Shown here in pieces: positions 1 to 54,052 of a DNA stretch of 54,052 bases. A program made the position numbers and the translations under genes. The notes under the pieces were generated by a model, which was given only the letters and a program-made list of their open reading frames with translations, made no database searches and was not told the origin of the DNA. The stretch comes from Syntrophaceae bacterium. GTDB taxonomy: Bacteria; Desulfobacterota; Syntrophia; Syntrophales; Smithellaceae. Each line of letters opens with the position of its first letter. Position 1 is the stretch's first letter. The DNA lies in assembly GCA_009773315.1 (NCBI GenBank), contig WRPE01000031.1, positions 1 to 54,052 of the forward strand, written 5' to 3'.

Positions 1-396
1 GCTGTTGTGATGCAGGGTTACTACAAGGATGAGGCAGCGACCGCTGAAGTCATCCGCAACGGCTGGCTGCACACGGGCGATCTGGCCTATATGGACGAGG
101 AAGGCTACGTTTTTCTGGTCGGTTTGAAGAAACGCATGATTATTACAAGCGGTTTCAACGTCTATCCCAAAGAGGTGGAATTAATTCTGGCTATGCATCC
201 CGCTGTTGTCGCATCGAAAGTCGTCGGTGAGAAAGACCTCATGCGGGGAGAGATTGTCAAAGCGCTCATCGTGAAAAAACCCGGTGACGAGACAGACGAG
301 AAAGAAATCATGCAGCATTGCCGGAATTACCTGTCCGCCTACAAGGTCCCCCGAGAGGTGGTATTTGTTGCAACTATCGATTCTCAGGCAATATGA
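1..396 (+). CDS. AMP-dependent acyl-CoA synthetase/ligase, C-terminal part (5' end outside window)
   Basis: The reading frame is open from the window edge and shows the C-terminal half of the ANL adenylating superfamily, which activates carboxylic acids to acyl-CoA through an acyl-AMP. The motif GWLHTGDLAYMDEEGYVFLVG contains the conserved TGD; the hinge follows as KKRMIITSGFNVYPKEVE, then the small C-terminal domain. The protein stops at FVATIDSQAI, just where family members normally carry the A10 motif PKxxxGK with the lysine needed for adenylation. A faint remnant (RFSGNMKIN) is readable in another frame right there, so the 3' end may be frameshifted or decayed. The substrate cannot be read from this fragment. 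Confidence 0.85.
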   Translation, partial: AVVMQGYYKDEAATAEVIRNGWLHTGDLAYMDEEGYVFLVGLKKRMIITSGFNVYPKEVELILAMHPAVVASKVVGEKDLMRGEIVKALIVKKPGDETDEKEIMQHCRNYLSAYKVPREVVFVATIDSQAI

Positions 397-435
397 AGAT
401 CAACTGATCATTCACAAACCATCTCTCCTGGGTTT

Positions 436-1044
436 TTAAGAATCCGGTGCGCTCAAATGACTGCGATCGTTCATGAGTTCGATGTGAGCCTGTCCCTCCC
501 GGATATGGATCAATGTTTTGGAAGCGTTATCCACACAGGTGCTGCGAAAGTCGGAAAGGTTGATCTTCCGCAGGCGGCAAAGAATCGCGGCAATTGTGAA
601 GTTATGCGCAACGACCAGCGCGTTTTCTCCGCCTTCAATAATCTTTTCAATGGACTGCCAGGCCCGTGTCTGCAATTCGGTCAGGGATTCTCCACGCGGC
701 ATTCTGACGGATGCCGGATCGGCAATCCACCGGTGGAGAAATTCTTTTTCGCAGGCCATTAACTCCTTAAAAGTCAGGCCTTCAAAATCCCCCTGATCCA
801 TCTCCGCCAGTTCGGGATGAACTTCTATCTTTCTTTGGTGAAAGCTGTTGATGATTTCGGCAGTCTGATAAGCCCTCTTCAGCGGACTGGCATGGATGGC
901 GTCGATTTCGGAATCTTTCAGGGACAAGGCCAGCCTCCGGGCCTGTTCAATGCCTGCCTCACTTAATTCGATATCGCTTGTCCCCTGAATCCGGCCCTCT
1001 TTATTCCAGAGTGTTTCGCCATGACGGATCAGAATCAGTTTCAT
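436..1044 (-). CDS. Histidine phosphatase family protein (phosphoglycerate mutase / alpha-ribazole phosphatase-like)
   Basis: A 202-residue protein that opens with the phosphohistidine signature LILIRHGETLWNKEGRIQG (RHG at residues 7-9). It has the second half of the active site (SPLKRAYQTAE), the acidic EMDQGDFEGL segment and a late VVAHNFTIAAIL histidine. These are the hallmarks of the branch-1 histidine phosphatases, which include cofactor-dependent phosphoglycerate mutase and CobC. The size fits the small phosphatases rather than the 250-residue glycolytic GpmA. It lies 58 bp downstream of the nitronate monooxygenase gene on the same strand and may be cotranscribed. The exact substrate is not determined. 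Confidence 0.85.
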   Translation of the reverse strand: MKLILIRHGETLWNKEGRIQGTSDIELSEAGIEQARRLALSLKDSEIDAIHASPLKRAYQTAEIINSFHQRKIEVHPELAEMDQGDFEGLTFKELMACEKEFLHRWIADPASVRMPRGESLTELQTRAWQSIEKIIEGGENALVVAHNFTIAAILCRLRKINLSDFRSTCVDNASKTLIHIREGQAHIELMNDRSHLSAPDS

Positions 1045-1102
1045 ACTTTCACCAAGGCGGCCATGCGGGCGATTACCTGCATGGCCGCCATCGAGGATAT
1101 TT

Positions 1103-2152
1103 TCAGGCTTTGAAACTATTCAATTTCGAAAGCGTCGCTTCCGCCTCGCTGATGACGCGGTCGATCAGTTCTTTGGTGGTCGGGTTGTCGGTAATGCCGC
1201 CGCAGCATTGTCCCGCAAAAAGAATGCCGCCTTCGACATCGCCCTCGTTGAGGGCTTTGAGGTGTTTCATGTTGCCCACCGCCTGGCGCGCCAGCACCAT
1301 CAGCGGATGCCCTTCCTCAGCTTTCAGCATTTCCAGGCTCACGCCCAGGAATTTAGCAAAGGACAGATTCATCAGACGCTTGATCAAAAGCGCGCCCTTG
1401 ATGGCGTCCACCATCGGGAAACCGCGCTTCATCATGGCTTCGGCCTCTTTGGTTTTCAGCACACGGCCGTCCATGCCGTCAAACACGTTGGCATAGAGAG
1501 TATCCTGTTCGGTCGCCTCAATGCATAATTTTTTAAAGTTGTCATGCACCATGCTCTCCTTGACCACCATGAAACGGCTGCCCATGGAGATGCCGTCCGC
1601 ACCCAAAGCCAGCGCCGCCGCCAGCCCTCGTCCATCATAAAATCCGCCAGCAGCGATGAGGGGAACTTTGACTATCGAGGCAACAAGGGGAATCAAAACC
1701 ATGGACGTGGCCGCCGCGCCGTGCGCCGCCGCTTCATGGCCCGTGACAACCAGCGCATCGCAGCCCATCTGCACGGCCTTGGCCGCGTGCTTGGCGATGG
1801 CAATCGTGCCCACGACTTTGCCGCCGTAAGCATGCACGTCATTCACAAACCAGGGTTTCCCCAGCGAATAATTAATGATGGGAACTTTTTCCTCGATGGC
1901 AACGGCGATATTTTCTTTCGCCCCCGGCCCTACAAGAATCTGATTAATACCAAAGGGTTTATCCGTCATTGAACGGATCTGCCGGATGTTCTCCCGCGTT
2001 TCTTTCGGGTTGCAGCGCGCGATGGCCAAAAGTCCCAGCCCTCCGGCGTTGCAGACGGCCGCAACCAGTTTAGGTTCCGTAATCCAGTTCATTCCGGCCA
2101 GCATGATGGGATGCTCGATGCCAAACATTTGCGTCATTCTTGTTTTGAACAT
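1103..2152 (-). CDS. Nitronate monooxygenase / enoyl-ACP reductase FabK-like FMN protein
   Basis: A 349-residue TIM-barrel flavoprotein of the 2-nitropropane dioxygenase family. The N-terminus (GIEHPIMLAGMNWITEPKLV), the VVTGHEAAAHG segment with the conserved histidine, the IAAGGFYDGRGLAAALALGADG phosphate-binding region and GSRFMVVKES follow the usual order. The family uses FMN either to oxidise nitronates or, as FabK, to reduce enoyl-ACP. In a strict anaerobe another flavin reaction is also possible. The start is supported by GGAGAAG 6-12 bases upstream of the ATG. The next gene downstream on this strand is the histidine phosphatase. Confidence 0.82.
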   Translation of the reverse strand: MFKTRMTQMFGIEHPIMLAGMNWITEPKLVAAVCNAGGLGLLAIARCNPKETRENIRQIRSMTDKPFGINQILVGPGAKENIAVAIEEKVPIINYSLGKPWFVNDVHAYGGKVVGTIAIAKHAAKAVQMGCDALVVTGHEAAAHGAAATSMVLIPLVASIVKVPLIAAGGFYDGRGLAAALALGADGISMGSRFMVVKESMVHDNFKKLCIEATEQDTLYANVFDGMDGRVLKTKEAEAMMKRGFPMVDAIKGALLIKRLMNLSFAKFLGVSLEMLKAEEGHPLMVLARQAVGNMKHLKALNEGDVEGGILFAGQCCGGITDNPTTKELIDRVISEAEATLSKLNSFKA

Positions 2153-2367
2153 AATCTTCTCCTTATCTGTTATTGAATAATTTTAATATTCTTCATACTT
2201 TTGTTCAGGTCTGGAAGCATAAGAGATGAAAGGGTGGATGTCAAAACAATTTTATTCTGCAAGAAACGAAAAAAAGCGCCAGAGGACTCCGGCCATTGAC
2301 ATTGCCGGTTATTCTGATAAAAACAAACCGTCATTTATTTCATAGTTGTTCGGATGGAGAAGACAAA

Positions 2368-2844
2368 ATGAAACTGATAACGTTCGGAATGGTGGACGAG
2401 TTGATCGCCAAAGCAGGCGCTACCTCAAGACTCAGGATTAATCACAATATCCACGAATCTTTATCCGACCCCGTGCAGCGATTATTCATCGCGGCCTGGC
2501 GCTCCTCGTATTTTCGGCCGCACCGGCATCCGGAAAAAAGCGAGTTTGCCATTGTGATTCGCGGCCTTTTTGATGTTATTTTTTTTGATGACGACGGTGT
2601 TGTTACCGAGCGGATTTCTGCGGGTCCGGGTACGGATACATTCGCCATGGAAATCCCGGCAGGCCGCTACCATACATGGATTCCCATGGCGGAACAGTCC
2701 GTGTTTTTTGAAGTGAAAGCGGGGCCTTACGATCCTGCAGCCTCGCTTTTATTTGCGCCCTGGTCGCCTGCGGAAGGCACCGCGCAGGTGAAAGAATTCC
2801 AGGCCTGGCTTCATACTGCGCGCATCGGCGAACGGATTTTATAA
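2368..2844 (+). CDS. WbuC-family cupin metalloprotein
   Basis: A 158-residue protein that matches the WbuC cupin-fold family from one end to the other. It contains LRINHNIHESLSDPVQRL, then the cupin metal site YFRPHRHPEKSEF with two histidines and a glutamate, FDVIFFDDDGVVTE, the second cupin motif EIPAGRYHTW and VFFEVKAGPYDP. WbuC proteins are often found near O-antigen loci and their reaction is poorly defined. I chose ATG 2368 over an upstream in-frame start because GGAG lies just ahead of it and family homology begins here. It is convergent with the ABM gene downstream, with a palindromic repeat between them. Confidence 0.8.
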   Translation: MKLITFGMVDELIAKAGATSRLRINHNIHESLSDPVQRLFIAAWRSSYFRPHRHPEKSEFAIVIRGLFDVIFFDDDGVVTERISAGPGTDTFAMEIPAGRYHTWIPMAEQSVFFEVKAGPYDPAASLLFAPWSPAEGTAQVKEFQAWLHTARIGERIL

Positions 2845-2859
2845 ACATCGATAAACAAT

Positions 2860-2940
2860 CTATCGCAAACCATCGTGTGACCTCGCGCCACCTTCAGGTG
2901 GTTAGGTCATTAGGGCCTTCTCTACCCCACGTGCCGATAG
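2860..2940. repeat. Interspersed palindromic element, copy at 2.9 kb
   Basis: Outer arms CTATCG (2860-2865) and CGATAG (2935-2940) enclose a nested hairpin. TGACCT (2878-2883) pairs with AGGTCA (2904-2909), and inside them CCACC (2888-2892), loop TTCA, GGTGG (2897-2901). The core resembles the copies at about 18.4 and 47.7 kb. It lies between convergent genes, so it may also work as a two-way terminator. Confidence 0.7.
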
Positions 2941-2973
2941 GTTAATTCCATTTCTAAATCAAAAAGGAATTAA

Positions 2974-3267
2974 TTAGACTTTCTGGATTTCTTTCATAAC
3001 CGACAACTCCGGTTTCCCGCCGATAAAGGCAGCGCTGGCCACAAAAAACTCCTTGAAATACGGCGTGGAAGAATGAAAATCCAGAGCGGCTTTATCTTTG
3101 TATTGTTCGACCACCACCAGCATGTTGGGATTGGCTTTGTCTTGATTGAGGGAATAAAGAACCGTACCCTCCTCCGAAGCCACTTTGAACATTAACGCCT
3201 TGAAGGCGGTTACGGCCTCATCCATCTTTCCCTCTTTAACAGGCAACTTGGCTATGACTGTAAGCAT
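2974..3267 (-). CDS. Antibiotic biosynthesis monooxygenase (ABM/YgiN-like) domain protein
   Basis: A 97-residue single-domain protein with the ABM ferredoxin-like fold pattern. It has MLTVIAKLPVKEGKMDEAV, EEGTVLYSLNQDK, the family core NMLVVVEQYKDKAALDFHSSTPYFKEF and a short C-terminal strand. Family members such as YgiN act on quinols or other small aromatics, or serve as heme or substrate-binding dimers; the role here is not known. The start has a strong ribosome-binding site, GGGGAGG, 6 bases before the ATG. It stands alone, convergent to the cupin gene and divergent from the KAS III-like gene. Confidence 0.8.
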   Translation of the reverse strand: MLTVIAKLPVKEGKMDEAVTAFKALMFKVASEEGTVLYSLNQDKANPNMLVVVEQYKDKAALDFHSSTPYFKEFFVASAAFIGGKPELSVMKEIQKV

Positions 3268-3450
3268 TTTGATACCTCCCCGATTTATTATTCATTCCGT
3301 ATTAACGTGTTTGGCTTCATAACACAACAAAGGTCTGACAAGCAAGATGTCCCTGATATTTAAATGAAGCGATTCAACCGATAATCGGGCAATGCTCAGT
3401 CCGATATCCACTCAATATATTGGCCTATTCGGGGAATTCTATTTATTTCT

Positions 3451-3479
3451 TTGACATATGATGCCATTTTCCCTATACT
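3451..3479 (+). promoter_or_regulatory. Sigma-70-type promoter for the KAS III-like gene
   Basis: TTGACA at 3451-3456 and TATACT at 3474-3479 are separated by exactly 17 bases, which is close to consensus. It is about 54 bases before the ATG at 3533. No operator was recognised. Confidence 0.65.
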
Positions 3480-3532
3480 TCACCACCTTGTGAGAAAATC
3501 TTTAAAGAAAGAAGGGAGTTACACAAGAAAAC

Positions 3533-4519
3533 ATGGTTTATCTGCATGGCATCGGGCATTTTCATCCTGAAAATATAATTTGCAACAAGTTTCTGGAAGA
3601 TCTGAACATCGGTACGACCGTCGATTGGATTATGGAACGCGTCGGCATTGAATCGCGCCGCACGGTATTGCCTCTCGATTATCTCACCCAAACAAAGAAC
3701 GTCGATCCCCGCGAAACGGACAAGGTTCGTCTTTATTCGGATGCCCAGATGGGAGGCCAGGCGGCCAGGATGGCGCTTACTCGAGCCGGACTGAAAGTTG
3801 AAGATATCGGGATGGTTATTTCCGGAAGTTCTCTTCCCCAGTACCTGACACCTGCCGAGGCTTCAACCGTCGCTTGCGACCTGGGCATTGATGTTCCCTG
3901 CTTTGACATCAATTCCGCCTGTGCAACCTATGGCGTTCAGATGCGGTATCTGGATTCGGTCAAACCGGAAAAACTGCCGCCTTACATTCTGGTAACCAAT
4001 ATCGAAGCGGCAACAACGACCATCGACTATTCCGACCGCCGTTCCGCCGTGTTATTCGGCGATTGCGCCACGGCATCAATTCTGTCCACCACGGTTCCTT
4101 CCCATAAAATATTTTCCGATTGTGAAATGGACTCCAAACCGACGATGTGGGACAAAGCGATTGTACCGCGCTGGGGCTATTTCAGTCAGGACGGCGCTGC
4201 GGTGCAGGGCTTTGCCATCCGCAAGACCACCGACGGCTTGCGCAGCCTGCTGGCTTCAGCGCCCGATGCGGACAAGAGCCATTTTTTCTTTATCGGCCAT
4301 CAGGCCAACCTGGGTGTTTTGCAGACCGCCGCCGAAAGGTCGGGGGTGCCACCGGAAAATCACTGGTACAACGTCAATCGCTTTGGCAATGTAGGGTGCG
4401 CGGGCGGACCTTCCGTATTGAGTCAGCACTGGGATGAACTGCGCCCGGGCGACCATGTAGCCATGGCTCTGGTTGGCGCGGGCCTTACTTGGACACAGAT
4501 GCTGCTGACGATCAAATGA
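3533..4519 (+). CDS. 3-oxoacyl-ACP synthase III-like (FabH/KAS III family) condensing enzyme
   Basis: A 328-residue thiolase-fold enzyme with the full KAS III triad: Cys130 in INSACATYGV, His256 in FIGHQAN and Asn286 in FGNVGCAG. KAS III enzymes join an acyl-CoA to malonyl-ACP or, in relatives such as OleA and HMG-CoA synthase, to another acyl-CoA. The N-terminal region (GIGHFHPENIICNKFLE, ERVGIESRRTV) is typical of FabH-like starters. It is not next to other fatty-acid genes, so a specialised acyl condensation is as likely as housekeeping initiation. A weakly spaced AGGGAG precedes the ATG, and the promoter is just upstream. The TetR gene lies convergently downstream. Confidence 0.85.
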   Translation: MVYLHGIGHFHPENIICNKFLEDLNIGTTVDWIMERVGIESRRTVLPLDYLTQTKNVDPRETDKVRLYSDAQMGGQAARMALTRAGLKVEDIGMVISGSSLPQYLTPAEASTVACDLGIDVPCFDINSACATYGVQMRYLDSVKPEKLPPYILVTNIEAATTTIDYSDRRSAVLFGDCATASILSTTVPSHKIFSDCEMDSKPTMWDKAIVPRWGYFSQDGAAVQGFAIRKTTDGLRSLLASAPDADKSHFFFIGHQANLGVLQTAAERSGVPPENHWYNVNRFGNVGCAGGPSVLSQHWDELRPGDHVAMALVGAGLTWTQMLLTIK

Positions 4520-4587
4520 ATTTGACTAATTAAGCGTCATATTCTGTAGGCATAAAATTATTGCCGAAGGCAAAACTGGCAAGTGAT

Positions 4588-5196
4588 TCAGCGTTGGATT
4601 ATGGCTTCGCGGTAAATCTGCCAGAGAGAGTTGTACCTATCAATCAGCTTGAACCCGCCATCATTGAGAGCCCACATGTTCACGAGTCCCTGAATAAGAG
4701 TAAAGAGCAATGTTGCTGAAGCCTCTATGTCAATGTCTTTGCGGATCTCTCCATTCCTAACTCCCTCGGAAAGGAGTTCCACTAGAGAGGAAATGTATTT
4801 GTCGATCGTCTGAGCTGCCTGTTTATTTAGTTTGCGATCGCCAAGGCTGACTATCTCAGCGATGACTTGAAAGGAAAGACCTTTGCGCATGTCGATCATG
4901 GAAAAATGCATCTGGATGATTTCATTAATTGTGTTAAGTGTCACCACTTTGGTCCTTGTTTTTCCCTGCGAAATGTCGCTTAGAAGCAATTTTTCGATAT
5001 GAGAGAGAAGTAAGGAAAGAATGCTTTTCTTGTTTTTGAAGTGGCGATATATTGCCGCTTCGGAAATACCTACCATTGCAGCGATCTTGTTGACCGTGAG
5101 ATGCTCACTCCCATATTTGAAGATTAGTTTCTGTGCTGCTTCAATAATTTGCTTTTGTCTGACTTCTGTATTTTCTTTCTTCATGGTTTTTGCCAT
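4588..5196 (-). CDS. TetR/AcrR-family transcriptional regulator
   Basis: A 202-residue one-component regulator. The N-terminal HTH reads RQKQIIEAAQKLIFKYG, then LTVNKIAAMVGISEAAIYRHF with KNKKSILSLLL, the TetR signature. The C-terminal ligand/dimer domain is all helical and includes the SLGDRKLNKQAAQTIDKYISSLVELL region found in the fatty-acid/acyl-CoA-linked TetR group. I chose the start at 5196 because AAGG lies 6-7 bases upstream; an upstream ATG at 5238 lacks a ribosome-binding site. A promoter lies at 5307-5335. Likely targets are itself, the neighbouring KAS III-like gene or the small membrane protein; this is inference. Confidence 0.85.
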   Translation of the reverse strand: MAKTMKKENTEVRQKQIIEAAQKLIFKYGSEHLTVNKIAAMVGISEAAIYRHFKNKKSILSLLLSHIEKLLLSDISQGKTRTKVVTLNTINEIIQMHFSMIDMRKGLSFQVIAEIVSLGDRKLNKQAAQTIDKYISSLVELLSEGVRNGEIRKDIDIEASATLLFTLIQGLVNMWALNDGGFKLIDRYNSLWQIYREAIIQR

Positions 5197-5306
5197 TACA
5201 GCCTTAAATCCCCCTAAATTATCATCAAAAAAGAACAACTATAGAAAACGATTTCTTAAAGATTTTTTTAAGTACTCATTTCGATTTATAAAACATGCTT
5301 ATTTAT

Positions 5307-5335
5307 TTTATAATGAATCTTAGATAGAAAATCAA
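5307..5335 (-). promoter_or_regulatory. Sigma-70-type promoter for the TetR regulator
   Basis: On the minus strand TTGATT (5335-5330) and TATAAA (5312-5307) are 17 bases apart. The predicted transcript would start near 5300, giving a leader of about 100 bases before the chosen ATG. Confidence 0.5.
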
Positions 5336-5406
5336 TTAAATATTAGAAATTATTTGTTAGCAAGACAGACAAACATATCGCAGCAGATCATCAACAATCA
5401 GAAACC

Positions 5407-5478
5407 TGCACAACCACATAAAACCAGCAAAGTCGTCATTCCCGCGAAAGCGGGAATGACGACTAGAGAGGTTGTGCA
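5407..5478. repeat. Two-armed palindromic repeat with CGTCATTCCCGC stem
   Basis: A perfect 15-bp inverted repeat, AGTCGTCATTCCCGC (5431-5445), loop GAAA, then its complement (5450-5464). It is enclosed by a second pair of arms, TGCACAACC (5407-5415) and GGTTGTGCA (5470-5478). Stems of the type CGTCATTCCCGCGAAAGCGGGAATG are common interspersed repeats in several proteobacterial genomes; the outer arms make this a nested element. Confidence 0.8.
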
Positions 5479-5692
5479 AAGCTCTCCATCAGCAGTCACG
5501 ACAAATATCTGACCCGAGAAATAGCTCATTCGCCGCTGGCGCCATGATGCCTGTGTTACTTCACTTTACTGTAGGCGGCCATAGCAAACGTCAATACACT
5601 GGTATTTGGACGACTTCTTTATTACCGGTGCTTTTTTAAAAAAAATACTGATGAGTGCGCCAAGTTACCGAAACCACGAATGCCGGTTTTTC

Positions 5693-5884
5693 CTATAGCG
5701 CGTCTTTAGTTTCCGGAGAAGGATTTGGCTGAGTAAACCCCCACGTCAATCCAAACAAAAACAAGCCCAATGCAATAACAACTAATAAAACTGTCACAAA
5801 AGCAGGCACAGGCGATATTTTTGCAATTATAATCAGGCCAATAGCACAAATTATAATAACGACCCCCAGTAGTTTTCTTTTCAT
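5693..5884 (-). CDS. Small two-helix membrane protein, function unknown
   Basis: A 63-residue protein with two hydrophobic helices, about residues 4-22 (LLGVVIIICAIGLIIIA) and 28-48 (AFVTVLLVVIALGLFLFGL), joined by a short ISPVP turn. It ends in a polar tail rich in P, E and K. The excellent ribosome-binding site AAAAGGAGG 6 bases before the ATG is the main reason to believe it is real. No family is recognised. A possible TetR-type operator lies about 30 bases upstream of its start. Confidence 0.7.
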   Translation of the reverse strand: MKRKLLGVVIIICAIGLIIIAKISPVPAFVTVLLVVIALGLFLFGLTWGFTQPNPSPETKDAL

Positions 5885-6187
5885 TTTTTACCTCCTTTTA
5901 AGGATAATATAAAGTTAACGTTCACTAACGTAATAGTAAATAGTAACTTACATGTCAAGAAATATTTTAACAGGAATATTTCATATAGAACTTTTTCTTA
6001 GGCTATCTAACGATGGATGCGGAATTTCTTTGATATTACCAAACGTGCAGTTGTTATTTCTCTTTCAAATGGAAATTCTCACTTTTGAGAACTGCTCAGA
6101 AGTGCGTGGCGCAAGCGATAATCATCACCACCATTCATATTTTTTCTTAAGCTTGTTTGCACATTACAGATGAAAAGATGAAATGAA
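5885..6187. other. Intergenic region of about 300 bp
   Basis: Apart from the possible operator at 5913-5926 I see no supported feature. A 73-codon plus-strand frame (5952-6173) has no ribosome-binding site and unconvincing composition, so it is not called. Confidence 0.5.
5913..5926. promoter_or_regulatory. Possible TetR-type operator upstream of the small membrane protein gene
   Basis: AGTTAACGTTCACT is a 14-bp imperfect palindrome centred on AACGTT, with 12 of 14 positions symmetric. An overlapping ACGTT-4-AACGT dyad lies at 5918-5931. It is just upstream of a TATATT/TATTAT -10-like sequence for the 5884 gene, where a repressor would block transcription. A TetR gene is close by. No second copy was found, so the assignment is tentative. 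Confidence 0.35.
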
Positions 6188-7303
6188 TCAAACCGGCCAA
6201 TCGGGGATTTCTTTCTTCGTTCCGAACCACTTTATTGTGACATAAAACATATCCAGATGGCGCATGGCAATTTTAAATCGGGTGAGTTTGCTTCGGGAAG
6301 TTACACCGCAAAGCAGGTGGTCGAACTGATCAAAATTCAACATCCGCATTTTACGGATGGTCACTTCTTCCAGCGCGTTTTTTTCGCGCAGATATTCTTT
6401 GAGCTTTCCTTTATAGCCCTCCATGCCGATTTGTCCCTCGCCTACGGCCGAGACAGCCAGAACACCGCTTAAACAGGCCATGTCAATGCCACCGCCGTGC
6501 AGAGCCGACGTCAATCCGGCCGCGTCACCCACCAGGATAATATTGTCATGGACAAGACGAGGCAGCATCCGGCTGGTCGCAACACCGCTGCCCTTTTCCA
6601 TCACGGTCGCATCGGCCAGGCCTTCCGCACGCAAGACATCCGCCATCAGTTTTTTCAAGTCCGGTCTTTCCTTGCTCAAGGCGCCGCGCACGGTGCAGAT
6701 CACGCCGACATTGGCCCGCCCGGCATCCTTGGGAAAAATCCAATAATAGGCGGGTTGAAACGCAGAAGGTAAATCCGGGAAAAAAGCAACCTTGATGCGC
6801 GGCATCAGAGCGCTGAAATCGCCCGCCAGCGCCAGTTGATGCGCCAGAAGATACTCTCGAAAATAATCACCCGAAAATTGATAGAGTCTGGATGTTATCG
6901 ACGGAGCGCCGCCGGCGTCCAGAATCCAGTCATATTCCTTTTGCATCTGCCTTAGGCGAGCCTTCGTAATCTTTGCGTTTTCATGAATGATAACACCCCG
7001 ACTTGCCGCAAGGCTAGCCAGTTCCTGCTGCCAGATCCGGCGGTCCAGCATCCATAATTTCCGGTGCTTGCTCAAAGGAAACGTGAATTCCCCGCGGCCC
7101 CTCAGAACAATCTCATCAACGGGGCGCAACAATCCCCTGCCCGGTCTGGCCATAATCCCCAGTGAGTCAAAAATACATTCGCCGCAGACAATGCCCTCCC
7201 CAACTTTTCTTTTTTCAAAGAGGTCAACCTGAATGTTTTTTTTTGCCGCCGCGAGCGCCGCGTAGAGTCCGCCCGGTCCGGCTCCGATAATGGCCAGTTT
7301 CAT
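6188..7303 (-). CDS. FAD-dependent oxidoreductase of the geranylgeranyl reductase type
   Basis: A 371-residue flavoprotein of the PHBH/GGR group. The N-terminal Rossmann motif is LAIIGAGPGGLYAALAAAKK, followed by DLFEKRKVGEGIVCGECIFDSLG. The second FAD contact is IILVGDAAGLTSALHGGGIDMA (GD motif). GGR-type enzymes reduce isoprenoid double bonds; others of this fold serve as electron carriers for low-potential reactions. The gene follows the TrpF-like gene by 18 bp on the same strand, and both diverge from the benzoyl-CoA-reductase-like genes. A role in the same pathway is plausible but not shown. The CGEC motif near residue 40 is typical of the GGR subgroup. Confidence 0.75.
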   Translation of the reverse strand: MKLAIIGAGPGGLYAALAAAKKNIQVDLFEKRKVGEGIVCGECIFDSLGIMARPGRGLLRPVDEIVLRGRGEFTFPLSKHRKLWMLDRRIWQQELASLAASRGVIIHENAKITKARLRQMQKEYDWILDAGGAPSITSRLYQFSGDYFREYLLAHQLALAGDFSALMPRIKVAFFPDLPSAFQPAYYWIFPKDAGRANVGVICTVRGALSKERPDLKKLMADVLRAEGLADATVMEKGSGVATSRMLPRLVHDNIILVGDAAGLTSALHGGGIDMACLSGVLAVSAVGEGQIGMEGYKGKLKEYLREKNALEEVTIRKMRMLNFDQFDHLLCGVTSRSKLTRFKIAMRHLDMFYVTIKWFGTKKEIPDWPV

Positions 7304-7321
7304 ATTCTTTACCCTTTGGTC

Positions 7322-8140
7322 TTATATTCGCTTTGTATGGATGGGTTCTGCGGCAAAATCTTCTCCCTCGATAAACTGGTCGGCCCGGCGGGTTTCCTCA
7401 ACAAGTCGCTTGACTTTTTTCATATCTTTTTTAAAGCGCACAGACTGTCCGCTTTTATCAACCGCGTTGGTTTGGGTACAACTGTCAATCCCGGCAGGTT
7501 TCAAGGTTGTCACCGCTTCAAATACATTGATGTCGGAAATACCGCCCGCCAGAATGACCGGAATCGGACTCCAGTTGATAACGGCCCCGGCAATCTTCCA
7601 ATCGCAAACCCGGCCGGTGATCCCGACATAACCCGAAACGGGCTGTTCACCACCACCAAGCATTGTATCGATCAAAAAATAATCCGAAAACGGTGCAAAG
7701 AGTTCGGCAAAATGCAGAATATTTTTTTGAATATCGTCCATCTGACCCATTCCCGCCTGCGGTATACTGAGTGAGCGCATGATCTCGATCTCGGGGAATC
7801 GGTCTTTCACATCCAACTGCAAAGAAAGCAGCGCGTCATATTCGCGCACAACGGTCGCCCGATTTCCCGGAAATGGAGACAGCGCTTCGCAAAAATGAAC
7901 AAAATCCGGCTGATAATAATTAATAGCCTGAAATATTTTTACCGGGTCTTTAAAAAGCGGAATCAGGCCGCTTTTGGCTCCCGCCTGCCGTATGACCTGG
8001 CTCGTTTTACGAATGGTCGCATTTTTCCATTGCTCGGAAGAAGGGAGCACGCTCCCGATATGATCCACGCCCAAATCGGCTAAAGCTTTGGCCTCTTTTG
8101 GTTTTTGTACTTCATAAATTTGTATAATGGTTCTTCTCAT
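7322..8140 (-). CDS. TrpF-like (phosphoribosylanthranilate isomerase fold) barrel protein lacking the catalytic cysteine
   Basis: A 272-residue beta/alpha-barrel protein related to TrpF. Recognisable parts are DLGVDHIGSVL (residues 23-32), FLIDT with Asp158 where TrpF has its catalytic Asp, VCDW (178-181), the phosphate-binding ILAGGIS (196-202) and the late KPAGIDS strand. The TrpF catalytic cysteine (family motif KICG near the start) is replaced by IQIYE here, and the protein is about 70 residues longer than TrpF. No tryptophan gene is nearby. A true PRA isomerase is therefore unlikely. It pairs with the FAD reductase gene and is divergent from the reductase cluster. The actual reaction is unknown. 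Confidence 0.65.
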   Translation of the reverse strand: MRRTIIQIYEVQKPKEAKALADLGVDHIGSVLPSSEQWKNATIRKTSQVIRQAGAKSGLIPLFKDPVKIFQAINYYQPDFVHFCEALSPFPGNRATVVREYDALLSLQLDVKDRFPEIEIMRSLSIPQAGMGQMDDIQKNILHFAELFAPFSDYFLIDTMLGGGEQPVSGYVGITGRVCDWKIAGAVINWSPIPVILAGGISDINVFEAVTTLKPAGIDSCTQTNAVDKSGQSVRFKKDMKKVKRLVEETRRADQFIEGEDFAAEPIHTKRI

Positions 8141-8202
8141 GGATAAAACATATCATGTCGGGCGGCGCTGATCAAGAACCCAGAAATATCTGAAAAATCC
8201 GC

Positions 8203-8231
8203 TTGATTTTATCAGCAATAAACTCAATAAT
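8203..8231 (+). promoter_or_regulatory. Candidate promoter of the reductase cluster
   Basis: TTGATT (8203-8208) and AATAAT (8226-8231) are spaced 17 bases apart in the 132-bp divergent region, about 40 bases before the first gene of the cluster. The match to consensus is moderate. Confidence 0.4.
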
Positions 8232-8272
8232 CCGCCGTCATTTTAATTTACAAGGGGAAAGGGGTTGCCGCC

Positions 8273-9412
8273 ATGAGCGCTGTGCAAAAAATTGAAGAAT
8301 TATATAATGAGAGAGGCAAACGTGCGAAAGAATTGCATGATGCGGGTAAAAAAGTCATCGGTTATTTTTGCTGTTTTGTTCCGGACGAAATTATCACCGC
8401 CTTTGATATGGTGCCCTACCGCATTCAGGGCAGTCAGAACGATCCCATCGACGAAGCGGACGCCCTGCTTGAACCAATGGCTTGCCCTTTTGCCCGCAGT
8501 TGTTTTAACATGGCGCTCAAGGGCGAATACGATTTTCTTGATGGGTTTGTCGCGCCGCATAGTTGCGACACCATCGAACGGATGTATCATATCTGGCGCA
8601 GCAACAAACCGTCTCCTTTCAATCACATGATCAATGTTCCGCATATGATGGGACCGTCTTCCGATGTCTTCTACCGCAAGGAACTGGATTATTTCATCAA
8701 ACGTCTGGAAGAATTTTCCGGCACAAAACTGGATCAAAACAAACTGCGGGACACCGTGAAGCTCTACAACCGGCGACGCGCCCTGCTTCGCGAACTCTAT
8801 GCTCTGCGAAAGGAAAATCCGCCACGCGTATCAGGAACGGAAATCACCAAAGTGCTGGTGGCGGGCATGGGCATCCCCGCTTTGGAACACATTCAACTGG
8901 TGCAAGACTATATCGATGAAATCAAAGGCCGTCCCGTTCCGAAAGCGGACGTCCTGCCCCGTATTTTCCTTTGGGGAAACGAAATTGACGATATCGCGTT
9001 TATCCGATTAGTGGAGGAGTGCGGCGCGCATGTTGTGATGGATGACCTGTGTACGGGAACGCGCTTTTTCTGGGAGGATGTTTCCGAGACAAATGATCCG
9101 CTCGACGGCATCGCCAACCGTTATATCTGCACGCACTGTCCGCGCAGCCTCAAACCGCAGGTCGGTAATCGTCAAGAGGATATGGAAAACCGTTTCGGTT
9201 ACATGAAAGAATTTATCAGTCAGTGGCAGGCAAACGGCGTGATCTTTTATATCGTCCGCTACTGCGACACGTGCGAACTGGAAGGCCCGGATCTACGGGA
9301 ATATTTAAACAGCCTGAAGCTGCCCGTGCTGATGATTGAGGACGATTATTCAACATCGACAATCGGGCAGTTGCGAACACGCATACAAGCGTTCTTAGAA
9401 ATGATTTCGTAG
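8273..9412 (+). CDS. 2-hydroxyacyl-CoA dehydratase / class I benzoyl-CoA reductase-like subunit (BcrC/BzdN type)
   Basis: A 379-residue protein of the HgdB/BcrC family, the iron-sulfur subunit that uses an electron energised by ATP hydrolysis to attack a CoA thioester. Cluster-ligand candidates are Cys71 and Cys77 (ACPFARSC), Cys98 (PHSCDT), and the later CTHCPRS and YCDTCE. The size is like BzdN (about 378). It is the first gene of a same-strand set, and the 434-residue partner begins 15 bp after its stop. Benzoyl-CoA or another aryl-CoA reduction is suggested by the partner and by two distinct activators. A 2-hydroxyacyl-CoA dehydratase is the main alternative. Confidence 0.75.
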   Translation: MSAVQKIEELYNERGKRAKELHDAGKKVIGYFCCFVPDEIITAFDMVPYRIQGSQNDPIDEADALLEPMACPFARSCFNMALKGEYDFLDGFVAPHSCDTIERMYHIWRSNKPSPFNHMINVPHMMGPSSDVFYRKELDYFIKRLEEFSGTKLDQNKLRDTVKLYNRRRALLRELYALRKENPPRVSGTEITKVLVAGMGIPALEHIQLVQDYIDEIKGRPVPKADVLPRIFLWGNEIDDIAFIRLVEECGAHVVMDDLCTGTRFFWEDVSETNDPLDGIANRYICTHCPRSLKPQVGNRQEDMENRFGYMKEFISQWQANGVIFYIVRYCDTCELEGPDLREYLNSLKLPVLMIEDDYSTSTIGQLRTRIQAFLEMIS

Positions 9413-9427
9413 GAAAAGAGGATAATT

Positions 9428-10732
9428 ATGGAAGCGAATCAGCAGATCAAAACGACAGCCGTCAAAGGCACGGATACAGCTCGCCTGGTGAGGGCGATGG
9501 TCAAAAACATTTATCAGAGCGCGCACGAAGCCAAGGCCAACGGGCAAAAAGTGGCCTACATGATGGTCGCGTCCCAGTATGACGAAATCCTGCGTGCGAT
9601 GGATATTGTGCCGCTGCCCACGGAAAATTACGCCGGCCTTTGCGCCGCCAAACGCGACATGGACCGCTTTCTTCTGAAGGCGGAAGCGGACGGATATTCT
9701 CAGGTCTTGTGCAGCTATGCGCGCATCGGTCTGGGCTTTGACTCTCTGCGCAAGGAACTGGGGCATATCCCGGAGGGCAGCCCCGACGGCGGCATGCCTG
9801 TTCCCGACATGATGCTGGGGAGTTCCGCCGTGTGCGACCCCCGTTTTAAATGGTTTCAGGCGACCAGCCGCTATCTGGAGGCGCCCACCTTCGGCATGGA
9901 TGTTGTCGCGCCGCCTCCGCAGGCGGATTTAAACGCGGTGCGCGACTATTATATCCAATACCAGCGCGATCAACTATCGGGCTTGATTGAATTTTTGGAA
10001 AAACAGACCGGAAAGAAAATGGATAAGGAGCGTCTGTGGGAAGCTATTCGTCTGGGCGACAAAGCCTGGCAGATCTGGTATGACATCGACCGTCTGCGTG
10101 TGGCCGTTCCGTCTCCCATGCCTTCACAGGACCACTTCAGCATCATGGTGGCCGGCCATTATTACTCGGGCACGCAGATCGCTGTTGATTTTTACCAGAA
10201 GCTCTACGATGAAGTGAAATACAAGGTGGACAACAAAATCGGCGTCATCGCTGATGAAAAATACCGGATACTCTACGGCGGCGGCCTGCCGCCCTGGCAT
10301 ACGCTCTGGATATTCAACTACTTTGAAAGTTTTGGCGCGGTGTTTGTCATTGAAAATGTCTATCGCGGTTTTGATCCGGTGGAAGTGCCGTCGCACGTGA
10401 AAGATCCGGTTGATTACCTGGCCTGGCGGGCGTTTTTGCGTTTCACGCGCTATCATGAAAAAGCGCGTGCTCATAGCGGTAGCCCCCTTGTAGAAAAATT
10501 GCTGGGGCTGATCGACGATTACAAAATCGACGGTGTTGCCTTCCATGCCTGCCGCTCCTGCCGCGCGACCACCATCGGCCAGACACATATCAAAAGCGAA
10601 CTGGGAAAATACACCAGCATCCCCATGATGCAGCTGGTCTCCGACATGGTGGATTTGCGGGATTACTCGGAAGCACAGTGGAAGGCACAGATCAGTGCGT
10701 TTATTGAAGCACTGGAGGGGAGAGGGAAGTAG
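9428..10732 (+). CDS. 2-hydroxyacyl-CoA dehydratase / class I benzoyl-CoA reductase-like subunit (BcrB/BzdO type)
   Basis: The 434-residue larger partner of the preceding subunit, same superfamily. The fold is visible in VAYMMVASQYDEILRAMDIV and the later GVAFHACRSCRATTIG segment, with cysteines also at LCSYAR and SAVCDPRF. Length and position fit BcrB/BzdO, which together with BcrC/BzdN holds the active-site cluster. AGAGGATAATT precedes the ATG. After the stop comes a 22-bp tandem repeat, then the activator gene, so the two structural genes and the two activators are probably one unit interrupted by hairpins that may lower downstream expression. Confidence 0.75.
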   Translation: MEANQQIKTTAVKGTDTARLVRAMVKNIYQSAHEAKANGQKVAYMMVASQYDEILRAMDIVPLPTENYAGLCAAKRDMDRFLLKAEADGYSQVLCSYARIGLGFDSLRKELGHIPEGSPDGGMPVPDMMLGSSAVCDPRFKWFQATSRYLEAPTFGMDVVAPPPQADLNAVRDYYIQYQRDQLSGLIEFLEKQTGKKMDKERLWEAIRLGDKAWQIWYDIDRLRVAVPSPMPSQDHFSIMVAGHYYSGTQIAVDFYQKLYDEVKYKVDNKIGVIADEKYRILYGGGLPPWHTLWIFNYFESFGAVFVIENVYRGFDPVEVPSHVKDPVDYLAWRAFLRFTRYHEKARAHSGSPLVEKLLGLIDDYKIDGVAFHACRSCRATTIGQTHIKSELGKYTSIPMMQLVSDMVDLRDYSEAQWKAQISAFIEALEGRGK

Positions 10733-10751
10733 GCTGAAGGCTGAAGACCTT

Positions 10752-10884
10752 AGGGGCGTGGTCTTCCCGCCCTTTGGTGGTGGTCTTGCCACCCTTCAGT
10801 GGTGGTCTTGCCACCCTTCAGTGGTGGTCTTGCCACCCTTCAGTGGTGGTCTTGCCACCCTTCAGTGGTGGTTTTTCCGCCCCT
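10752..10884. repeat. Palindromic element with four 22-bp tandem hairpin units
   Basis: Four exact copies of a 22-bp unit, TGGTGGTCTTGCCACCCTTC plus AG, run at 10778-10799, 10800-10821, 10822-10843 and 10844-10865, and a fifth begins at 10866. Each unit contains the stem GGTGG/CCACC. Outer arms AGGGGCG (10752-10758) and CGCCCCT (10878-10884) close the block. The same core occurs reversed at 31.0 kb. It is preceded by GGCTGAAGGCTGAAGACC, a near copy of which follows the palindrome at 13.9 kb. Confidence 0.85.
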
Positions 10885-10918
10885 GAGTTTTCTCGTTCGA
10901 TGAAGAAAGTATAAATTT

Positions 10919-11749
10919 ATGCCGTTTGCCGGAATTGATATCGGGTCGACCATGACGAAGGTTGTTGTGGTGGATGACAAAGAAAAAATGCTTGCCTCGC
11001 ACATCGGACCAACAGGTGTGGAACATCGTCATCTAGCGCTCAAAGTCATGGAAGATACCATCCAAAAGGCGGGGCTCCAGTTTGAGAATCTCAATTTTAT
11101 CGTCGCCACAGGCTATGGCCGTATTAATGTTCCGTTTGCCGACAAGCAAATCACAGAGATTACCTGTCACGCACGCGGCATCCGTTCTCTGTTTCCCTCC
11201 GTGCGCATCATCATCGATATCGGCGGCCAGGACTCCAAAGGCATCAAGCTCGATGCCGAAGGCAAGGTAGCCAACTTTGTTATGAATGACAAATGCGCAG
11301 CCGGAACCGGCCGTTTTCTGGAAGTGATCGCCGAAACACTGGGCATCAATCTGGTGGATATGGGCGAGATCGCTCTCAAGGCCAACGGCTTTGTCCAGAT
11401 TTCCAATATGTGCACAGTGTTTGCCGAGCATGAAGTAACCTCGCGCCTGTCCGAAGGCGCGGGTGTGGCGGAAATTGTCGCCGGTCTGCACGAAGCCATC
11501 GCGGGTCGCGTCGTCAACATGACGCGCCATCTGGGCATTGAAAAGGATGTGGTTGTCACCGGCGGCGGCGCGAAAAATGTCGGGCTCATCAAAGTCATCG
11601 CTGGCAAGGTCGGCTTCCCCGTGCTGACGCCGCCCGAACCTTTTATCACCGGGGCGCTGGGTGCGGCGCTCGTTGGAAAAGATTTTTATGACCGCGGCGT
11701 GAGGCCTGCCGGGGAACGGGAAAAGAAGGAAGTGACCTTTTTCGCGTAG
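10919..11749 (+). CDS. ATPase activator of 2-hydroxyacyl-CoA dehydratase / benzoyl-CoA reductase (BadF/BadG/BcrA/BcrD family), first copy
   Basis: A 276-residue ASKHA-fold ATPase. It has the phosphate-1 motif GIDIGSTMTKVV, VATGYGR, phosphate-2 DIGGQDSKGIK (101-110), and the two cluster cysteines Cys126 (NDKCAAGTGR) and Cys165 (NMCTVFAEHE). In this family a dimer binds one [4Fe-4S] cluster and transfers an electron to the dehydratase/reductase at the cost of two ATP. Two different activators in one cluster resemble the heterodimeric BzdPQ/BcrAD of class I aryl-CoA reductases rather than the single HgdC. Its TAG stop lies within the next palindromic element. Confidence 0.85.
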   Translation: MPFAGIDIGSTMTKVVVVDDKEKMLASHIGPTGVEHRHLALKVMEDTIQKAGLQFENLNFIVATGYGRINVPFADKQITEITCHARGIRSLFPSVRIIIDIGGQDSKGIKLDAEGKVANFVMNDKCAAGTGRFLEVIAETLGINLVDMGEIALKANGFVQISNMCTVFAEHEVTSRLSEGAGVAEIVAGLHEAIAGRVVNMTRHLGIEKDVVVTGGGAKNVGLIKVIAGKVGFPVLTPPEPFITGALGAALVGKDFYDRGVRPAGEREKKEVTFFA

Positions 11750-11793
11750 GGAATGGTCTTGCCACCCGCAGGGTGATTGCGACCGTTCCCTAC
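11746..11793. repeat. Interspersed palindromic element, copy at 11.75 kb
   Basis: Outer arms GTAGGGAATGGTC (11746-11758) and GACCGTTCCCTAC (11781-11793) differ from perfect pairing at one base. The inner hairpin is CACCC-GCA-GGGTG. The left arm supplies the stop codon of the upstream activator gene. This copy joins the outer arms of the 13.9-kb copy with the CCACC core of the others. Confidence 0.85.
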
Positions 11794-11805
11794 AAACGGA
11801 CTTTT

Positions 11806-12594
11806 ATGAACGACACAAAAAAATATTACGCCGGCCTCGATGTTGGATCCGTCTCTATCAAAGCCGCTTTGACGAGCGAAAAGCGGCTGATCGCTTCGAG
11901 CCTTATCGCTTCCGGCGGCAATTATAAAGATGGCGCGAGAAAGGTAATGGATGACGTGCTATCCCAGGCCGGTATTTCCATGGAGCAAGTCTCCGGTCTG
12001 GTGGTCACGGGACTTGGCGCGGAAAGTACGCCTTTTACAGCACGGCAAATTTCCGACATTTCCTGCCAGGCCAAAGGATGCCACTGTCTTTTCCCCTCGG
12101 CGCGAATGATTATCGACATCGGCGGGCAATTTACGAAAGCTGCAAAAATTACACCGGAGGGAAAGATCGCCGACTTTCTCATGAGTGAAAAATGCGCTAC
12201 CGGCTCCGGCAGATTTCTACAGGTGATTGCGCGGATTCTGCATGTCAGTCTGGACGACATCGGGCCTCTTTCTGTGCAGTCGCAAAAGCCCGTCGAGTTT
12301 TCCACCAATTGCGCCGTCTTTGCCGAATCGGAAACCATTTCCCGCATTGCCGAAGGCGCAAAAGCCGAAGATATTCTGGCAGGCGTCCACCGGGCGATGG
12401 CCGCCAAAGTGAGCATGCTGGTTAAAAGACTGAAACTGGAGCCGGACGTCGTGCTCACCGGCGGTGGTGGCGAGGACGCAGGACTGGTGCAGGCCGTAGG
12501 CTGCGCGCTGAAAGTAAAAATTCTAGTTCCGGAAAAGCCGAGATTTTCCACGGCCTACGGCGCAGCGTGCCTCGCGGAAGAAACAAAGGCATAA
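11806..12594 (+). CDS. ATPase activator of 2-hydroxyacyl-CoA dehydratase / benzoyl-CoA reductase (BadF/BadG/BcrA/BcrD family), second copy
   Basis: A 262-residue paralogue of the preceding activator. It keeps GLDVGSVSIKAAL, VVTGLGAE, and the cluster cysteines Cys130 (SEKCATGSGR) and Cys169 (TNCAVFAESE). The usual acidic residue in DIGGQDS is replaced: the text here is DIGGQFTK, with Phe109 in place of Asp. The start at 11806 is chosen because an upstream ATG (11773) would encode part of the palindromic element. It probably forms a heterodimer with the first activator; the change near the nucleotide site may mean the two subunits differ in ATP hydrolysis. The MFS carrier gene follows 18 bp later. 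Confidence 0.82.
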   Translation: MNDTKKYYAGLDVGSVSIKAALTSEKRLIASSLIASGGNYKDGARKVMDDVLSQAGISMEQVSGLVVTGLGAESTPFTARQISDISCQAKGCHCLFPSARMIIDIGGQFTKAAKITPEGKIADFLMSEKCATGSGRFLQVIARILHVSLDDIGPLSVQSQKPVEFSTNCAVFAESETISRIAEGAKAEDILAGVHRAMAAKVSMLVKRLKLEPDVVLTGGGGEDAGLVQAVGCALKVKILVPEKPRFSTAYGAACLAEETKA

Positions 12595-12612
12595 AATCAC
12601 GGGGGAGGTTTT

Positions 12613-13905
12613 ATGAAGCATGTATCGTCGGGCCAGAGCGGGCAATACAAGACAGGCGGCGGACGGGCACACTTTGTCCTGATTGTCTGCACGCTTTTGT
12701 ACATCATCAATTACATGGACCGGCAGGTTTTTTCAGTCATTCTTCAACCGATGAAGATTGATCTGGGATTGACGGACGCGCAGTGCGGTCTGGCCTCCAC
12801 CATATTGATCTTCGGCATGGCGTTTTTTTCCTTTCCCATCGCCTATCTGATTGACCGCTGGAGCCGGCGGAAGGCGATCGGTCTGATGGCCATTTTCTGG
12901 AGTATTGCGACGTTCACCACGGGACTGGCTAAAAATTTTACGGGGGTTTTGATTCCCCGCTTCTTTGTCGGCCTGGGGGAGGCGGGCTTTGTCCCGGGCG
13001 GCACCGCTATGATCAGCGCTTCCTATCCCAAAGAAAAGCGTGGCTGGGCGATGGGCATTTTTCATATCGGCATACCACTGGGCGCGGCGGCCGGCGTCAT
13101 TCTGGGTGGGATCATTTCCGTAAAATACGGCTGGCGCGCACCGTTTCTGTTTTTTGCGATACCCGGCATCATCCTGGGCATCCTGGCTTTCTTCATGAAG
13201 GATTATAAAACCGCTGAACAGCCGGATACCGCGGGTGGCATCAAGGGCTTTTTTACCGCACTGATTGATGTTTTGAAGCTGCCCACGATGCGCTGGTATT
13301 ACCTGGGGCTGGGCATTGCGGTTTTCATGACCTCATCGGTTTTAGTCTGGCTGCCCAGTTTGATGATGCGCGTTTTAAATATTTCCGAAGCCAAGGCGGG
13401 AATCATCACCGGCGGCATCGGCCTGATGGCGATTCTTGGCGCGCCACTGGGCGGATTTCTGGCGGATTTTTGGCAAAAGAAAAATCCCCGGGGACGGATG
13501 TATATTCCGGTTGTGGCTTATATCATCGGCGGCTCGCTTTTGATTGTGGTTGTGCTGACAGGATTCAGTTATCTGGGGATCGCGCTGGCCTGTGTATACG
13601 GTATCTGCGCGGCCATGGCGATGCCGGCGATTGCCGCCATCTCGCAGGATGTTGTGCCGGTGGCGCATAAAGGGCTTTCCATGGGACTGGCGATTTTTGC
13701 GCAGTATATGCTGGGCGGCGCATGGGGGCCTTATATCGTCGGCGCGGTTTCGGACTGGCTGGGCGGAGGCGCCGACGGTTTGAGTATGGCGGTTATGTTC
13801 TGCGGACTCTTTGGTATTGTGGCGGGTGTCCTCTTTTTTGTCGCATCGCGCACGTATCCCGAAGACTTGCAGAAAGTGAAAGATGAGGCGATTCTGGCGG
13901 AATAA
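12613..13905 (+). CDS. Major facilitator superfamily transporter (anion:cation symporter-like)
   Basis: A 430-residue polytopic protein with about 12 membrane helices. The first helix is FVLIVCTLLYIINYMDRQVF, whose NYxDR motif is typical of the ACS (organic anion) MFS family. The loop 2-3 signature appears as DRWSRRKAIG, and GLGEAGFVPGG marks helix 4-5. The start has GGGGGAGG directly upstream. Coming after the reductase and activator genes, it probably imports the aromatic or other carboxylate degraded by the cluster; that substrate is inferred. A perfect 28-bp palindrome begins 2 bases after its stop. Confidence 0.85.
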   Translation: MKHVSSGQSGQYKTGGGRAHFVLIVCTLLYIINYMDRQVFSVILQPMKIDLGLTDAQCGLASTILIFGMAFFSFPIAYLIDRWSRRKAIGLMAIFWSIATFTTGLAKNFTGVLIPRFFVGLGEAGFVPGGTAMISASYPKEKRGWAMGIFHIGIPLGAAAGVILGGIISVKYGWRAPFLFFAIPGIILGILAFFMKDYKTAEQPDTAGGIKGFFTALIDVLKLPTMRWYYLGLGIAVFMTSSVLVWLPSLMMRVLNISEAKAGIITGGIGLMAILGAPLGGFLADFWQKKNPRGRMYIPVVAYIIGGSLLIVVVLTGFSYLGIALACVYGICAAMAMPAIAAISQDVVPVAHKGLSMGLAIFAQYMLGGAWGPYIVGAVSDWLGGGADGLSMAVMFCGLFGIVAGVLFFVASRTYPEDLQKVKDEAILAE

Positions 13906-13906
13906 T

Positions 13907-13934
13907 GTAGGGAACGGTCGCGACCGTTCCCTAC
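13907..13934. repeat. Interspersed palindromic element, minimal 28-bp copy at 13.9 kb
   Basis: A perfect palindrome: GTAGGGAACGGTCG (13907-13920) followed directly by its reverse complement (13921-13934). It has the outer arms of the family without the inner core. It starts 2 bp after the MFS stop codon and may act as a transcription terminator or attenuator. GGCTGAAGACTGAAGACC (13934-13952 region) follows, a motif shared with the 10.75-kb element. Confidence 0.85.
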
Positions 13935-13965
13935 GGCTGAAGACTGAAGACCGAAGGATAAACGG

Positions 13966-15291
13966 ATGGATGAGAAAAAATTAATGGAAGATGCGGTGGC
14001 GACGATGAGTCGTTATGTGCAGTTCGACACGACCAATCCGCCGGGCAATGAAATGCCGGCGGCGCTGTGGCTTCGCGATCAGCTCGCGGGCCGCAACATT
14101 ACCTCCGATATCAAAATCCATGAACCCATTCCCGGGCGCGGCCTCGTCGTCGCGCGCATCGCCGGAACGGAAGGGTTAAAGCCGCTGCTGATCAATCATC
14201 ACATCGATGTGGTCGCCGCCGATTCTTCCCAATGGCGCCATCCACCCTTCAGCGGCGCGGCGGCCGACGGCTTTGTCTGGGGACGCGGCACGCTCGACAC
14301 CAAGGGTCTGGGCATCATGTTTATGCTGGCGCTGGAATCGCTGCTCGCGGAAGGCGTGAAATTCCGCCGTCCCATTGTCTTTACGGCCGTGCCCGATGAA
14401 GAACCGGGCGGCGACAACGGCATGCGCTGGCTTCTGAAAAATCACGAAAAAGATATTGATCCCGAATGGGTGTGGGATGAAGGCAGCGGCGGGCTGAAAG
14501 ATGTTTTCGGGAAAGGAACAATGTTTGCCGTCGCCGTTGCCGAAAAGCAAATTTACCGATTCAAACTCATCGCGAAAGGCGAACCGGGACACGGTTCCAT
14601 GCCGCACCCCGGGAGCGCCAACACATTGCTTATTGCCGCTCTGCAAAGAATCATCGACAAGCCCCGACCCCTGAAAGTTGGACCAGCCGCGGCTGCCATG
14701 TTTACAGGCCTGGCTTCCACGCAAAAATTCCCCGCTTCATTCATGCTGCAACATCTCGCCAACCCTCTGGTGTTGAAACTGGCGGGGGAAAAACTCGCTG
14801 CCGAAAAATTTACCAACGCCGTGCTTCGCGACACCATCAGCGTCAATATCATCCAGGCCGGCTATCAGATCAATGTCATTCCGGAGCGTGCCGAAGCTCA
14901 GTTGGATTGCCGTCTGCTTCCAGAAACGGATGCGAAAGAATTTCACCGATGGCTTCTCGGACAAATCGCCGACAAACGCATTCAGATTGAGATGATCCAG
15001 ACGTCGCCTCCTTCGGGAATCGCACCGACAGACAACCTCTTTTTTCAGACTGTCACTGAGACTGTCAAAAAGCATTCTCCCGGCGCCGGTGTATTTCCTC
15101 TTTTAATGGCCGGGGCGACCGACGGCCGTTACTGGCGCGAGCGCGGCTATCCGGCTTACGGCTTTACACCAATGATTCTGGAACGCATGGATCTCGGCCG
15201 CGTCCATGGCATCGACGAGCGGATTTCCATGGATAATCTGCTTCTGGGAATCAAGATGACCAGGGATATTCTCAAAACCCTGTGCGCATAA
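13966..15291 (+). CDS. M20-family zinc peptidase / amidohydrolase
   Basis: A 441-residue co-catalytic zinc hydrolase of the M20/ArgE/DapE/CPG2 group. The first metal motif is NHHIDVVAAD (HxD), then GRGTLDTKG with the bridging Asp, and the catalytic pair DEEPGGDNG (EE). The insertion domain carries GEPGHGSMPHPGSAN, used for dimerisation and substrate binding. A late histidine lies in RVHGIDERI. These enzymes remove acyl or amino-acid groups from amides. Its place after the carrier suggests hydrolysis of an imported conjugate, for instance an N-acyl amino acid such as hippurate; this is speculative. It is the last gene of the same-strand run. Confidence 0.85.
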   Translation: MDEKKLMEDAVATMSRYVQFDTTNPPGNEMPAALWLRDQLAGRNITSDIKIHEPIPGRGLVVARIAGTEGLKPLLINHHIDVVAADSSQWRHPPFSGAAADGFVWGRGTLDTKGLGIMFMLALESLLAEGVKFRRPIVFTAVPDEEPGGDNGMRWLLKNHEKDIDPEWVWDEGSGGLKDVFGKGTMFAVAVAEKQIYRFKLIAKGEPGHGSMPHPGSANTLLIAALQRIIDKPRPLKVGPAAAAMFTGLASTQKFPASFMLQHLANPLVLKLAGEKLAAEKFTNAVLRDTISVNIIQAGYQINVIPERAEAQLDCRLLPETDAKEFHRWLLGQIADKRIQIEMIQTSPPSGIAPTDNLFFQTVTETVKKHSPGAGVFPLLMAGATDGRYWRERGYPAYGFTPMILERMDLGRVHGIDERISMDNLLLGIKMTRDILKTLCA

Positions 15292-15317
15292 TATAAAAAA
15301 ATGACATTGAAATCTTC

Positions 15318-16229
15318 CTAATACTCGTCTGATGGTTCACGAATACATCCTGTGGGGCCAGATTTTGGGGCATCGAATTTTGATGGTGTTTTTTTCCGAT
15401 CAAGATGCAGGGCAATTTTCATGTCGCCGCTTAGTTTTGATTCTAGCCGCTCTATAAATTTTTCTACCGGGGGTATATCGTCGTTTCTGCGAAATGCGTC
15501 AAATAAGGCATCCACTGTTGAAGAAAACATTCTGGTAGCAATCAGTTCGAGACGATTACCATTTGCCTTTAGGTCATAAAGGGAAAACACTGAACACTCG
15601 CTTTTGTTATATCCCATTTCTGATAATCTGAACTTTTGCCTAAAATAATTAAATACCGGATCTTGAACAACCCAGAATATTTTTTTCCCCCACTTCTCCA
15701 TGATAATACCCTTGTTCAGGATTTGGGTAAATGTTCTTTTCCAGATGTCGTACATATTGATTCCAAAATGGTAGGAAGCGCCCTCCGAGATACGACTATC
15801 GGACATGAAATCTTTAAATCCTTTAACAAGTTGGCCCGTACTAGTTGTTTGACCTGTTTGAAACTCGACGGCAACAAAATCCTCAATCTGAACGCTCAAA
15901 GGTTTGTGCTTAACCATCACAAAATCGAAATTTCCTATCCCAGGCAAACCAACTTCTGAAAAGACAAGAACATTCTCACTCGTTCCGAACTGAGAGACAG
16001 CAATTGTCTGGAAAACTTTATTTTTTTCCAAAAAACGCCGGGGGCATAAGGCTATTTCCTGTCCTTCAACATGAGCGGTGCAGACACCAAAGGGGGTGTC
16101 AAGAAGTCTGCTCTGTTTATAACACGGTGACCCATGAAATGGGCACCAGAATTTCTTCCGCGCGTCGTTGGCGTCCAGCGATATATTCCGCAAATAAAAT
16201 CCAAAAATCTCTGAAGGGTATTTGGCCAT
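15318..16229 (-). CDS. NotI-family type II restriction endonuclease
   Basis: A 303-residue protein with the two hallmarks of NotI. The first is an N-terminal four-cysteine metal site: Cys29 and Cys36 in WCPFHGSPCYK, Cys50 in FGVC and Cys62 in LCPRRF. The second is a PD-(D/E)XK-type nuclease core, GNFDFVMV with Asp102 followed by VEFQTG with Glu122 and Gln124, the D...ExQ form known from NotI. The start is taken as the ATG at 16229, which overlaps the methylase stop as TAATG, so translation is coupled. An upstream ATG at 16256 would overlap the methylase by 28 bp. The recognition sequence is not readable. The A+T-rich text suggests transfer. Confidence 0.8.
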   Translation of the reverse strand: MAKYPSEIFGFYLRNISLDANDARKKFWCPFHGSPCYKQSRLLDTPFGVCTAHVEGQEIALCPRRFLEKNKVFQTIAVSQFGTSENVLVFSEVGLPGIGNFDFVMVKHKPLSVQIEDFVAVEFQTGQTTSTGQLVKGFKDFMSDSRISEGASYHFGINMYDIWKRTFTQILNKGIIMEKWGKKIFWVVQDPVFNYFRQKFRLSEMGYNKSECSVFSLYDLKANGNRLELIATRMFSSTVDALFDAFRRNDDIPPVEKFIERLESKLSGDMKIALHLDRKKTPSKFDAPKSGPTGCIREPSDEY

Positions 16230-18244
16230 TAGTCGCTCCCAATAAAATCTTTCCATAAATGGTTAATCTCGGCTTGATTAAAGTTTTGCTCAAGAATCCA
16301 ACCGAGATATTGCGCACAACCTCGACAAAATGCCTCACTGTCATTTGTTTGTAACTTTTCCGGTTCTTTCCACCGCCTTTCATCATCTGAATCGCAAGGT
16401 TTCAGCACAAGAATAGCGTCATGCTTTAGGGCGTGAAGGCTTCTAATGTGAACGGAAATAGGATTCTCTGAACAAACAATATAATTATTCATCAGTCTGA
16501 AGCGCGAACTGGCAAGGGATATGGTAAGTTGCGACCAAGCGGCGGCTCGCCAGTGATGGTAAGTAAAGATCAGCCTACCATGCGGCTTGATGAGAAGGCG
16601 ATGACATTCCTGCCAGATTTTAGCGAGAACATTCCCGAATTTTGATTCATTCTCTTGGCATTCAGCCACTGCGGACAGGAGTGGCTGATAATGCCAGTCA
16701 GCTTGATCAGGTAAGAACCAGCGGAGCCAACAGCGGAAAAAATGAGACAAATCGCTGTACTGGACATTATCAAAATAAGGGGGATCCGTGACGACATAAT
16801 CAATGGATTTATCGGGCAATGGCATCATAGAAGAATCATTTTGTTTAATGATGAAGGAGTGCGTTTTTCCCGTAAATTCATCAAGAGATTCGCATTCGTG
16901 CCCTAAATCTAATTCGCCATCAATAATGACTTTGTCCCACTTGGCACCCGTCCATCTACGCTCTACTGGTGCATGTGCCCATATCCCAGCTTTTAAGATA
17001 CGTTTATCAAATAAATTGAGCAGCGTACCGGATGTTTTAGCCTTGAAAACAGGATTGTTTTCTAATGCCGTCCATGGGAAAGAGTACGCATGATGAGAAA
17101 AAACGTGGCGTATGGCCCCTGGCCTTCGCTGATCGACGCCTTTATACCCACAAAGCATGGAATTAAATTCCAACGAGGTAGAGATGAGGAGTGCCAACCA
17201 TAACCGGTGTTCAGGGGCTGTTTCTTCAATGCACCGCTTTGCCTCAGACAGATAGATAAGTTGACGGGGAGAAAACAAGTTCAAATAATTCGTCACACCT
17301 CGCGCGAGCAAATCTGATGATTTTGGCCCTTGAGGAACTATAAAATCATTATCCGCTAAAAAGGTTAATTTAGCTACTTTTGAGACTGCGTTATCGATTT
17401 TTTGAAGGTCATTTTGATCAGGGGCCTTAAAATATTGGTTATGACGAGCGCATTTACCTACCATGACTAGAGGAACATAACGATCCATAAAAGGAATTTC
17501 CAAAAGCTCAGAATGCTTATTGTTTGCTCCTCTTTTCTTGGCTTCGTCCTTATCAATCAATGACCATGAACGGTTTCCGCGTTTAATTTCCAGCGATGGA
17601 TAGAAATCATGGATGGTTTTATTTTCTCCTGTTGTCTCTGCTCGCAGAATGAAAGAGTCCACAAAAACAGCTTCGTTACCATTGATCCGTCTCCTCAGTC
17701 CATAAAGCAGAAATTGCATGTCGCTTTTTTCATGACAATAGGGACATGAGGTATCAAAATGGTGGGACAGCTCCTGATTCATTTTTTTTAGAAACTCATT
17801 GAAAATGACCTGTTTTTCTTGAACGTCGATGTTGGTCAAAGTTGCACGGGCCTGCAGTACGGGAATAGGATCAACGTCATAACCAATAACATTGGCCCCA
17901 AGCCTTATGGCCTCATGCAGGGTCGTTGCTCCGCCCATCATCGGATCTAGGATAGTCAAACCTTCCAACCCCCCCGGCACATAGAAATTACGTTGATCAG
18001 GGTCAGTGGATAGCTGCTTGAGAATATAACGAAATGTAACACCGGAACGCCTTGCCCACCACTTGTGAAGATATGTATTGGGACGAAACAGGTGCTTATT
18101 GTATGATTCGATCTTGGCAAGCCTATCTGCCTCTTCTTCAGGGAAGAAAGAATCAATCGCTACTTCGGAAGACGGTAAGATAAATTTGCGTGCAATATCG
18201 CTGAAACCCAACATTAATTGTGTATTACTCATGAGCCGCTGCAT
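16229..18244 (-). CDS. DNA methyltransferase of DUF1156/COG1743-like type, partner of the NotI-like nuclease
   Basis: A 671-residue SAM-dependent N-methyltransferase. The N-terminal PNTYLHKWWARRSGVTFRYI is the HKWWARR signature of DUF1156-like methylases. SAM-binding motif I is LDPMMGGATTLHEAIRLGAN, followed by GYDVDP. The catalytic motif IV is TDPPYFDNVQYSDLSHF, of the DPPY class that methylates the amino group of adenine or cytosine. Between them are cysteine pairs (CPYC, and KCARH) like a zinc ribbon. It is first in a two-gene operon with the endonuclease and presumably protects its sites. No clear ribosome-binding site marks the start; 18232 is an alternative. The gene is richer in A+T than its neighbours. 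Confidence 0.8.
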   Translation of the reverse strand: MQRLMSNTQLMLGFSDIARKFILPSSEVAIDSFFPEEEADRLAKIESYNKHLFRPNTYLHKWWARRSGVTFRYILKQLSTDPDQRNFYVPGGLEGLTILDPMMGGATTLHEAIRLGANVIGYDVDPIPVLQARATLTNIDVQEKQVIFNEFLKKMNQELSHHFDTSCPYCHEKSDMQFLLYGLRRRINGNEAVFVDSFILRAETTGENKTIHDFYPSLEIKRGNRSWSLIDKDEAKKRGANNKHSELLEIPFMDRYVPLVMVGKCARHNQYFKAPDQNDLQKIDNAVSKVAKLTFLADNDFIVPQGPKSSDLLARGVTNYLNLFSPRQLIYLSEAKRCIEETAPEHRLWLALLISTSLEFNSMLCGYKGVDQRRPGAIRHVFSHHAYSFPWTALENNPVFKAKTSGTLLNLFDKRILKAGIWAHAPVERRWTGAKWDKVIIDGELDLGHECESLDEFTGKTHSFIIKQNDSSMMPLPDKSIDYVVTDPPYFDNVQYSDLSHFFRCWLRWFLPDQADWHYQPLLSAVAECQENESKFGNVLAKIWQECHRLLIKPHGRLIFTYHHWRAAAWSQLTISLASSRFRLMNNYIVCSENPISVHIRSLHALKHDAILVLKPCDSDDERRWKEPEKLQTNDSEAFCRGCAQYLGWILEQNFNQAEINHLWKDFIGSD

Positions 18245-18370
18245 ATCACAACAATAGAAATAATACCTGCAAATTATATTTGAATCTTGCCTGTGGCATA
18301 CTTCTCTTGGTGAAAGAATATATCATTCTGCTACCAGCAATCAGACAGGGATATTCAAATTGATAACGCG

Positions 18371-18451
18371 CAGGGAACGGCTTGTGACCTCGGGCCACCT
18401 CGAGTAACCTTCAGGCTATCAGGTTATCGCGACCACCCTACACACTCCCTA
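18371..18451. repeat. Interspersed palindromic element, copy at 18.4 kb
   Basis: Starts with CAGGGAACGG and ends with ACTCCCTAC, a degraded version of the GTAGGGAACGG arms. The interior GTGACCTCGGGCCACCT and AGGTTATCGCGACC resemble the 2.9-kb core. It lies in the 211-bp gap between the methylase start and the 3' end of the ABC permease gene. Confidence 0.65.
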
Positions 18452-18455
18452 CTTG

Positions 18456-19631
18456 TTATGTCGCCCGTAGAGCGTCTACGATTTTCAACCGCGAAGCGCG
18501 CAGCGCCGGGAGTACACCGCCGATCAATCCCATCGTCAGCGCAAACATCATCGACTGCACGACAATACCTGGCGTCAGCGTAAATTTAAAAGCGAGCTCC
18601 GAAAACGTCTGAAAGTTCACCGTGGAGATCGTGATAAACTGCATGAACGAGGCGAAAAACAACCCCAGGCTGCCGCCGATGAAGCCCAGCAACAGTGATT
18701 CGGTCAGAAAAGCCAGCAGGATATTGCGCCTGCGGAAGCCCAGGGCGCGCAGCGTGCCGATTTCCGCCGTGCGGTTGGCAACGGCGGAATACATGGTGAT
18801 CATCGCGCCGATGATTGCACCGATGGAAAAGATGATCGTCAGCGACGTGCCTAAAATCCTTAAAAACTTGGCCATCATTTCCGATTGATCCCGATAATAT
18901 TTGGTTTCGCGTCTAGCCTCCAGCGTGAGACGCGGATCATTTTCAATCGCGGTTTTCGCGGTGTCAAAGGCGTCCGGATTCTGCAATCTGAAAATCAGCG
19001 AGGAATAGATCGGACGCCGGAAAGCCTGCATGACCTGATCCACATCCCCCCAGATCTCCGAGCTGAACCCCGTATTGCCGGCGTCAAAAATTCCGACCAC
19101 CGTCCAGGTGCGCATTCCCCAGGTCAACGTCTGCTGCAATCCCACGCCCTGAAAACCTTTAGCAATGCTGTTGCCGACAATGACTTCCGATGAGCCCATC
19201 CGCAGCATGCGGCCCGCTACCAGCTTCGCCTGCGGCCGAAGCGCCAGGGATTCGGCCCCGATGCCGCGTACGACCACGTTGGAATGACTGGAGGACTGTT
19301 CTTCTCCCTTTTTTTTGAGCGCAATCAGCACGACCGATTCCTTGGCCATCATCGGCTGCCCCCGGTGGCCTGCGGCCACCTGCGGCAGCATTTCCACAAT
19401 AGAGGCGGATTTACGCTCGATCGAGCTCATCACTTCGGAGGTGGAGGCTTTGCGCACCACCACCACGTTATTGGGCGAGCCGGTCTCCACCAGTGTTTTT
19501 TGCAGGCCGGCGGCCATCATCAACACAGCGGCAAAAACAAAGACCACCAGCGCCATACCGGAGACAGTCAGGATCGTTGTCATACGGCGCTTCCAGAGAT
19601 TACGGAAACTATAGAAGAAAGGCACCGCCAT
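18456..19631 (-). CDS. ABC transporter permease, MacB/FtsX type (distal)
   Basis: A 391-residue permease with one N-terminal helix (MTTILTVSGMALVVFVFAAVL), a large periplasmic MacB-like domain, and three C-terminal helices of the FtsX domain (including TIIFSIGAIIGAMITMYSAV and the TAEIGTLRALGFRRRNIL coupling helix). It is the last gene of a four-gene efflux unit. Its ATG overlaps the stop of the upstream permease gene as TGATG, so translation is coupled. Systems of this kind export lipids, lipoproteins, peptides or macrolides by mechanotransmission; the substrate here is unknown. Confidence 0.88.
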   Translation of the reverse strand: MAVPFFYSFRNLWKRRMTTILTVSGMALVVFVFAAVLMMAAGLQKTLVETGSPNNVVVVRKASTSEVMSSIERKSASIVEMLPQVAAGHRGQPMMAKESVVLIALKKKGEEQSSSHSNVVVRGIGAESLALRPQAKLVAGRMLRMGSSEVIVGNSIAKGFQGVGLQQTLTWGMRTWTVVGIFDAGNTGFSSEIWGDVDQVMQAFRRPIYSSLIFRLQNPDAFDTAKTAIENDPRLTLEARRETKYYRDQSEMMAKFLRILGTSLTIIFSIGAIIGAMITMYSAVANRTAEIGTLRALGFRRRNILLAFLTESLLLGFIGGSLGLFFASFMQFITISTVNFQTFSELAFKFTLTPGIVVQSMMFALTMGLIGGVLPALRASRLKIVDALRAT

Positions 19632-20788
19632 CAGCCGATCCTCCTTAAGCCGTCGGCAATGCGGATGCGAATCGCGTGACGCGTGGGAATGATCGCCGCG
19701 AGAAACGCGATGATCAGCGCGGCGGCAACATCCATATAAATCGTTTGTGCGGAAACCAGAAAGACCGGAAAATACGTCGCGAGCTCCTGGCCGAAGATCC
19801 GGGCGGCGGGAAAGGTCAGAATGATGCCGATGAGTCCTCCGGTGAGCGTGATGACCAGTGCTTCACCGAAAATCAGAATCGTGATGTCTTTCGCGCCGAA
19901 GCCCAGCGTTTTCATGATCGCGTAATCGCCAGTGCGTTCCCGGGTCGTCATGGCCATGGTATTGGCGACCACTGCCATGATAATGAAGATGACGATGAAC
20001 GACACCATCTGAATGGCCGTAACGATAGCCTCGCTCATGGCAATGAAGCCCAGATTGAAAGCCTTTTCCGTTTCCGTCAGCGTTTCGGCGAGCGAATTTT
20101 TAAAAGTCTTATCAATCATGACGGCTGTATCCGCAGCGACATCGGGACGGTTCACGCCGACCATATAAAAACCAACCTGCTCGGCGAAAACAGGCGCCCT
20201 TTTCTTGACCGCTTCATTGAGATAAGTCCAGTGGAAGAAAAATTGTGTTTGATCAACCGTATTATCGCGGCCTGTATAAATTGCCCGCAAAACAAAATCC
20301 CAATTGCCCGGATAGATGGTTCCTTTGAGCGTGATCGTATCGCCGATTTTCCAGCCGAATTTGGCCGCAAGCTTTTGGCCTGCCACAGCGCCCTTGCGGT
20401 CAGCCAGAAATTCTTTTTTCTGTCTTTCTTCCAGAACAAATTCAGGATACAGAGCAAAATAGGTGCGAGGCTCTACACAGAAATTCGGGAAAAAGTTTTT
20501 TTCATTAATATAAATGCCGCCAAACCAGTTGCCGTAGGAAACCATCTTGACGCCTTCCACCTGCCGGATTTTTTCCGTGTAGGAAATGGGCAGCGGGAAA
20601 ATAATGGAAATGGCGTTGCGCGTGACCAGGCGCGAGGCGGAAGCCGCTTCCACACCCGCGTAAAAAGAACTGACCACTGTGCGCAAAAGGCCGAAGGCCA
20701 GGATGGCCACGGCAATACCCAGAATAGTGAGCGAGCTCCTAAGCTTGTTATGAAAGGCATTTCTAAAGAGGATTTTGAGCAGCATCAT
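19631..20788 (-). CDS. ABC transporter permease, MacB/FtsX type (proximal)
   Basis: A 385-residue permease of the same type as its downstream partner: N-terminal helix ([20 protein letters not shown]), periplasmic domain, then three helices with the coupling segment [18 protein letters not shown]. The start overlaps the ATPase gene's end by 26 bp. Two different FtsX-type permeases in one operon suggest a heterodimeric channel rather than the MacB homodimer. Confidence 0.88.
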
Positions 20789-21470
20789 GGTTGAGATACC
20801 CCTTATCCAGATGGCGCATCACGGAGGCGCGGGAAGCCGCGCGCGGATCATGCGTGACCATGATGATCGTTTTGCCCATATCGCGGTTGAGCCGCTCCAT
20901 CATGGAGAGGATTTCCTCGGCGGAGGCGCGATCCAGATCACCCGTCGGTTCGTCGGCCACCAGAATGGTCGGGTCGGTGACAATAGCGCGGGCGATGGCG
21001 ACACGCTGCTGTTCGCCGCCGGACATTTCACCGGGATAGTGATCCATCCGGTGGTCAAGGCCGACCATCGCAAGCGCTATTTCGGCATGTTCACGTCTCT
21101 TGCTTTTAGACAGCGTTGTCAGGTGCAGCGGCAGCTCAACATTTTCCACAGCTTTAAGCACGGGAATCAGATTATAGAATTGGAAAATGAATCCCACGGA
21201 ATTGGCGCGCCAGGCCGCCAGTTCCGTCTCCGAAAGCGTGGTGATATCGACATCGCCGACATGGATTGTGCCTTCATCCACTTTGTCGATTCCCGCGATC
21301 AGATTCAAAAGCGTGGTCTTGCCGGAACCGGACGGTCCCATCAGCGCCAGAAATTCCCCTTCGGCGATATCGAAGGTAATATCATACAACACCGGCACCA
21401 CAAGGCTTGCCCGGTGATAGCTCTTGTAAAGATTTTTAATTTCAACAATCGGTTTTTTTTGTTCAGTCAT
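20763..21470 (-). CDS. ABC transporter ATP-binding protein (LolD/MacB type)
   Basis: A 235-residue ATPase with Walker [13 protein letters not shown]-loop [12 protein letters not shown], signature [15 protein letters not shown], Walker [13 protein letters not shown] and the H-loop VTHDP. The start at 21470 is chosen because homology begins at [13 protein letters not shown]; a longer in-frame start (21542) would add about 24 residues (rich in R, K, E) that are encoded entirely by a repeat block. It energises the two permeases downstream and works with the membrane-fusion protein encoded upstream. Confidence 0.9.
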
Positions 21471-21555
21471 CATTCGTATCTCGTATCTCGTGAAGCGTAT
21501 CTCGTCGTTCGTGTCTCGTTTTTCTTTCGCTTCACGCTTCACGCTTCACGAATGA
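21470..21555. repeat. Inverted-repeat block with short tandem motifs between efflux genes
   Basis: TCATTCGT (21470-21477) pairs with ACGAATGA (21548-21555), and GTGAAGCG (21490-21497) pairs with CGCTTCAC (21528-21535). The right side holds three tandem copies of the 7-mer CGCTTCA, and the left side repeats GTATCTC. The block fills the gap between the fusion-protein gene and the ATPase gene and ends at the ATPase start codon. Confidence 0.7.
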
Positions 21556-21568
21556 CGCTCACAAGTCC

Positions 21569-22786
21569 TTACCTCTCCGCCACCCTGATCTTCGCCTCAT
21601 CCTTTAACCCTTTGGGTTTGAGCACCACGCGGTCGCCCGGTTTCAGGCCTGCCGTGACCTCCTGCATATCTCCCAATTTGCCGCCGATCGATATGGCCGT
21701 CTCACGCACTTTGTTATCTGAAATCAGATAAACGATGTTTTTTTCTTTGACACTGACCAGCGCCGATTGACTAACGGCAAGCCTGGGTTTGAGTTCTTCC
21801 CCCGTGAGTTCACGGGAAAGAAAAGACACCTTCGCGCTCATGTCCGGCAGCATCCGCGTGTCTTTGTCGATGAACCGCACTTTCACCAGAACCGTCGCTT
21901 TGGCGCGATCAACGGTCGGCACAACGGTGTGCACCACGCCGCGGAAGCGTTTGTCGGATAAAGCATCAAGTTGAATATCGCAGGGCTGTCCGACTTTAAT
22001 CAACGTAATGCTGGTTTCGGACACATCGACTTCGACTTGCAGCGAACCCATATCGGCCAGTGTGACGACGGCGGCTTTGGACGTGGATGACGCTCCCAGC
22101 GGGGTGACGATATCGCCCACATCGGCATTCTTAGTCAGCACTACGCCGTCAAACGGCGCTCGGATTAAGGTATAATCGAGGTTCGCCTCGGCGCCCGAAA
22201 GAACGGCGGCGGCTGATTCCACCGCAGCCTGCGCCCCTTTCACGGCTTCCTGCGAGCGCAGATAGCGGGTATTGATCAGGTCGTATTCCGATTGAGAAAC
22301 ATTGCCGCCAGCAATCAGTCTTTTATAGCGGTCATGCTCTTGCGCAAGATTATCCCGTTCCACCGCGGTCTGCTTGAGCATCGACCTGGCGTTGGCCAGA
22401 TTGGCCATGCCCTGACCTTTCACGGCAGTGACGTCGGCGTTTTCCATTCGTGCGAGAATTTGTCCTTTCTGCACCAGGCTGCCTTCTTCGACCATTAACG
22501 CCGTCAAACGGCCAGTCATCTTAGAGGCCACCGCCGCCTTGCGCTGGGCGACAATGTAACCGCTGGCGTTCAACACGGATAAAGACTGCGCGGGATAAAT
22601 CAGCGAAACGGTTGTCGCATCCACCGTGGCAGTCGGGGCGATCACACCGAACCGATACAGGACGGCGCCAACAATCAGCAAAATAACCAGCGCAGCAATA
22701 ATGAATGGTTTCTTTCTGCGGCCGGCCGTAACGCTTTTTTTGACCGATTTATCGATTTTCAGTTTACTCAAGTCTTCTTGCGGCAT
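21569..22786 (-). CDS. HlyD/MacA-type efflux periplasmic adaptor (membrane-fusion) protein
   Basis: A 405-residue adaptor with one N-terminal membrane anchor (PFIIAALVILLIVGAVLYRF), the biotinyl-lipoyl half motifs (GYIVAQRKAAVASKMTGRL and LIRAPFDGVVLTKNADVGD), a coiled-coil hairpin between them, and the beta-barrel (QVEVDVSETSITLIKVGQ). Such adaptors link an inner-membrane ABC permease to an outer-membrane channel. It is the first gene of the unit; no TolC-like gene lies in this window, so the outer channel must be encoded elsewhere. Confidence 0.88.
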   Translation of the reverse strand: MPQEDLSKLKIDKSVKKSVTAGRRKKPFIIAALVILLIVGAVLYRFGVIAPTATVDATTVSLIYPAQSLSVLNASGYIVAQRKAAVASKMTGRLTALMVEEGSLVQKGQILARMENADVTAVKGQGMANLANARSMLKQTAVERDNLAQEHDRYKRLIAGGNVSQSEYDLINTRYLRSQEAVKGAQAAVESAAAVLSGAEANLDYTLIRAPFDGVVLTKNADVGDIVTPLGASSTSKAAVVTLADMGSLQVEVDVSETSITLIKVGQPCDIQLDALSDKRFRGVVHTVVPTVDRAKATVLVKVRFIDKDTRMLPDMSAKVSFLSRELTGEELKPRLAVSQSALVSVKEKNIVYLISDNKVRETAISIGGKLGDMQEVTAGLKPGDRVVLKPKGLKDEAKIRVAER

Positions 22787-22970
22787 GTTTTCTCTCGCTT
22801 TATAATTTTTGATAAATATGTATGTGCTTAATAACAGAACTTTAATGAATTTGCTATGATGAAAAAATCATGCTCGAAAAGATTAAGCAAGGGCTGAACT
22901 TGTAGCGTGTATATAAAATAAACACCTCTGGGTTCCATCCACCTGGATCTTTAAATTTGAAACTCGAATA

Positions 22971-22995
22971 AAAAAGGGGGTTTAAACCGCTTTTT
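22971..22995 (-). terminator. Rho-independent-like terminator after the HMG-CoA-lyase-like gene
   Basis: A near-perfect palindrome centred on GGTTTAAACC (22979-22988). On the minus strand AAAAAGCGG folds onto CCCCCTTTTTT, leaving a run of T residues. It overlaps the gene's stop codon. Confidence 0.6.
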
Positions 22996-23995
22996 ACTGA
23001 TCAATGATGTGTTGCCGCTTCAGATGCTGCGGGATTTCGGCAATCTGCGACGCCTGCCGCGCTCTCAGAAGATGGCCAGGCAAGGGAATCCCGGCCATCT
23101 TTTCCGCCAGAAGGACACAATCCAGAAGCTTTTCCAGATCAATGCCCGTTTTAATGCCCATTTCTTCAAATAAATGAACCAGGTCTTCCGTCGGTACATT
23201 CCAGCAGCCAATGTCCAGTTCGCTCACGCCGTAAGGCGTCGCACTCATACCGCCCAGCGACGTGTCGAAAATGCGGATGCCCGCCTCATAGGCGGCCACG
23301 CAGTTGGCAATCGCCGCGCCACGTGTATTATGAAAATGAACAGCCAGGTTGATATCGAGTTGCAAATCCATCAACGTGCGGATCGTCGATTTAACCGCCT
23401 TGGGATTGGCCATGCCGGTGGAATCGACCAGCACAATTTCGGATGCTCCCATATAACTGAGCTTCAACAACAACTGCGCGACATCTTCGGCTCTGATTTT
23501 GCCCGTGTAAGGGCAACCGAAGGCGGTCATGAGATAAACCCGGGCGCTGCGGGAATTTTTCACCGCTGTATCCAGGATGGCCGGAAGCACTTTATTGAGG
23601 CTTTCTTTGAGGGTTCTACCCAGGTTCAGCTTGTTGAAGGTGTCGCTCGCGGCAAGCAGGATCAGGATTTCATCTATCTGTGTAATCACCGCCCGGCGAC
23701 AGCCGATTTCGTTCGGGACAAGTCCTACATAGGTCACACTCGATTTTTTGGAAATGCCTTCTATCAGTTTCTCCGCGTCATAGCCCTGAGGCAAAAGACG
23801 GGGATGCGAAAAAGATGCACATTCAATTTTCCGAAGACCTGTCTCCGACAATTTGTTGATATATTTAATTTTATCAGTTGTCGATAACTCTTCACAAACT
23901 TCCGGCAGGCCGTCTCTCGGTGATACTTCCACAATGGTGACCTGCGTGTCTTTTTTTCTCATGGCTTTGACAGCCGACGTCACGCTGCTTGACAT
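22994..23995 (-). CDS. Hydroxymethylglutaryl-CoA lyase-like (HMGL, DRE-TIM) enzyme
   Basis: A 333-residue DRE-TIM metallolyase. The signature is VEVSPRDGLPEV (residues about 22-33, with catalytic RD), then ECASFSHPRLLPQ, the VDSTGMANP strand, the metal-binding pair in LAVHFHNTRG, and the active-site loop with GGMSATPYG. Classical HMG-CoA lyase has a cysteine in GGCPYAPG at this loop; here the cysteine position is Met-Ser, so the substrate may differ. The enzyme would split a 3-hydroxy-3-methyl acyl-CoA into acetyl-CoA or a related product. It lies downstream of the sigma-54 activator gene with a 70-bp gap. Confidence 0.8.
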   Translation of the reverse strand: MSSSVTSAVKAMRKKDTQVTIVEVSPRDGLPEVCEELSTTDKIKYINKLSETGLRKIECASFSHPRLLPQGYDAEKLIEGISKKSSVTYVGLVPNEIGCRRAVITQIDEILILLAASDTFNKLNLGRTLKESLNKVLPAILDTAVKNSRSARVYLMTAFGCPYTGKIRAEDVAQLLLKLSYMGASEIVLVDSTGMANPKAVKSTIRTLMDLQLDINLAVHFHNTRGAAIANCVAAYEAGIRIFDTSLGGMSATPYGVSELDIGCWNVPTEDLVHLFEEMGIKTGIDLEKLLDCVLLAEKMAGIPLPGHLLRARQASQIAEIPQHLKRQHIIDQ

Positions 23996-24065
23996 AATTC
24001 AACTTTCCCGAAATAAAATTTCTTTTCAGTTGATGCATAAGTTGTTCCAGCCCAAGCGGATACGT

Positions 24066-25127
24066 TCAGCCCAAACCGTATTCTTTCAATTTCAGATAGA
24101 AGGTTCTCCTGCTGATGCCTAACATCTTAATGGCTTCCGATTTATTGGCCGCTATGGTTAAAACTTCACCGATTAGTTTCCGTTCCAGATCGCGAACGGA
24201 TTCCGCGAGATTGTATGCTGCCGACGTTCCGGGGGCGACGACGCTTTCACGATATTGCGTCGCGTCTAACCCGGAAAAAAGAAAATTCGGTAAAGAACCC
24301 GGATCGATGACCGGTAATTGCGTCATGTTCACCGCATAGCTGACCACACCCTTGAGTTCCCGAATGTTGCCCGGCCAGTGATACGCATCAAGAATCTTGA
24401 GAGCAGCGGGTGAGAATCTGTATTTTTGCTTCTCTCTTGAGCCGCTTTGTTTTAAAAAATAATCGACCAGTAGCGGAATATCCTCGCTGCGCTCGCGAAG
24501 CGGCGGCAGGGGGATCGTAAAGGTATTCAAACGAAAAAAAAGATCTTCACGGAATTTTTTGAGTTCGATAAGCCCGGCCAAATCCTGATTGGTCGATGAA
24601 ATGATCCGCACGTCGACCTTGACGTTTTTTGTTCCACCGACTCTTTTAAAAACACCGGATTCCAGGACCCGCAATAATTTGGCCTGGACGGACAGAGAGG
24701 AATCGCCGATTTCATCGAGCAGGATCGTTCCTTCGTGCGCCTCGTCAAAATAGCCTTTACGACCCTCGGTGCGCGCGCCGGTAAAGGCGCCTTTTTCGTA
24801 GCCGAAAAGCTCGCTTTCAATAAGGCTGTCCGGAATGGCGGCGCAATTGACGTCCACCAGCGGCTTATTCTTGCGGCCACTCGTCTGCTGGATGGCGCGC
24901 GCCAGAATTTCCTTACCCGTGCCGCTTTCTCCGATAATGAGAACGGAAATATCCGATTTTGCCGCCCGCTTGGCGGTCAGAAGCGCCTTGAGGAAGGACG
25001 GGTTGGCGCCGATCAGTTCGTCGAATTCCGGCCCCAGCTTTTCCGTCAGGAAGGTCTCTTCAAACCCCGGCGGATCTAAGGCTTTATGTTTTGATCCATC
25101 TGCTTTCCGCGTGTCGTTTCCGGCCAT
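24066..25127 (-). CDS. Sigma-54-dependent transcriptional activator without a sensor domain
   Basis: A 353-residue bacterial enhancer-binding protein. It has only about 35 residues ahead of the AAA+ domain: Walker A IIGESGTGKE, the sigma-54 contact loop EKGAFTGA, Walker B GTILLDEIGD, and the R-finger region (FREDLFFRLNTFTIPLPPLR). A Fis-type HTH closes the protein (NKSEAIKMLGISRRTFYLKL). Lacking receiver, GAF or PAS domains, it resembles PspF and may be controlled by a partner protein. The start is uncertain (25127, 25139 or 25208). It diverges from the carboxyltransferase operon, which has a good sigma-54 promoter. Confidence 0.85.
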   Translation of the reverse strand: MAGNDTRKADGSKHKALDPPGFEETFLTEKLGPEFDELIGANPSFLKALLTAKRAAKSDISVLIIGESGTGKEILARAIQQTSGRKNKPLVDVNCAAIPDSLIESELFGYEKGAFTGARTEGRKGYFDEAHEGTILLDEIGDSSLSVQAKLLRVLESGVFKRVGGTKNVKVDVRIISSTNQDLAGLIELKKFREDLFFRLNTFTIPLPPLRERSEDIPLLVDYFLKQSGSREKQKYRFSPAALKILDAYHWPGNIRELKGVVSYAVNMTQLPVIDPGSLPNFLFSGLDATQYRESVVAPGTSAAYNLAESVRDLERKLIGEVLTIAANKSEAIKMLGISRRTFYLKLKEYGLG

Positions 25128-25335
25128 GGTTGTCCACATTGCGAATTGTTTACAAAATATACGTTCTTGACATAAATTGTATATAATAAATACATTTCTG
25201 TCAAACACAATATTGGAAGGCGCATTCCCGGCGGATCATTGTATTTCCAACGCAATGACATTGATATCATCAAGAACTGCAAACCAATGCCTTTGTGGGT
25301 GCAAGTACGAATTTTTATAATCATAAATAACTTGC

Positions 25336-25351
25336 TGGTATGATAGTTGCT
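25336..25351 (+). promoter_or_regulatory. Sigma-54 (-24/-12) promoter
   Basis: TGGTATGATAGTTGCT matches the sigma-54 consensus TGGCACRNNNNTTGCW at 14 of 16 positions, keeping the invariant GG and GC at the right 10-bp spacing. The ATG of the carboxyltransferase gene is 47 bases downstream. The enhancer-binding protein gene is divergent next door, making it the probable activator. Confidence 0.7.
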
Positions 25352-25398
25352 GTAGTAATATACGCAGAAATACATAAATTTGAATTAAGGAGTACTAT

Positions 25399-26820
25399 AT
25401 GAAAGACAGAAAAGAAAGTCTGCTCCAACCCATTAAAATTCAGGATAATACGTTTCGCGACGGCCATCAGTCTATTTATGCAACCAGAATGAAAACGGAG
25501 GACATGATCCCCATTGCCGAGGAGATGGATAACTGCGGTTTCTGGGCTATGGAGGTATGGGGGGGGGCGACGTTTGATACGATGCATCGCTTTCTTGACG
25601 AAGATCCATGGATGCGACCCAAAATTTTAAAGAAATATGCCAAAAAAACGCCCTTCAGTATGCTTTTGCGCGGACAAAACCTGGTCGGCTATCGTCATTA
25701 CGCCGATGACGTCGTCCGCGCTTTTGTGGACAAATCCTGTGAAATCGGAATTGATATTTTCCGCTGTTTTGATGCGCTCAATGATTTCCGCAATATCGAA
25801 ACCTGTGTGGAAAGAATTAAGGCCAACGGCAAACACTTGGAAGGAACGGTTTGTTATTCACTGACGCAAAGCCGCCTGGGCGGCGAAATATATACCCTCG
25901 ATTTTTATGTGACAAAAGCCAAAGAATTGGAAAGTATGGGTGCGGATAGCATCTGTATCAAAGACATGGCCGGATTGCTTTCCCCTTATGACGCATTCGA
26001 TCTGTTCACCGCATTAAAAAAGGCAATTAAGGTCCCTCTGCATTTGCACACCCACTATACCAGCGGGATGGGCAGCATGTCCTACTTAAAAGCAATCGAG
26101 GCTGGCGTGGATATTATCGATACCTGTCTTGCGCCCTTTGCGCTCCGGACATCGATGCCCGCCTGCGAGCCAATCGTTGCGGCCCTCCAGGGAACCCCCA
26201 AGGATTCAGGCATTAATTTATACAAACTTCTTGAACTGAGTGAACACCTGGAAAACATCGCCCCCAAGTATAAACATCTTTTAGGGGATCACAGGCTTTC
26301 CATCATTGATACCGGTGTTCTTGCGCATCAGATTCCGGGTGGGATGATTTCCAATCTAACCAGCCAGCTCAAAGAAGTGAATGCATTGGATAGATTAAGC
26401 GAGATTTACACGGAAGTAGTTCAGACGCGAAAAGACATGGGCTATCCGCCTCTGGTGACGCCGGCCTCTCAAATCATCGGATCGCAGGCCGTGTTGAATG
26501 TACTTTTCGGACGATATGTCAGAATATCCTATCAGCTTAAGGACCTCGTTTTGGGGTTGTATGGTAAAACCCCCGCACCGATTGATAAGGATCTGACCGC
26601 AAAAATACTCAAAAATTATAAACGCGGACAGACACCGATCACCGGCCGACCGGCCGATGAACTGCCGCCGGAAATCGAGGAAGCGAAAAAAACGATCGGC
26701 CACCTGGCGCGAACGGACGAAGACCTGCTGGGATGGGTATTGTTCCCTCAAACAATGGAAAAATATCTGCAGACAAAATATGGAACCGATGTGCCGCCCA
26801 GCGCGTCGTCAAAGGGATGA
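25399..26820 (+). CDS. Pyruvate carboxylase subunit B / oxaloacetate decarboxylase alpha-type carboxyltransferase, without biotin domain
   Basis: A 473-residue carboxyltransferase of the PYC/OAD/5S group. The opening IQDNTFRDGHQS carries the catalytic RDGHQS, MEVWGGATFD follows, the biotin-carboxyl site includes KDMAGLLSPY, and the metal ligands are HLHTHYTSG. The PYC_OADA conserved domain continues to about residue 460. The C-terminal biotinyl (lipoyl-like) domain with AMKM is absent, so biotin must sit on another protein. It could form or decarboxylate oxaloacetate or transfer the carboxyl of methylmalonyl-CoA. The ATG follows AAGGAG. It heads the run with malic enzyme and thiolase. Confidence 0.85.
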   Translation: MKDRKESLLQPIKIQDNTFRDGHQSIYATRMKTEDMIPIAEEMDNCGFWAMEVWGGATFDTMHRFLDEDPWMRPKILKKYAKKTPFSMLLRGQNLVGYRHYADDVVRAFVDKSCEIGIDIFRCFDALNDFRNIETCVERIKANGKHLEGTVCYSLTQSRLGGEIYTLDFYVTKAKELESMGADSICIKDMAGLLSPYDAFDLFTALKKAIKVPLHLHTHYTSGMGSMSYLKAIEAGVDIIDTCLAPFALRTSMPACEPIVAALQGTPKDSGINLYKLLELSEHLENIAPKYKHLLGDHRLSIIDTGVLAHQIPGGMISNLTSQLKEVNALDRLSEIYTEVVQTRKDMGYPPLVTPASQIIGSQAVLNVLFGRYVRISYQLKDLVLGLYGKTPAPIDKDLTAKILKNYKRGQTPITGRPADELPPEIEEAKKTIGHLARTDEDLLGWVLFPQTMEKYLQTKYGTDVPPSASSKG

Positions 26821-26848
26821 TGAAAGATTAAAAGGAGATTACGCGCTA

Positions 26849-28492
26849 ATGAATAACGGCTGTACTGGAAAACTTCCGCGTGGTGTTGAGTTGCTGCACG
26901 ACCCGAGTCTGAATAAGGGGACGGCCTTTACCGCCGCCGAACGCGAAGCGTTGGGCCTGCACGGGCTGCTTCCGCCACGTATCTCGACTCAGCAGCAACA
27001 GGTTCAACACGTCATCAATAACGTTCGACGCAAGCCCGACAACCTGGAAAGATACCTTTATCTGATCGGTTTACAGGATCGCAATGAGCGGCTGTTCTAT
27101 AAAGCGCTCGTCGAGAACCTGGAGGAACTCAGTCCTATCGTCTACACACCGACCGTGGGCTTGGCCTGCCAGGAATACAGCCATGTTTACCGCCGTCCCC
27201 GCGGGTTGTCCATTACCCGGTATGATCGCGGCCGAATTAAAGAGGTTTTGCAAAACTGGTCCCACAAGAATGTCCGTGTGATCGTTGTGACAGACGGCGA
27301 ACGCATCCTGGGCCTGGGCGATCTCGGCTCCAATGGCATGGGCATCCCCGTGGGGAAATTGTCGCTTTATACGGCCTGCGCGGGCATTGATCCTGCGGCA
27401 TGCCTGCCGATTATGATCGATGTCGGAACAAACAATAACGAGCTGTGGAGTGACCCGCAATACATCGGTTTGCCGGAACCGCGCCTGGACGGTGAAGACT
27501 ATGACTCGCTCATCGATGAGTTTATGGCGGCGGCAAGTGAGATATTCCCCAACGTCATGATTCAACTGGAAGATTTCGGCAACAAGAATGCCTTCCGCCT
27601 GCTCGCCAGGTATCGCGATCAATACTGTATGTTCGATGACGACATCCAGGGCACCGCCGGTGTCGCACTGGCCGGACTGTATTCCGCCCTGCGTATGATC
27701 AAAGGCAAGATAAACGAACAGCGACTTGTGTTTTTAGGCGCAGGCGAGGCAGCTCTTGGTATCGGGAACCTGGTGGCCTCCGCGATGGTCCAGCAGGGCC
27801 TTCCTGAAGAAGAGGCCATAGGCCGCTGCTGGTTTATCGATTCCAAAGGCCTTGTCGTTTCCAGCCGAACGGACCTGGCCCAACACAAACAGCGCTTTGC
27901 CCATGATTTTCCCTTCCATCAAAATCTTCTGGAGGTGGTTGAAGCCATCCGACCTACGGCCATCATCGGAGCGTCGGGACAACCCGCAACCTTTACGCCG
28001 GAAATTTTAACGGCTATGGCGCGTCTGAACGAGCATCCAATTGTTTTTGCGCTTTCCAATCCAACCTCCCAGGCGGAATGCACGGCTGAAGATGCTTATC
28101 GCCACACAAAAGGGCGCGCCGTCTTCGCCAGCGGCAGTCCGTTTCCCAAGGTAGAGATGGACGGGCAAACCTTTATACCGGGGCAGGCCAACAATGTTTA
28201 CATCTTCCCCGGCGTCGGGTTGGGCGTGATGGCCTCGGAAGCAACCCGCGTGACGGATGAGATGTTCTCCGCGGCAGCCAAATGTCTGGATGAACAGGTA
28301 TCGAGAGAGGATTTTGAAAAGGGACGGATTTTTCCGTCACTGACGCGCATCCGCGATGTCTCGGCCAATATCGCACTGGCCGTTGCAAAAGTTGTGTTCG
28401 CCAGAAAACTTACCGCAATGAGGGAACCGGCCAATTTACCCGGTTACATCAAGTCGAAGATGTACGACCCGGCCTATCAGCCGTATAAATGA
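26849..28492 (+). CDS. NAD-dependent malic enzyme (large type)
   Basis: A 547-residue protein of the long malic enzyme class that includes E. coli MaeA. Visible parts are FTAAEREALGLHGLLPP, YTPTVGLACQEYSHV (catalytic Tyr), VTDGERILGLGDLGSNGMGI, the metal site EDFGNKNAF and FDDDIQGTAGVALAGL, and the dinucleotide fold VFLGAGEAALGIGNL. It oxidatively decarboxylates malate to pyruvate, linking C4 and C3 pools beside the carboxyltransferase. The start at 26849 is supported by AAAGGAG. It is 28 bp behind the carboxyltransferase gene, so both probably use the sigma-54 promoter. Confidence 0.9.
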   Translation: MNNGCTGKLPRGVELLHDPSLNKGTAFTAAEREALGLHGLLPPRISTQQQQVQHVINNVRRKPDNLERYLYLIGLQDRNERLFYKALVENLEELSPIVYTPTVGLACQEYSHVYRRPRGLSITRYDRGRIKEVLQNWSHKNVRVIVVTDGERILGLGDLGSNGMGIPVGKLSLYTACAGIDPAACLPIMIDVGTNNNELWSDPQYIGLPEPRLDGEDYDSLIDEFMAAASEIFPNVMIQLEDFGNKNAFRLLARYRDQYCMFDDDIQGTAGVALAGLYSALRMIKGKINEQRLVFLGAGEAALGIGNLVASAMVQQGLPEEEAIGRCWFIDSKGLVVSSRTDLAQHKQRFAHDFPFHQNLLEVVEAIRPTAIIGASGQPATFTPEILTAMARLNEHPIVFALSNPTSQAECTAEDAYRHTKGRAVFASGSPFPKVEMDGQTFIPGQANNVYIFPGVGLGVMASEATRVTDEMFSAAAKCLDEQVSREDFEKGRIFPSLTRIRDVSANIALAVAKVVFARKLTAMREPANLPGYIKSKMYDPAYQPYK

Positions 28493-28528
28493 TAAAATTT
28501 TGTGGTTAAAAAAAACAAGGAGATACAT

Positions 28529-29794
28529 ATGGAAAATGTCGTTTTTATCAGTTGTGCGAGAACGCCGATCGGCGCTTACGGAGGAGCGCTGAGAGATGTT
28601 CCAGTTTACCGCCTGGCCAGTCTGGTCTTGCAGGAAGCGGCCAAAAAGGCAAAAATTGATCCCGCGATGATTGATGATGTCGTCATGGGATCAGCCTACC
28701 AGAACGGCGAGTGTGCCAACGGCGCACGCATGGCCGTGCTCGACGCAGGGTGGCCGGATACTGTTCCGGGGATCATGTTGGATCGGCGCTGCTGTTCGGG
28801 GCTGGATACCATCTTTTACGGGGCGATGAAAATCCAAACCGGCAACGCCGACCTGATCATCGCAGGCGGTATGGAATCGATGAGCCAGGGCGAACTTTAT
28901 ATCCCCGGCGACATCAAGTGGGGACTGGGCGGCAAAAGCCATGAAAAATACGGTTTCATGCCCCGCGGACACGGCGCGCTGGCCATGTGGGGAATTCCTT
29001 TTTATGACAGGCTTCAGCGCGGACGAGTCATGTCTCAGCCCATTGCGCGATACGGCGAGCTAAGTTCGATGATGACCTGGGCGGAAACCGCCGCCCAAAA
29101 AGAGAAGATCACCCGGGAAGAAGCCGACCGCTGGGCCCTGCGCTCTCATCAGCGGGCGATTGCGGCGCAGGACGCGGGCAAGTTTGTCGATGAAATTGTC
29201 CCGATTGCGACCGGCAAAGATAAGAATGGTGAAACCGTTTATTTGAAAACCGATGAAGGACCGCGCCGCGAAACCACGTTGGAACGCCTGGCCAAACTTA
29301 AAGCTGTTTATAAAGACGGCGTCTGCACAGCGGGCAATTCGTCGTCGGAAAATGATGGCGCGGCGGTGGTTGTGATGGCGTCTGAAAAGAAAGCCAAAGA
29401 GCTGGGCGTCAAGCCGCTGGCCTATTTCCGCTCCTGCGCGGTGGCGGCTACCGACCCGACGCTCACCTACCCCGCAGTTCCGGCATCGGTGGAAAAAGCA
29501 CTGAAAAAGATTAATGCGACAATTGATCAGATCGATCTGATCGAAGTGCAGGAGGCGTTTGCCGTCCAGTGTCTGGCGGACTCTCGACTTTCCGGCCTTT
29601 CCGACGAGCAGATGGACGCCAAAGTCAATGTGAACGGTTCTGGTATTTCGCTCGGGCATCCCATCGGCGCAACTGGTGCGATGCGGCTTACCACGCTGAT
29701 TAACGAAATGGTGCGGACCGACAAGCGTTTTGGCCTGGAGACGATCTGCGGCGGCGGCGGCCAGGGGATATGTATGGTTATTGAAAGAAAATAA
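28529..29794 (+). CDS. Thiolase (acetyl-CoA C-acetyltransferase family)
   Basis: A 421-residue thiolase with the acyl-accepting cysteine in LDRRCCSGLD, the NVNGSGISLGHPIGATGA motif with catalytic histidine, and the second cysteine in ICGGGGQG. The N-terminus VFISCARTPIGAYGG is typical. Thiolases cleave 3-ketoacyl-CoA or condense acetyl-CoA. The start has a strong ribosome-binding site, AAGGAGAT. It lies 36 bp behind malic enzyme and 24 bp before the acyl-CoA dehydrogenase, so a beta-oxidation type function within the same transcript is likely. Confidence 0.9.
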   Translation: MENVVFISCARTPIGAYGGALRDVPVYRLASLVLQEAAKKAKIDPAMIDDVVMGSAYQNGECANGARMAVLDAGWPDTVPGIMLDRRCCSGLDTIFYGAMKIQTGNADLIIAGGMESMSQGELYIPGDIKWGLGGKSHEKYGFMPRGHGALAMWGIPFYDRLQRGRVMSQPIARYGELSSMMTWAETAAQKEKITREEADRWALRSHQRAIAAQDAGKFVDEIVPIATGKDKNGETVYLKTDEGPRRETTLERLAKLKAVYKDGVCTAGNSSSENDGAAVVVMASEKKAKELGVKPLAYFRSCAVAATDPTLTYPAVPASVEKALKKINATIDQIDLIEVQEAFAVQCLADSRLSGLSDEQMDAKVNVNGSGISLGHPIGATGAMRLTTLINEMVRTDKRFGLETICGGGGQGICMVIERK

Positions 29795-29818
29795 ATTGAA
29801 GTTGGGAGGATAAAGAAT

Positions 29819-30976
29819 ATGGATTTTGCATTAACGGAAGAACAAACAATGATTCAGGATACGGCAAGAAGTTTTGCCGAAAAAGAAATTGCGCCGCACG
29901 TCGAGGAAGACGAGAAAAATCATTTCTGGCGCAAGGAAATTTTTCAGAAGATGGCCGACCTTGGATTTTTTGGCTTCTCCATCGATGAAAAATACGGCGG
30001 AAACGGCATGGGCTTTCTGGAAGGCGCTCTGGCCATCGAACAGATTGCTAAGGTGCACACGTCCTGGCGCATGGCCTTCAACATGCAATGCTGGGGACCC
30101 GCGCTCACCATTCAGAAATTCGGCACGGAAGAACAAAAGCAACACTACATTCCCAAGTTTGTCAGCGGTGAATATATCGGCAGCTTCGCCATGACTGAGA
30201 CGGACATCGGCTCGGACGTCGCCTCGATGAAATGCAACGCCGTCGATAAGGGCGATTACTATCTGATCAACGGCAATAAAATGTGGATCACCAACGGCAC
30301 CGTCTGTAATCATGGTCTGCTTTATGTCAAGACGGACAAGGACGCCGGCGCCAACGGCGTGAGCTGCTTCATCATGGATTACAGCCTGCCGGGCATTGAG
30401 CGCAAAACGATTCATGACAAAGTCGGCCTGTGGGCCTCCGATACCGCGGAACTGACGTTTGAAGACGTGAAAGTGCCCAAGAGCCTCTTGCTGGGCAAAC
30501 TCAACAAAGGATTCCAGATGTGTATGACGCAACTTAACTCCACGCGTCTGGGCTGTTCCGCCGGCGCCCTGGGTCTTTCCAGCGCCATCCTCGACGCATC
30601 GGCAAAATACGCGACGGAACGCTGTCAGTTTGGAAAGCAAATCGGCAAATATCAGCTCATCCAGCAGCAGGTCGCAGATATGAAGTGCGGGCATGAGACG
30701 CTGGCGGCACTGGTTTATAAGGCGGCGTGGCTCAAAGACAAGGGTCTGCCCAATGTCATGGAAACATCCATGTCCAAACTCTACGGCGCGAAAGTCGTCG
30801 TGCATGACGCCAATGAATGCATGAAGCTTTACGGCTCCTTCGGCTATTCCGATGAATATCCCTGCGGCCGCTTCCTGCGCGACTCCAAGCAGTTCGAAAC
30901 GCTGGAGGGCACCTCCAACATGCACACGATGATCGTCGCCAACGCGACGATGGGATTTGCCCCGAACCGGGCATAA
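29819..30976 (+). CDS. Acyl-CoA dehydrogenase (glutaryl-CoA dehydrogenase-like candidate)
   Basis: A 385-residue flavoprotein with standard ACAD landmarks: FAMTETDIGSDVASM for FAD/substrate binding, KMWITNG, RCQFGKQIGKYQLIQQQVAD, and the C-terminal LEGTSNMHTMIVA with the catalytic base Glu363. In decarboxylating glutaryl-CoA dehydrogenases the residue before this Glu is Tyr; here it is Leu362. That is compatible with a non-decarboxylating enzyme, but other acyl-CoA substrates are equally possible. The glutaconyl-CoA decarboxylase relic directly downstream favours glutaryl-CoA as the ancestral substrate. It is the last intact gene of the thiolase run. Confidence 0.85.
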   Translation: MDFALTEEQTMIQDTARSFAEKEIAPHVEEDEKNHFWRKEIFQKMADLGFFGFSIDEKYGGNGMGFLEGALAIEQIAKVHTSWRMAFNMQCWGPALTIQKFGTEEQKQHYIPKFVSGEYIGSFAMTETDIGSDVASMKCNAVDKGDYYLINGNKMWITNGTVCNHGLLYVKTDKDAGANGVSCFIMDYSLPGIERKTIHDKVGLWASDTAELTFEDVKVPKSLLLGKLNKGFQMCMTQLNSTRLGCSAGALGLSSAILDASAKYATERCQFGKQIGKYQLIQQQVADMKCGHETLAALVYKAAWLKDKGLPNVMETSMSKLYGAKVVVHDANECMKLYGSFGYSDEYPCGRFLRDSKQFETLEGTSNMHTMIVANATMGFAPNRA

Positions 30977-30995
30977 TCGGACGATCCGATCACTA

Positions 30996-31049
30996 ATAGA
31001 ACAAGGGGATGCATCCACCACTGAAGGGTGGCAAGACCCCTTGTTCTAT
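30996..31049. repeat. Interspersed palindromic element, copy at 31.0 kb
   Basis: Perfect 13-bp outer arms ATAGAACAAGGGG (30996-31008) and CCCCTTGTTCTAT (31037-31049). Inside lies the family core in reverse orientation, CCACCACTGAAGGGTGG plus CAAGACC, identical to the 22-bp tandem units at 10.8 kb. Its right arm runs into the first recognisable codons of the gcdA relic. Confidence 0.85.
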
Positions 31050-31269
31050 GAAGAAATCATTAACGCCACCAGGCATTTCAAATCCGTTCCGCCCGGTAGC
31101 GCGAAAGTTCATTATGACGTTACAGGCTTTTTCCGCGCCGTCTTTGACGAAGAGAAACAGGTGCTCGACGCCATTAAAGATTACATGGACGATCTGCCCG
31201 CAGCATCAACTGATTCTCCCGCGTATCATCCGCTCGCAGATTGTGAAAGGGCTGGAAAGACCGGCGTAG
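31044..31269 (+). pseudogene. Relic of glutaconyl-CoA decarboxylase alpha subunit (carboxyltransferase), 5'-truncated and internally deleted
   Basis: In one frame (31044-31200) the text FYEEIINATRHFKSVPPGSA then KVHYDVTGFFRAVFDEEKQV and KDYMDDLP matches the middle of GcdA (family text PPGAVDIHYTETGFMREVY). In the next frame (31195-31269) CPQHQLILPRIIRSQIVK matches the extreme C-terminus of GcdA (CPFHQMILPRAIREFE), ending in TAG. About half of the protein is missing before the first piece and a large part between the pieces; the deletion junction lies at TGCCCG. The intact enzyme would decarboxylate glutaconyl-CoA to crotonyl-CoA. No start codon or full domain remains, so it is not functional. 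Confidence 0.75.
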
Positions 31270-31284
31270 GCGAAAGTTGTTTTC

Positions 31285-31357
31285 GGACTGCTCGGGGAGC
31301 AGTCCCTACAATTCACGGCGGTCATTTCATCCGTTTCTCAGGGCGGGCTCCCCGAGC
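31285..31357. repeat. Inverted-repeat block after the gcdA relic
   Basis: GGACTGCTC-GGG-GAGCAGTCC forms a 9-bp stem at 31285-31305. GCTCGGGGAGC (31290-31300) also pairs perfectly with GCTCCCCGAGC (31347-31357), giving two alternative folds. It ends with CTAC, like the GTAGGGA arms elsewhere. It lies between convergent genes and may terminate transcription. Confidence 0.65.
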
Positions 31358-31388
31358 ACGCCGTTGTTGGACTCTCTCCAACGTGATG

Positions 31389-32345
31389 TCATGCCGGTTC
31401 ATCAAACCGGCACTTCAGTGTTAAAACACCATTCTCATACGAGGTGCGGATCTGATACGGCAGCTTTTTAAACAAACCGAGCATGGAAAAATTTTCTTCA
31501 AGAACCATAGCGTCCAGACCCTTAAGGCCGTTCGCCAGCGCGGCATCCACAATTTTTTGCTGAAGCTTAACGGAGATACCTTTCCCCTGCCAATCCTTGG
31601 CTACGGAATAGGCAACCTCGCCGGCGCCGCTTCCTTCCAGAAAATAACCGCCGATGCCGATAATCCGGCCGTACCCCTCTTCACCCAGATAGGCTACAAT
31701 GGAGCAATTCCGCGTGTAATCGACAATGAACATGTCTTTGACTTCATCCCAGTAAAAGTGATGCCGCTTTCCAAAAAAACGCTTGGCAATGTCCTGCTCA
31801 TTCATTTCGTAAAAATGATCCTGAATGAGCCGGTCGTCAGCGATTTTGACGGGACGGAACATAACCTTCTGGCCCGCGATCGTCACGACTTCTTCCAGCC
31901 AGGCCGGATAAATACCAAACTGGGATTCGTATAACTTGCGCTCCTCACCGATTAAACCCTCGCGCCGCGCCTGTTCAAACAGTTGCTCGCGAAAATCAGG
32001 GTGGGCAACGCTGATCATGGCCATGGCGCGTTCCTGGACATTTTTGCCGAACAGGTTGACGGCGCCATATTCGGTAACCACGTAAGTCACATCGGCTGCC
32101 GGAATGGCCACGGTCCCTGCTGCCTGTTCCAGAACGATGTTGCTTACCTGCCCGTCGTCGCTCACCGACTGGGCAACGACAACGGACTTGCCGCCCGGCG
32201 CCATCGCTGCCCATCGGCTGAAGTCCACCAGCCCCGCCACATCGGCAAAATGATTTTGCGCAATGCCGTCGGCTGCCACCTGGCCTTTGAGATCGATCGA
32301 TGTCACACGATTGATGGCAGTCATCTTGTTGTGGCGGGCAATCAT
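31389..32345 (-). CDS. Acetyl-CoA hydrolase/transferase C-terminal domain fused to a GNAT domain, 5'-truncated
   Basis: A 318-residue frame. The first about 140 residues are the C-terminal domain of the acetyl-CoA hydrolase/CoA-transferase family, including YVVTEYGAVNLFGKNVQERA with the catalytic glutamate. The rest is an acetyltransferase (GNAT) domain with VMFRPVKIADDRLI, then VAYSVAKDWQGKGISVKLQQ (acetyl-CoA loop). Full-length members are about 600 or more residues. Here the family sequence continues upstream of the only ATG (NTFVYRSDDLYHFLNGNPAI, about 32438 back to 32346) and then runs into the end of the permease gene. The N-terminal CoA-transferase half is therefore missing, and this is probably a decaying gene; a GNAT-only function is possible. 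Confidence 0.75.
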   Translation of the reverse strand: MIARHNKMTAINRVTSIDLKGQVAADGIAQNHFADVAGLVDFSRWAAMAPGGKSVVVAQSVSDDGQVSNIVLEQAAGTVAIPAADVTYVVTEYGAVNLFGKNVQERAMAMISVAHPDFREQLFEQARREGLIGEERKLYESQFGIYPAWLEEVVTIAGQKVMFRPVKIADDRLIQDHFYEMNEQDIAKRFFGKRHHFYWDEVKDMFIVDYTRNCSIVAYLGEEGYGRIIGIGGYFLEGSGAGEVAYSVAKDWQGKGISVKLQQKIVDAALANGLKGLDAMVLEENFSMLGLFKKLPYQIRTSYENGVLTLKCRFDEPA

Positions 32346-32439
32346 GACGGGATTGCTTACATCATCACATGGCCGGAATTCAATGGCGGGATTCCCGTTC
32401 AGGAAATGGTAAAGATCATCGGACCGGTAAACAAAAGTA

Positions 32440-33984
32440 TTAGCGCCCCTTTTCTTTATCCATTGTTCCAGTTAATATCAGCAGAATGCCCGAGAGAGCC
32501 AGATAGGCCAGGGCGAGCATGTAGTGCGCATCCGACGCCACTCGCCAGGGCAGGTAAAGTTCTCCTGTGGGCATGATCGAATGAATGACGCCGAAAAGCG
32601 TCAGCACTGCGCAGACAGCGGCGCATAAGGCCGCGAGTTTCGCCCGATGATCAATCAGGAAGGCGAGCATGCTGCCCCAGAGAAGCCCCGTAAGAATAAA
32701 TCCGTTACTCAGCATGGTCAGCGTTTGATGCAGATGTTGCAAACGCAACGGCAGTAAGTCCTTCGTAATGTTCATGGCCCCCAGAAACTGCCCGAGAATA
32801 ATCATCACCAGACTGGCGATGACGGGCAAAAAGCTCAGGCTCACCGCCGGAGAATGGGCCGGCGGTGATTCTTTATAGGCCTGATGGATGATTTCAAAAC
32901 CGATAAAGATGAAGATGGGCGCGATGACGGCGCGCGGAATGATGCTGACAAAAAGCGACATCAGCCCGACCACGGAGCCGATGCCGACGGCCAGCCCGGT
33001 CGCCAGCGTGTACCGCCAGGTTGCGCCCATTTTTTTATAGGCGGGATGGCCGATGTAGGGCGTCGTTTGCGCCACACCGCCGAAGAAAGCGGAAATGAGG
33101 GAGGTGAAGGCCTCGGTGAGCAGAATGTCCCTGGTGTGGTAATGATCGCCCGCCAGACGGGCGCTTTCCGTATTATTAATGCCGCCGACGATGGTCAAAA
33201 TGCCGAAGGGGATGGCAATGGGCAGATAATGAATACTCTGCGGCAGGATTTGGAGAAAGTCGATGGAAAACACCGGGAGGCAAAGCTGCAATTCCCAGGA
33301 CGGCGCCTGATACTCCGGCAGGTAGCCGCTGTAACCCAGCGCAAAATGGATCACCGTGCCGAAAATTACCGCCGCCAAAACGCCGTGAATGCGTCCGGGC
33401 AGATGCAGCCTGCTGAAAAGCGCGGCAAAGATTAGGCCCATGGCCACCATGCCCACAACGGCTTCATTGAATATTTCGACGAGCGGCAAAAAACCCAGCA
33501 GCATCAATCCGATGCCGGCAATCGATCCCAGGAGTCCCGCGGTGGGAATATTGCGTTGAATCCAGCCGCCGAAAAAAGAGGTGAAGATTTTAACGACGCC
33601 AATCATGAAGAGCGTGGCCATGCCGATCTGCCAGGTGAGTTGTGCATCGCGTGTGATAACATAGGCAGGACCCAGAACGGCGTAGGCGATTCCGATGGTG
33701 GACGGCGTATCGAGGCCCAGCGGCATCGCCGTAACGTCCGCGCGCCCGGTCTTTCTTTTCAACCGGATGGCAAGCCAGGTATAAATCAGATCGCCGATCA
33801 AGACGCCGATGGCCGTGCCCGGAATCATACGCGTCAGGATAATATCCACGGGAAAATTGAACGTGAAAACAAGGATGGCATTTAAAAATATCAGCACCCC
33901 GGCGTTGTCCAGAAACAAGGCAAGAAAAGCGGTCGTTTCCCCCCAGAACCTGCTTTGTTTCGCACCGCCTTCCACATTTCTCAT
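32440..33984 (-). CDS. NCS2/SulP-like multi-helix permease
   Basis: A 514-residue membrane protein with about 12-14 helices, for example AFLALFLDNAGVLIFLNAIL, AIGVLIGDLIYTWLAI, LLGSIAGIGLMLLGFLPLV and IVGGINNTESARLAGD, the last resembling the signature loop of the xanthine/uracil permease group. Substrate could be a purine, pyrimidine or inorganic anion; I cannot tell which. The stop codon overlaps the frame of the truncated CoA-transferase gene, so a deletion has joined them. Its upstream neighbour is the divergent Wzz-like gene. Confidence 0.8.
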   Translation of the reverse strand: MRNVEGGAKQSRFWGETTAFLALFLDNAGVLIFLNAILVFTFNFPVDIILTRMIPGTAIGVLIGDLIYTWLAIRLKRKTGRADVTAMPLGLDTPSTIGIAYAVLGPAYVITRDAQLTWQIGMATLFMIGVVKIFTSFFGGWIQRNIPTAGLLGSIAGIGLMLLGFLPLVEIFNEAVVGMVAMGLIFAALFSRLHLPGRIHGVLAAVIFGTVIHFALGYSGYLPEYQAPSWELQLCLPVFSIDFLQILPQSIHYLPIAIPFGILTIVGGINNTESARLAGDHYHTRDILLTEAFTSLISAFFGGVAQTTPYIGHPAYKKMGATWRYTLATGLAVGIGSVVGLMSLFVSIIPRAVIAPIFIFIGFEIIHQAYKESPPAHSPAVSLSFLPVIASLVMIILGQFLGAMNITKDLLPLRLQHLHQTLTMLSNGFILTGLLWGSMLAFLIDHRAKLAALCAAVCAVLTLFGVIHSIMPTGELYLPWRVASDAHYMLALAYLALSGILLILTGTMDKEKGR

Positions 33985-34263
33985 GACATTGTCCGTTCCT
34001 TCAATGGCCCGCTGAAAAAGAAATACCGTGAACCGCTCCTTATGGCGGAGCTATAACTGAAACCGCCCTGTTTGACAATTCAATTTATTCAGCGCCGTGA
34101 TTCGTCTGTTTAAGGCGTGTGGCCTATGGTCAGCACCGTTCTCAATAAACAGATTTTAAGTTGATTCCTCCGTCACTTCATGCTATGCAAATCGGGCTAA
34201 ACTTGTTATTTTTAATAATGCTTCGATACTTTATAAAAACAGGCATATTCAAGAAAGGCCGGC

Positions 34264-35262
34264 ATGACTGAAGAAAAAAAACCATCAGAACCCGTTAACG
34301 TCGTCGCTGAAAACGAAGATGAAATTGATCTTCTGGAACTGGCAAGAACAATCTGGAAGGGCAAAAAGCTCATCATCTGGATAGCCGTCATTGTCACGTT
34401 GGCCACAGCCGCTTATTCGCTCACTATAACCAATATTTACACGGCACAAGCGGTTCTCAAACCGGTATCTTCTAAAGACGGCGGCGGAAGGATATCCTCT
34501 CTGGCGTCCCAATTCGGCGGCTTAGCCAGCCTGGCCGGAATTGCCATGCCCGGCGCTGCGTCATCCGCAGAACTGGTCAGCCTACTGAAGTCTAATGTCT
34601 TAAAGAAAACGATGATCGAAAAATATAATCTCCTGCCAATCCTGTTCCCCAAACAGTGGGATGAGGAAAAGAAGGCCTGGAAAAAAACGAGCGGTGGCTT
34701 CAGCCTTAATCCATTGGCGCTGATCAGTAAAATAAAACCGGCACAACCGAACACACCCAAAAAAGATCCCGGCGTTCCGGACACATGGGACGGCATTCGA
34801 GCACTGGATGAATATGTCTCCACCAATTATAATCTAAAAGAAGACATTATCACCATCACCGTGAACTTCCGTAACCCGGATATGGCTGCCCGGATTGCCA
34901 ACTATTTTATCGCCTCTTTGAACGATCACATGAGTTCGGAAGCCAAGCGCGTTGCTGTTACCAATAGAGAATATCTGGAAAAACAGCTTCAGGAAACAAA
35001 AGATCCTATTGTCCAGCAAAAAATTTATAATCTCATCGCCGACAAAATCGAAACGACGATGATGGCGGAAGTAAAGGAAGGCTTTGCCTTTAAAGTCCTG
35101 GATCCGCCGATGGCGCCTGATCAGAAAAGCAAACCCAAAAGAGCACAAATGGTTTTTGTCGCTTTTATTGTGTCGCTTTTTTTCGCTGTCTTTGTGGTAT
35201 TTTTTAGAGAATATGTAAAAAAAATTAAAGCCAAATTTGCCGGAGGGCATCATGCAGAATAA
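34264..35262 (+). CDS. Wzz-like polysaccharide chain-length determinant / co-polymerase
   Basis: A 332-residue inner-membrane protein with two membrane helices flanking a periplasmic domain: the first near residues 38-57 (LIIWIAVIVTLATAAYSLTI) and the last near 295-314 (MVFVAFIVSLFFAVFVVFF). The Wzz N-terminal motif (EDEIDLLELARTIWKGKKLI) and the proline-rich region before the second helix (VLDPPMAPDQKSKPKRAQM) are present. Such proteins set polysaccharide chain length and pair with an outer-membrane export protein. The SLBB export gene begins within its last codons (11-bp overlap), which supports coupled translation. Confidence 0.88.
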   Translation: MTEEKKPSEPVNVVAENEDEIDLLELARTIWKGKKLIIWIAVIVTLATAAYSLTITNIYTAQAVLKPVSSKDGGGRISSLASQFGGLASLAGIAMPGAASSAELVSLLKSNVLKKTMIEKYNLLPILFPKQWDEEKKAWKKTSGGFSLNPLALISKIKPAQPNTPKKDPGVPDTWDGIRALDEYVSTNYNLKEDIITITVNFRNPDMAARIANYFIASLNDHMSSEAKRVAVTNREYLEKQLQETKDPIVQQKIYNLIADKIETTMMAEVKEGFAFKVLDPPMAPDQKSKPKRAQMVFVAFIVSLFFAVFVVFFREYVKKIKAKFAGGHHAE

Positions 35263-36958
35263 ACGAATTTTTACTTTACTGATCCTGCTTATTTTTTTCG
35301 CCGCAGGGCATATCATTTACATGACCGCTGCAAATACAGGCAATTGCCAGGCGCAGACAAGAATACCATCGTCAACCACCCTGAAGGATCAAAGGACTAT
35401 CCAATCGGATTTACAAAAATCCGGCATCAATCTGACACCGGAAGAAATCCAAAAGGGTAAGGAAGCGTTTGAAAAACAAGACAAGACAACAACCGAAAAA
35501 ACAGATCGAAAAGAAAAATTTCCTGAAGCGCTTAAGTTTAGCACCGAAACTAAAACAACCGTTGAGATAACCAAGGAGGCCTCTCTTTTCAACCGAGCGC
35601 GGCGAATCAGCCAATATCAGGATATTCCCCTTGATCTGAAACCATTTGGCAGCGAATTCTTTCAGGAAGCAACCGTCAGGGTTTTAACAGAACGCAAAGA
35701 CATCCCTGTTCCCTTGGATTACGTCATCGGCCCGGGAGACGAAATCAATATTCTTTTATGGGGTCGCATGAGTGCCCAACTTTCACTAATTGTTGACCGG
35801 GATGGAAAAATCACCATCCCCGAGGTAGGTCCAGTTCAGGTTGCGGGTATGACCTTTGATCAGATGTCCAAGTATCTAATATCGAAAACCGGCCAGATTG
35901 TGGGAACCAATATTGATATCTCCATGGGCTCCACACGAACTATTCCCATCTTTGTTTTAGGCGATGTCAATAGGCCGGGCGCTTACACCATTGGCGGACT
36001 GGCAACCATCATGGATGCGCTCGTGACGGCGCGCGGCCCTTCGGAGATCGGGTCGATGAGGCGCGTGGAATTGCGCAGGAAGGACAAGATCGTCACCTAC
36101 TTTGACCTCTATGATCTCTTTCTAAAGGGTGATAAGTCGCGGGATGTTGTTTTGCAGGCGGGAGACGTTGTTTTTGTTCCGGTCACAGGCCCCCTGGTCG
36201 GCATTGCCGGCAACGTAAAACGTCCCGCCATCTACGAACTGAAAGACAAATTCGATTTACAGAACCTTTTTGATATGGCCGGCGGCATCATCCCCGGCGC
36301 TTACACGCAGCAGATGCAGGTGGAGAGGATTGTCAAAAACGAAAAGCAAATCGTGATCGACATCAACGATAAGACCCTTGACAACGTCAAACATTTCGTG
36401 ATTCAGGATGCGGATCTGGTCAAGGTTTTCTCCATCGTGGATTTCGATGAAAATGCCGTGTATTTAAATGGCAATGTCAAGCGTCCGGGCAAGTATGCTT
36501 TCACAACGGGTTTGAGGATTAAGGACTTAGTGAGCCAGGCCGATGATCTTAAAAATGAAACCTACCTTAATTATGCGCTCATAAAAAGGGAAAGCCCTCC
36601 CAGCCGGGAGATTGTTCTGATTCCTTTCAATCTGGGAAAACTTATTTTGCAAAATGATGCTGCATACAACTATGAATTAACGCCCAGGGACCAAATTTTT
36701 ATATTTCACCAGTCTTTATTCAAGGATCAGCCTTTTGTAACGGTGGAAGGTGAAATTCGAGGAATTTCCGAGCCTTCAGATCAGTACAGGATCACAACAC
36801 AAGGCCAATATGGCGCTCCGGTACCAGGCCAATATGGCGCTCCGGTACCAGGCCAATATGGCGCTCCGGTACCAGGCCAATATGGCGCTCCGATATGGCG
36901 CTCCGGTACCAGGCCAATATGGCGCTCCGGTACCAGGCCAATATGGCATTCGCAATAA
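35252..36958 (+). CDS. SLBB-domain polysaccharide export protein (Wza-like), 5' part of a frameshifted gene
   Basis: The N-terminal part of a Wza-like outer-membrane export protein. It has a hydrophobic N-terminus (FTLLILLIFFAAGHIIYM), a Poly_export domain (YVIGPGDEINILLWGRMSAQ), and SLBB repeats recognised by VLGDVNRPGAYTIGG, IAGNVKRPAIYEL and LNGNVKRPGKYAF. The start at 35252 has GGAGGG ahead. At 36800-36947 a 24-bp repeat array encodes PGQYGAPV, and a 13-bp duplication there shifts the frame, so the protein ends early at IWHSQ. Without the 13 bp one frame runs through to 38492, giving about 1,075 residues. This is either a real on/off state, a decayed gene or an assembly error. Confidence 0.85.
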   Translation: MQNKRIFTLLILLIFFAAGHIIYMTAANTGNCQAQTRIPSSTTLKDQRTIQSDLQKSGINLTPEEIQKGKEAFEKQDKTTTEKTDRKEKFPEALKFSTETKTTVEITKEASLFNRARRISQYQDIPLDLKPFGSEFFQEATVRVLTERKDIPVPLDYVIGPGDEINILLWGRMSAQLSLIVDRDGKITIPEVGPVQVAGMTFDQMSKYLISKTGQIVGTNIDISMGSTRTIPIFVLGDVNRPGAYTIGGLATIMDALVTARGPSEIGSMRRVELRRKDKIVTYFDLYDLFLKGDKSRDVVLQAGDVVFVPVTGPLVGIAGNVKRPAIYELKDKFDLQNLFDMAGGIIPGAYTQQMQVERIVKNEKQIVIDINDKTLDNVKHFVIQDADLVKVFSIVDFDENAVYLNGNVKRPGKYAFTTGLRIKDLVSQADDLKNETYLNYALIKRESPPSREIVLIPFNLGKLILQNDAAYNYELTPRDQIFIFHQSLFKDQPFVTVEGEIRGISEPSDQYRITTQGQYGAPVPGQYGAPVPGQYGAPVPGQYGAPIWRSGTRPIWRSGTRPIWHSQ

Positions 36959-38492
36959 AGCAATCTTGGCAGAGCTCAGCGACATTAAAGCAGAACTGAA
37001 TAAGGACGTCCGACTTTACCTGTTAGCCTCAAAAATCGAAGAAATTGAGGATACAATTAAAGCGGAGAATAGGCCATCTCCAGGTGCCATGAGTTCCCTG
37101 CAAATCGAATTGGAAAAAGTGAACAGGCAGGAGCTGGCGGTAAGACTCAAAAAGTTGGAAAAAGATATGCAGGTGAAACGCCAGATCAATCTGATGGGTA
37201 ACATGAAGGTCAAAGACGCAATATTAAATGCCGGCGGTTTAACCATCAACGCCTCTCTGGAAAACGGTCAAATTATCCATCAGTATGCAAACAATGAATA
37301 TAGAACAACTTATTTTAATGTGGCCCGGGCGATGGCAGATGATCCGAGGGACAATTTGCTCTTACAAGACAGAGACCAGATCATTATCCACTCCATCTGG
37401 GAAAAGAATCCGAAAAAAAGCGTTTTCGTCGCAGGCGATGTGACCAATCCCGGAACCTATAAATTTACGGAAAATATGACCGTGCGCGACTTGGTTTTTA
37501 AATCAGGTAGCGTTTTGGATTCCGCCTATCTTGAAGAAGCCGAAATCACTTCCACTGAAATCGTCGAAGGGAAAACGGGGAAAATGGCGCATAAAAGCAT
37601 CAATCTGCGCAAAGCGCTGGAAGGCGATTCAGCCCACAATCTGACTCTAGCACCCAACGACAGATTGCTGGTGAAACGCATTGCCGATTACCAGAATGTG
37701 AGATTCGTCAATCTCACAGGACAGATTACGTTTGCCGGTAGATATCCCATCAGGAAAGGCGAAAAGTTATCTAATCTGATTGAGAGAGCCGGCGGTTATA
37801 CACAGCATGCCTATCTCCGGGGAGCGTATTTTACTCGAGAGCGCGTGAGAGAGCTTCAACAAAAAGGCCTGGAAGAAATGACGGACAGGATGGAAAGAGA
37901 CTTGCTTTCCGCTGGAACGGAACAGATATCCAAGGCCGCATCGATAGAGGAACTGGGGGCAAAGAAAGGTGAAATGGAACAAAGGAAATTATTCATAGAG
38001 AATTTAAAAAAAGTTAAGGCCACTGGCCGAATGACCATTTACCTGACGGATGTAAAAACGATGAAAGGCTCTGAATATGACTTTGAATTAGAGGATGGCG
38101 ACTCGTTGGAGATTCCGGAAAAGAACAACGTGATCAATGTGATCGGCTCCGTCATGTCACAGGGCAGCCATCTATATTCCGACAGACTGGGCTACCAGGA
38201 TTATATCGACGCCACCGGCGGCTACTCTTACTATGCCGATGCAAACAACGTATATGTTATGAAGGTTGACGGCAGCGCGCGAAAAGTTTCCAAGAACTTT
38301 TTAGGTTGGAGTTCTTCGCGCAACAGGTGGGAAATGACGGCGCGTGGCGGGGAAGTTCGACAAATCGAACCAGGGGATTCCATCGTTGTGCCGGAGAAAA
38401 CAGAGCGTATCGCCTGGCTGAGAGAGATCAAGGATATCACGCAGATCCTGATGAACATCGCCGTCGTGGCCGGCGTCGTTATTAGGTTGTAG
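36750..38492 (+). CDS. SLBB-domain polysaccharide export protein, 3' part of the frameshifted gene
   Basis: The continuation of the export gene in the next frame; genuine coding begins near 36893, after the 13-bp duplication, although the frame is open from an ATG at 36750 that is out of frame with the upstream gene. It carries further SLBB-type units: INLMGNMKVKDAILNAGGL, VFVAGDVTNPGTYKFTEN, VNLTGQITFAGRYPIRKGEK and INVIGSVMSQGSHLYSD, with a helical stretch between. The last residues form a short hydrophobic helix (ILMNIAVVAGVVIRL). It can be made only if the frame is restored or if translation reinitiates. The ubiE gene starts 10 bp later. Confidence 0.8.
   Translation: MKFEEFPSLQISTGSQHKANMALRYQANMALRYQANMALRYQANMALRYGAPVPGQYGAPVPGQYGIRNKAILAELSDIKAELNKDVRLYLLASKIEEIEDTIKAENRPSPGAMSSLQIELEKVNRQELAVRLKKLEKDMQVKRQINLMGNMKVKDAILNAGGLTINASLENGQIIHQYANNEYRTTYFNVARAMADDPRDNLLLQDRDQIIIHSIWEKNPKKSVFVAGDVTNPGTYKFTENMTVRDLVFKSGSVLDSAYLEEAEITSTEIVEGKTGKMAHKSINLRKALEGDSAHNLTLAPNDRLLVKRIADYQNVRFVNLTGQITFAGRYPIRKGEKLSNLIERAGGYTQHAYLRGAYFTRERVRELQQKGLEEMTDRMERDLLSAGTEQISKAASIEELGAKKGEMEQRKLFIENLKKVKATGRMTIYLTDVKTMKGSEYDFELEDGDSLEIPEKNNVINVIGSVMSQGSHLYSDRLGYQDYIDATGGYSYYADANNVYVMKVDGSARKVSKNFLGWSSSRNRWEMTARGGEVRQIEPGDSIVVPEKTERIAWLREIKDITQILMNIAVVAGVVIRL
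36800..36947 (+). repeat. 24-bp coding tandem repeat (PGQYGAPV) with a frameshifting 13-bp duplication
   Basis: Units of CCAGGCCAATATGGCGCTCC+GGTA start at 36800 (first base-variant), 36824, 36848, 36872, 36909 and 36933 (partial). In the fourth unit the 13-mer ATATGGCGCTCCG is duplicated (36880-36892 and 36893-36905), making it 37 bp and shifting the frame. Each 24-bp unit is a whole number of codons, so unit gain or loss alone keeps the frame. PGQYG resembles the PGxY turn of the SLBB domain from which it may have grown. Confidence 0.95.
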
Positions 38493-38502
38493 GAATGGCC
38501 TT

Positions 38503-39276
38503 ATGCTTGTTATGCTTCATTCAGCGCCCGAAAAATATCCACAAGTAAAAACGATCACGGATGCCGAACGCATCAACATGGTGAAAGAAATTTTCTCCAC
38601 CATCACCGGCAAATATGATTTCTTAAATCGCTTCTTAAGCCTGCGGCGCGATGTGGCCTGGCGCAACTTTGCCGCAAAAAAAATGCGCTTTTTTCAAACC
38701 AACCGTTATCTCGATGTCGCCTGCGGCACGGGCGATCTGTCGGTTGCGGCAGCCGTTAAACATCCGCAAATTTCCGTGACCGGCCTCGATTTTGTGCCGG
38801 AAATGGTCAAAGCGGCAAAAAATAAAGTTCTCAAGAAAAGCCTTGCCGACCGTATTCAAATTATGCAGGGCGACGCGCTGCATCTGCCTTTTGCAGACAG
38901 CAGCTTCGATGTCGCCGGCATTGCCTTCGGCATCCGCAATATTCCCGATCGGCTCCGCGTGCTTTCCGAAATGATGCGGGTGACCGCTCCCGGTGGACAG
39001 GTGATGGTTCTGGAGATGACGTTTGTACAGAACCGGTTCTTTAAATTGATTTATTATGTCTATTTGAATTACCTGCTGCCGGCCTTTGCGAAAATATTTT
39101 CAAAGAATCCCGCCGCATACTATTATCTGGCCGACTCGATCATGAACTTCCCCTCCCCCGATGAATTCGCAAAGATCATGCAGGAGGCGGGCATGGTGAA
39201 TGTGGAAAAATATCCACTGACCTTCGGCATCACCTGGCTACATATAGGGAAAAAGGCTATGGGCAATAGGCGATAG
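38503..39276 (+). CDS. ubiE: Ubiquinone/menaquinone biosynthesis C-methyltransferase UbiE/MenG
   Basis: A 257-residue SAM methyltransferase with the UbiE signatures: FSTITGKYDFLNRFLSLRRD near the start, motif I LDVACGTGDLS, GLDFVPEMVKAAKNK, and the diagnostic IAFGIRNIPDR. It methylates the quinone ring at C2 in menaquinone or ubiquinone synthesis; in an anaerobe menaquinone is likely. The C-terminus ends in KKAMGNRR, encoded by the left arm of an inverted repeat. The start may be 38503 or 38512. It follows the export gene by 10 bp, though the functions are unrelated. Confidence 0.85.
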   Translation: MLVMLHSAPEKYPQVKTITDAERINMVKEIFSTITGKYDFLNRFLSLRRDVAWRNFAAKKMRFFQTNRYLDVACGTGDLSVAAAVKHPQISVTGLDFVPEMVKAAKNKVLKKSLADRIQIMQGDALHLPFADSSFDVAGIAFGIRNIPDRLRVLSEMMRVTAPGGQVMVLEMTFVQNRFFKLIYYVYLNYLLPAFAKIFSKNPAAYYYLADSIMNFPSPDEFAKIMQEAGMVNVEKYPLTFGITWLHIGKKAMGNRR

Positions 39277-39401
39277 GTTATGGGCCTAAGCGGAAGGTAC
39301 AATGCGCTGATTATACTTAAAAAGAGAAAGTAGTTCGTAAAATATTGTTTTCAATGTAGACCATAGCCCATAGCCCATAGCCCATCGTCTATAGCCTATT
39401 T
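39255..39401. repeat. Inverted-repeat block between convergent genes
   Basis: GGCTATGGGC (39255-39264) pairs with GCCCATAGCC at 39366-39375 and 39373-39382. The right side is three tandem CCATAGC-like 7-mers. The stop codons of both convergent genes, ubiE and the cyclase, lie in or next to the arms. The A+T-rich middle holds no gene. Confidence 0.75.
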
Positions 39402-41549
39402 CGTAGTCACCACCCACACCCCTTGCCAATTCTTCGGCGGATCGGCGATCAGTTCGTCGCATTTGGCGACATAGGCTTTCGCCACGGCATCTTCGTCTGT
39501 AATGACGGAAAATAATTCCCGGGCTTGAGTAAAGTCGCCCCGGTAGAACAAAGCCAGCGCTTCAGCAAATTGCAACATGATCTTTTGTTTCTGCGTATCG
39601 ATACTTTCCGTCAACATCGGTTCGTAAACAACCACAGGCTCTTTACGGCCCACCACCGCTACCCGCGAAATTTCCCGCACCGGAAAAGCGCCGGCCATAT
39701 GTTCTATCGTGGCTTGTGAAAGCAGGGTATAGGTGCCAAACTGCTTGTTGATGCCTTCCAGTCGCGCCGCCAGATTCACCGCATCGCCGATCATCGTATA
39801 ATCAAACCGGGAATGGGAACCCATGTTGCCGACCACGGCGTAGCCGGTATTGACGCCGATGCGCATTTTCAAATCCCTTCCCACGCTTTCCCGAAGGACA
39901 GGACGCATCAGGGCAAGCTTCGCCTGACAGTTGAGCACGGCTCGGACACAGCGGACAGCGTGATCCGGCTGGGAAATAGGCGCGTTCCAGAAGGCGATGA
40001 TCGCATCCCCTTCATACTTGTCCACGGTGCCGCCTTCTTCATGGATGATGTCCGTCATGGCCGTCAGATAAACATTCAGCAAATTGGTGAGCGCTTCCGG
40101 GTCAAGACCCTCCGATATGCTCGTAAAACCTTCCAGGTCGGAGAAAAAAATAGAAAGCATCCGCCGCTCACCGCCCAGCTTCAGCCGTTCGGGATTTTGA
40201 ATAAGCTGTTCAATCACAGCGGGGCTCAGGTATTGCTTGAAAGCGCTTTTGATGTAAGTTTTCTGCCGTCCCTCGGTTGTGTAATAAATAAGCCCCGCGC
40301 TGAAAAGTGTCACGGCAACACCCGCCTCCTGAACAACCAGCGGTAGCCAGAAGCCCAACCGGTAAGCGATCAGACAAAGGACAACCGGCGCCGAGATAAA
40401 GAACGCATAGACCAGGACGCTTTTGAAAATACCGGAGACCCAAGACGTTGCCATACCGGCAAGAAGAACAATGATCAGGGTGATGACAACAACAAGAGCC
40501 AGGGGGACAGGCCGGATAAAATCGTTGGCCAGCAGGTTGTCGAGCATCGTGGCGGAAATTTCCACACCGGGATAAACACCGGAAACAGGCGTGGGACGAA
40601 GATCAAATAGGCCTGGAGCGGAAAAGCCGAAAAAGACATAGGCGTCCTTGAACTCTTCCAAATTCTTGATAACAGGTGTCTCTCCATTTTGGAGACGCAG
40701 TTCACTTTGAATGACCGATGCCGCACTATACGCTTTGTGTGTTCCCGACGGGCCGCGGAAATTAAGAATGGCCTTGCCTGAGGCATCGATAGGAATTGCC
40801 CTATCGCCCAGCAGGAAGCTTCCCGGATAAATTTTCAAAGACGTATCCGGTTTTGTGGTCCAATAACTCGCCAGAGCAAGCGACGGTAAAATCTTGCCGT
40901 CAAATACCTCAAAAAGCGCCGCCCGTCGATAAACGCTGTCTGCATCCGGACTCAGGTGAACATTGGCCAGAAGGCCTGCGGCGGATGATATCTCCGCCAC
41001 AGGAAACGAAGCTCGGAGAAAGGCGTCATGTCCGGTATCCGTGAGCCACAGGTCAAGTCCCTGAACATTCAAAGCCGGCGCGGGAGCAAAAGCAGGCCAG
41101 CGTTTTTCACTGCCCGCCGTCTTGCTGAGAAAAACAGCTCCCACAAAAGATTTAAACCCCCTCATTTCGGATGCAAAAGCCTGATCGTCCGCCACGCCGT
41201 ATTTGGAGGGTTCCGTAAAGAGCACGTCAAAAGCCAGAGACTTTGCGCCCGCGCGCTTGCAGAATTGGATGATTGTCGAGTAAACTTCGCGCGGCCAGGG
41301 CCAGGACAGGCCGTTTTCGTCTTTGGCCCAATCCAGACTGTTTTGATCGAGCAGGATCAAACGGATTTTTGGTGTGGCCGGTGACGGTGTTGCCAGGATG
41401 TTGACTCGCCAGTCCCAGGTCTTCGCCTCCCAGCGATCCAGTAAGCCCGGCAAGAAAAAGACCAGGGCAAACACAACGCCGATCATTCCCGCCAGCAGGC
41501 CCTGCCAAAGCTTTGATCTGCTGCCCCGGAATTTATTTTTAAAATCCAT
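39396..41549 (-). CDS. CHASE2-domain adenylate/guanylate cyclase
   Basis: A 717-residue membrane cyclase. After an N-terminal helix (LLAGMIGVVFALVFFLPGLL) comes an extracytoplasmic CHASE2 sensor (about residues 50-340), then three helices (near 345-430), then a class III nucleotide cyclase domain. The two metal aspartates are in SIFFSDLEGFTS and DKYEGDAIIAFW, and the transition-state pair is in GDAVNLAARLEG, so it should be active. It makes cAMP or cGMP in response to a periplasmic signal. The start at 41549 is chosen because the helix follows directly; a longer frame has unconvincing N-terminal text. It is cotranscribed with the M48 protease and SH3 genes. Confidence 0.88.
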   Translation of the reverse strand: MDFKNKFRGSRSKLWQGLLAGMIGVVFALVFFLPGLLDRWEAKTWDWRVNILATPSPATPKIRLILLDQNSLDWAKDENGLSWPWPREVYSTIIQFCKRAGAKSLAFDVLFTEPSKYGVADDQAFASEMRGFKSFVGAVFLSKTAGSEKRWPAFAPAPALNVQGLDLWLTDTGHDAFLRASFPVAEISSAAGLLANVHLSPDADSVYRRAALFEVFDGKILPSLALASYWTTKPDTSLKIYPGSFLLGDRAIPIDASGKAILNFRGPSGTHKAYSAASVIQSELRLQNGETPVIKNLEEFKDAYVFFGFSAPGLFDLRPTPVSGVYPGVEISATMLDNLLANDFIRPVPLALVVVITLIIVLLAGMATSWVSGIFKSVLVYAFFISAPVVLCLIAYRLGFWLPLVVQEAGVAVTLFSAGLIYYTTEGRQKTYIKSAFKQYLSPAVIEQLIQNPERLKLGGERRMLSIFFSDLEGFTSISEGLDPEALTNLLNVYLTAMTDIIHEEGGTVDKYEGDAIIAFWNAPISQPDHAVRCVRAVLNCQAKLALMRPVLRESVGRDLKMRIGVNTGYAVVGNMGSHSRFDYTMIGDAVNLAARLEGINKQFGTYTLLSQATIEHMAGAFPVREISRVAVVGRKEPVVVYEPMLTESIDTQKQKIMLQFAEALALFYRGDFTQARELFSVITDEDAVAKAYVAKCDELIADPPKNWQGVWVVTTK

Positions 41550-41583
41550 AGTTTCAACCTGGTAAAATAAAAAGCTGACACCT

Positions 41584-42501
41584 CTACAACAGATGCCCCA
41601 CGGCTTTGGTAAATCTCTCTTTGCGGATGGCCGGCGTCTCAGTGACGGCAAGCGACTTTCCACTTGCCTTCAACTCGGCAATCCGGTTTTGCGGCGAAGG
41701 ATGCGTCTTGGCAAAATCAGATCCGCCCGGTTTTATTTGTCTGGTCATGACGCCCAGCATATCGGTCAGCGCGCCGGGATTGTAACTCATTCGCTGAAGG
41801 ATGGACACCGCCGCCGCATCGGCCTGATATTCATAAGAACGAGAATAGCCGTTGTTGATCATTGTGTTGGTGATATCGGAAATCACACCCCCGAAAGCCT
41901 GAGTTAATTGTGCGACTTCCGGTGAACCGAACGACTTGGCCCCTTCCTGTGCCAGAATCGAAAGCGCCTCCGTCATCCGCGCTTTCTCGATGGCCTTCAT
42001 GCCGTGCCTTAACTGAACATGACCGATCTCATGCGCTAAAACAGCAGCCAGCGCGTCTTCCGTTCGGCAGCAGCGTATCAGCCCGCGGGTAATAAAGATG
42101 TGACCACCCGATGTGGCAAATGCGTTGATATCGTCGGAATCCAAAACGAGAAAATGATACCCGCCAAACAGCTCAGGCATATCCGACACCTGGGCCAGCG
42201 TCTGACCGAGCACATTGAGATAAGCATTGACTTTTGCATCTGCTGAAGCCGAATACTTTCCCAGAACCACCGCACCGACGGTTCGTCCGATATAGTATTC
42301 CTGTTCCGGCGTAAAATCTTCCAGGCTCTTCGACACGGCTGCAGTGCTCTTGCGTATGGACTGACTTTGAGACTTGCTGATCGCGCCGGTGGCCTCACCG
42401 ACCGTTGTAGCCACTGTTGTCGCCGTTTCTACTACCGCGCAACCCATCAGAGTCATTAAAGCCAGCAGGATAAACCCTGTTTGCCAATAGTGTTTATTCA
42501 T
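41584..42501 (-). CDS. M48-family zinc metalloprotease, lipoprotein
   Basis: A 305-residue protein with a lipoprotein signal (FILLALMTLMGC, lipobox cysteine at residue 21) and the M48 active site LAHEIGHVQLRHG. Upstream is the M48-type YIGRTVGAVVLGKYS segment, and the second metal region includes YSRSYEYQADAAAV. Relatives such as LoiP and BepA cut or chaperone misfolded outer-membrane proteins in the periplasm. Its ATG overlaps the stop of the SH3 gene (ATGA), so translation is coupled. It lies 34 bp before the cyclase start. Confidence 0.88.
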   Translation of the reverse strand: MNKHYWQTGFILLALMTLMGCAVVETATTVATTVGEATGAISKSQSQSIRKSTAAVSKSLEDFTPEQEYYIGRTVGAVVLGKYSASADAKVNAYLNVLGQTLAQVSDMPELFGGYHFLVLDSDDINAFATSGGHIFITRGLIRCCRTEDALAAVLAHEIGHVQLRHGMKAIEKARMTEALSILAQEGAKSFGSPEVAQLTQAFGGVISDITNTMINNGYSRSYEYQADAAAVSILQRMSYNPGALTDMLGVMTRQIKPGGSDFAKTHPSPQNRIAELKASGKSLAVTETPAIRKERFTKAVGHLL

Positions 42502-43001
42502 AGCCTGCCTCCTTCCCCGCCAGGCGTCAGACGACCCCCGGATATAAAATCTTCCATTTGTTCCTGAGACACCTTCATGGCTTCCATCTTATTGATCCAT
42601 GTGTAGTCAAGATTTTTGTTGCTCTTGCGATATTGGGCCTCCACCTCTTCGCTGAAGCCTTTGCCCGCAAGCGCGATTTCATCGCGGGTGACGGAAGTCC
42701 CCACATTGCTCTGCCCGGCTTTCAGGGCTATTTTTTTACTGGTCAAGGCTGTATTGTGCATCCATCCCTGATTTTTTCCGCTGCCCAGTGACACTCTTTT
42801 CCAGGCACCCCGCTCTTCCAATACCGTCACCGAACTGCCGTAAGTTGTCCTAGCCACGATTTTACCCAAATACGACGGCGTGGCCCGCAATTGACTTTCT
42901 TTAACCTGAACATTCATGGTTTTTTGCGCGACGGCGGTTGAGCCAAGCCATAAAGAGCCAAGCAGCATGAGGCAAGCGATCATAAATATATAACGAAACA
43001 T
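42498..43001 (-). CDS. Secreted SH3-domain protein
   Basis: A 167-residue protein with a signal peptide (FMIACLMLLGSLWLGSTAVAQ, cleavage likely after AVA). It then has a bacterial SH3 domain: VKESQLRATPSYLGKIVA, TTYGSSVTVLEERGAWKRV and NQGWMHNTAL. The C-terminal tail is polar and includes FSEEVEAQYRKSNKNLDYTW. Bacterial SH3 domains usually bind peptidoglycan or protein partners in the envelope. The start at 43001 has a perfect GGAGG. It is the first gene of the SH3 - M48 - cyclase run. Confidence 0.85.
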   Translation of the reverse strand: MFRYIFMIACLMLLGSLWLGSTAVAQKTMNVQVKESQLRATPSYLGKIVARTTYGSSVTVLEERGAWKRVSLGSGKNQGWMHNTALTSKKIALKAGQSNVGTSVTRDEIALAGKGFSEEVEAQYRKSNKNLDYTWINKMEAMKVSQEQMEDFISGGRLTPGGEGGRL

Positions 43002-43127
43002 TTGACCCTCCTTTCCACAACAAATTGTCGGATGATTCAAATGATTGAAAACTATCTTTCGTTTGTCAAGAAAAAAGACTGGCGTGTGTAAGCATAACCA
43101 AGGCAAGGAAATTGCATGGCTGATCAT

Positions 43128-43340
43128 CTAAAAATCGCCGCTGATTTTTCTACTGCGAAGTTCCACAATCTTTCCTTTGTTCCAGCCGGAGATTTTGCTG
43201 TAGTATTTGGTGAGCCGGGCAATGCCTTCAACATCGGCCGAGCCGCAGTAGCCGCATCTTTCAGTCACACCCGGCGCGATCTCCTCGCCGGACTTACGGA
43301 TGAATAATGTTAAATCTGTCGTTTCGGAGGAATCAATCAT
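43128..43340 (-). CDS. Stand-alone zinc-ribbon-like protein resembling the C-terminus of anaerobic ribonucleotide reductase NrdD
   Basis: A 70-residue protein. Residues 27-70 (RCGYCGSADVEGI, RLTKYYSKISGWNKGKIVEL) match the C-terminal finger region of class III ribonucleotide reductases, but it lacks the rest of the enzyme and has one CxxC rather than two. The start at 43340 is one base past the HD-gene stop, so it is likely coupled to the HD gene. The HD protein may act on dNTPs, and this small protein may bind nucleotides; that link is inference. Confidence 0.6.
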   Translation of the reverse strand: MIDSSETTDLTLFIRKSGEEIAPGVTERCGYCGSADVEGIARLTKYYSKISGWNKGKIVELRSRKISGDF

Positions 43341-43341
43341 A

Positions 43342-44760
43342 TTACACGTTCGTCGGAATGGATTTTTCGATATTGCCCAATGCCGCTTCCGCCGCCTTCG
43401 ATAGCTCTTCATCGTGGTCATGGTTAAGCGCAAAAGCTCGGAAATGATGTACACGCGCAGGAATGAAGCGGTAAATCTCAGCCAGCGGTTCGGAAGAAAT
43501 ATGCCCCGTCGCCGGATTGAAGATATTGATGAGTTTGGACGGCACAGCCATCGGATTCAAAGGACGCGGGTCCTGCGTTGCAACATCCACGCGAAACGGA
43601 AGCTTTTTGAGTTTTGCGGGGAGAAAGGTTTTGATCTTTGCCTCATAATTTTGCGCGTCCGGAAATACTGTTCCGCGTTGAATCGAATCGATGGATATTT
43701 CGGCGGCAAAAGACATTTTCCATTTCAGTTCGCGGGCGTGAATTTTTTGCCATTCCAGCGCCAACTTACGTTTGCGTGGATCTTTGACGGAAAGCCAGCC
43801 CTGCACTTCGCTGAATAATGACCACTCATCGCAACCGAGATAGGCGTCGAGATTCTTTATCGGACTTTCCTGATACATGAGCCTCAGCGTGTCAGAGAAA
43901 ATTTCCTGCAAGTGCAAATCCAGCGCACGCGTGGTGCGGTGAAAATACACATTACTGTATAGATTCAAGCGGGCGTTGAGAAAACGCCGGAGCGCCGAGA
44001 TGCCGGACTGATGAAGGGCCAGGCCGTCTTTTGTAAAAAATGTGTAGTAGCGCAGGCGCGGCATATCAACCATGTCCAGAGAAAAACCCGTCATATAGGC
44101 GTCGCGCTGGACGTAGTCGAGATTATCAACCGTGTAAATGCCGGAGAACAACTGCCTGAGCCAGTGAAGCCAGCGCGGCTGTTTTTCTTCACGGCGGAGG
44201 TCGGGCATTTTGATGAGATAGGCGACCTGCTGCGGGTCTAACCTTTCCCCACGGGCAAAAGCGCCCGACGGGCCACGCGAAATTCGCGAAATAACCCCGC
44301 CCAGTTTTTTGATAATGATCTGCCGGCCTATATCTTCGTGGGTCAGCCCCCAGGCAGAGAGATAATGTTCATCAAAAAAATGGCCGAACGGGCCATGTCC
44401 CACGTCATGGAGCAGTCCCGCAAGACGAAGCAATTCTTCCACATAATTGAAAGACGGCGTGTCCTTGCAGACATCCTTGAGGCTGGGATACAGATGACGG
44501 GCGAATTCTCCCGCGACATGCATCGTTCCCAGCGAGTGCTGAAAACGGGTATGTTCCGCCGCAGGATATACCCAACGGGCGCTCTGGAGTTGATAAATGC
44601 GCCTAAGCCTCTGCATCCAGGGAGAATCAAGAATATCCTTTTCCGTTTTTTCCGCGGGCCCGTTATCATGCGGCACTGTAAAGAAAGCGTAGGCGTGAAT
44701 CGGATCGGCAATTAAAGCCATCCCGTCGTAGGCATTCATGGGAAAATCATTCTTTTTCAT
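43342..44760 (-). CDS. HD-domain phosphohydrolase (SAMHD1/dNTPase-like)
   Basis: A 472-residue protein with the SAMHD1-type arrangement. It has ALIADPIHAYAFF, QRLRRIYQLQSARWVYPAA, the metal/phosphate histidine in HTRFQHSLGTMHVAGE, and the HD motif LLHDVGHGPFGHFFDEHYLS. Relatives are dNTP triphosphohydrolases or nucleotide phosphohydrolases. It is upstream of the NrdD-like zinc ribbon gene, which starts one base past its stop, hinting at a nucleotide-linked pair. Confidence 0.8.
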   Translation of the reverse strand: MKKNDFPMNAYDGMALIADPIHAYAFFTVPHDNGPAEKTEKDILDSPWMQRLRRIYQLQSARWVYPAAEHTRFQHSLGTMHVAGEFARHLYPSLKDVCKDTPSFNYVEELLRLAGLLHDVGHGPFGHFFDEHYLSAWGLTHEDIGRQIIIKKLGGVISRISRGPSGAFARGERLDPQQVAYLIKMPDLRREEKQPRWLHWLRQLFSGIYTVDNLDYVQRDAYMTGFSLDMVDMPRLRYYTFFTKDGLALHQSGISALRRFLNARLNLYSNVYFHRTTRALDLHLQEIFSDTLRLMYQESPIKNLDAYLGCDEWSLFSEVQGWLSVKDPRKRKLALEWQKIHARELKWKMSFAAEISIDSIQRGTVFPDAQNYEAKIKTFLPAKLKKLPFRVDVATQDPRPLNPMAVPSKLINIFNPATGHISSEPLAEIYRFIPARVHHFRAFALNHDHDEELSKAAEAALGNIEKSIPTNV

Positions 44761-44845
44761 GACAACTTGTTTACAATATTATACCTAAAATATCAATTTC
44801 AATAATTATTTGATGAAACCGTCCAACAAACGCATGACAAACGCA

Positions 44846-44873
44846 TTGACAGATTTCTTCAATATGGTAACAA
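44846..44873 (+). promoter_or_regulatory. Weak candidate promoter of the ADP-forming CoA ligase gene
   Basis: TTGACA (44846-44851) with TAACAA (44868-44873) at 16-base spacing, 46 bases before the ATG. The -10 is a poor match. Confidence 0.35.
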
Positions 44874-44919
44874 AATAATCACATTAAATATTAAACATTT
44901 TATTTTGGAGTAAGCCCTT

Positions 44920-47004
44920 ATGAAAACTTTTTTCTCGCCGTCATCCATTGCCGTCATCGGCGCCAGTCCCCGCGAAGGCAGCCTGGGCAGTCAGATTATC
45001 ACCAACCTACGCTATGGATACACCGGCCCGATTTATCCCGTTAACCCCAATTATTCAGACATCCAGACCCTGCCGTGTTATCCGACGGTAGAAGAGATTC
45101 CCGATCCGGTCGACCTGGCGATCATTATCGTTCCCGCCCGCGCCGTGCCCGAGGCACTCACAGCCTGCGGGCGCAAAGGCATTAAGCGTGTCATCATCGA
45201 AAGCGCCGGTTTTGCCGAGACCGGCAAGGAAGGCCGTCTGCTTCAGGAGCGCTGCCTGGCTCTCGCCCGCGCGGCCGATATCCGCATCTGGGGACCCAAC
45301 TGTATGGGCATGGTGGATATCCCGAAAAGATTCTTTTTTACCTTCATGCACCCCAATATCTACAAAGACGGCTTAATTAACGGCCGGATTTCCATGGTGG
45401 TGCAAAGCGGTATGCTTTCCGCCGGATTTTTAGTTGATTTGATGAGCGAACGCGCCGTGGGGATAGCCAAGGCCTGCTCCATCGGCAATAAAATGGACAT
45501 CGACGAATGCGACGTGCTGGAATATCTGCTCGAAGACGACGAAACGGATGCCATCGCCCTGTATCTGGAATCGATTGTGCGGGGACGCAAATTTCTGGAA
45601 CTGGCGGACCGAGCGAAAAAACCGATTGTCCTGCTCAAGGGCGGTAAGAGCACTGCGGGGGCTAAGGCGGCGCTTTCGCACACATCGAGTCTGGCCGGCA
45701 ACGCCCGGTTGCAGGATTCCCTTTTATCGCTGGCCGGGGTGACGATTGCGTGCGACTTTCAGCAGATGATGGAAGTAACCCGCGCGCTGGCCATGATCAA
45801 ACAGACGCCTGCGAATTGCCGGACGGCGATTTTGACCTTCAGCGGCGGCGCGGGCATCTTGTCGTGCGATTTGATCGAGCAACAGGGGCTGCGTGTGGCC
45901 GAACTTTCCGCCACAACAAAAAAAGACCTGGCTTCCGTATTTCCCGACTGGCTGCCCGCCTCAAATCCCGTTGACATGTTTCCCGCCTTTGCCGCCAAAG
46001 GCCCTATTGCCGCCTATGACAGCGCATTTAACGCCGTCGTGAAAGATCCGCAAGTGGACGTCATCTTTCTGCATTTCTTCGTCGGCCTCTATCCCAACTA
46101 CGACCAGTTGAGGCTCTTCAAGGAAGCGGCGGATCGGGAGGGAAAAGTTTTGATCCTCTGGGTTATCGGCCGACGGGACGCGCTTCGAGACTTCAAGCGG
46201 GAGGCTCAGGAGTGCTCTATCCCTGTTCACGGAGAATTGTTCCGTGCTGTCGAATGCCTGACGTATGCGTCGCGTTACACGCCGCGCAAAAAAACACATC
46301 AACTGATTCATACCGGGAAACCCAAACGGTTGCCGAAAGCCGCGTCCATTCTTTCAGACTGCCCCGAACGAATCTGGGATGAATACGACAGCAAACGGCT
46401 GCTCAAAACATATGACATACCCGTGGTTGAAGAAAAGATCGTGGAATCGGCCGCCGAGGCGGCATCCGCCGCTCGCCGGATGGGATACCCCGTTGTCCTC
46501 AAGGGACTCGCCAAAGGACAGATACACAAAACAGAATCGGGATTGGTTTGTCTGGATATTACCTCATCTGCAGCACTCAAAACCGCCTATGCCAATTTGA
46601 CCCGCCGGATGAAAGGCAAGGGAAGAATTTTATTGCAGCGGCAGATGCCCATCGAATATGAACTGATTGTCGGCGTACTGCAAGATTCGCAGTTCGGTCC
46701 GTGCGTAATGTTTGGTCTGGGCGGCGTTTTTTCCGAACTGCAAAAGGACGTTGTCTTCGCGCCCGCGCCGCTTTCCGCGTCAACCGCAAAAGAACTGATC
46801 CGGCGTATTTCGGGCAAGAAACTTCTGCAGGGCTTCCGCGGCAGAAAGCCGTTGGATATGAGATTGATGGCAAGTATATTGGTGAACCTGGGTAACCTCG
46901 CCGCCTCCTGCCCGGATATCGAGCAGATCGACGTCAATCCTCTGGTCGTGCATCAGGGAAAGCCCGTCGCGGTGGACGCGACGATCGTGAAGCGCATTTC
47001 GTGA
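44920..47004 (+). CDS. ADP-forming acyl-CoA synthetase (acetate-CoA ligase type, alpha+beta fusion)
   Basis: A 694-residue NDP-forming ligase. The CoA-binding domain opens with SIAVIGASPREGSLGSQI, the succinyl-CoA ligase-like domain carries AALSHTSSLAGN with the phospho-histidine, and the C-terminal ATP-grasp domain (from about residue 480) contains YPVVLKGLAKGQIHKTESG. It makes ATP from acyl-CoA, ADP and phosphate, or the reverse. In a fermenting or syntrophic cell this conserves energy from acetyl-CoA. Alone after a divergent gap, the ATG follows GGAG. Its downstream neighbour, NDH-2, is convergent. Confidence 0.9.
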   Translation: MKTFFSPSSIAVIGASPREGSLGSQIITNLRYGYTGPIYPVNPNYSDIQTLPCYPTVEEIPDPVDLAIIIVPARAVPEALTACGRKGIKRVIIESAGFAETGKEGRLLQERCLALARAADIRIWGPNCMGMVDIPKRFFFTFMHPNIYKDGLINGRISMVVQSGMLSAGFLVDLMSERAVGIAKACSIGNKMDIDECDVLEYLLEDDETDAIALYLESIVRGRKFLELADRAKKPIVLLKGGKSTAGAKAALSHTSSLAGNARLQDSLLSLAGVTIACDFQQMMEVTRALAMIKQTPANCRTAILTFSGGAGILSCDLIEQQGLRVAELSATTKKDLASVFPDWLPASNPVDMFPAFAAKGPIAAYDSAFNAVVKDPQVDVIFLHFFVGLYPNYDQLRLFKEAADREGKVLILWVIGRRDALRDFKREAQECSIPVHGELFRAVECLTYASRYTPRKKTHQLIHTGKPKRLPKAASILSDCPERIWDEYDSKRLLKTYDIPVVEEKIVESAAEAASAARRMGYPVVLKGLAKGQIHKTESGLVCLDITSSAALKTAYANLTRRMKGKGRILLQRQMPIEYELIVGVLQDSQFGPCVMFGLGGVFSELQKDVVFAPAPLSASTAKELIRRISGKKLLQGFRGRKPLDMRLMASILVNLGNLAASCPDIEQIDVNPLVVHQGKPVAVDATIVKRIS

Positions 47005-47122
47005 AACGTGAAGCGTATGACGGCATCAATGCCACTGAATAGCGATGGGGAAATCGCCGCGCTTTGCGCTAAAAAGTGAGCGTCAGTTTGTATGCCTGTG
47101 TCGTCTCTGCAGGCCAGATGTG

Positions 47123-48541
47123 TCATGAATGATGATGATCCCTGTCCGGCGCGGCGCAGGAACCGCTTTTTGAACCGGCGGGCATTCGGGCCGGAAAAAC
47201 ATAGCGCACAGCTCGCTCATACAGCAGGTAATCCCACGCCCAGTTGGTCAGCACCATGACCCGATTGCGGAAGCCGATCAGATTGAAAAGATGGATAACC
47301 AGCCACATCACCCAGGCGAAGAATCCCTTGAATGTAAACTTGCCGATGGCAACTCCGGCCGCTTTACGGCCGATGGCAATCATCGAACCCCGGTCAGCAT
47401 ATCGGAAGGACTGCGGTAATTTTCCCGCGATTTGACACAAAACATTTTTTGCAGCTCTCACACCGGACTGAATCGCCACCTGCGCAACCATCGGCAGGGC
47501 GCGCGATGCATCTTGAATAGACGCCAGATCGCCGATCACATAGATTTCAGGATGCTCCGGTATTTGCAGGTTATCCAGCACCGCCACCCGGCCATCGCGT
47601 GTTACGGGAATTCCCGAAGCGGCGGCAAGCGCCTCTCCCTTAACGCCTGCGGTCCAGACAACCGTGTTCGTTTCAATATTCTCTTTGCCTCGACTTCCTG
47701 TATAGGGAACGGTCTCGTGTCCTCGATCCACCTTTCCAGTCTGGTTAGGGTCGTGAAACCGTTCCCTGCGCGCCTGCGAATGGGGATCAGTTTCCGTAAC
47801 CTTCAGAAAAACTTTCCCCGGTGTAACTTCGGCAACGGCAGCGTTCATTCGTACATCCACACCCATTTTCTGCAGCTGATCGGCCGTGTAGCCCCGGATG
47901 TCAGCGGGCATGGGGGCTACCAGATATCCGGCGGCTTCCAGCAGAATAATTCGTACTTCGGAAAAATCGATCGTCGGATAATCCTTGACGAGCGGGCCAT
48001 GAATAAGTTCGGTCAGTGCCCCTGAGTATTCTACGCCGGTGGCCCCGCCGCCCACAATGACAAATGTCAAAAAAGCCTTCCTTCTTTTTTCGTCCATTTC
48101 ACGGGATGCAGCTTCAAAGCAGCAGATGATATGATTTTTCAAGGCGACGGCTTCTTCCAGCGTTTTGAGGAAATAAGTATACTCTTCGACGCCCGGCACG
48201 CCGAATGTGGAGGTGACACTGCCGTTTGCCAGGATCAGATAATCATAGGATAGCGTTTCAGCATCTGTTTCGATTTGACGATTCTGCAAATCGATCCGTC
48301 GCGCGTGCGCCAGAATAAAATTGATATTCGGGATTTTCCAGAAGACGCTGCGCACCGGGTAGGCAATATCTTCCGCGTCGAGTTCCGCTGCCGCCACCTG
48401 GTACAAAAGTGCCAGAAAGGTATGATAGTTATTGCGGTCGATGACAACCACATCAACCGGATGATGCGCCAGTGTGCGCGCTGCCCAAAGGCCGCCAAAG
48501 CCCGCGCCGATGATGACGACTTTTGGCCTTGTTTTCTCCAA
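47123..48541 (-). CDS. Type II NADH:quinone dehydrogenase (NDH-2), interrupted in frame by a palindromic element
   Basis: A 472-residue FAD protein. The FAD-binding motif is VVIIGAGFGGLWAARTLA and the NADH motif is VIVGGGATGVEYSGAL. The TNTVVWTAGVKGEALAA region and the C-terminal amphipathic/hydrophobic part (FFAWVMWLVIHLFNLIGFRN) are typical of NDH-2, which passes electrons from NADH to quinone without pumping. Between GKVFLK and NTVVWTAG the protein carries an extra, polar stretch of about 40 residues; about 23 of these (EN-terminal HDPNQTGKVDRGHETVPYT) are encoded by the element at 47702-47768, which keeps the frame open. The element sits in a loop ahead of a conserved strand. Confidence 0.85.
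   Translation of the reverse strand: MEKTRPKVVIIGAGFGGLWAARTLAHHPVDVVVIDRNNYHTFLALLYQVAAAELDAEDIAYPVRSVFWKIPNINFILAHARRIDLQNRQIETDAETLSYDYLILANGSVTSTFGVPGVEEYTYFLKTLEEAVALKNHIICCFEAASREMDEKRRKAFLTFVIVGGGATGVEYSGALTELIHGPLVKDYPTIDFSEVRIILLEAAGYLVAPMPADIRGYTADQLQKMGVDVRMNAAVAEVTPGKVFLKVTETDPHSQARRERFHDPNQTGKVDRGHETVPYTGSRGKENIETNTVVWTAGVKGEALAAASGIPVTRDGRVAVLDNLQIPEHPEIYVIGDLASIQDASRALPMVAQVAIQSGVRAAKNVLCQIAGKLPQSFRYADRGSMIAIGRKAAGVAIGKFTFKGFFAWVMWLVIHLFNLIGFRNRVMVLTNWAWDYLLYERAVRYVFPARMPAGSKSGSCAAPDRDHHHS
47702..47768. repeat. Interspersed palindromic element inside the NDH-2 coding sequence
   Basis: Outer arms AGGGAACGGT (47703-47712) and ACCGTTCCCT (47758-47767) pair perfectly. The interior TCGTGTCCTCGATCCACCTT and GGTTAGGGTCGTGA matches the cores at 2.9 and 18.4 kb. 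It lies in frame, with no stop on the coding (minus) strand. Confidence 0.85.
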
Positions 48542-48571
48542 ATAAAATCCCCTTTTCGTTAGCCTGCTTTG

Positions 48572-51031
48572 CTATTTATGTTTTGCTGATCCTTTCGTTT
48601 TCTCTTTTATCGTTAGCTTCCTGATCTTTGTCGATGTGACCCTCGCCTTCTGCTGCGGTGCCTTGACCGGTTTTTTCCAGTCGCCGTTTTCCAGCGCCAG
48701 TTTCACGACGTCCATCATGTCGCTGACGAAATGAAAGGTGATGCTTTTTTGCACGTTGGCCGGAATATCCTCTATATCCTTGCGGTTCCATGCAGGCAAA
48801 ATCAGGGTTTTGATGCCGGCCCGATAGGCCGCCAGCACTTTTTCCTTGATGCCGCCCACCGGCAGCACCGCACCGCGCAATGTGATTTCGCCGGTCATGG
48901 CCAGGTGCTTTTTAACCTTCCGATTGGTGAGTAAGGAGGTCAAAGCCGTGAGCATCGTTACACCCGCCGATGGTCCATCCTTAGGAATCGCGCCCGCCGG
49001 AACATGAATGTGAATATCCCGTTCATCGAAGAAATCCGGATCCACACCCAGCTCTTTGGCGTTGGTGCGAATAAAGCTCAACGCCGCCGAAACCGACTCC
49101 TTCATAACGTCGCCTAATTGTCCGGTCAGGGTGAGACCTTTTTTACCTTTCATGGCCGTGGCTTCGATAAAGAGCATGTCGCCGCCCACCGGTGTCCAGG
49201 CCAGGCCGATGGCGATGCCGGGCTTGGTAATGCGCGCATCAATATCCGTCGGAACGCGGACCGGCCCCAGATAATTGTGAATATCTTTCTCCGTCAGCGT
49301 TTTCGCTTTGATGCTGCCTTCGGCAATCTGCGCGGCCACACCCCGGCAGGCGCTGGCGATCTCACGCTCCAGATTGCGCACGCCCGCTTCCCGCGTGTAG
49401 CCGGTAATCACGGTGGTGAGCGCCTTGGCCGTCATCTTGAACTGCGGCGCGGTCAGGCCGTTTTCCTTCAATTGCCGAGGGATTAAATACCGTTCAGCGA
49501 TTTTCACCTTTTCTTCCTGTGTGTAGCCCGTCAGCTCGATAACCTCCAGACGATCCAGGAGCGCCGGAGGAATGGTGTCCAGCACATTGGCCGTTGCGAT
49601 AAACACGACGTGTGACAGATCAAACGGCACGTCCAGATAGTGATCGGAAAACGTGTTGTTCTGCTGCGGATCTAAAACTTCCAGCAGGGCCGACGAGGGG
49701 TCTCCCCGAAAATCGCTGCCGACTTTATCGATTTCATCGAGCATGAACACAGGGTTGTTCGATTCCGCCCGCCGCAGACTCTGAATAATCCGTCCGGGCA
49801 AAGCGCCGATGTAGGTGCGGCGATGACCGCGGATTTCCGCTTCATCCCGCACACCGCCCAGCGATATGCGCACAAACTTGCGGGCAAGCGCCCGAGCGAT
49901 GGAATGACCCAACGATGTCTTGCCTGTGCCCGGAGGGCCGACAAAGCAAAGAATCGGTCCCTTGGAATCCGGTTTGAGTTTGCGCACGGCCAGATATTCG
50001 ATGATGCGTTTCTTGGCCTTGGCCAGCCCATAGTGGTCTTCATCCAGAACCTGGCGCGCCTTGGGGATATCCAGATTATCCGTCGTGCCCTCATGCCAGG
50101 GCAGCGCCGTTATCCAGTCCAGATAGGTCGAGGATACCGTGTATTCCGCCGAAGACGGATTCATGCGGGAGAGCCGCTCCAGCTCGCGCAGCGCCTCTTT
50201 TTTTGCCTCTTCGGGCATGTTTTTCTCCTCAATCTTTTTGCGGTACTCATCCGTCTCCACTGCATTTTCGTCGGTTTCGCCCAGTTCTTGTTTGATGGCC
50301 TTCAACTGCTGGCGCAGGTAATATTCGCGCTGATTTTTGTCGATATCGTCTTTCACCTTGGTCTGAATTTTATTGCCCAGTTCGAGGACTTCCATCTGGT
50401 GATTGACCAGACGGGTCAGTTCCTTAAGGCGCTTTTTCACGTCGGCGGTATCGAGCACTTTCTGCTTCTCCTCCACCGGCGCATTGATAACCGACGTGAT
50501 CAGATCGGCGAGTGTCCCGGCCTCTGTGACGGACTTGGCCATCGAACCAAACTCCGGCGGCAAAAAAGGTGAAAGCTTTAATATGCGGTCGAACAGCGAC
50601 AGCAAATTAGACATCAGAGCTTCGGTCTCCAGATCTTTGACCTCTTTCTCCTCAATCAATTTAATGCGCGCCTGCTGATAGGATTTGCCTGCAATAAGCT
50701 CCTCTATCGAAAAACGGCTGACGCCCTGTAAAAGCAGCTGCGTTCGGTTTTCCGACGTTTTGGCCATCTTCAGGATCATGGCGCAGGTGCCCACTTGATG
50801 CATGTCGTCAAGCGTATATTGGTCCGGTGTTTCCGGCTCTTTTTTTGTCATGATGAGCCCCACCAGGCGGTCTTTGGTCATGGCTTCGTCCACCAATAGC
50901 GAAGCGCTGCCCGTGACTTCCAGCGGAATCATGGTTTTGGGAAATACCAATACATTTTGTAACGGAAGAATCGGAATCACTTCCGGAATATTGAAATTAT
51001 TTTTATTTTCAGACCCGTTTTGTTGAGTCAT
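48572..51031 (-). CDS. lon: ATP-dependent protease Lon (LonA type)
   Basis: An 819-residue LonA. The N-terminal substrate-binding domain starts at [20 protein letters not shown]. The AAA+ domain has Walker [13 protein letters not shown], Walker [12 protein letters not shown] and the sensor regions; the protease domain has the Ser-Lys dyad in [10 protein letters not shown] and [16 protein letters not shown]. It degrades misfolded and regulatory proteins. Start 51031 follows GGAGG with 5-base spacing; an earlier in-frame ATG is not needed. It follows hsp20 by 36 bp as a heat-shock operon. Confidence 0.95.
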
Positions 51032-51067
51032 GATAACCTCCAAATGTTGTTGTCAAGAAAAAATCAG

Positions 51068-51508
51068 CTACGTCGTCGAAATGACCGACACGCGATGCGC
51101 TTTATGGACCGGCAGCTTGTTCATCCTCACCATCAAAATACCGTCGGCATAAGATGCAACCGCGGATTCACCGTCCACTTGCGCGGGCAGAGCAACATTT
51201 CTTTCGAAATAGCCGTGCGGAATTTCCGCCTGACAGTAGCGGGCGTTTTGCAAAAGCCGAATCGCCTTGCGAATGCCGGCGATTTTAATTTTTTCCCGGT
51301 CCACCTCGATATGTAATTCGTCTTTGTTCAGTCCCGCCATGTCCGCAAGCACGATGACCTCCTCGACCGATTCGTAGACATCAATGTTGGGACGCCAGAT
51401 ACATTCATAATTTTTGAAGGCCGGACGCACCAGATGAAAAATTTCATCCACCGCTTTTTGAAACTCATCTTCAAAATTGCCGCCGAAATTAATTTTTATG
51501 TAAGTCAT
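51068..51508 (-). CDS. Small heat-shock protein, Hsp20/alpha-crystallin family
   Basis: A 146-residue protein with an N-terminal arm and an alpha-crystallin domain: PNIDVYESVEEVIVLADMAG, HIEVDREKIKIAGIRK, CQAEIPHGYFERNVALPAQV and the IxI/V-like tail RVSVI. It holds unfolded proteins until refolding or degradation. The start at 51508 has GAGG upstream; a longer frame reaching 51703 would include the promoter and is rejected. It leads an operon with lon and has a near-consensus promoter. Confidence 0.88.
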   Translation of the reverse strand: MTYIKINFGGNFEDEFQKAVDEIFHLVRPAFKNYECIWRPNIDVYESVEEVIVLADMAGLNKDELHIEVDREKIKIAGIRKAIRLLQNARYCQAEIPHGYFERNVALPAQVDGESAVASYADGILMVRMNKLPVHKAHRVSVISTT

Positions 51509-51547
51509 TGCCGCCGCCTCTTGGATCAGTTTTTTAATATTTATAAA

Positions 51548-51576
51548 ATTATAGTGATTCGATGACGATTTGTAAA
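51548..51576 (-). promoter_or_regulatory. Sigma-70-type promoter of the hsp20-lon operon
   Basis: On the minus strand TTTACA (51576-51571) and TATAAT (51553-51548) with exactly 17 bases between them. The transcript would begin near 51540, about 30 bases before the Hsp20 start codon. No CIRCE element is visible. Confidence 0.7.
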
Positions 51577-51802
51577 GGCTGTCCTTCAACATCCCAACAT
51601 TATGAAGAAATCGTCCTCTTTCCCCAAAATAAAGAGAGAGGGTGTAATTATCCAGAAAAAATAGCTGGTTAAATGAATCATATTTTGCTATGGAAGACTC
51701 CACTTGGTTACAAAAATTAACGTAATGGACATCCCTTCAGTAAAGAATAGTTTTATTCTATCCGATACTACTTAATCTCGATGACCCATAAGAAAGAGAA
51801 AA

Positions 51803-53620
51803 ATGAAAAAAGATCATTTAAGAAATGTTGCTATTATTGCCCATGTTGACCATGGAAAAACCACCCTGCTCAACGCGATGCTCAAACAGACCGGCATTTT
51901 CCGCGTCAATCAGGCGGTGGAAGACCGCGTGATGGATTCGATGGCGCTGGAAAAGGAACGCGGCATAACGATTGCGGCAAAGAACACAGCGGTGGACTAT
52001 AACGGCGTGAAAATAAACATTGTCGATACACCCGGCCATGCCGATTTTGGCGGAGAAGTCGAACGCAGCCTCAATATGGTGGACGGCGCAATGCTGCTGG
52101 TTGATGCCAGCGAAGGCCCCCTGCCGCAGACCCGTTTTGTGTTAAAAAAGGCGCTTGCCCTGCATCTGCCGATTATTCTGGTCATCAATAAAATTGACCG
52201 CCCCGACGCCCGCATTGAGGAGGTTATTAATGAAACTTACGATCTCTTCATTGATCTGGGCGCCGAAGAGCATCAGATTGATTTCCCGATTTTATACACC
52301 AATTCCAAAATCGGCGTCAGCCACAAGAAACTGGGCGACGACAGCGCCGATCTTCAGCCGCTTCTGCAAGCCATTATTGATTCCATCCCGGCGCCTGTGG
52401 GCGATGATGATGGCAATACGCAATTCTTAGTCACTAACCTGGATTATGATTCTTATGTCGGCCAGATTGCCGTCGGCCGTCTGCAAAGCGGAACGCTGGA
52501 AATGAATAAGCCCTACAGCCTTTGCGCCAAGGAGAAAATTGTGAGCGGCGTGAAACTGTCCGCCCTTTATGAGTTTCATGGCTTGGCTAAAAAACCGATC
52601 ACCGTCGCGGAGTCGGGCGATATTCTCTCGTTGGCCGGTGTGGAAAATGTCACCATCGGCGATACGATTTCATCCCTGGAAAACCCGCAGCCCTTGCCGC
52701 GCTTGATCGTGGACGAGCCGACCGTGTCCATGGTGTTTTATGTCAATAACGGTCCCTTTGCCGGAACGGAAGGCAAATACCTGACATCACGTCATTTGCT
52801 GGAACGGCTGGAAAAAGAATCGCTGCGCAATGTGGCTGTCAAAATCAAAAAGCTGGATCGGACCGATGCCTTTGAAGTCTGCGGACGCGGTGAATTGCAG
52901 ATGGCGGTGCTCATTGAAACCATGCGCCGCGAAGGCTACGAGCTGATGGTGTCGAAACCCCAGGTCATCACCAAAATGCAGGACGGCAAAACCGTCGAGC
53001 CGGTGGAAAGATTGTTTCTGGATATCCCCGAAGATTTTGTGGGAAAGATTACCGAAAAGCTGTCCATTCGCAAAGGCCGGCTGGAAAGCCTGGTGAATAA
53101 AGGCAGTGGCCGGGTCAGCATGGAGTTTCTGATTCCCTCACGTGGCCTGATCGGCTTCCGCAGCCAGTTTCTGACCGATACCAAAGGCGGCGGCGTGATG
53201 AATTCTCTCCTGGAGGATTATGCGCCGTGGTTTGGTTCGATTCCCCAGCGCAGCACAGGCGTGCTGGTGGCCGACCGCTCCGGACGCGTGACCTCTTACG
53301 CCAGCTTCGCGATGGATGATCGCGGAGAAATGGTCGTGGAAGTCGGCACGAATGTTTACGAAGGCATGATCGTGGGTGAACGCAACCGCACCCAGGATAT
53401 TAATGTCAATATTGTCAAGGAAAAGAAACTGACCAACATGCGGGCGTCCACTTCGGATGCTACAATTATTTTGCGTCCGCCGCGTCTATTTTCGCTGGAT
53501 CAGGCCATCGAGTTTATCGCCGAAGATGAGTTGGTGGAAGTCACGCCGCAAAGCGTGCGTCTGCGCAAAATGGAACTCTCCGCCACCCGCCGTCAGATGA
53601 AAGCCCACAAGGATGAATAA
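51803..53620 (+). CDS. typA: Ribosome-associated translational GTPase TypA/BipA
   Basis: A 605-residue EF-G-like GTPase. The G motifs are [12 protein letters not shown] (G1), RGITI (G2), [14 protein letters not shown] (G3) and [10 protein letters not shown] (G4). Later domains include the EF-G-like III and V folds and the unique BipA C-terminal domain (for example [20 protein letters not shown] and TYASF-like [12 protein letters not shown]). It binds the ribosome and helps 50S assembly and stress adaptation. It is a single gene, divergent from hsp20. Confidence 0.95.
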
Positions 53621-53633
53621 TCAACTAAACAGA

Positions 53634-53659
53634 ATTTGACTATTAAAAAACAGTCAAAT
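53634..53659 (+). terminator. Stem-loop after typA
   Basis: ATTTGACT (53634-53641) pairs with AGTCAAAT (53652-53659) around an A-rich loop. There is no clear T run, so its role as a terminator is uncertain. Confidence 0.4.
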
Positions 53660-53735
53660 GAATTCCGGCGCTTTTAACGCCTTCACCTATGAGTCCTTTG
53701 CGCCATGTCGGAATAACAAAACGGTTTAATGAACG

Positions 53736-53924
53736 TCATTGCCCCAACCCGATGAGATTCAACATGCCTATTTCTTCCCTGCATTGCGGGCAAAGATCGT
53801 GACCGTTTTCCGCACCAGTGGTTTCCAAAAAGATGTCAGAAAGTTCCTCTGCTGGACTTCGATATAAATTTTCGTCTTCAGTAAACTCCTGAAAACACCT
53901 CTTATATATTTTCATGATTCCCAT
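53736..53924 (-). CDS. Small protein of unknown function with a CPxC motif
   Basis: A 62-residue frame starting at 53924 (or at MKIYKR, 53915). It has an acidic middle (EFTEDENLYRSPAEELSDIF) and a single cysteine pair LCPQCREE near the C-terminus, which could bind metal with a partner. I recognise no family. Its neighbours are typA (convergent) and a transposase end, and it could be a leftover of a larger gene. Confidence 0.35.
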   Translation of the reverse strand: MGIMKIYKRCFQEFTEDENLYRSPAEELSDIFLETTGAENGHDLCPQCREEIGMLNLIGLGQ

Positions 53925-53953
53925 AATAGCCTGTACGGATCTAATATCATTTC

Positions 53954-54052
53954 CTAGTGTAGTGCGTCTAACGCTTCTTTACATTTGTTGATCTTTCCTA
54001 ATATTTTCTCCACCGAAGCACTCCAAACAAACACTTGAGGATTTTGGTTGTG
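53954..54052 (-). CDS. IS630-family transposase, C-terminal fragment (runs off the window)
   Basis: The last 32 codons plus stop, from the window edge. The text HNQNPQVFVWSASVEKILGK then INKCKEALDALH matches the typical end of IS630-type DDE transposases (family form HNxDPKPFVWTxxxExIL). Only this end is inside the window, so whether the element is complete and where its terminal repeats are cannot be seen. Confidence 0.75.
   Translation of the reverse strand, partial: HNQNPQVFVWSASVEKILGKINKCKEALDALH

Follow-up and report, generated by a model that had tools for sequence, protein, structure and literature searches.

The window analysed here, a stretch of 54,052 nucleotides from a Syntrophaceae bacterium, very probably carries an ordinary two-gene Type II restriction-modification (R-M) cassette in which the partners are an uncommon combination: a NotI-family endonuclease and a large methyltransferase from a lineage distantly related to HmaB and PglXI. 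The two coupled genes lie on the minus strand at 15318-18244, the methyltransferase gene upstream and the nuclease gene downstream, and both open reading frames were found where the original prediction had placed them. The features are as follows.

16229..18244, minus strand: amino-methyltransferase of 671 aa (P0002), from PF01555 (E 1e-8), PADLOC matches of relatives and alignment
15318..16229, minus strand: NotI-family restriction endonuclease of 303 aa (P0001), from PF12183, a profile match to NotI 3bvq and conserved residues
16227..16231, minus strand: TAATG stop/start overlap from methyltransferase to nuclease, from the sequence and the junctions of 13 homologous loci
15292..18366, no strand: approximate system-bearing segment, from flank alignments and the junctions in genomes G049 and G045

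The R-M reading is drawn from sequence throughout, namely from homologies, conserved residues, coupling, co-occurrence, mobility and selection, and both P0001 and P0002 are predicted on these grounds to be active enzymes. The upstream P0002 would use AdoMet to methylate, probably at the N6 position of adenine, the host copies of one short site, and the downstream P0001 would cut unmodified copies of that site in incoming DNA, presumably as a dimer on a palindromic sequence.

Coupling through TAATG is seen as predicted, the methyltransferase stop overlapping the nuclease start at 16231-16227, and five of the 13 homologous loci have the same junction. Reading from another in-frame ATG, nine codons upstream of this start, would give a 312-aa nuclease frame; we prefer the 303-aa start because in four homologous loci (L004, L007, L012 and L013) the open frame starts only one codon before the matching position. 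Relatives of the nuclease were found at 14 loci in named genomes, 13 of them with upstream DNA (L015 starts at a contig end). The same type of methyltransferase lies directly upstream in 12 of these 13, a count that includes L005, where unread bases break the methyltransferase gene into two frames, and in which L002 and L005 are probably identical to the records G050 and G036; a different methyltransferase is found at L014, the most distant of the 13 (nuclease 34% identical). Two further genomes of the phylum, G131 and G076, carry the same pair. The bins with nuclease relatives are labelled as Syntrophales, Desulfobacterales, Bacteroidetes, Anaerolineae, Poribacteria, Kryptoniota, Tritonobacter and others, and this spread of the pair over several phyla suggests that it has been transferred between them, if the binning is correct. 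The nuclease and methyltransferase trees agree in three main groupings (L009/L010/L084, L007 with L083, and the window's group). Values of dN/dS were low: for the nuclease 0.087 against G050, 0.065 against L003 and 0.061 against G428, and for the methyltransferase 0.15, 0.113 and 0.107 in the same order, with dS > 1 in the comparisons with L003 and G428; a nuclease comparison with L006 yielded no value. A nuclease gene beside what we judge to be its own methyltransferase gene, the two kept together, is the arrangement expected of a Type II R-M system.

P0001 matches the Pfam NotI family (PF12183) at 43.8 bits (E 2.5e-11), above the 22-bit cut-off. We regard its resemblance to NotI itself as remote, because a phmmer search of the PDB with the single P0001 sequence does not list NotI among matches at E up to 1. 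When a profile was built from ten family members, NotI (PDB 3bvq/3c25, E 4e-11) was its sole match at E up to 0.01, and the profile alignment lays the four cysteines and the D...EIQT core of NotI over C29, C36, C50, C62, D102 and E122-x-Q124, the residues that had been proposed as metal site and core. For residue conservation and the nuclease tree we used 27 full or nearly full nucleases, with no fragments or broken genes among them, and residues 12-269 of NotI. All 28 rows, NotI included, have D102, E122, Q124, K164, Q169 and K173. In the MAFFT alignment of the 28 rows the second cysteine of NotI is out of register, whereas all four match in the profile alignment. The original call of a NotI-type R-M system is thus upheld by the PF12183 score, the profile match to 3bvq, the 28/28 core residues and the constant upstream methyltransferase.

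The Cys4 site is not strict in the family. Position 62 is Ser in L009, L010 and L084, one or two of the positions are changed in the L077 and L079 nucleases, and all four residues are lost in the L014 nuclease (2283-3131). The L014 and the S62 nucleases constitute natural tests of the need for the metal site. NotI has iron at its Cys4 site and a glutamine in place of the usual lysine, according to sections of PMC4081073 and PMC4176176. We take P0001 to be a PD-(D/E)XK-like nuclease with a Cys4 site, which would bind iron and be catalytically active. An AlphaFold2 model of P0001 with 13 nuclease rows as input was poor (pLDDT 46) and Foldseek found no counterpart for it at E up to 0.001, so the identity of the fold is argued from sequence.

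In P0002, motif I (LDPMMGGAT, residues 99-107) is followed by a long insert and then by motif IV (TDPPY at 486-490, with DPPY at 487-490), an order that we take to mark the alpha class of amino-methyltransferases. The predicted HKWWARR N-terminus, motif I and DPPY are all present, and none of the 12 aligned methyltransferases departs from HKWWARR, DPMMGG or TDPPY. Within the insert C167-x2-C170 and C265-x2-H268 are invariant in the same 12, and these four residues could bind zinc. The match of P0002 to PF01555 has an E value of 1e-8. Against Pfam DUF1156 (PF06634) it scores 13.2 bits (E 0.098), and its relative L083 19.8 bits, both below the 24-bit cut-off; against NCBIfam NF042963 (DUF1156 anti-phage) it reaches 75.6 bits (E 2.5e-21), far below a cut-off of 1000 bits. 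Two HmaB models, PglXI and DUF1156_MTase of PADLOC match 12 of 12 relatives of P0002 at E up to 1e-10, and by these matches its clade is distant kin of the HmaB, PglXI and DUF1156 methylases. Of the earlier label 'atypical DUF1156-like', the atypical character and the distant kinship hold, whereas membership in DUF1156 by the Pfam cut-off does not. Type II methyltransferase models of PADLOC match weakly (for example PDLC03233, E 3e-12), so that a large methylase of the kind is not without precedent among Type II systems.

Matches to P0002 at E up to 1e-20 occur in 32 of 395 genomes of the phylum. Close relatives beyond its own genome are found there only in G428 (76% identical), G131 (55%) and G076 (53%), the next best match being 30% identical. 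In a tree of 23 chosen methylases, a long branch with 100/100 support divides the 15 members of the P0002 clade from the other 8; the tool flags one long branch outside the P0002 clade as possibly misplaced. The P0002 model has a pLDDT of 68 and a pTM of 0.70. Foldseek returned no match to it at E up to 0.001 (the best, at E 0.01, was Trm11), TTHA0409 and CcrM stand within the best 50 rows, and VIA found many SAM methyltransferases with other functions at Z up to 15.0. BREX methylases are not among the structure matches listed, which is no evidence of a difference.

P0002 is probably an N6-adenine methyltransferase. HmaB is annotated as a DNA-adenine methylase in PADLOC-DB, and the annotation in sections of PMC12839542 makes the lineage adenine-specific. 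DPPY does not by itself prove m6A, because Type III enzymes with DPPY/F can make m4C (six such enzymes in sections of PMC8259958), and HmaB is termed an m5C methylase in part of PMC8565338.

The identity of the base bears on the recognition site. It had been proposed that the system might share the specificity of NotI, so that the GCGGCCGC in the window would need protection. This site is real (30864-30871), and a single copy is no more than chance, the shuffled mean being 2.25. Counts of GCGGCCGC and of the reversed pattern were 104/184, 111/187 and 120/162 in the carriers G000 (the window's own genome), G050 and G036, and 105/199 and 97/158 in the close non-carriers G049 and G045. The site is depleted alike in carriers and non-carriers, and nothing in the counts ties it specially to the system. 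Accordingly, we consider it improbable that the pair is a true NotI isoschizomer, in which P0001 would cut GCGGCCGC and P0002 would make m4C in it. P0001 does have the catalytic and Cys positions of NotI, DPPY enzymes are capable of m4C (PMC8259958, in the sections cited above), and the carriers have fewer copies of GCGGCCGC than of its reversed control, but close non-carriers show the same kind of deficit, the single-sequence search does not reach NotI, and the methylase lineage is annotated as adenine-specific both in PADLOC-DB and in sections of PMC12839542. GCGGCCGC contains no A. Because an adenine methylase could not protect it, because 104 copies stand in the genome and because there is no clear extra avoidance, GCGGCCGC is probably not the target, and the proposed sharing of NotI's specificity is not borne out; the cassette would read a different site.

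We searched for avoided palindromes of 4, 6 and 8 uninterrupted bases against Markov expectations, a search with little power for 8-mers, in samples of 377 kb from G000 (window included), 361 kb from the carrier G131 and 299 kb from the non-carrier G049. Neither these samples nor the contrast of 64 six-base palindromes gave a candidate recognition site, and the majority of the avoided six-base words are avoided about equally in G049. ACCGGT showed the best contrast between carriers and non-carriers, with a z of -1.9 that is unremarkable among 64 palindromes. The eight-base word CGGCGCCG was an outlier in the G000 sample, with 11 copies against 22.8 expected (z -4.0), and not in those of G131 or G049. 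Its avoidance is gone on whole genomes, where site and reversed control number 205/129 in G000, 212/122 in the non-carrier G049, 221/114 in the carrier G050, 195/222 in G131, 200/263 in G076 and 544/263 in G428. Acinetobacter sp. NEB 394 carries a NotI-family plasmid; several methylated sites are reported for this strain in sections of PMC9122589, where the one motif named is the BREX site GTAGAT.

It is also unlikely, to our minds, that the two proteins work as one complex, in which the insert of P0002 would read the target (possibly asymmetric, as in BREX) and the NotI-like P0001 would only cut. The distant relation of P0002 to methylases of the multi-protein BREX and Hma systems, the gene coupling and the three tree groupings in common are consistent with such a complex; if it exists, a NotI-type nuclease would cut at sites picked by a BREX-like specificity domain. 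NotI, like other Type II nucleases, needs no partner to recognise DNA. BREX and Hma systems have large ATPase and helicase genes, and none lies beside the pair as judged by ORF length, since there is no ORF longer than 671 aa at 10-24 kb of the window (the longest in the whole window, of 823 aa, is at 48.6-51.0 kb). A related methylase, moreover, adjoins an EcoO109I-type nuclease, an ordinary Type II kind, at another locus (L168, below). The same genome as the window holds an apparent Hma system of its own (L048 3266-13573; contig C8, ~91.3-101.6 kb), whose ORFs match the HmaA helicase, the HmaB methylase and the HmaC ATPase (first 394 of 1110 residues), and its methylase is a distant relative of P0002.

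Returning to the reading as a Type II cassette, we compared the insertion site among close genomes. G049 and G045 lack the system, and in them flanks 96-97% identical to those of the window align 16 bp apart. In G050 the system occupies the same place as in the window, in G036 it adjoins the same transporter flank, with the other end beyond the contig, and in G034 and G040 both flanks are present but enclose other DNA; the right edge of the segment, 18366, was drawn from the end of similarity to G050 and G036 as well. The nuclease is carried by three of 20 members of the genus (G000, G036 and G050). We read the pair as a mobile two-gene unit. An origin in phages or viruses was considered and set aside, as phage records were without nuclease relatives and viral contigs were also without them (close relatives only). 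Methyltransferase relatives at E up to 1e-10 were likewise absent from phage records, and viral contigs gave only eight weak partial methyltransferase matches.

Some copies of the unit carry damaged nuclease genes. In G428 (L162 2505-3035) residues 83-212, the catalytic core included, are lost in frame; in L011 (5992-6717) residues 155-220 are missing in frame; and the L012 nuclease is frameshifted. The methyltransferase frame is open in all three, its first 47 residues lying beyond the contig end in G428. Nuclease loss with retention of the methyltransferase is the usual direction of R-M decay, and the damage may also be assembly error in metagenome bins. That the window's own pair is such a decayed or repurposed unit, with an epigenetic or anti-restriction P0002 and an inactive P0001, is most improbable despite these copies, given that the window nuclease is full length with its catalytic residues present and shows dN/dS values of 0.087 (against G050) and 0.065 (against L003).

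The partner combination was compared across the NotI family. PF12183 was found in 21 of 395 genomes of the phylum and in 0 of 14 control genomes. The partner survey covered 22 loci in those 21 genomes, one fragment (G297 C196) being left out, and partner type was assigned by best phmmer match, or by motif order for L085. The partners were D12-type at 12 loci, C5 at two, SPPY of beta order at one, SPPY of alpha order at one and the large alpha-order DPPY type of the window at three; at the other three of the 22 (L074, L087 and L090) no partner methylase was recognised. Four of ten plasmid NotI-family matches were opened and had C5 (two), SPPY-beta (one) and D12 (one) partners. The NotI-family nucleases examined thus pair, as far as their motifs and matches tell, with five types of methyltransferase: C5, D12, beta-SPPY, alpha-SPPY and large alpha-DPPY. 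In the nuclease tree of 28 rows, in which the long branches make the places of NotI and L077 unreliable, the nucleases with alpha-DPPY partners form one clade (99/97) and the one with the alpha-SPPY partner is its sister (97/97), and the C5-partnered and D12-partnered groups are not each one clade. Another genome of the same family, G011, has a different NotI-family pair (L020 512-2487; nuclease E 6.6e-64) with a D12 methylase.

A search of open-licence papers (titles and abstract openings) found no account of partner classes in the NotI family. Two results appear to be new: a NotI-family nuclease that stands constantly, within its clade, beside a large methylase that we relate to HmaB and PglXI, and the apparent range of five methylase types as NotI-family partners. 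From their motifs, these partners probably represent three chemistries (m5C, m4C and m6A). Five partner types imply that the NotI scaffold reads several different sites, and one should therefore not assume by default that a NotI-family gene encodes a GCGGCCGC cutter. Having conserved pairs in bins labelled as several phyla, the window's clade is a practical source for a new specificity.

Among known systems, NotI itself (PDB 3bvq/3c25; PF12183) is like P0001 in the Cys4 positions, the D...E-x-Q core and K164, Q169 and K173, a similarity that the profile brings out and the search with one sequence does not. The NotI-family pairs of Thermus brockianus, Sedimenticola and Pantoea/Acinetobacter plasmids are two-gene NotI-type units like the pair of the window; they use D12, C5 or SPPY methylases, whereas the window's clade has the large alpha-order DPPY enzyme. 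The methylases HmaB, PglXI (BREX type 3) and DUF1156 share with P0002 an HKWWARR-like N-terminus, motif I, a long insert and TDPPY(F). A 2026 survey describes, in sections of PMC12839542, BREX-related methylases that contain DUF1156 and in which a recognition insert follows core strand 2, and the insert of P0002 occupies the same position. P0002 differs from these proteins in size (671 aa, against profiles of 919-973 aa) and in sequence (~30% identity for the next-best match outside its clade).

Relatives of the methylase were also seen beside other genes. An operon of G043 (L046 7461-17284) joins a related methylase of 720 aa to a Type III-like helicase-nuclease, a DpdJ-like protein and a protein of 956 aa for which PADLOC gave no match at E up to 1e-20, and is possibly an undescribed multi-gene defence system; L163 (G212) is similar to this operon by ORF sizes. 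On a Tabrizicola piscis plasmid (L178 1543-4493), the gene of a ~275-aa 'hypothetical' protein, possibly an undescribed nuclease partner, overlaps the start of that of a related methylase. The closest parallel in kind is L168 (7479-10463, G338), where a 742-aa methylase related to P0002 adjoins a Type II nuclease, as here, and the nuclease family differs, being EcoO109I-type (PF14511, E 6.6e-16). Because of this neighbour, the methylase lineage of P0002 may serve several Type II nuclease families. In the pair of the window, a lone Type II nuclease has at its side a methylase with relatives in BREX-like and Hma systems.
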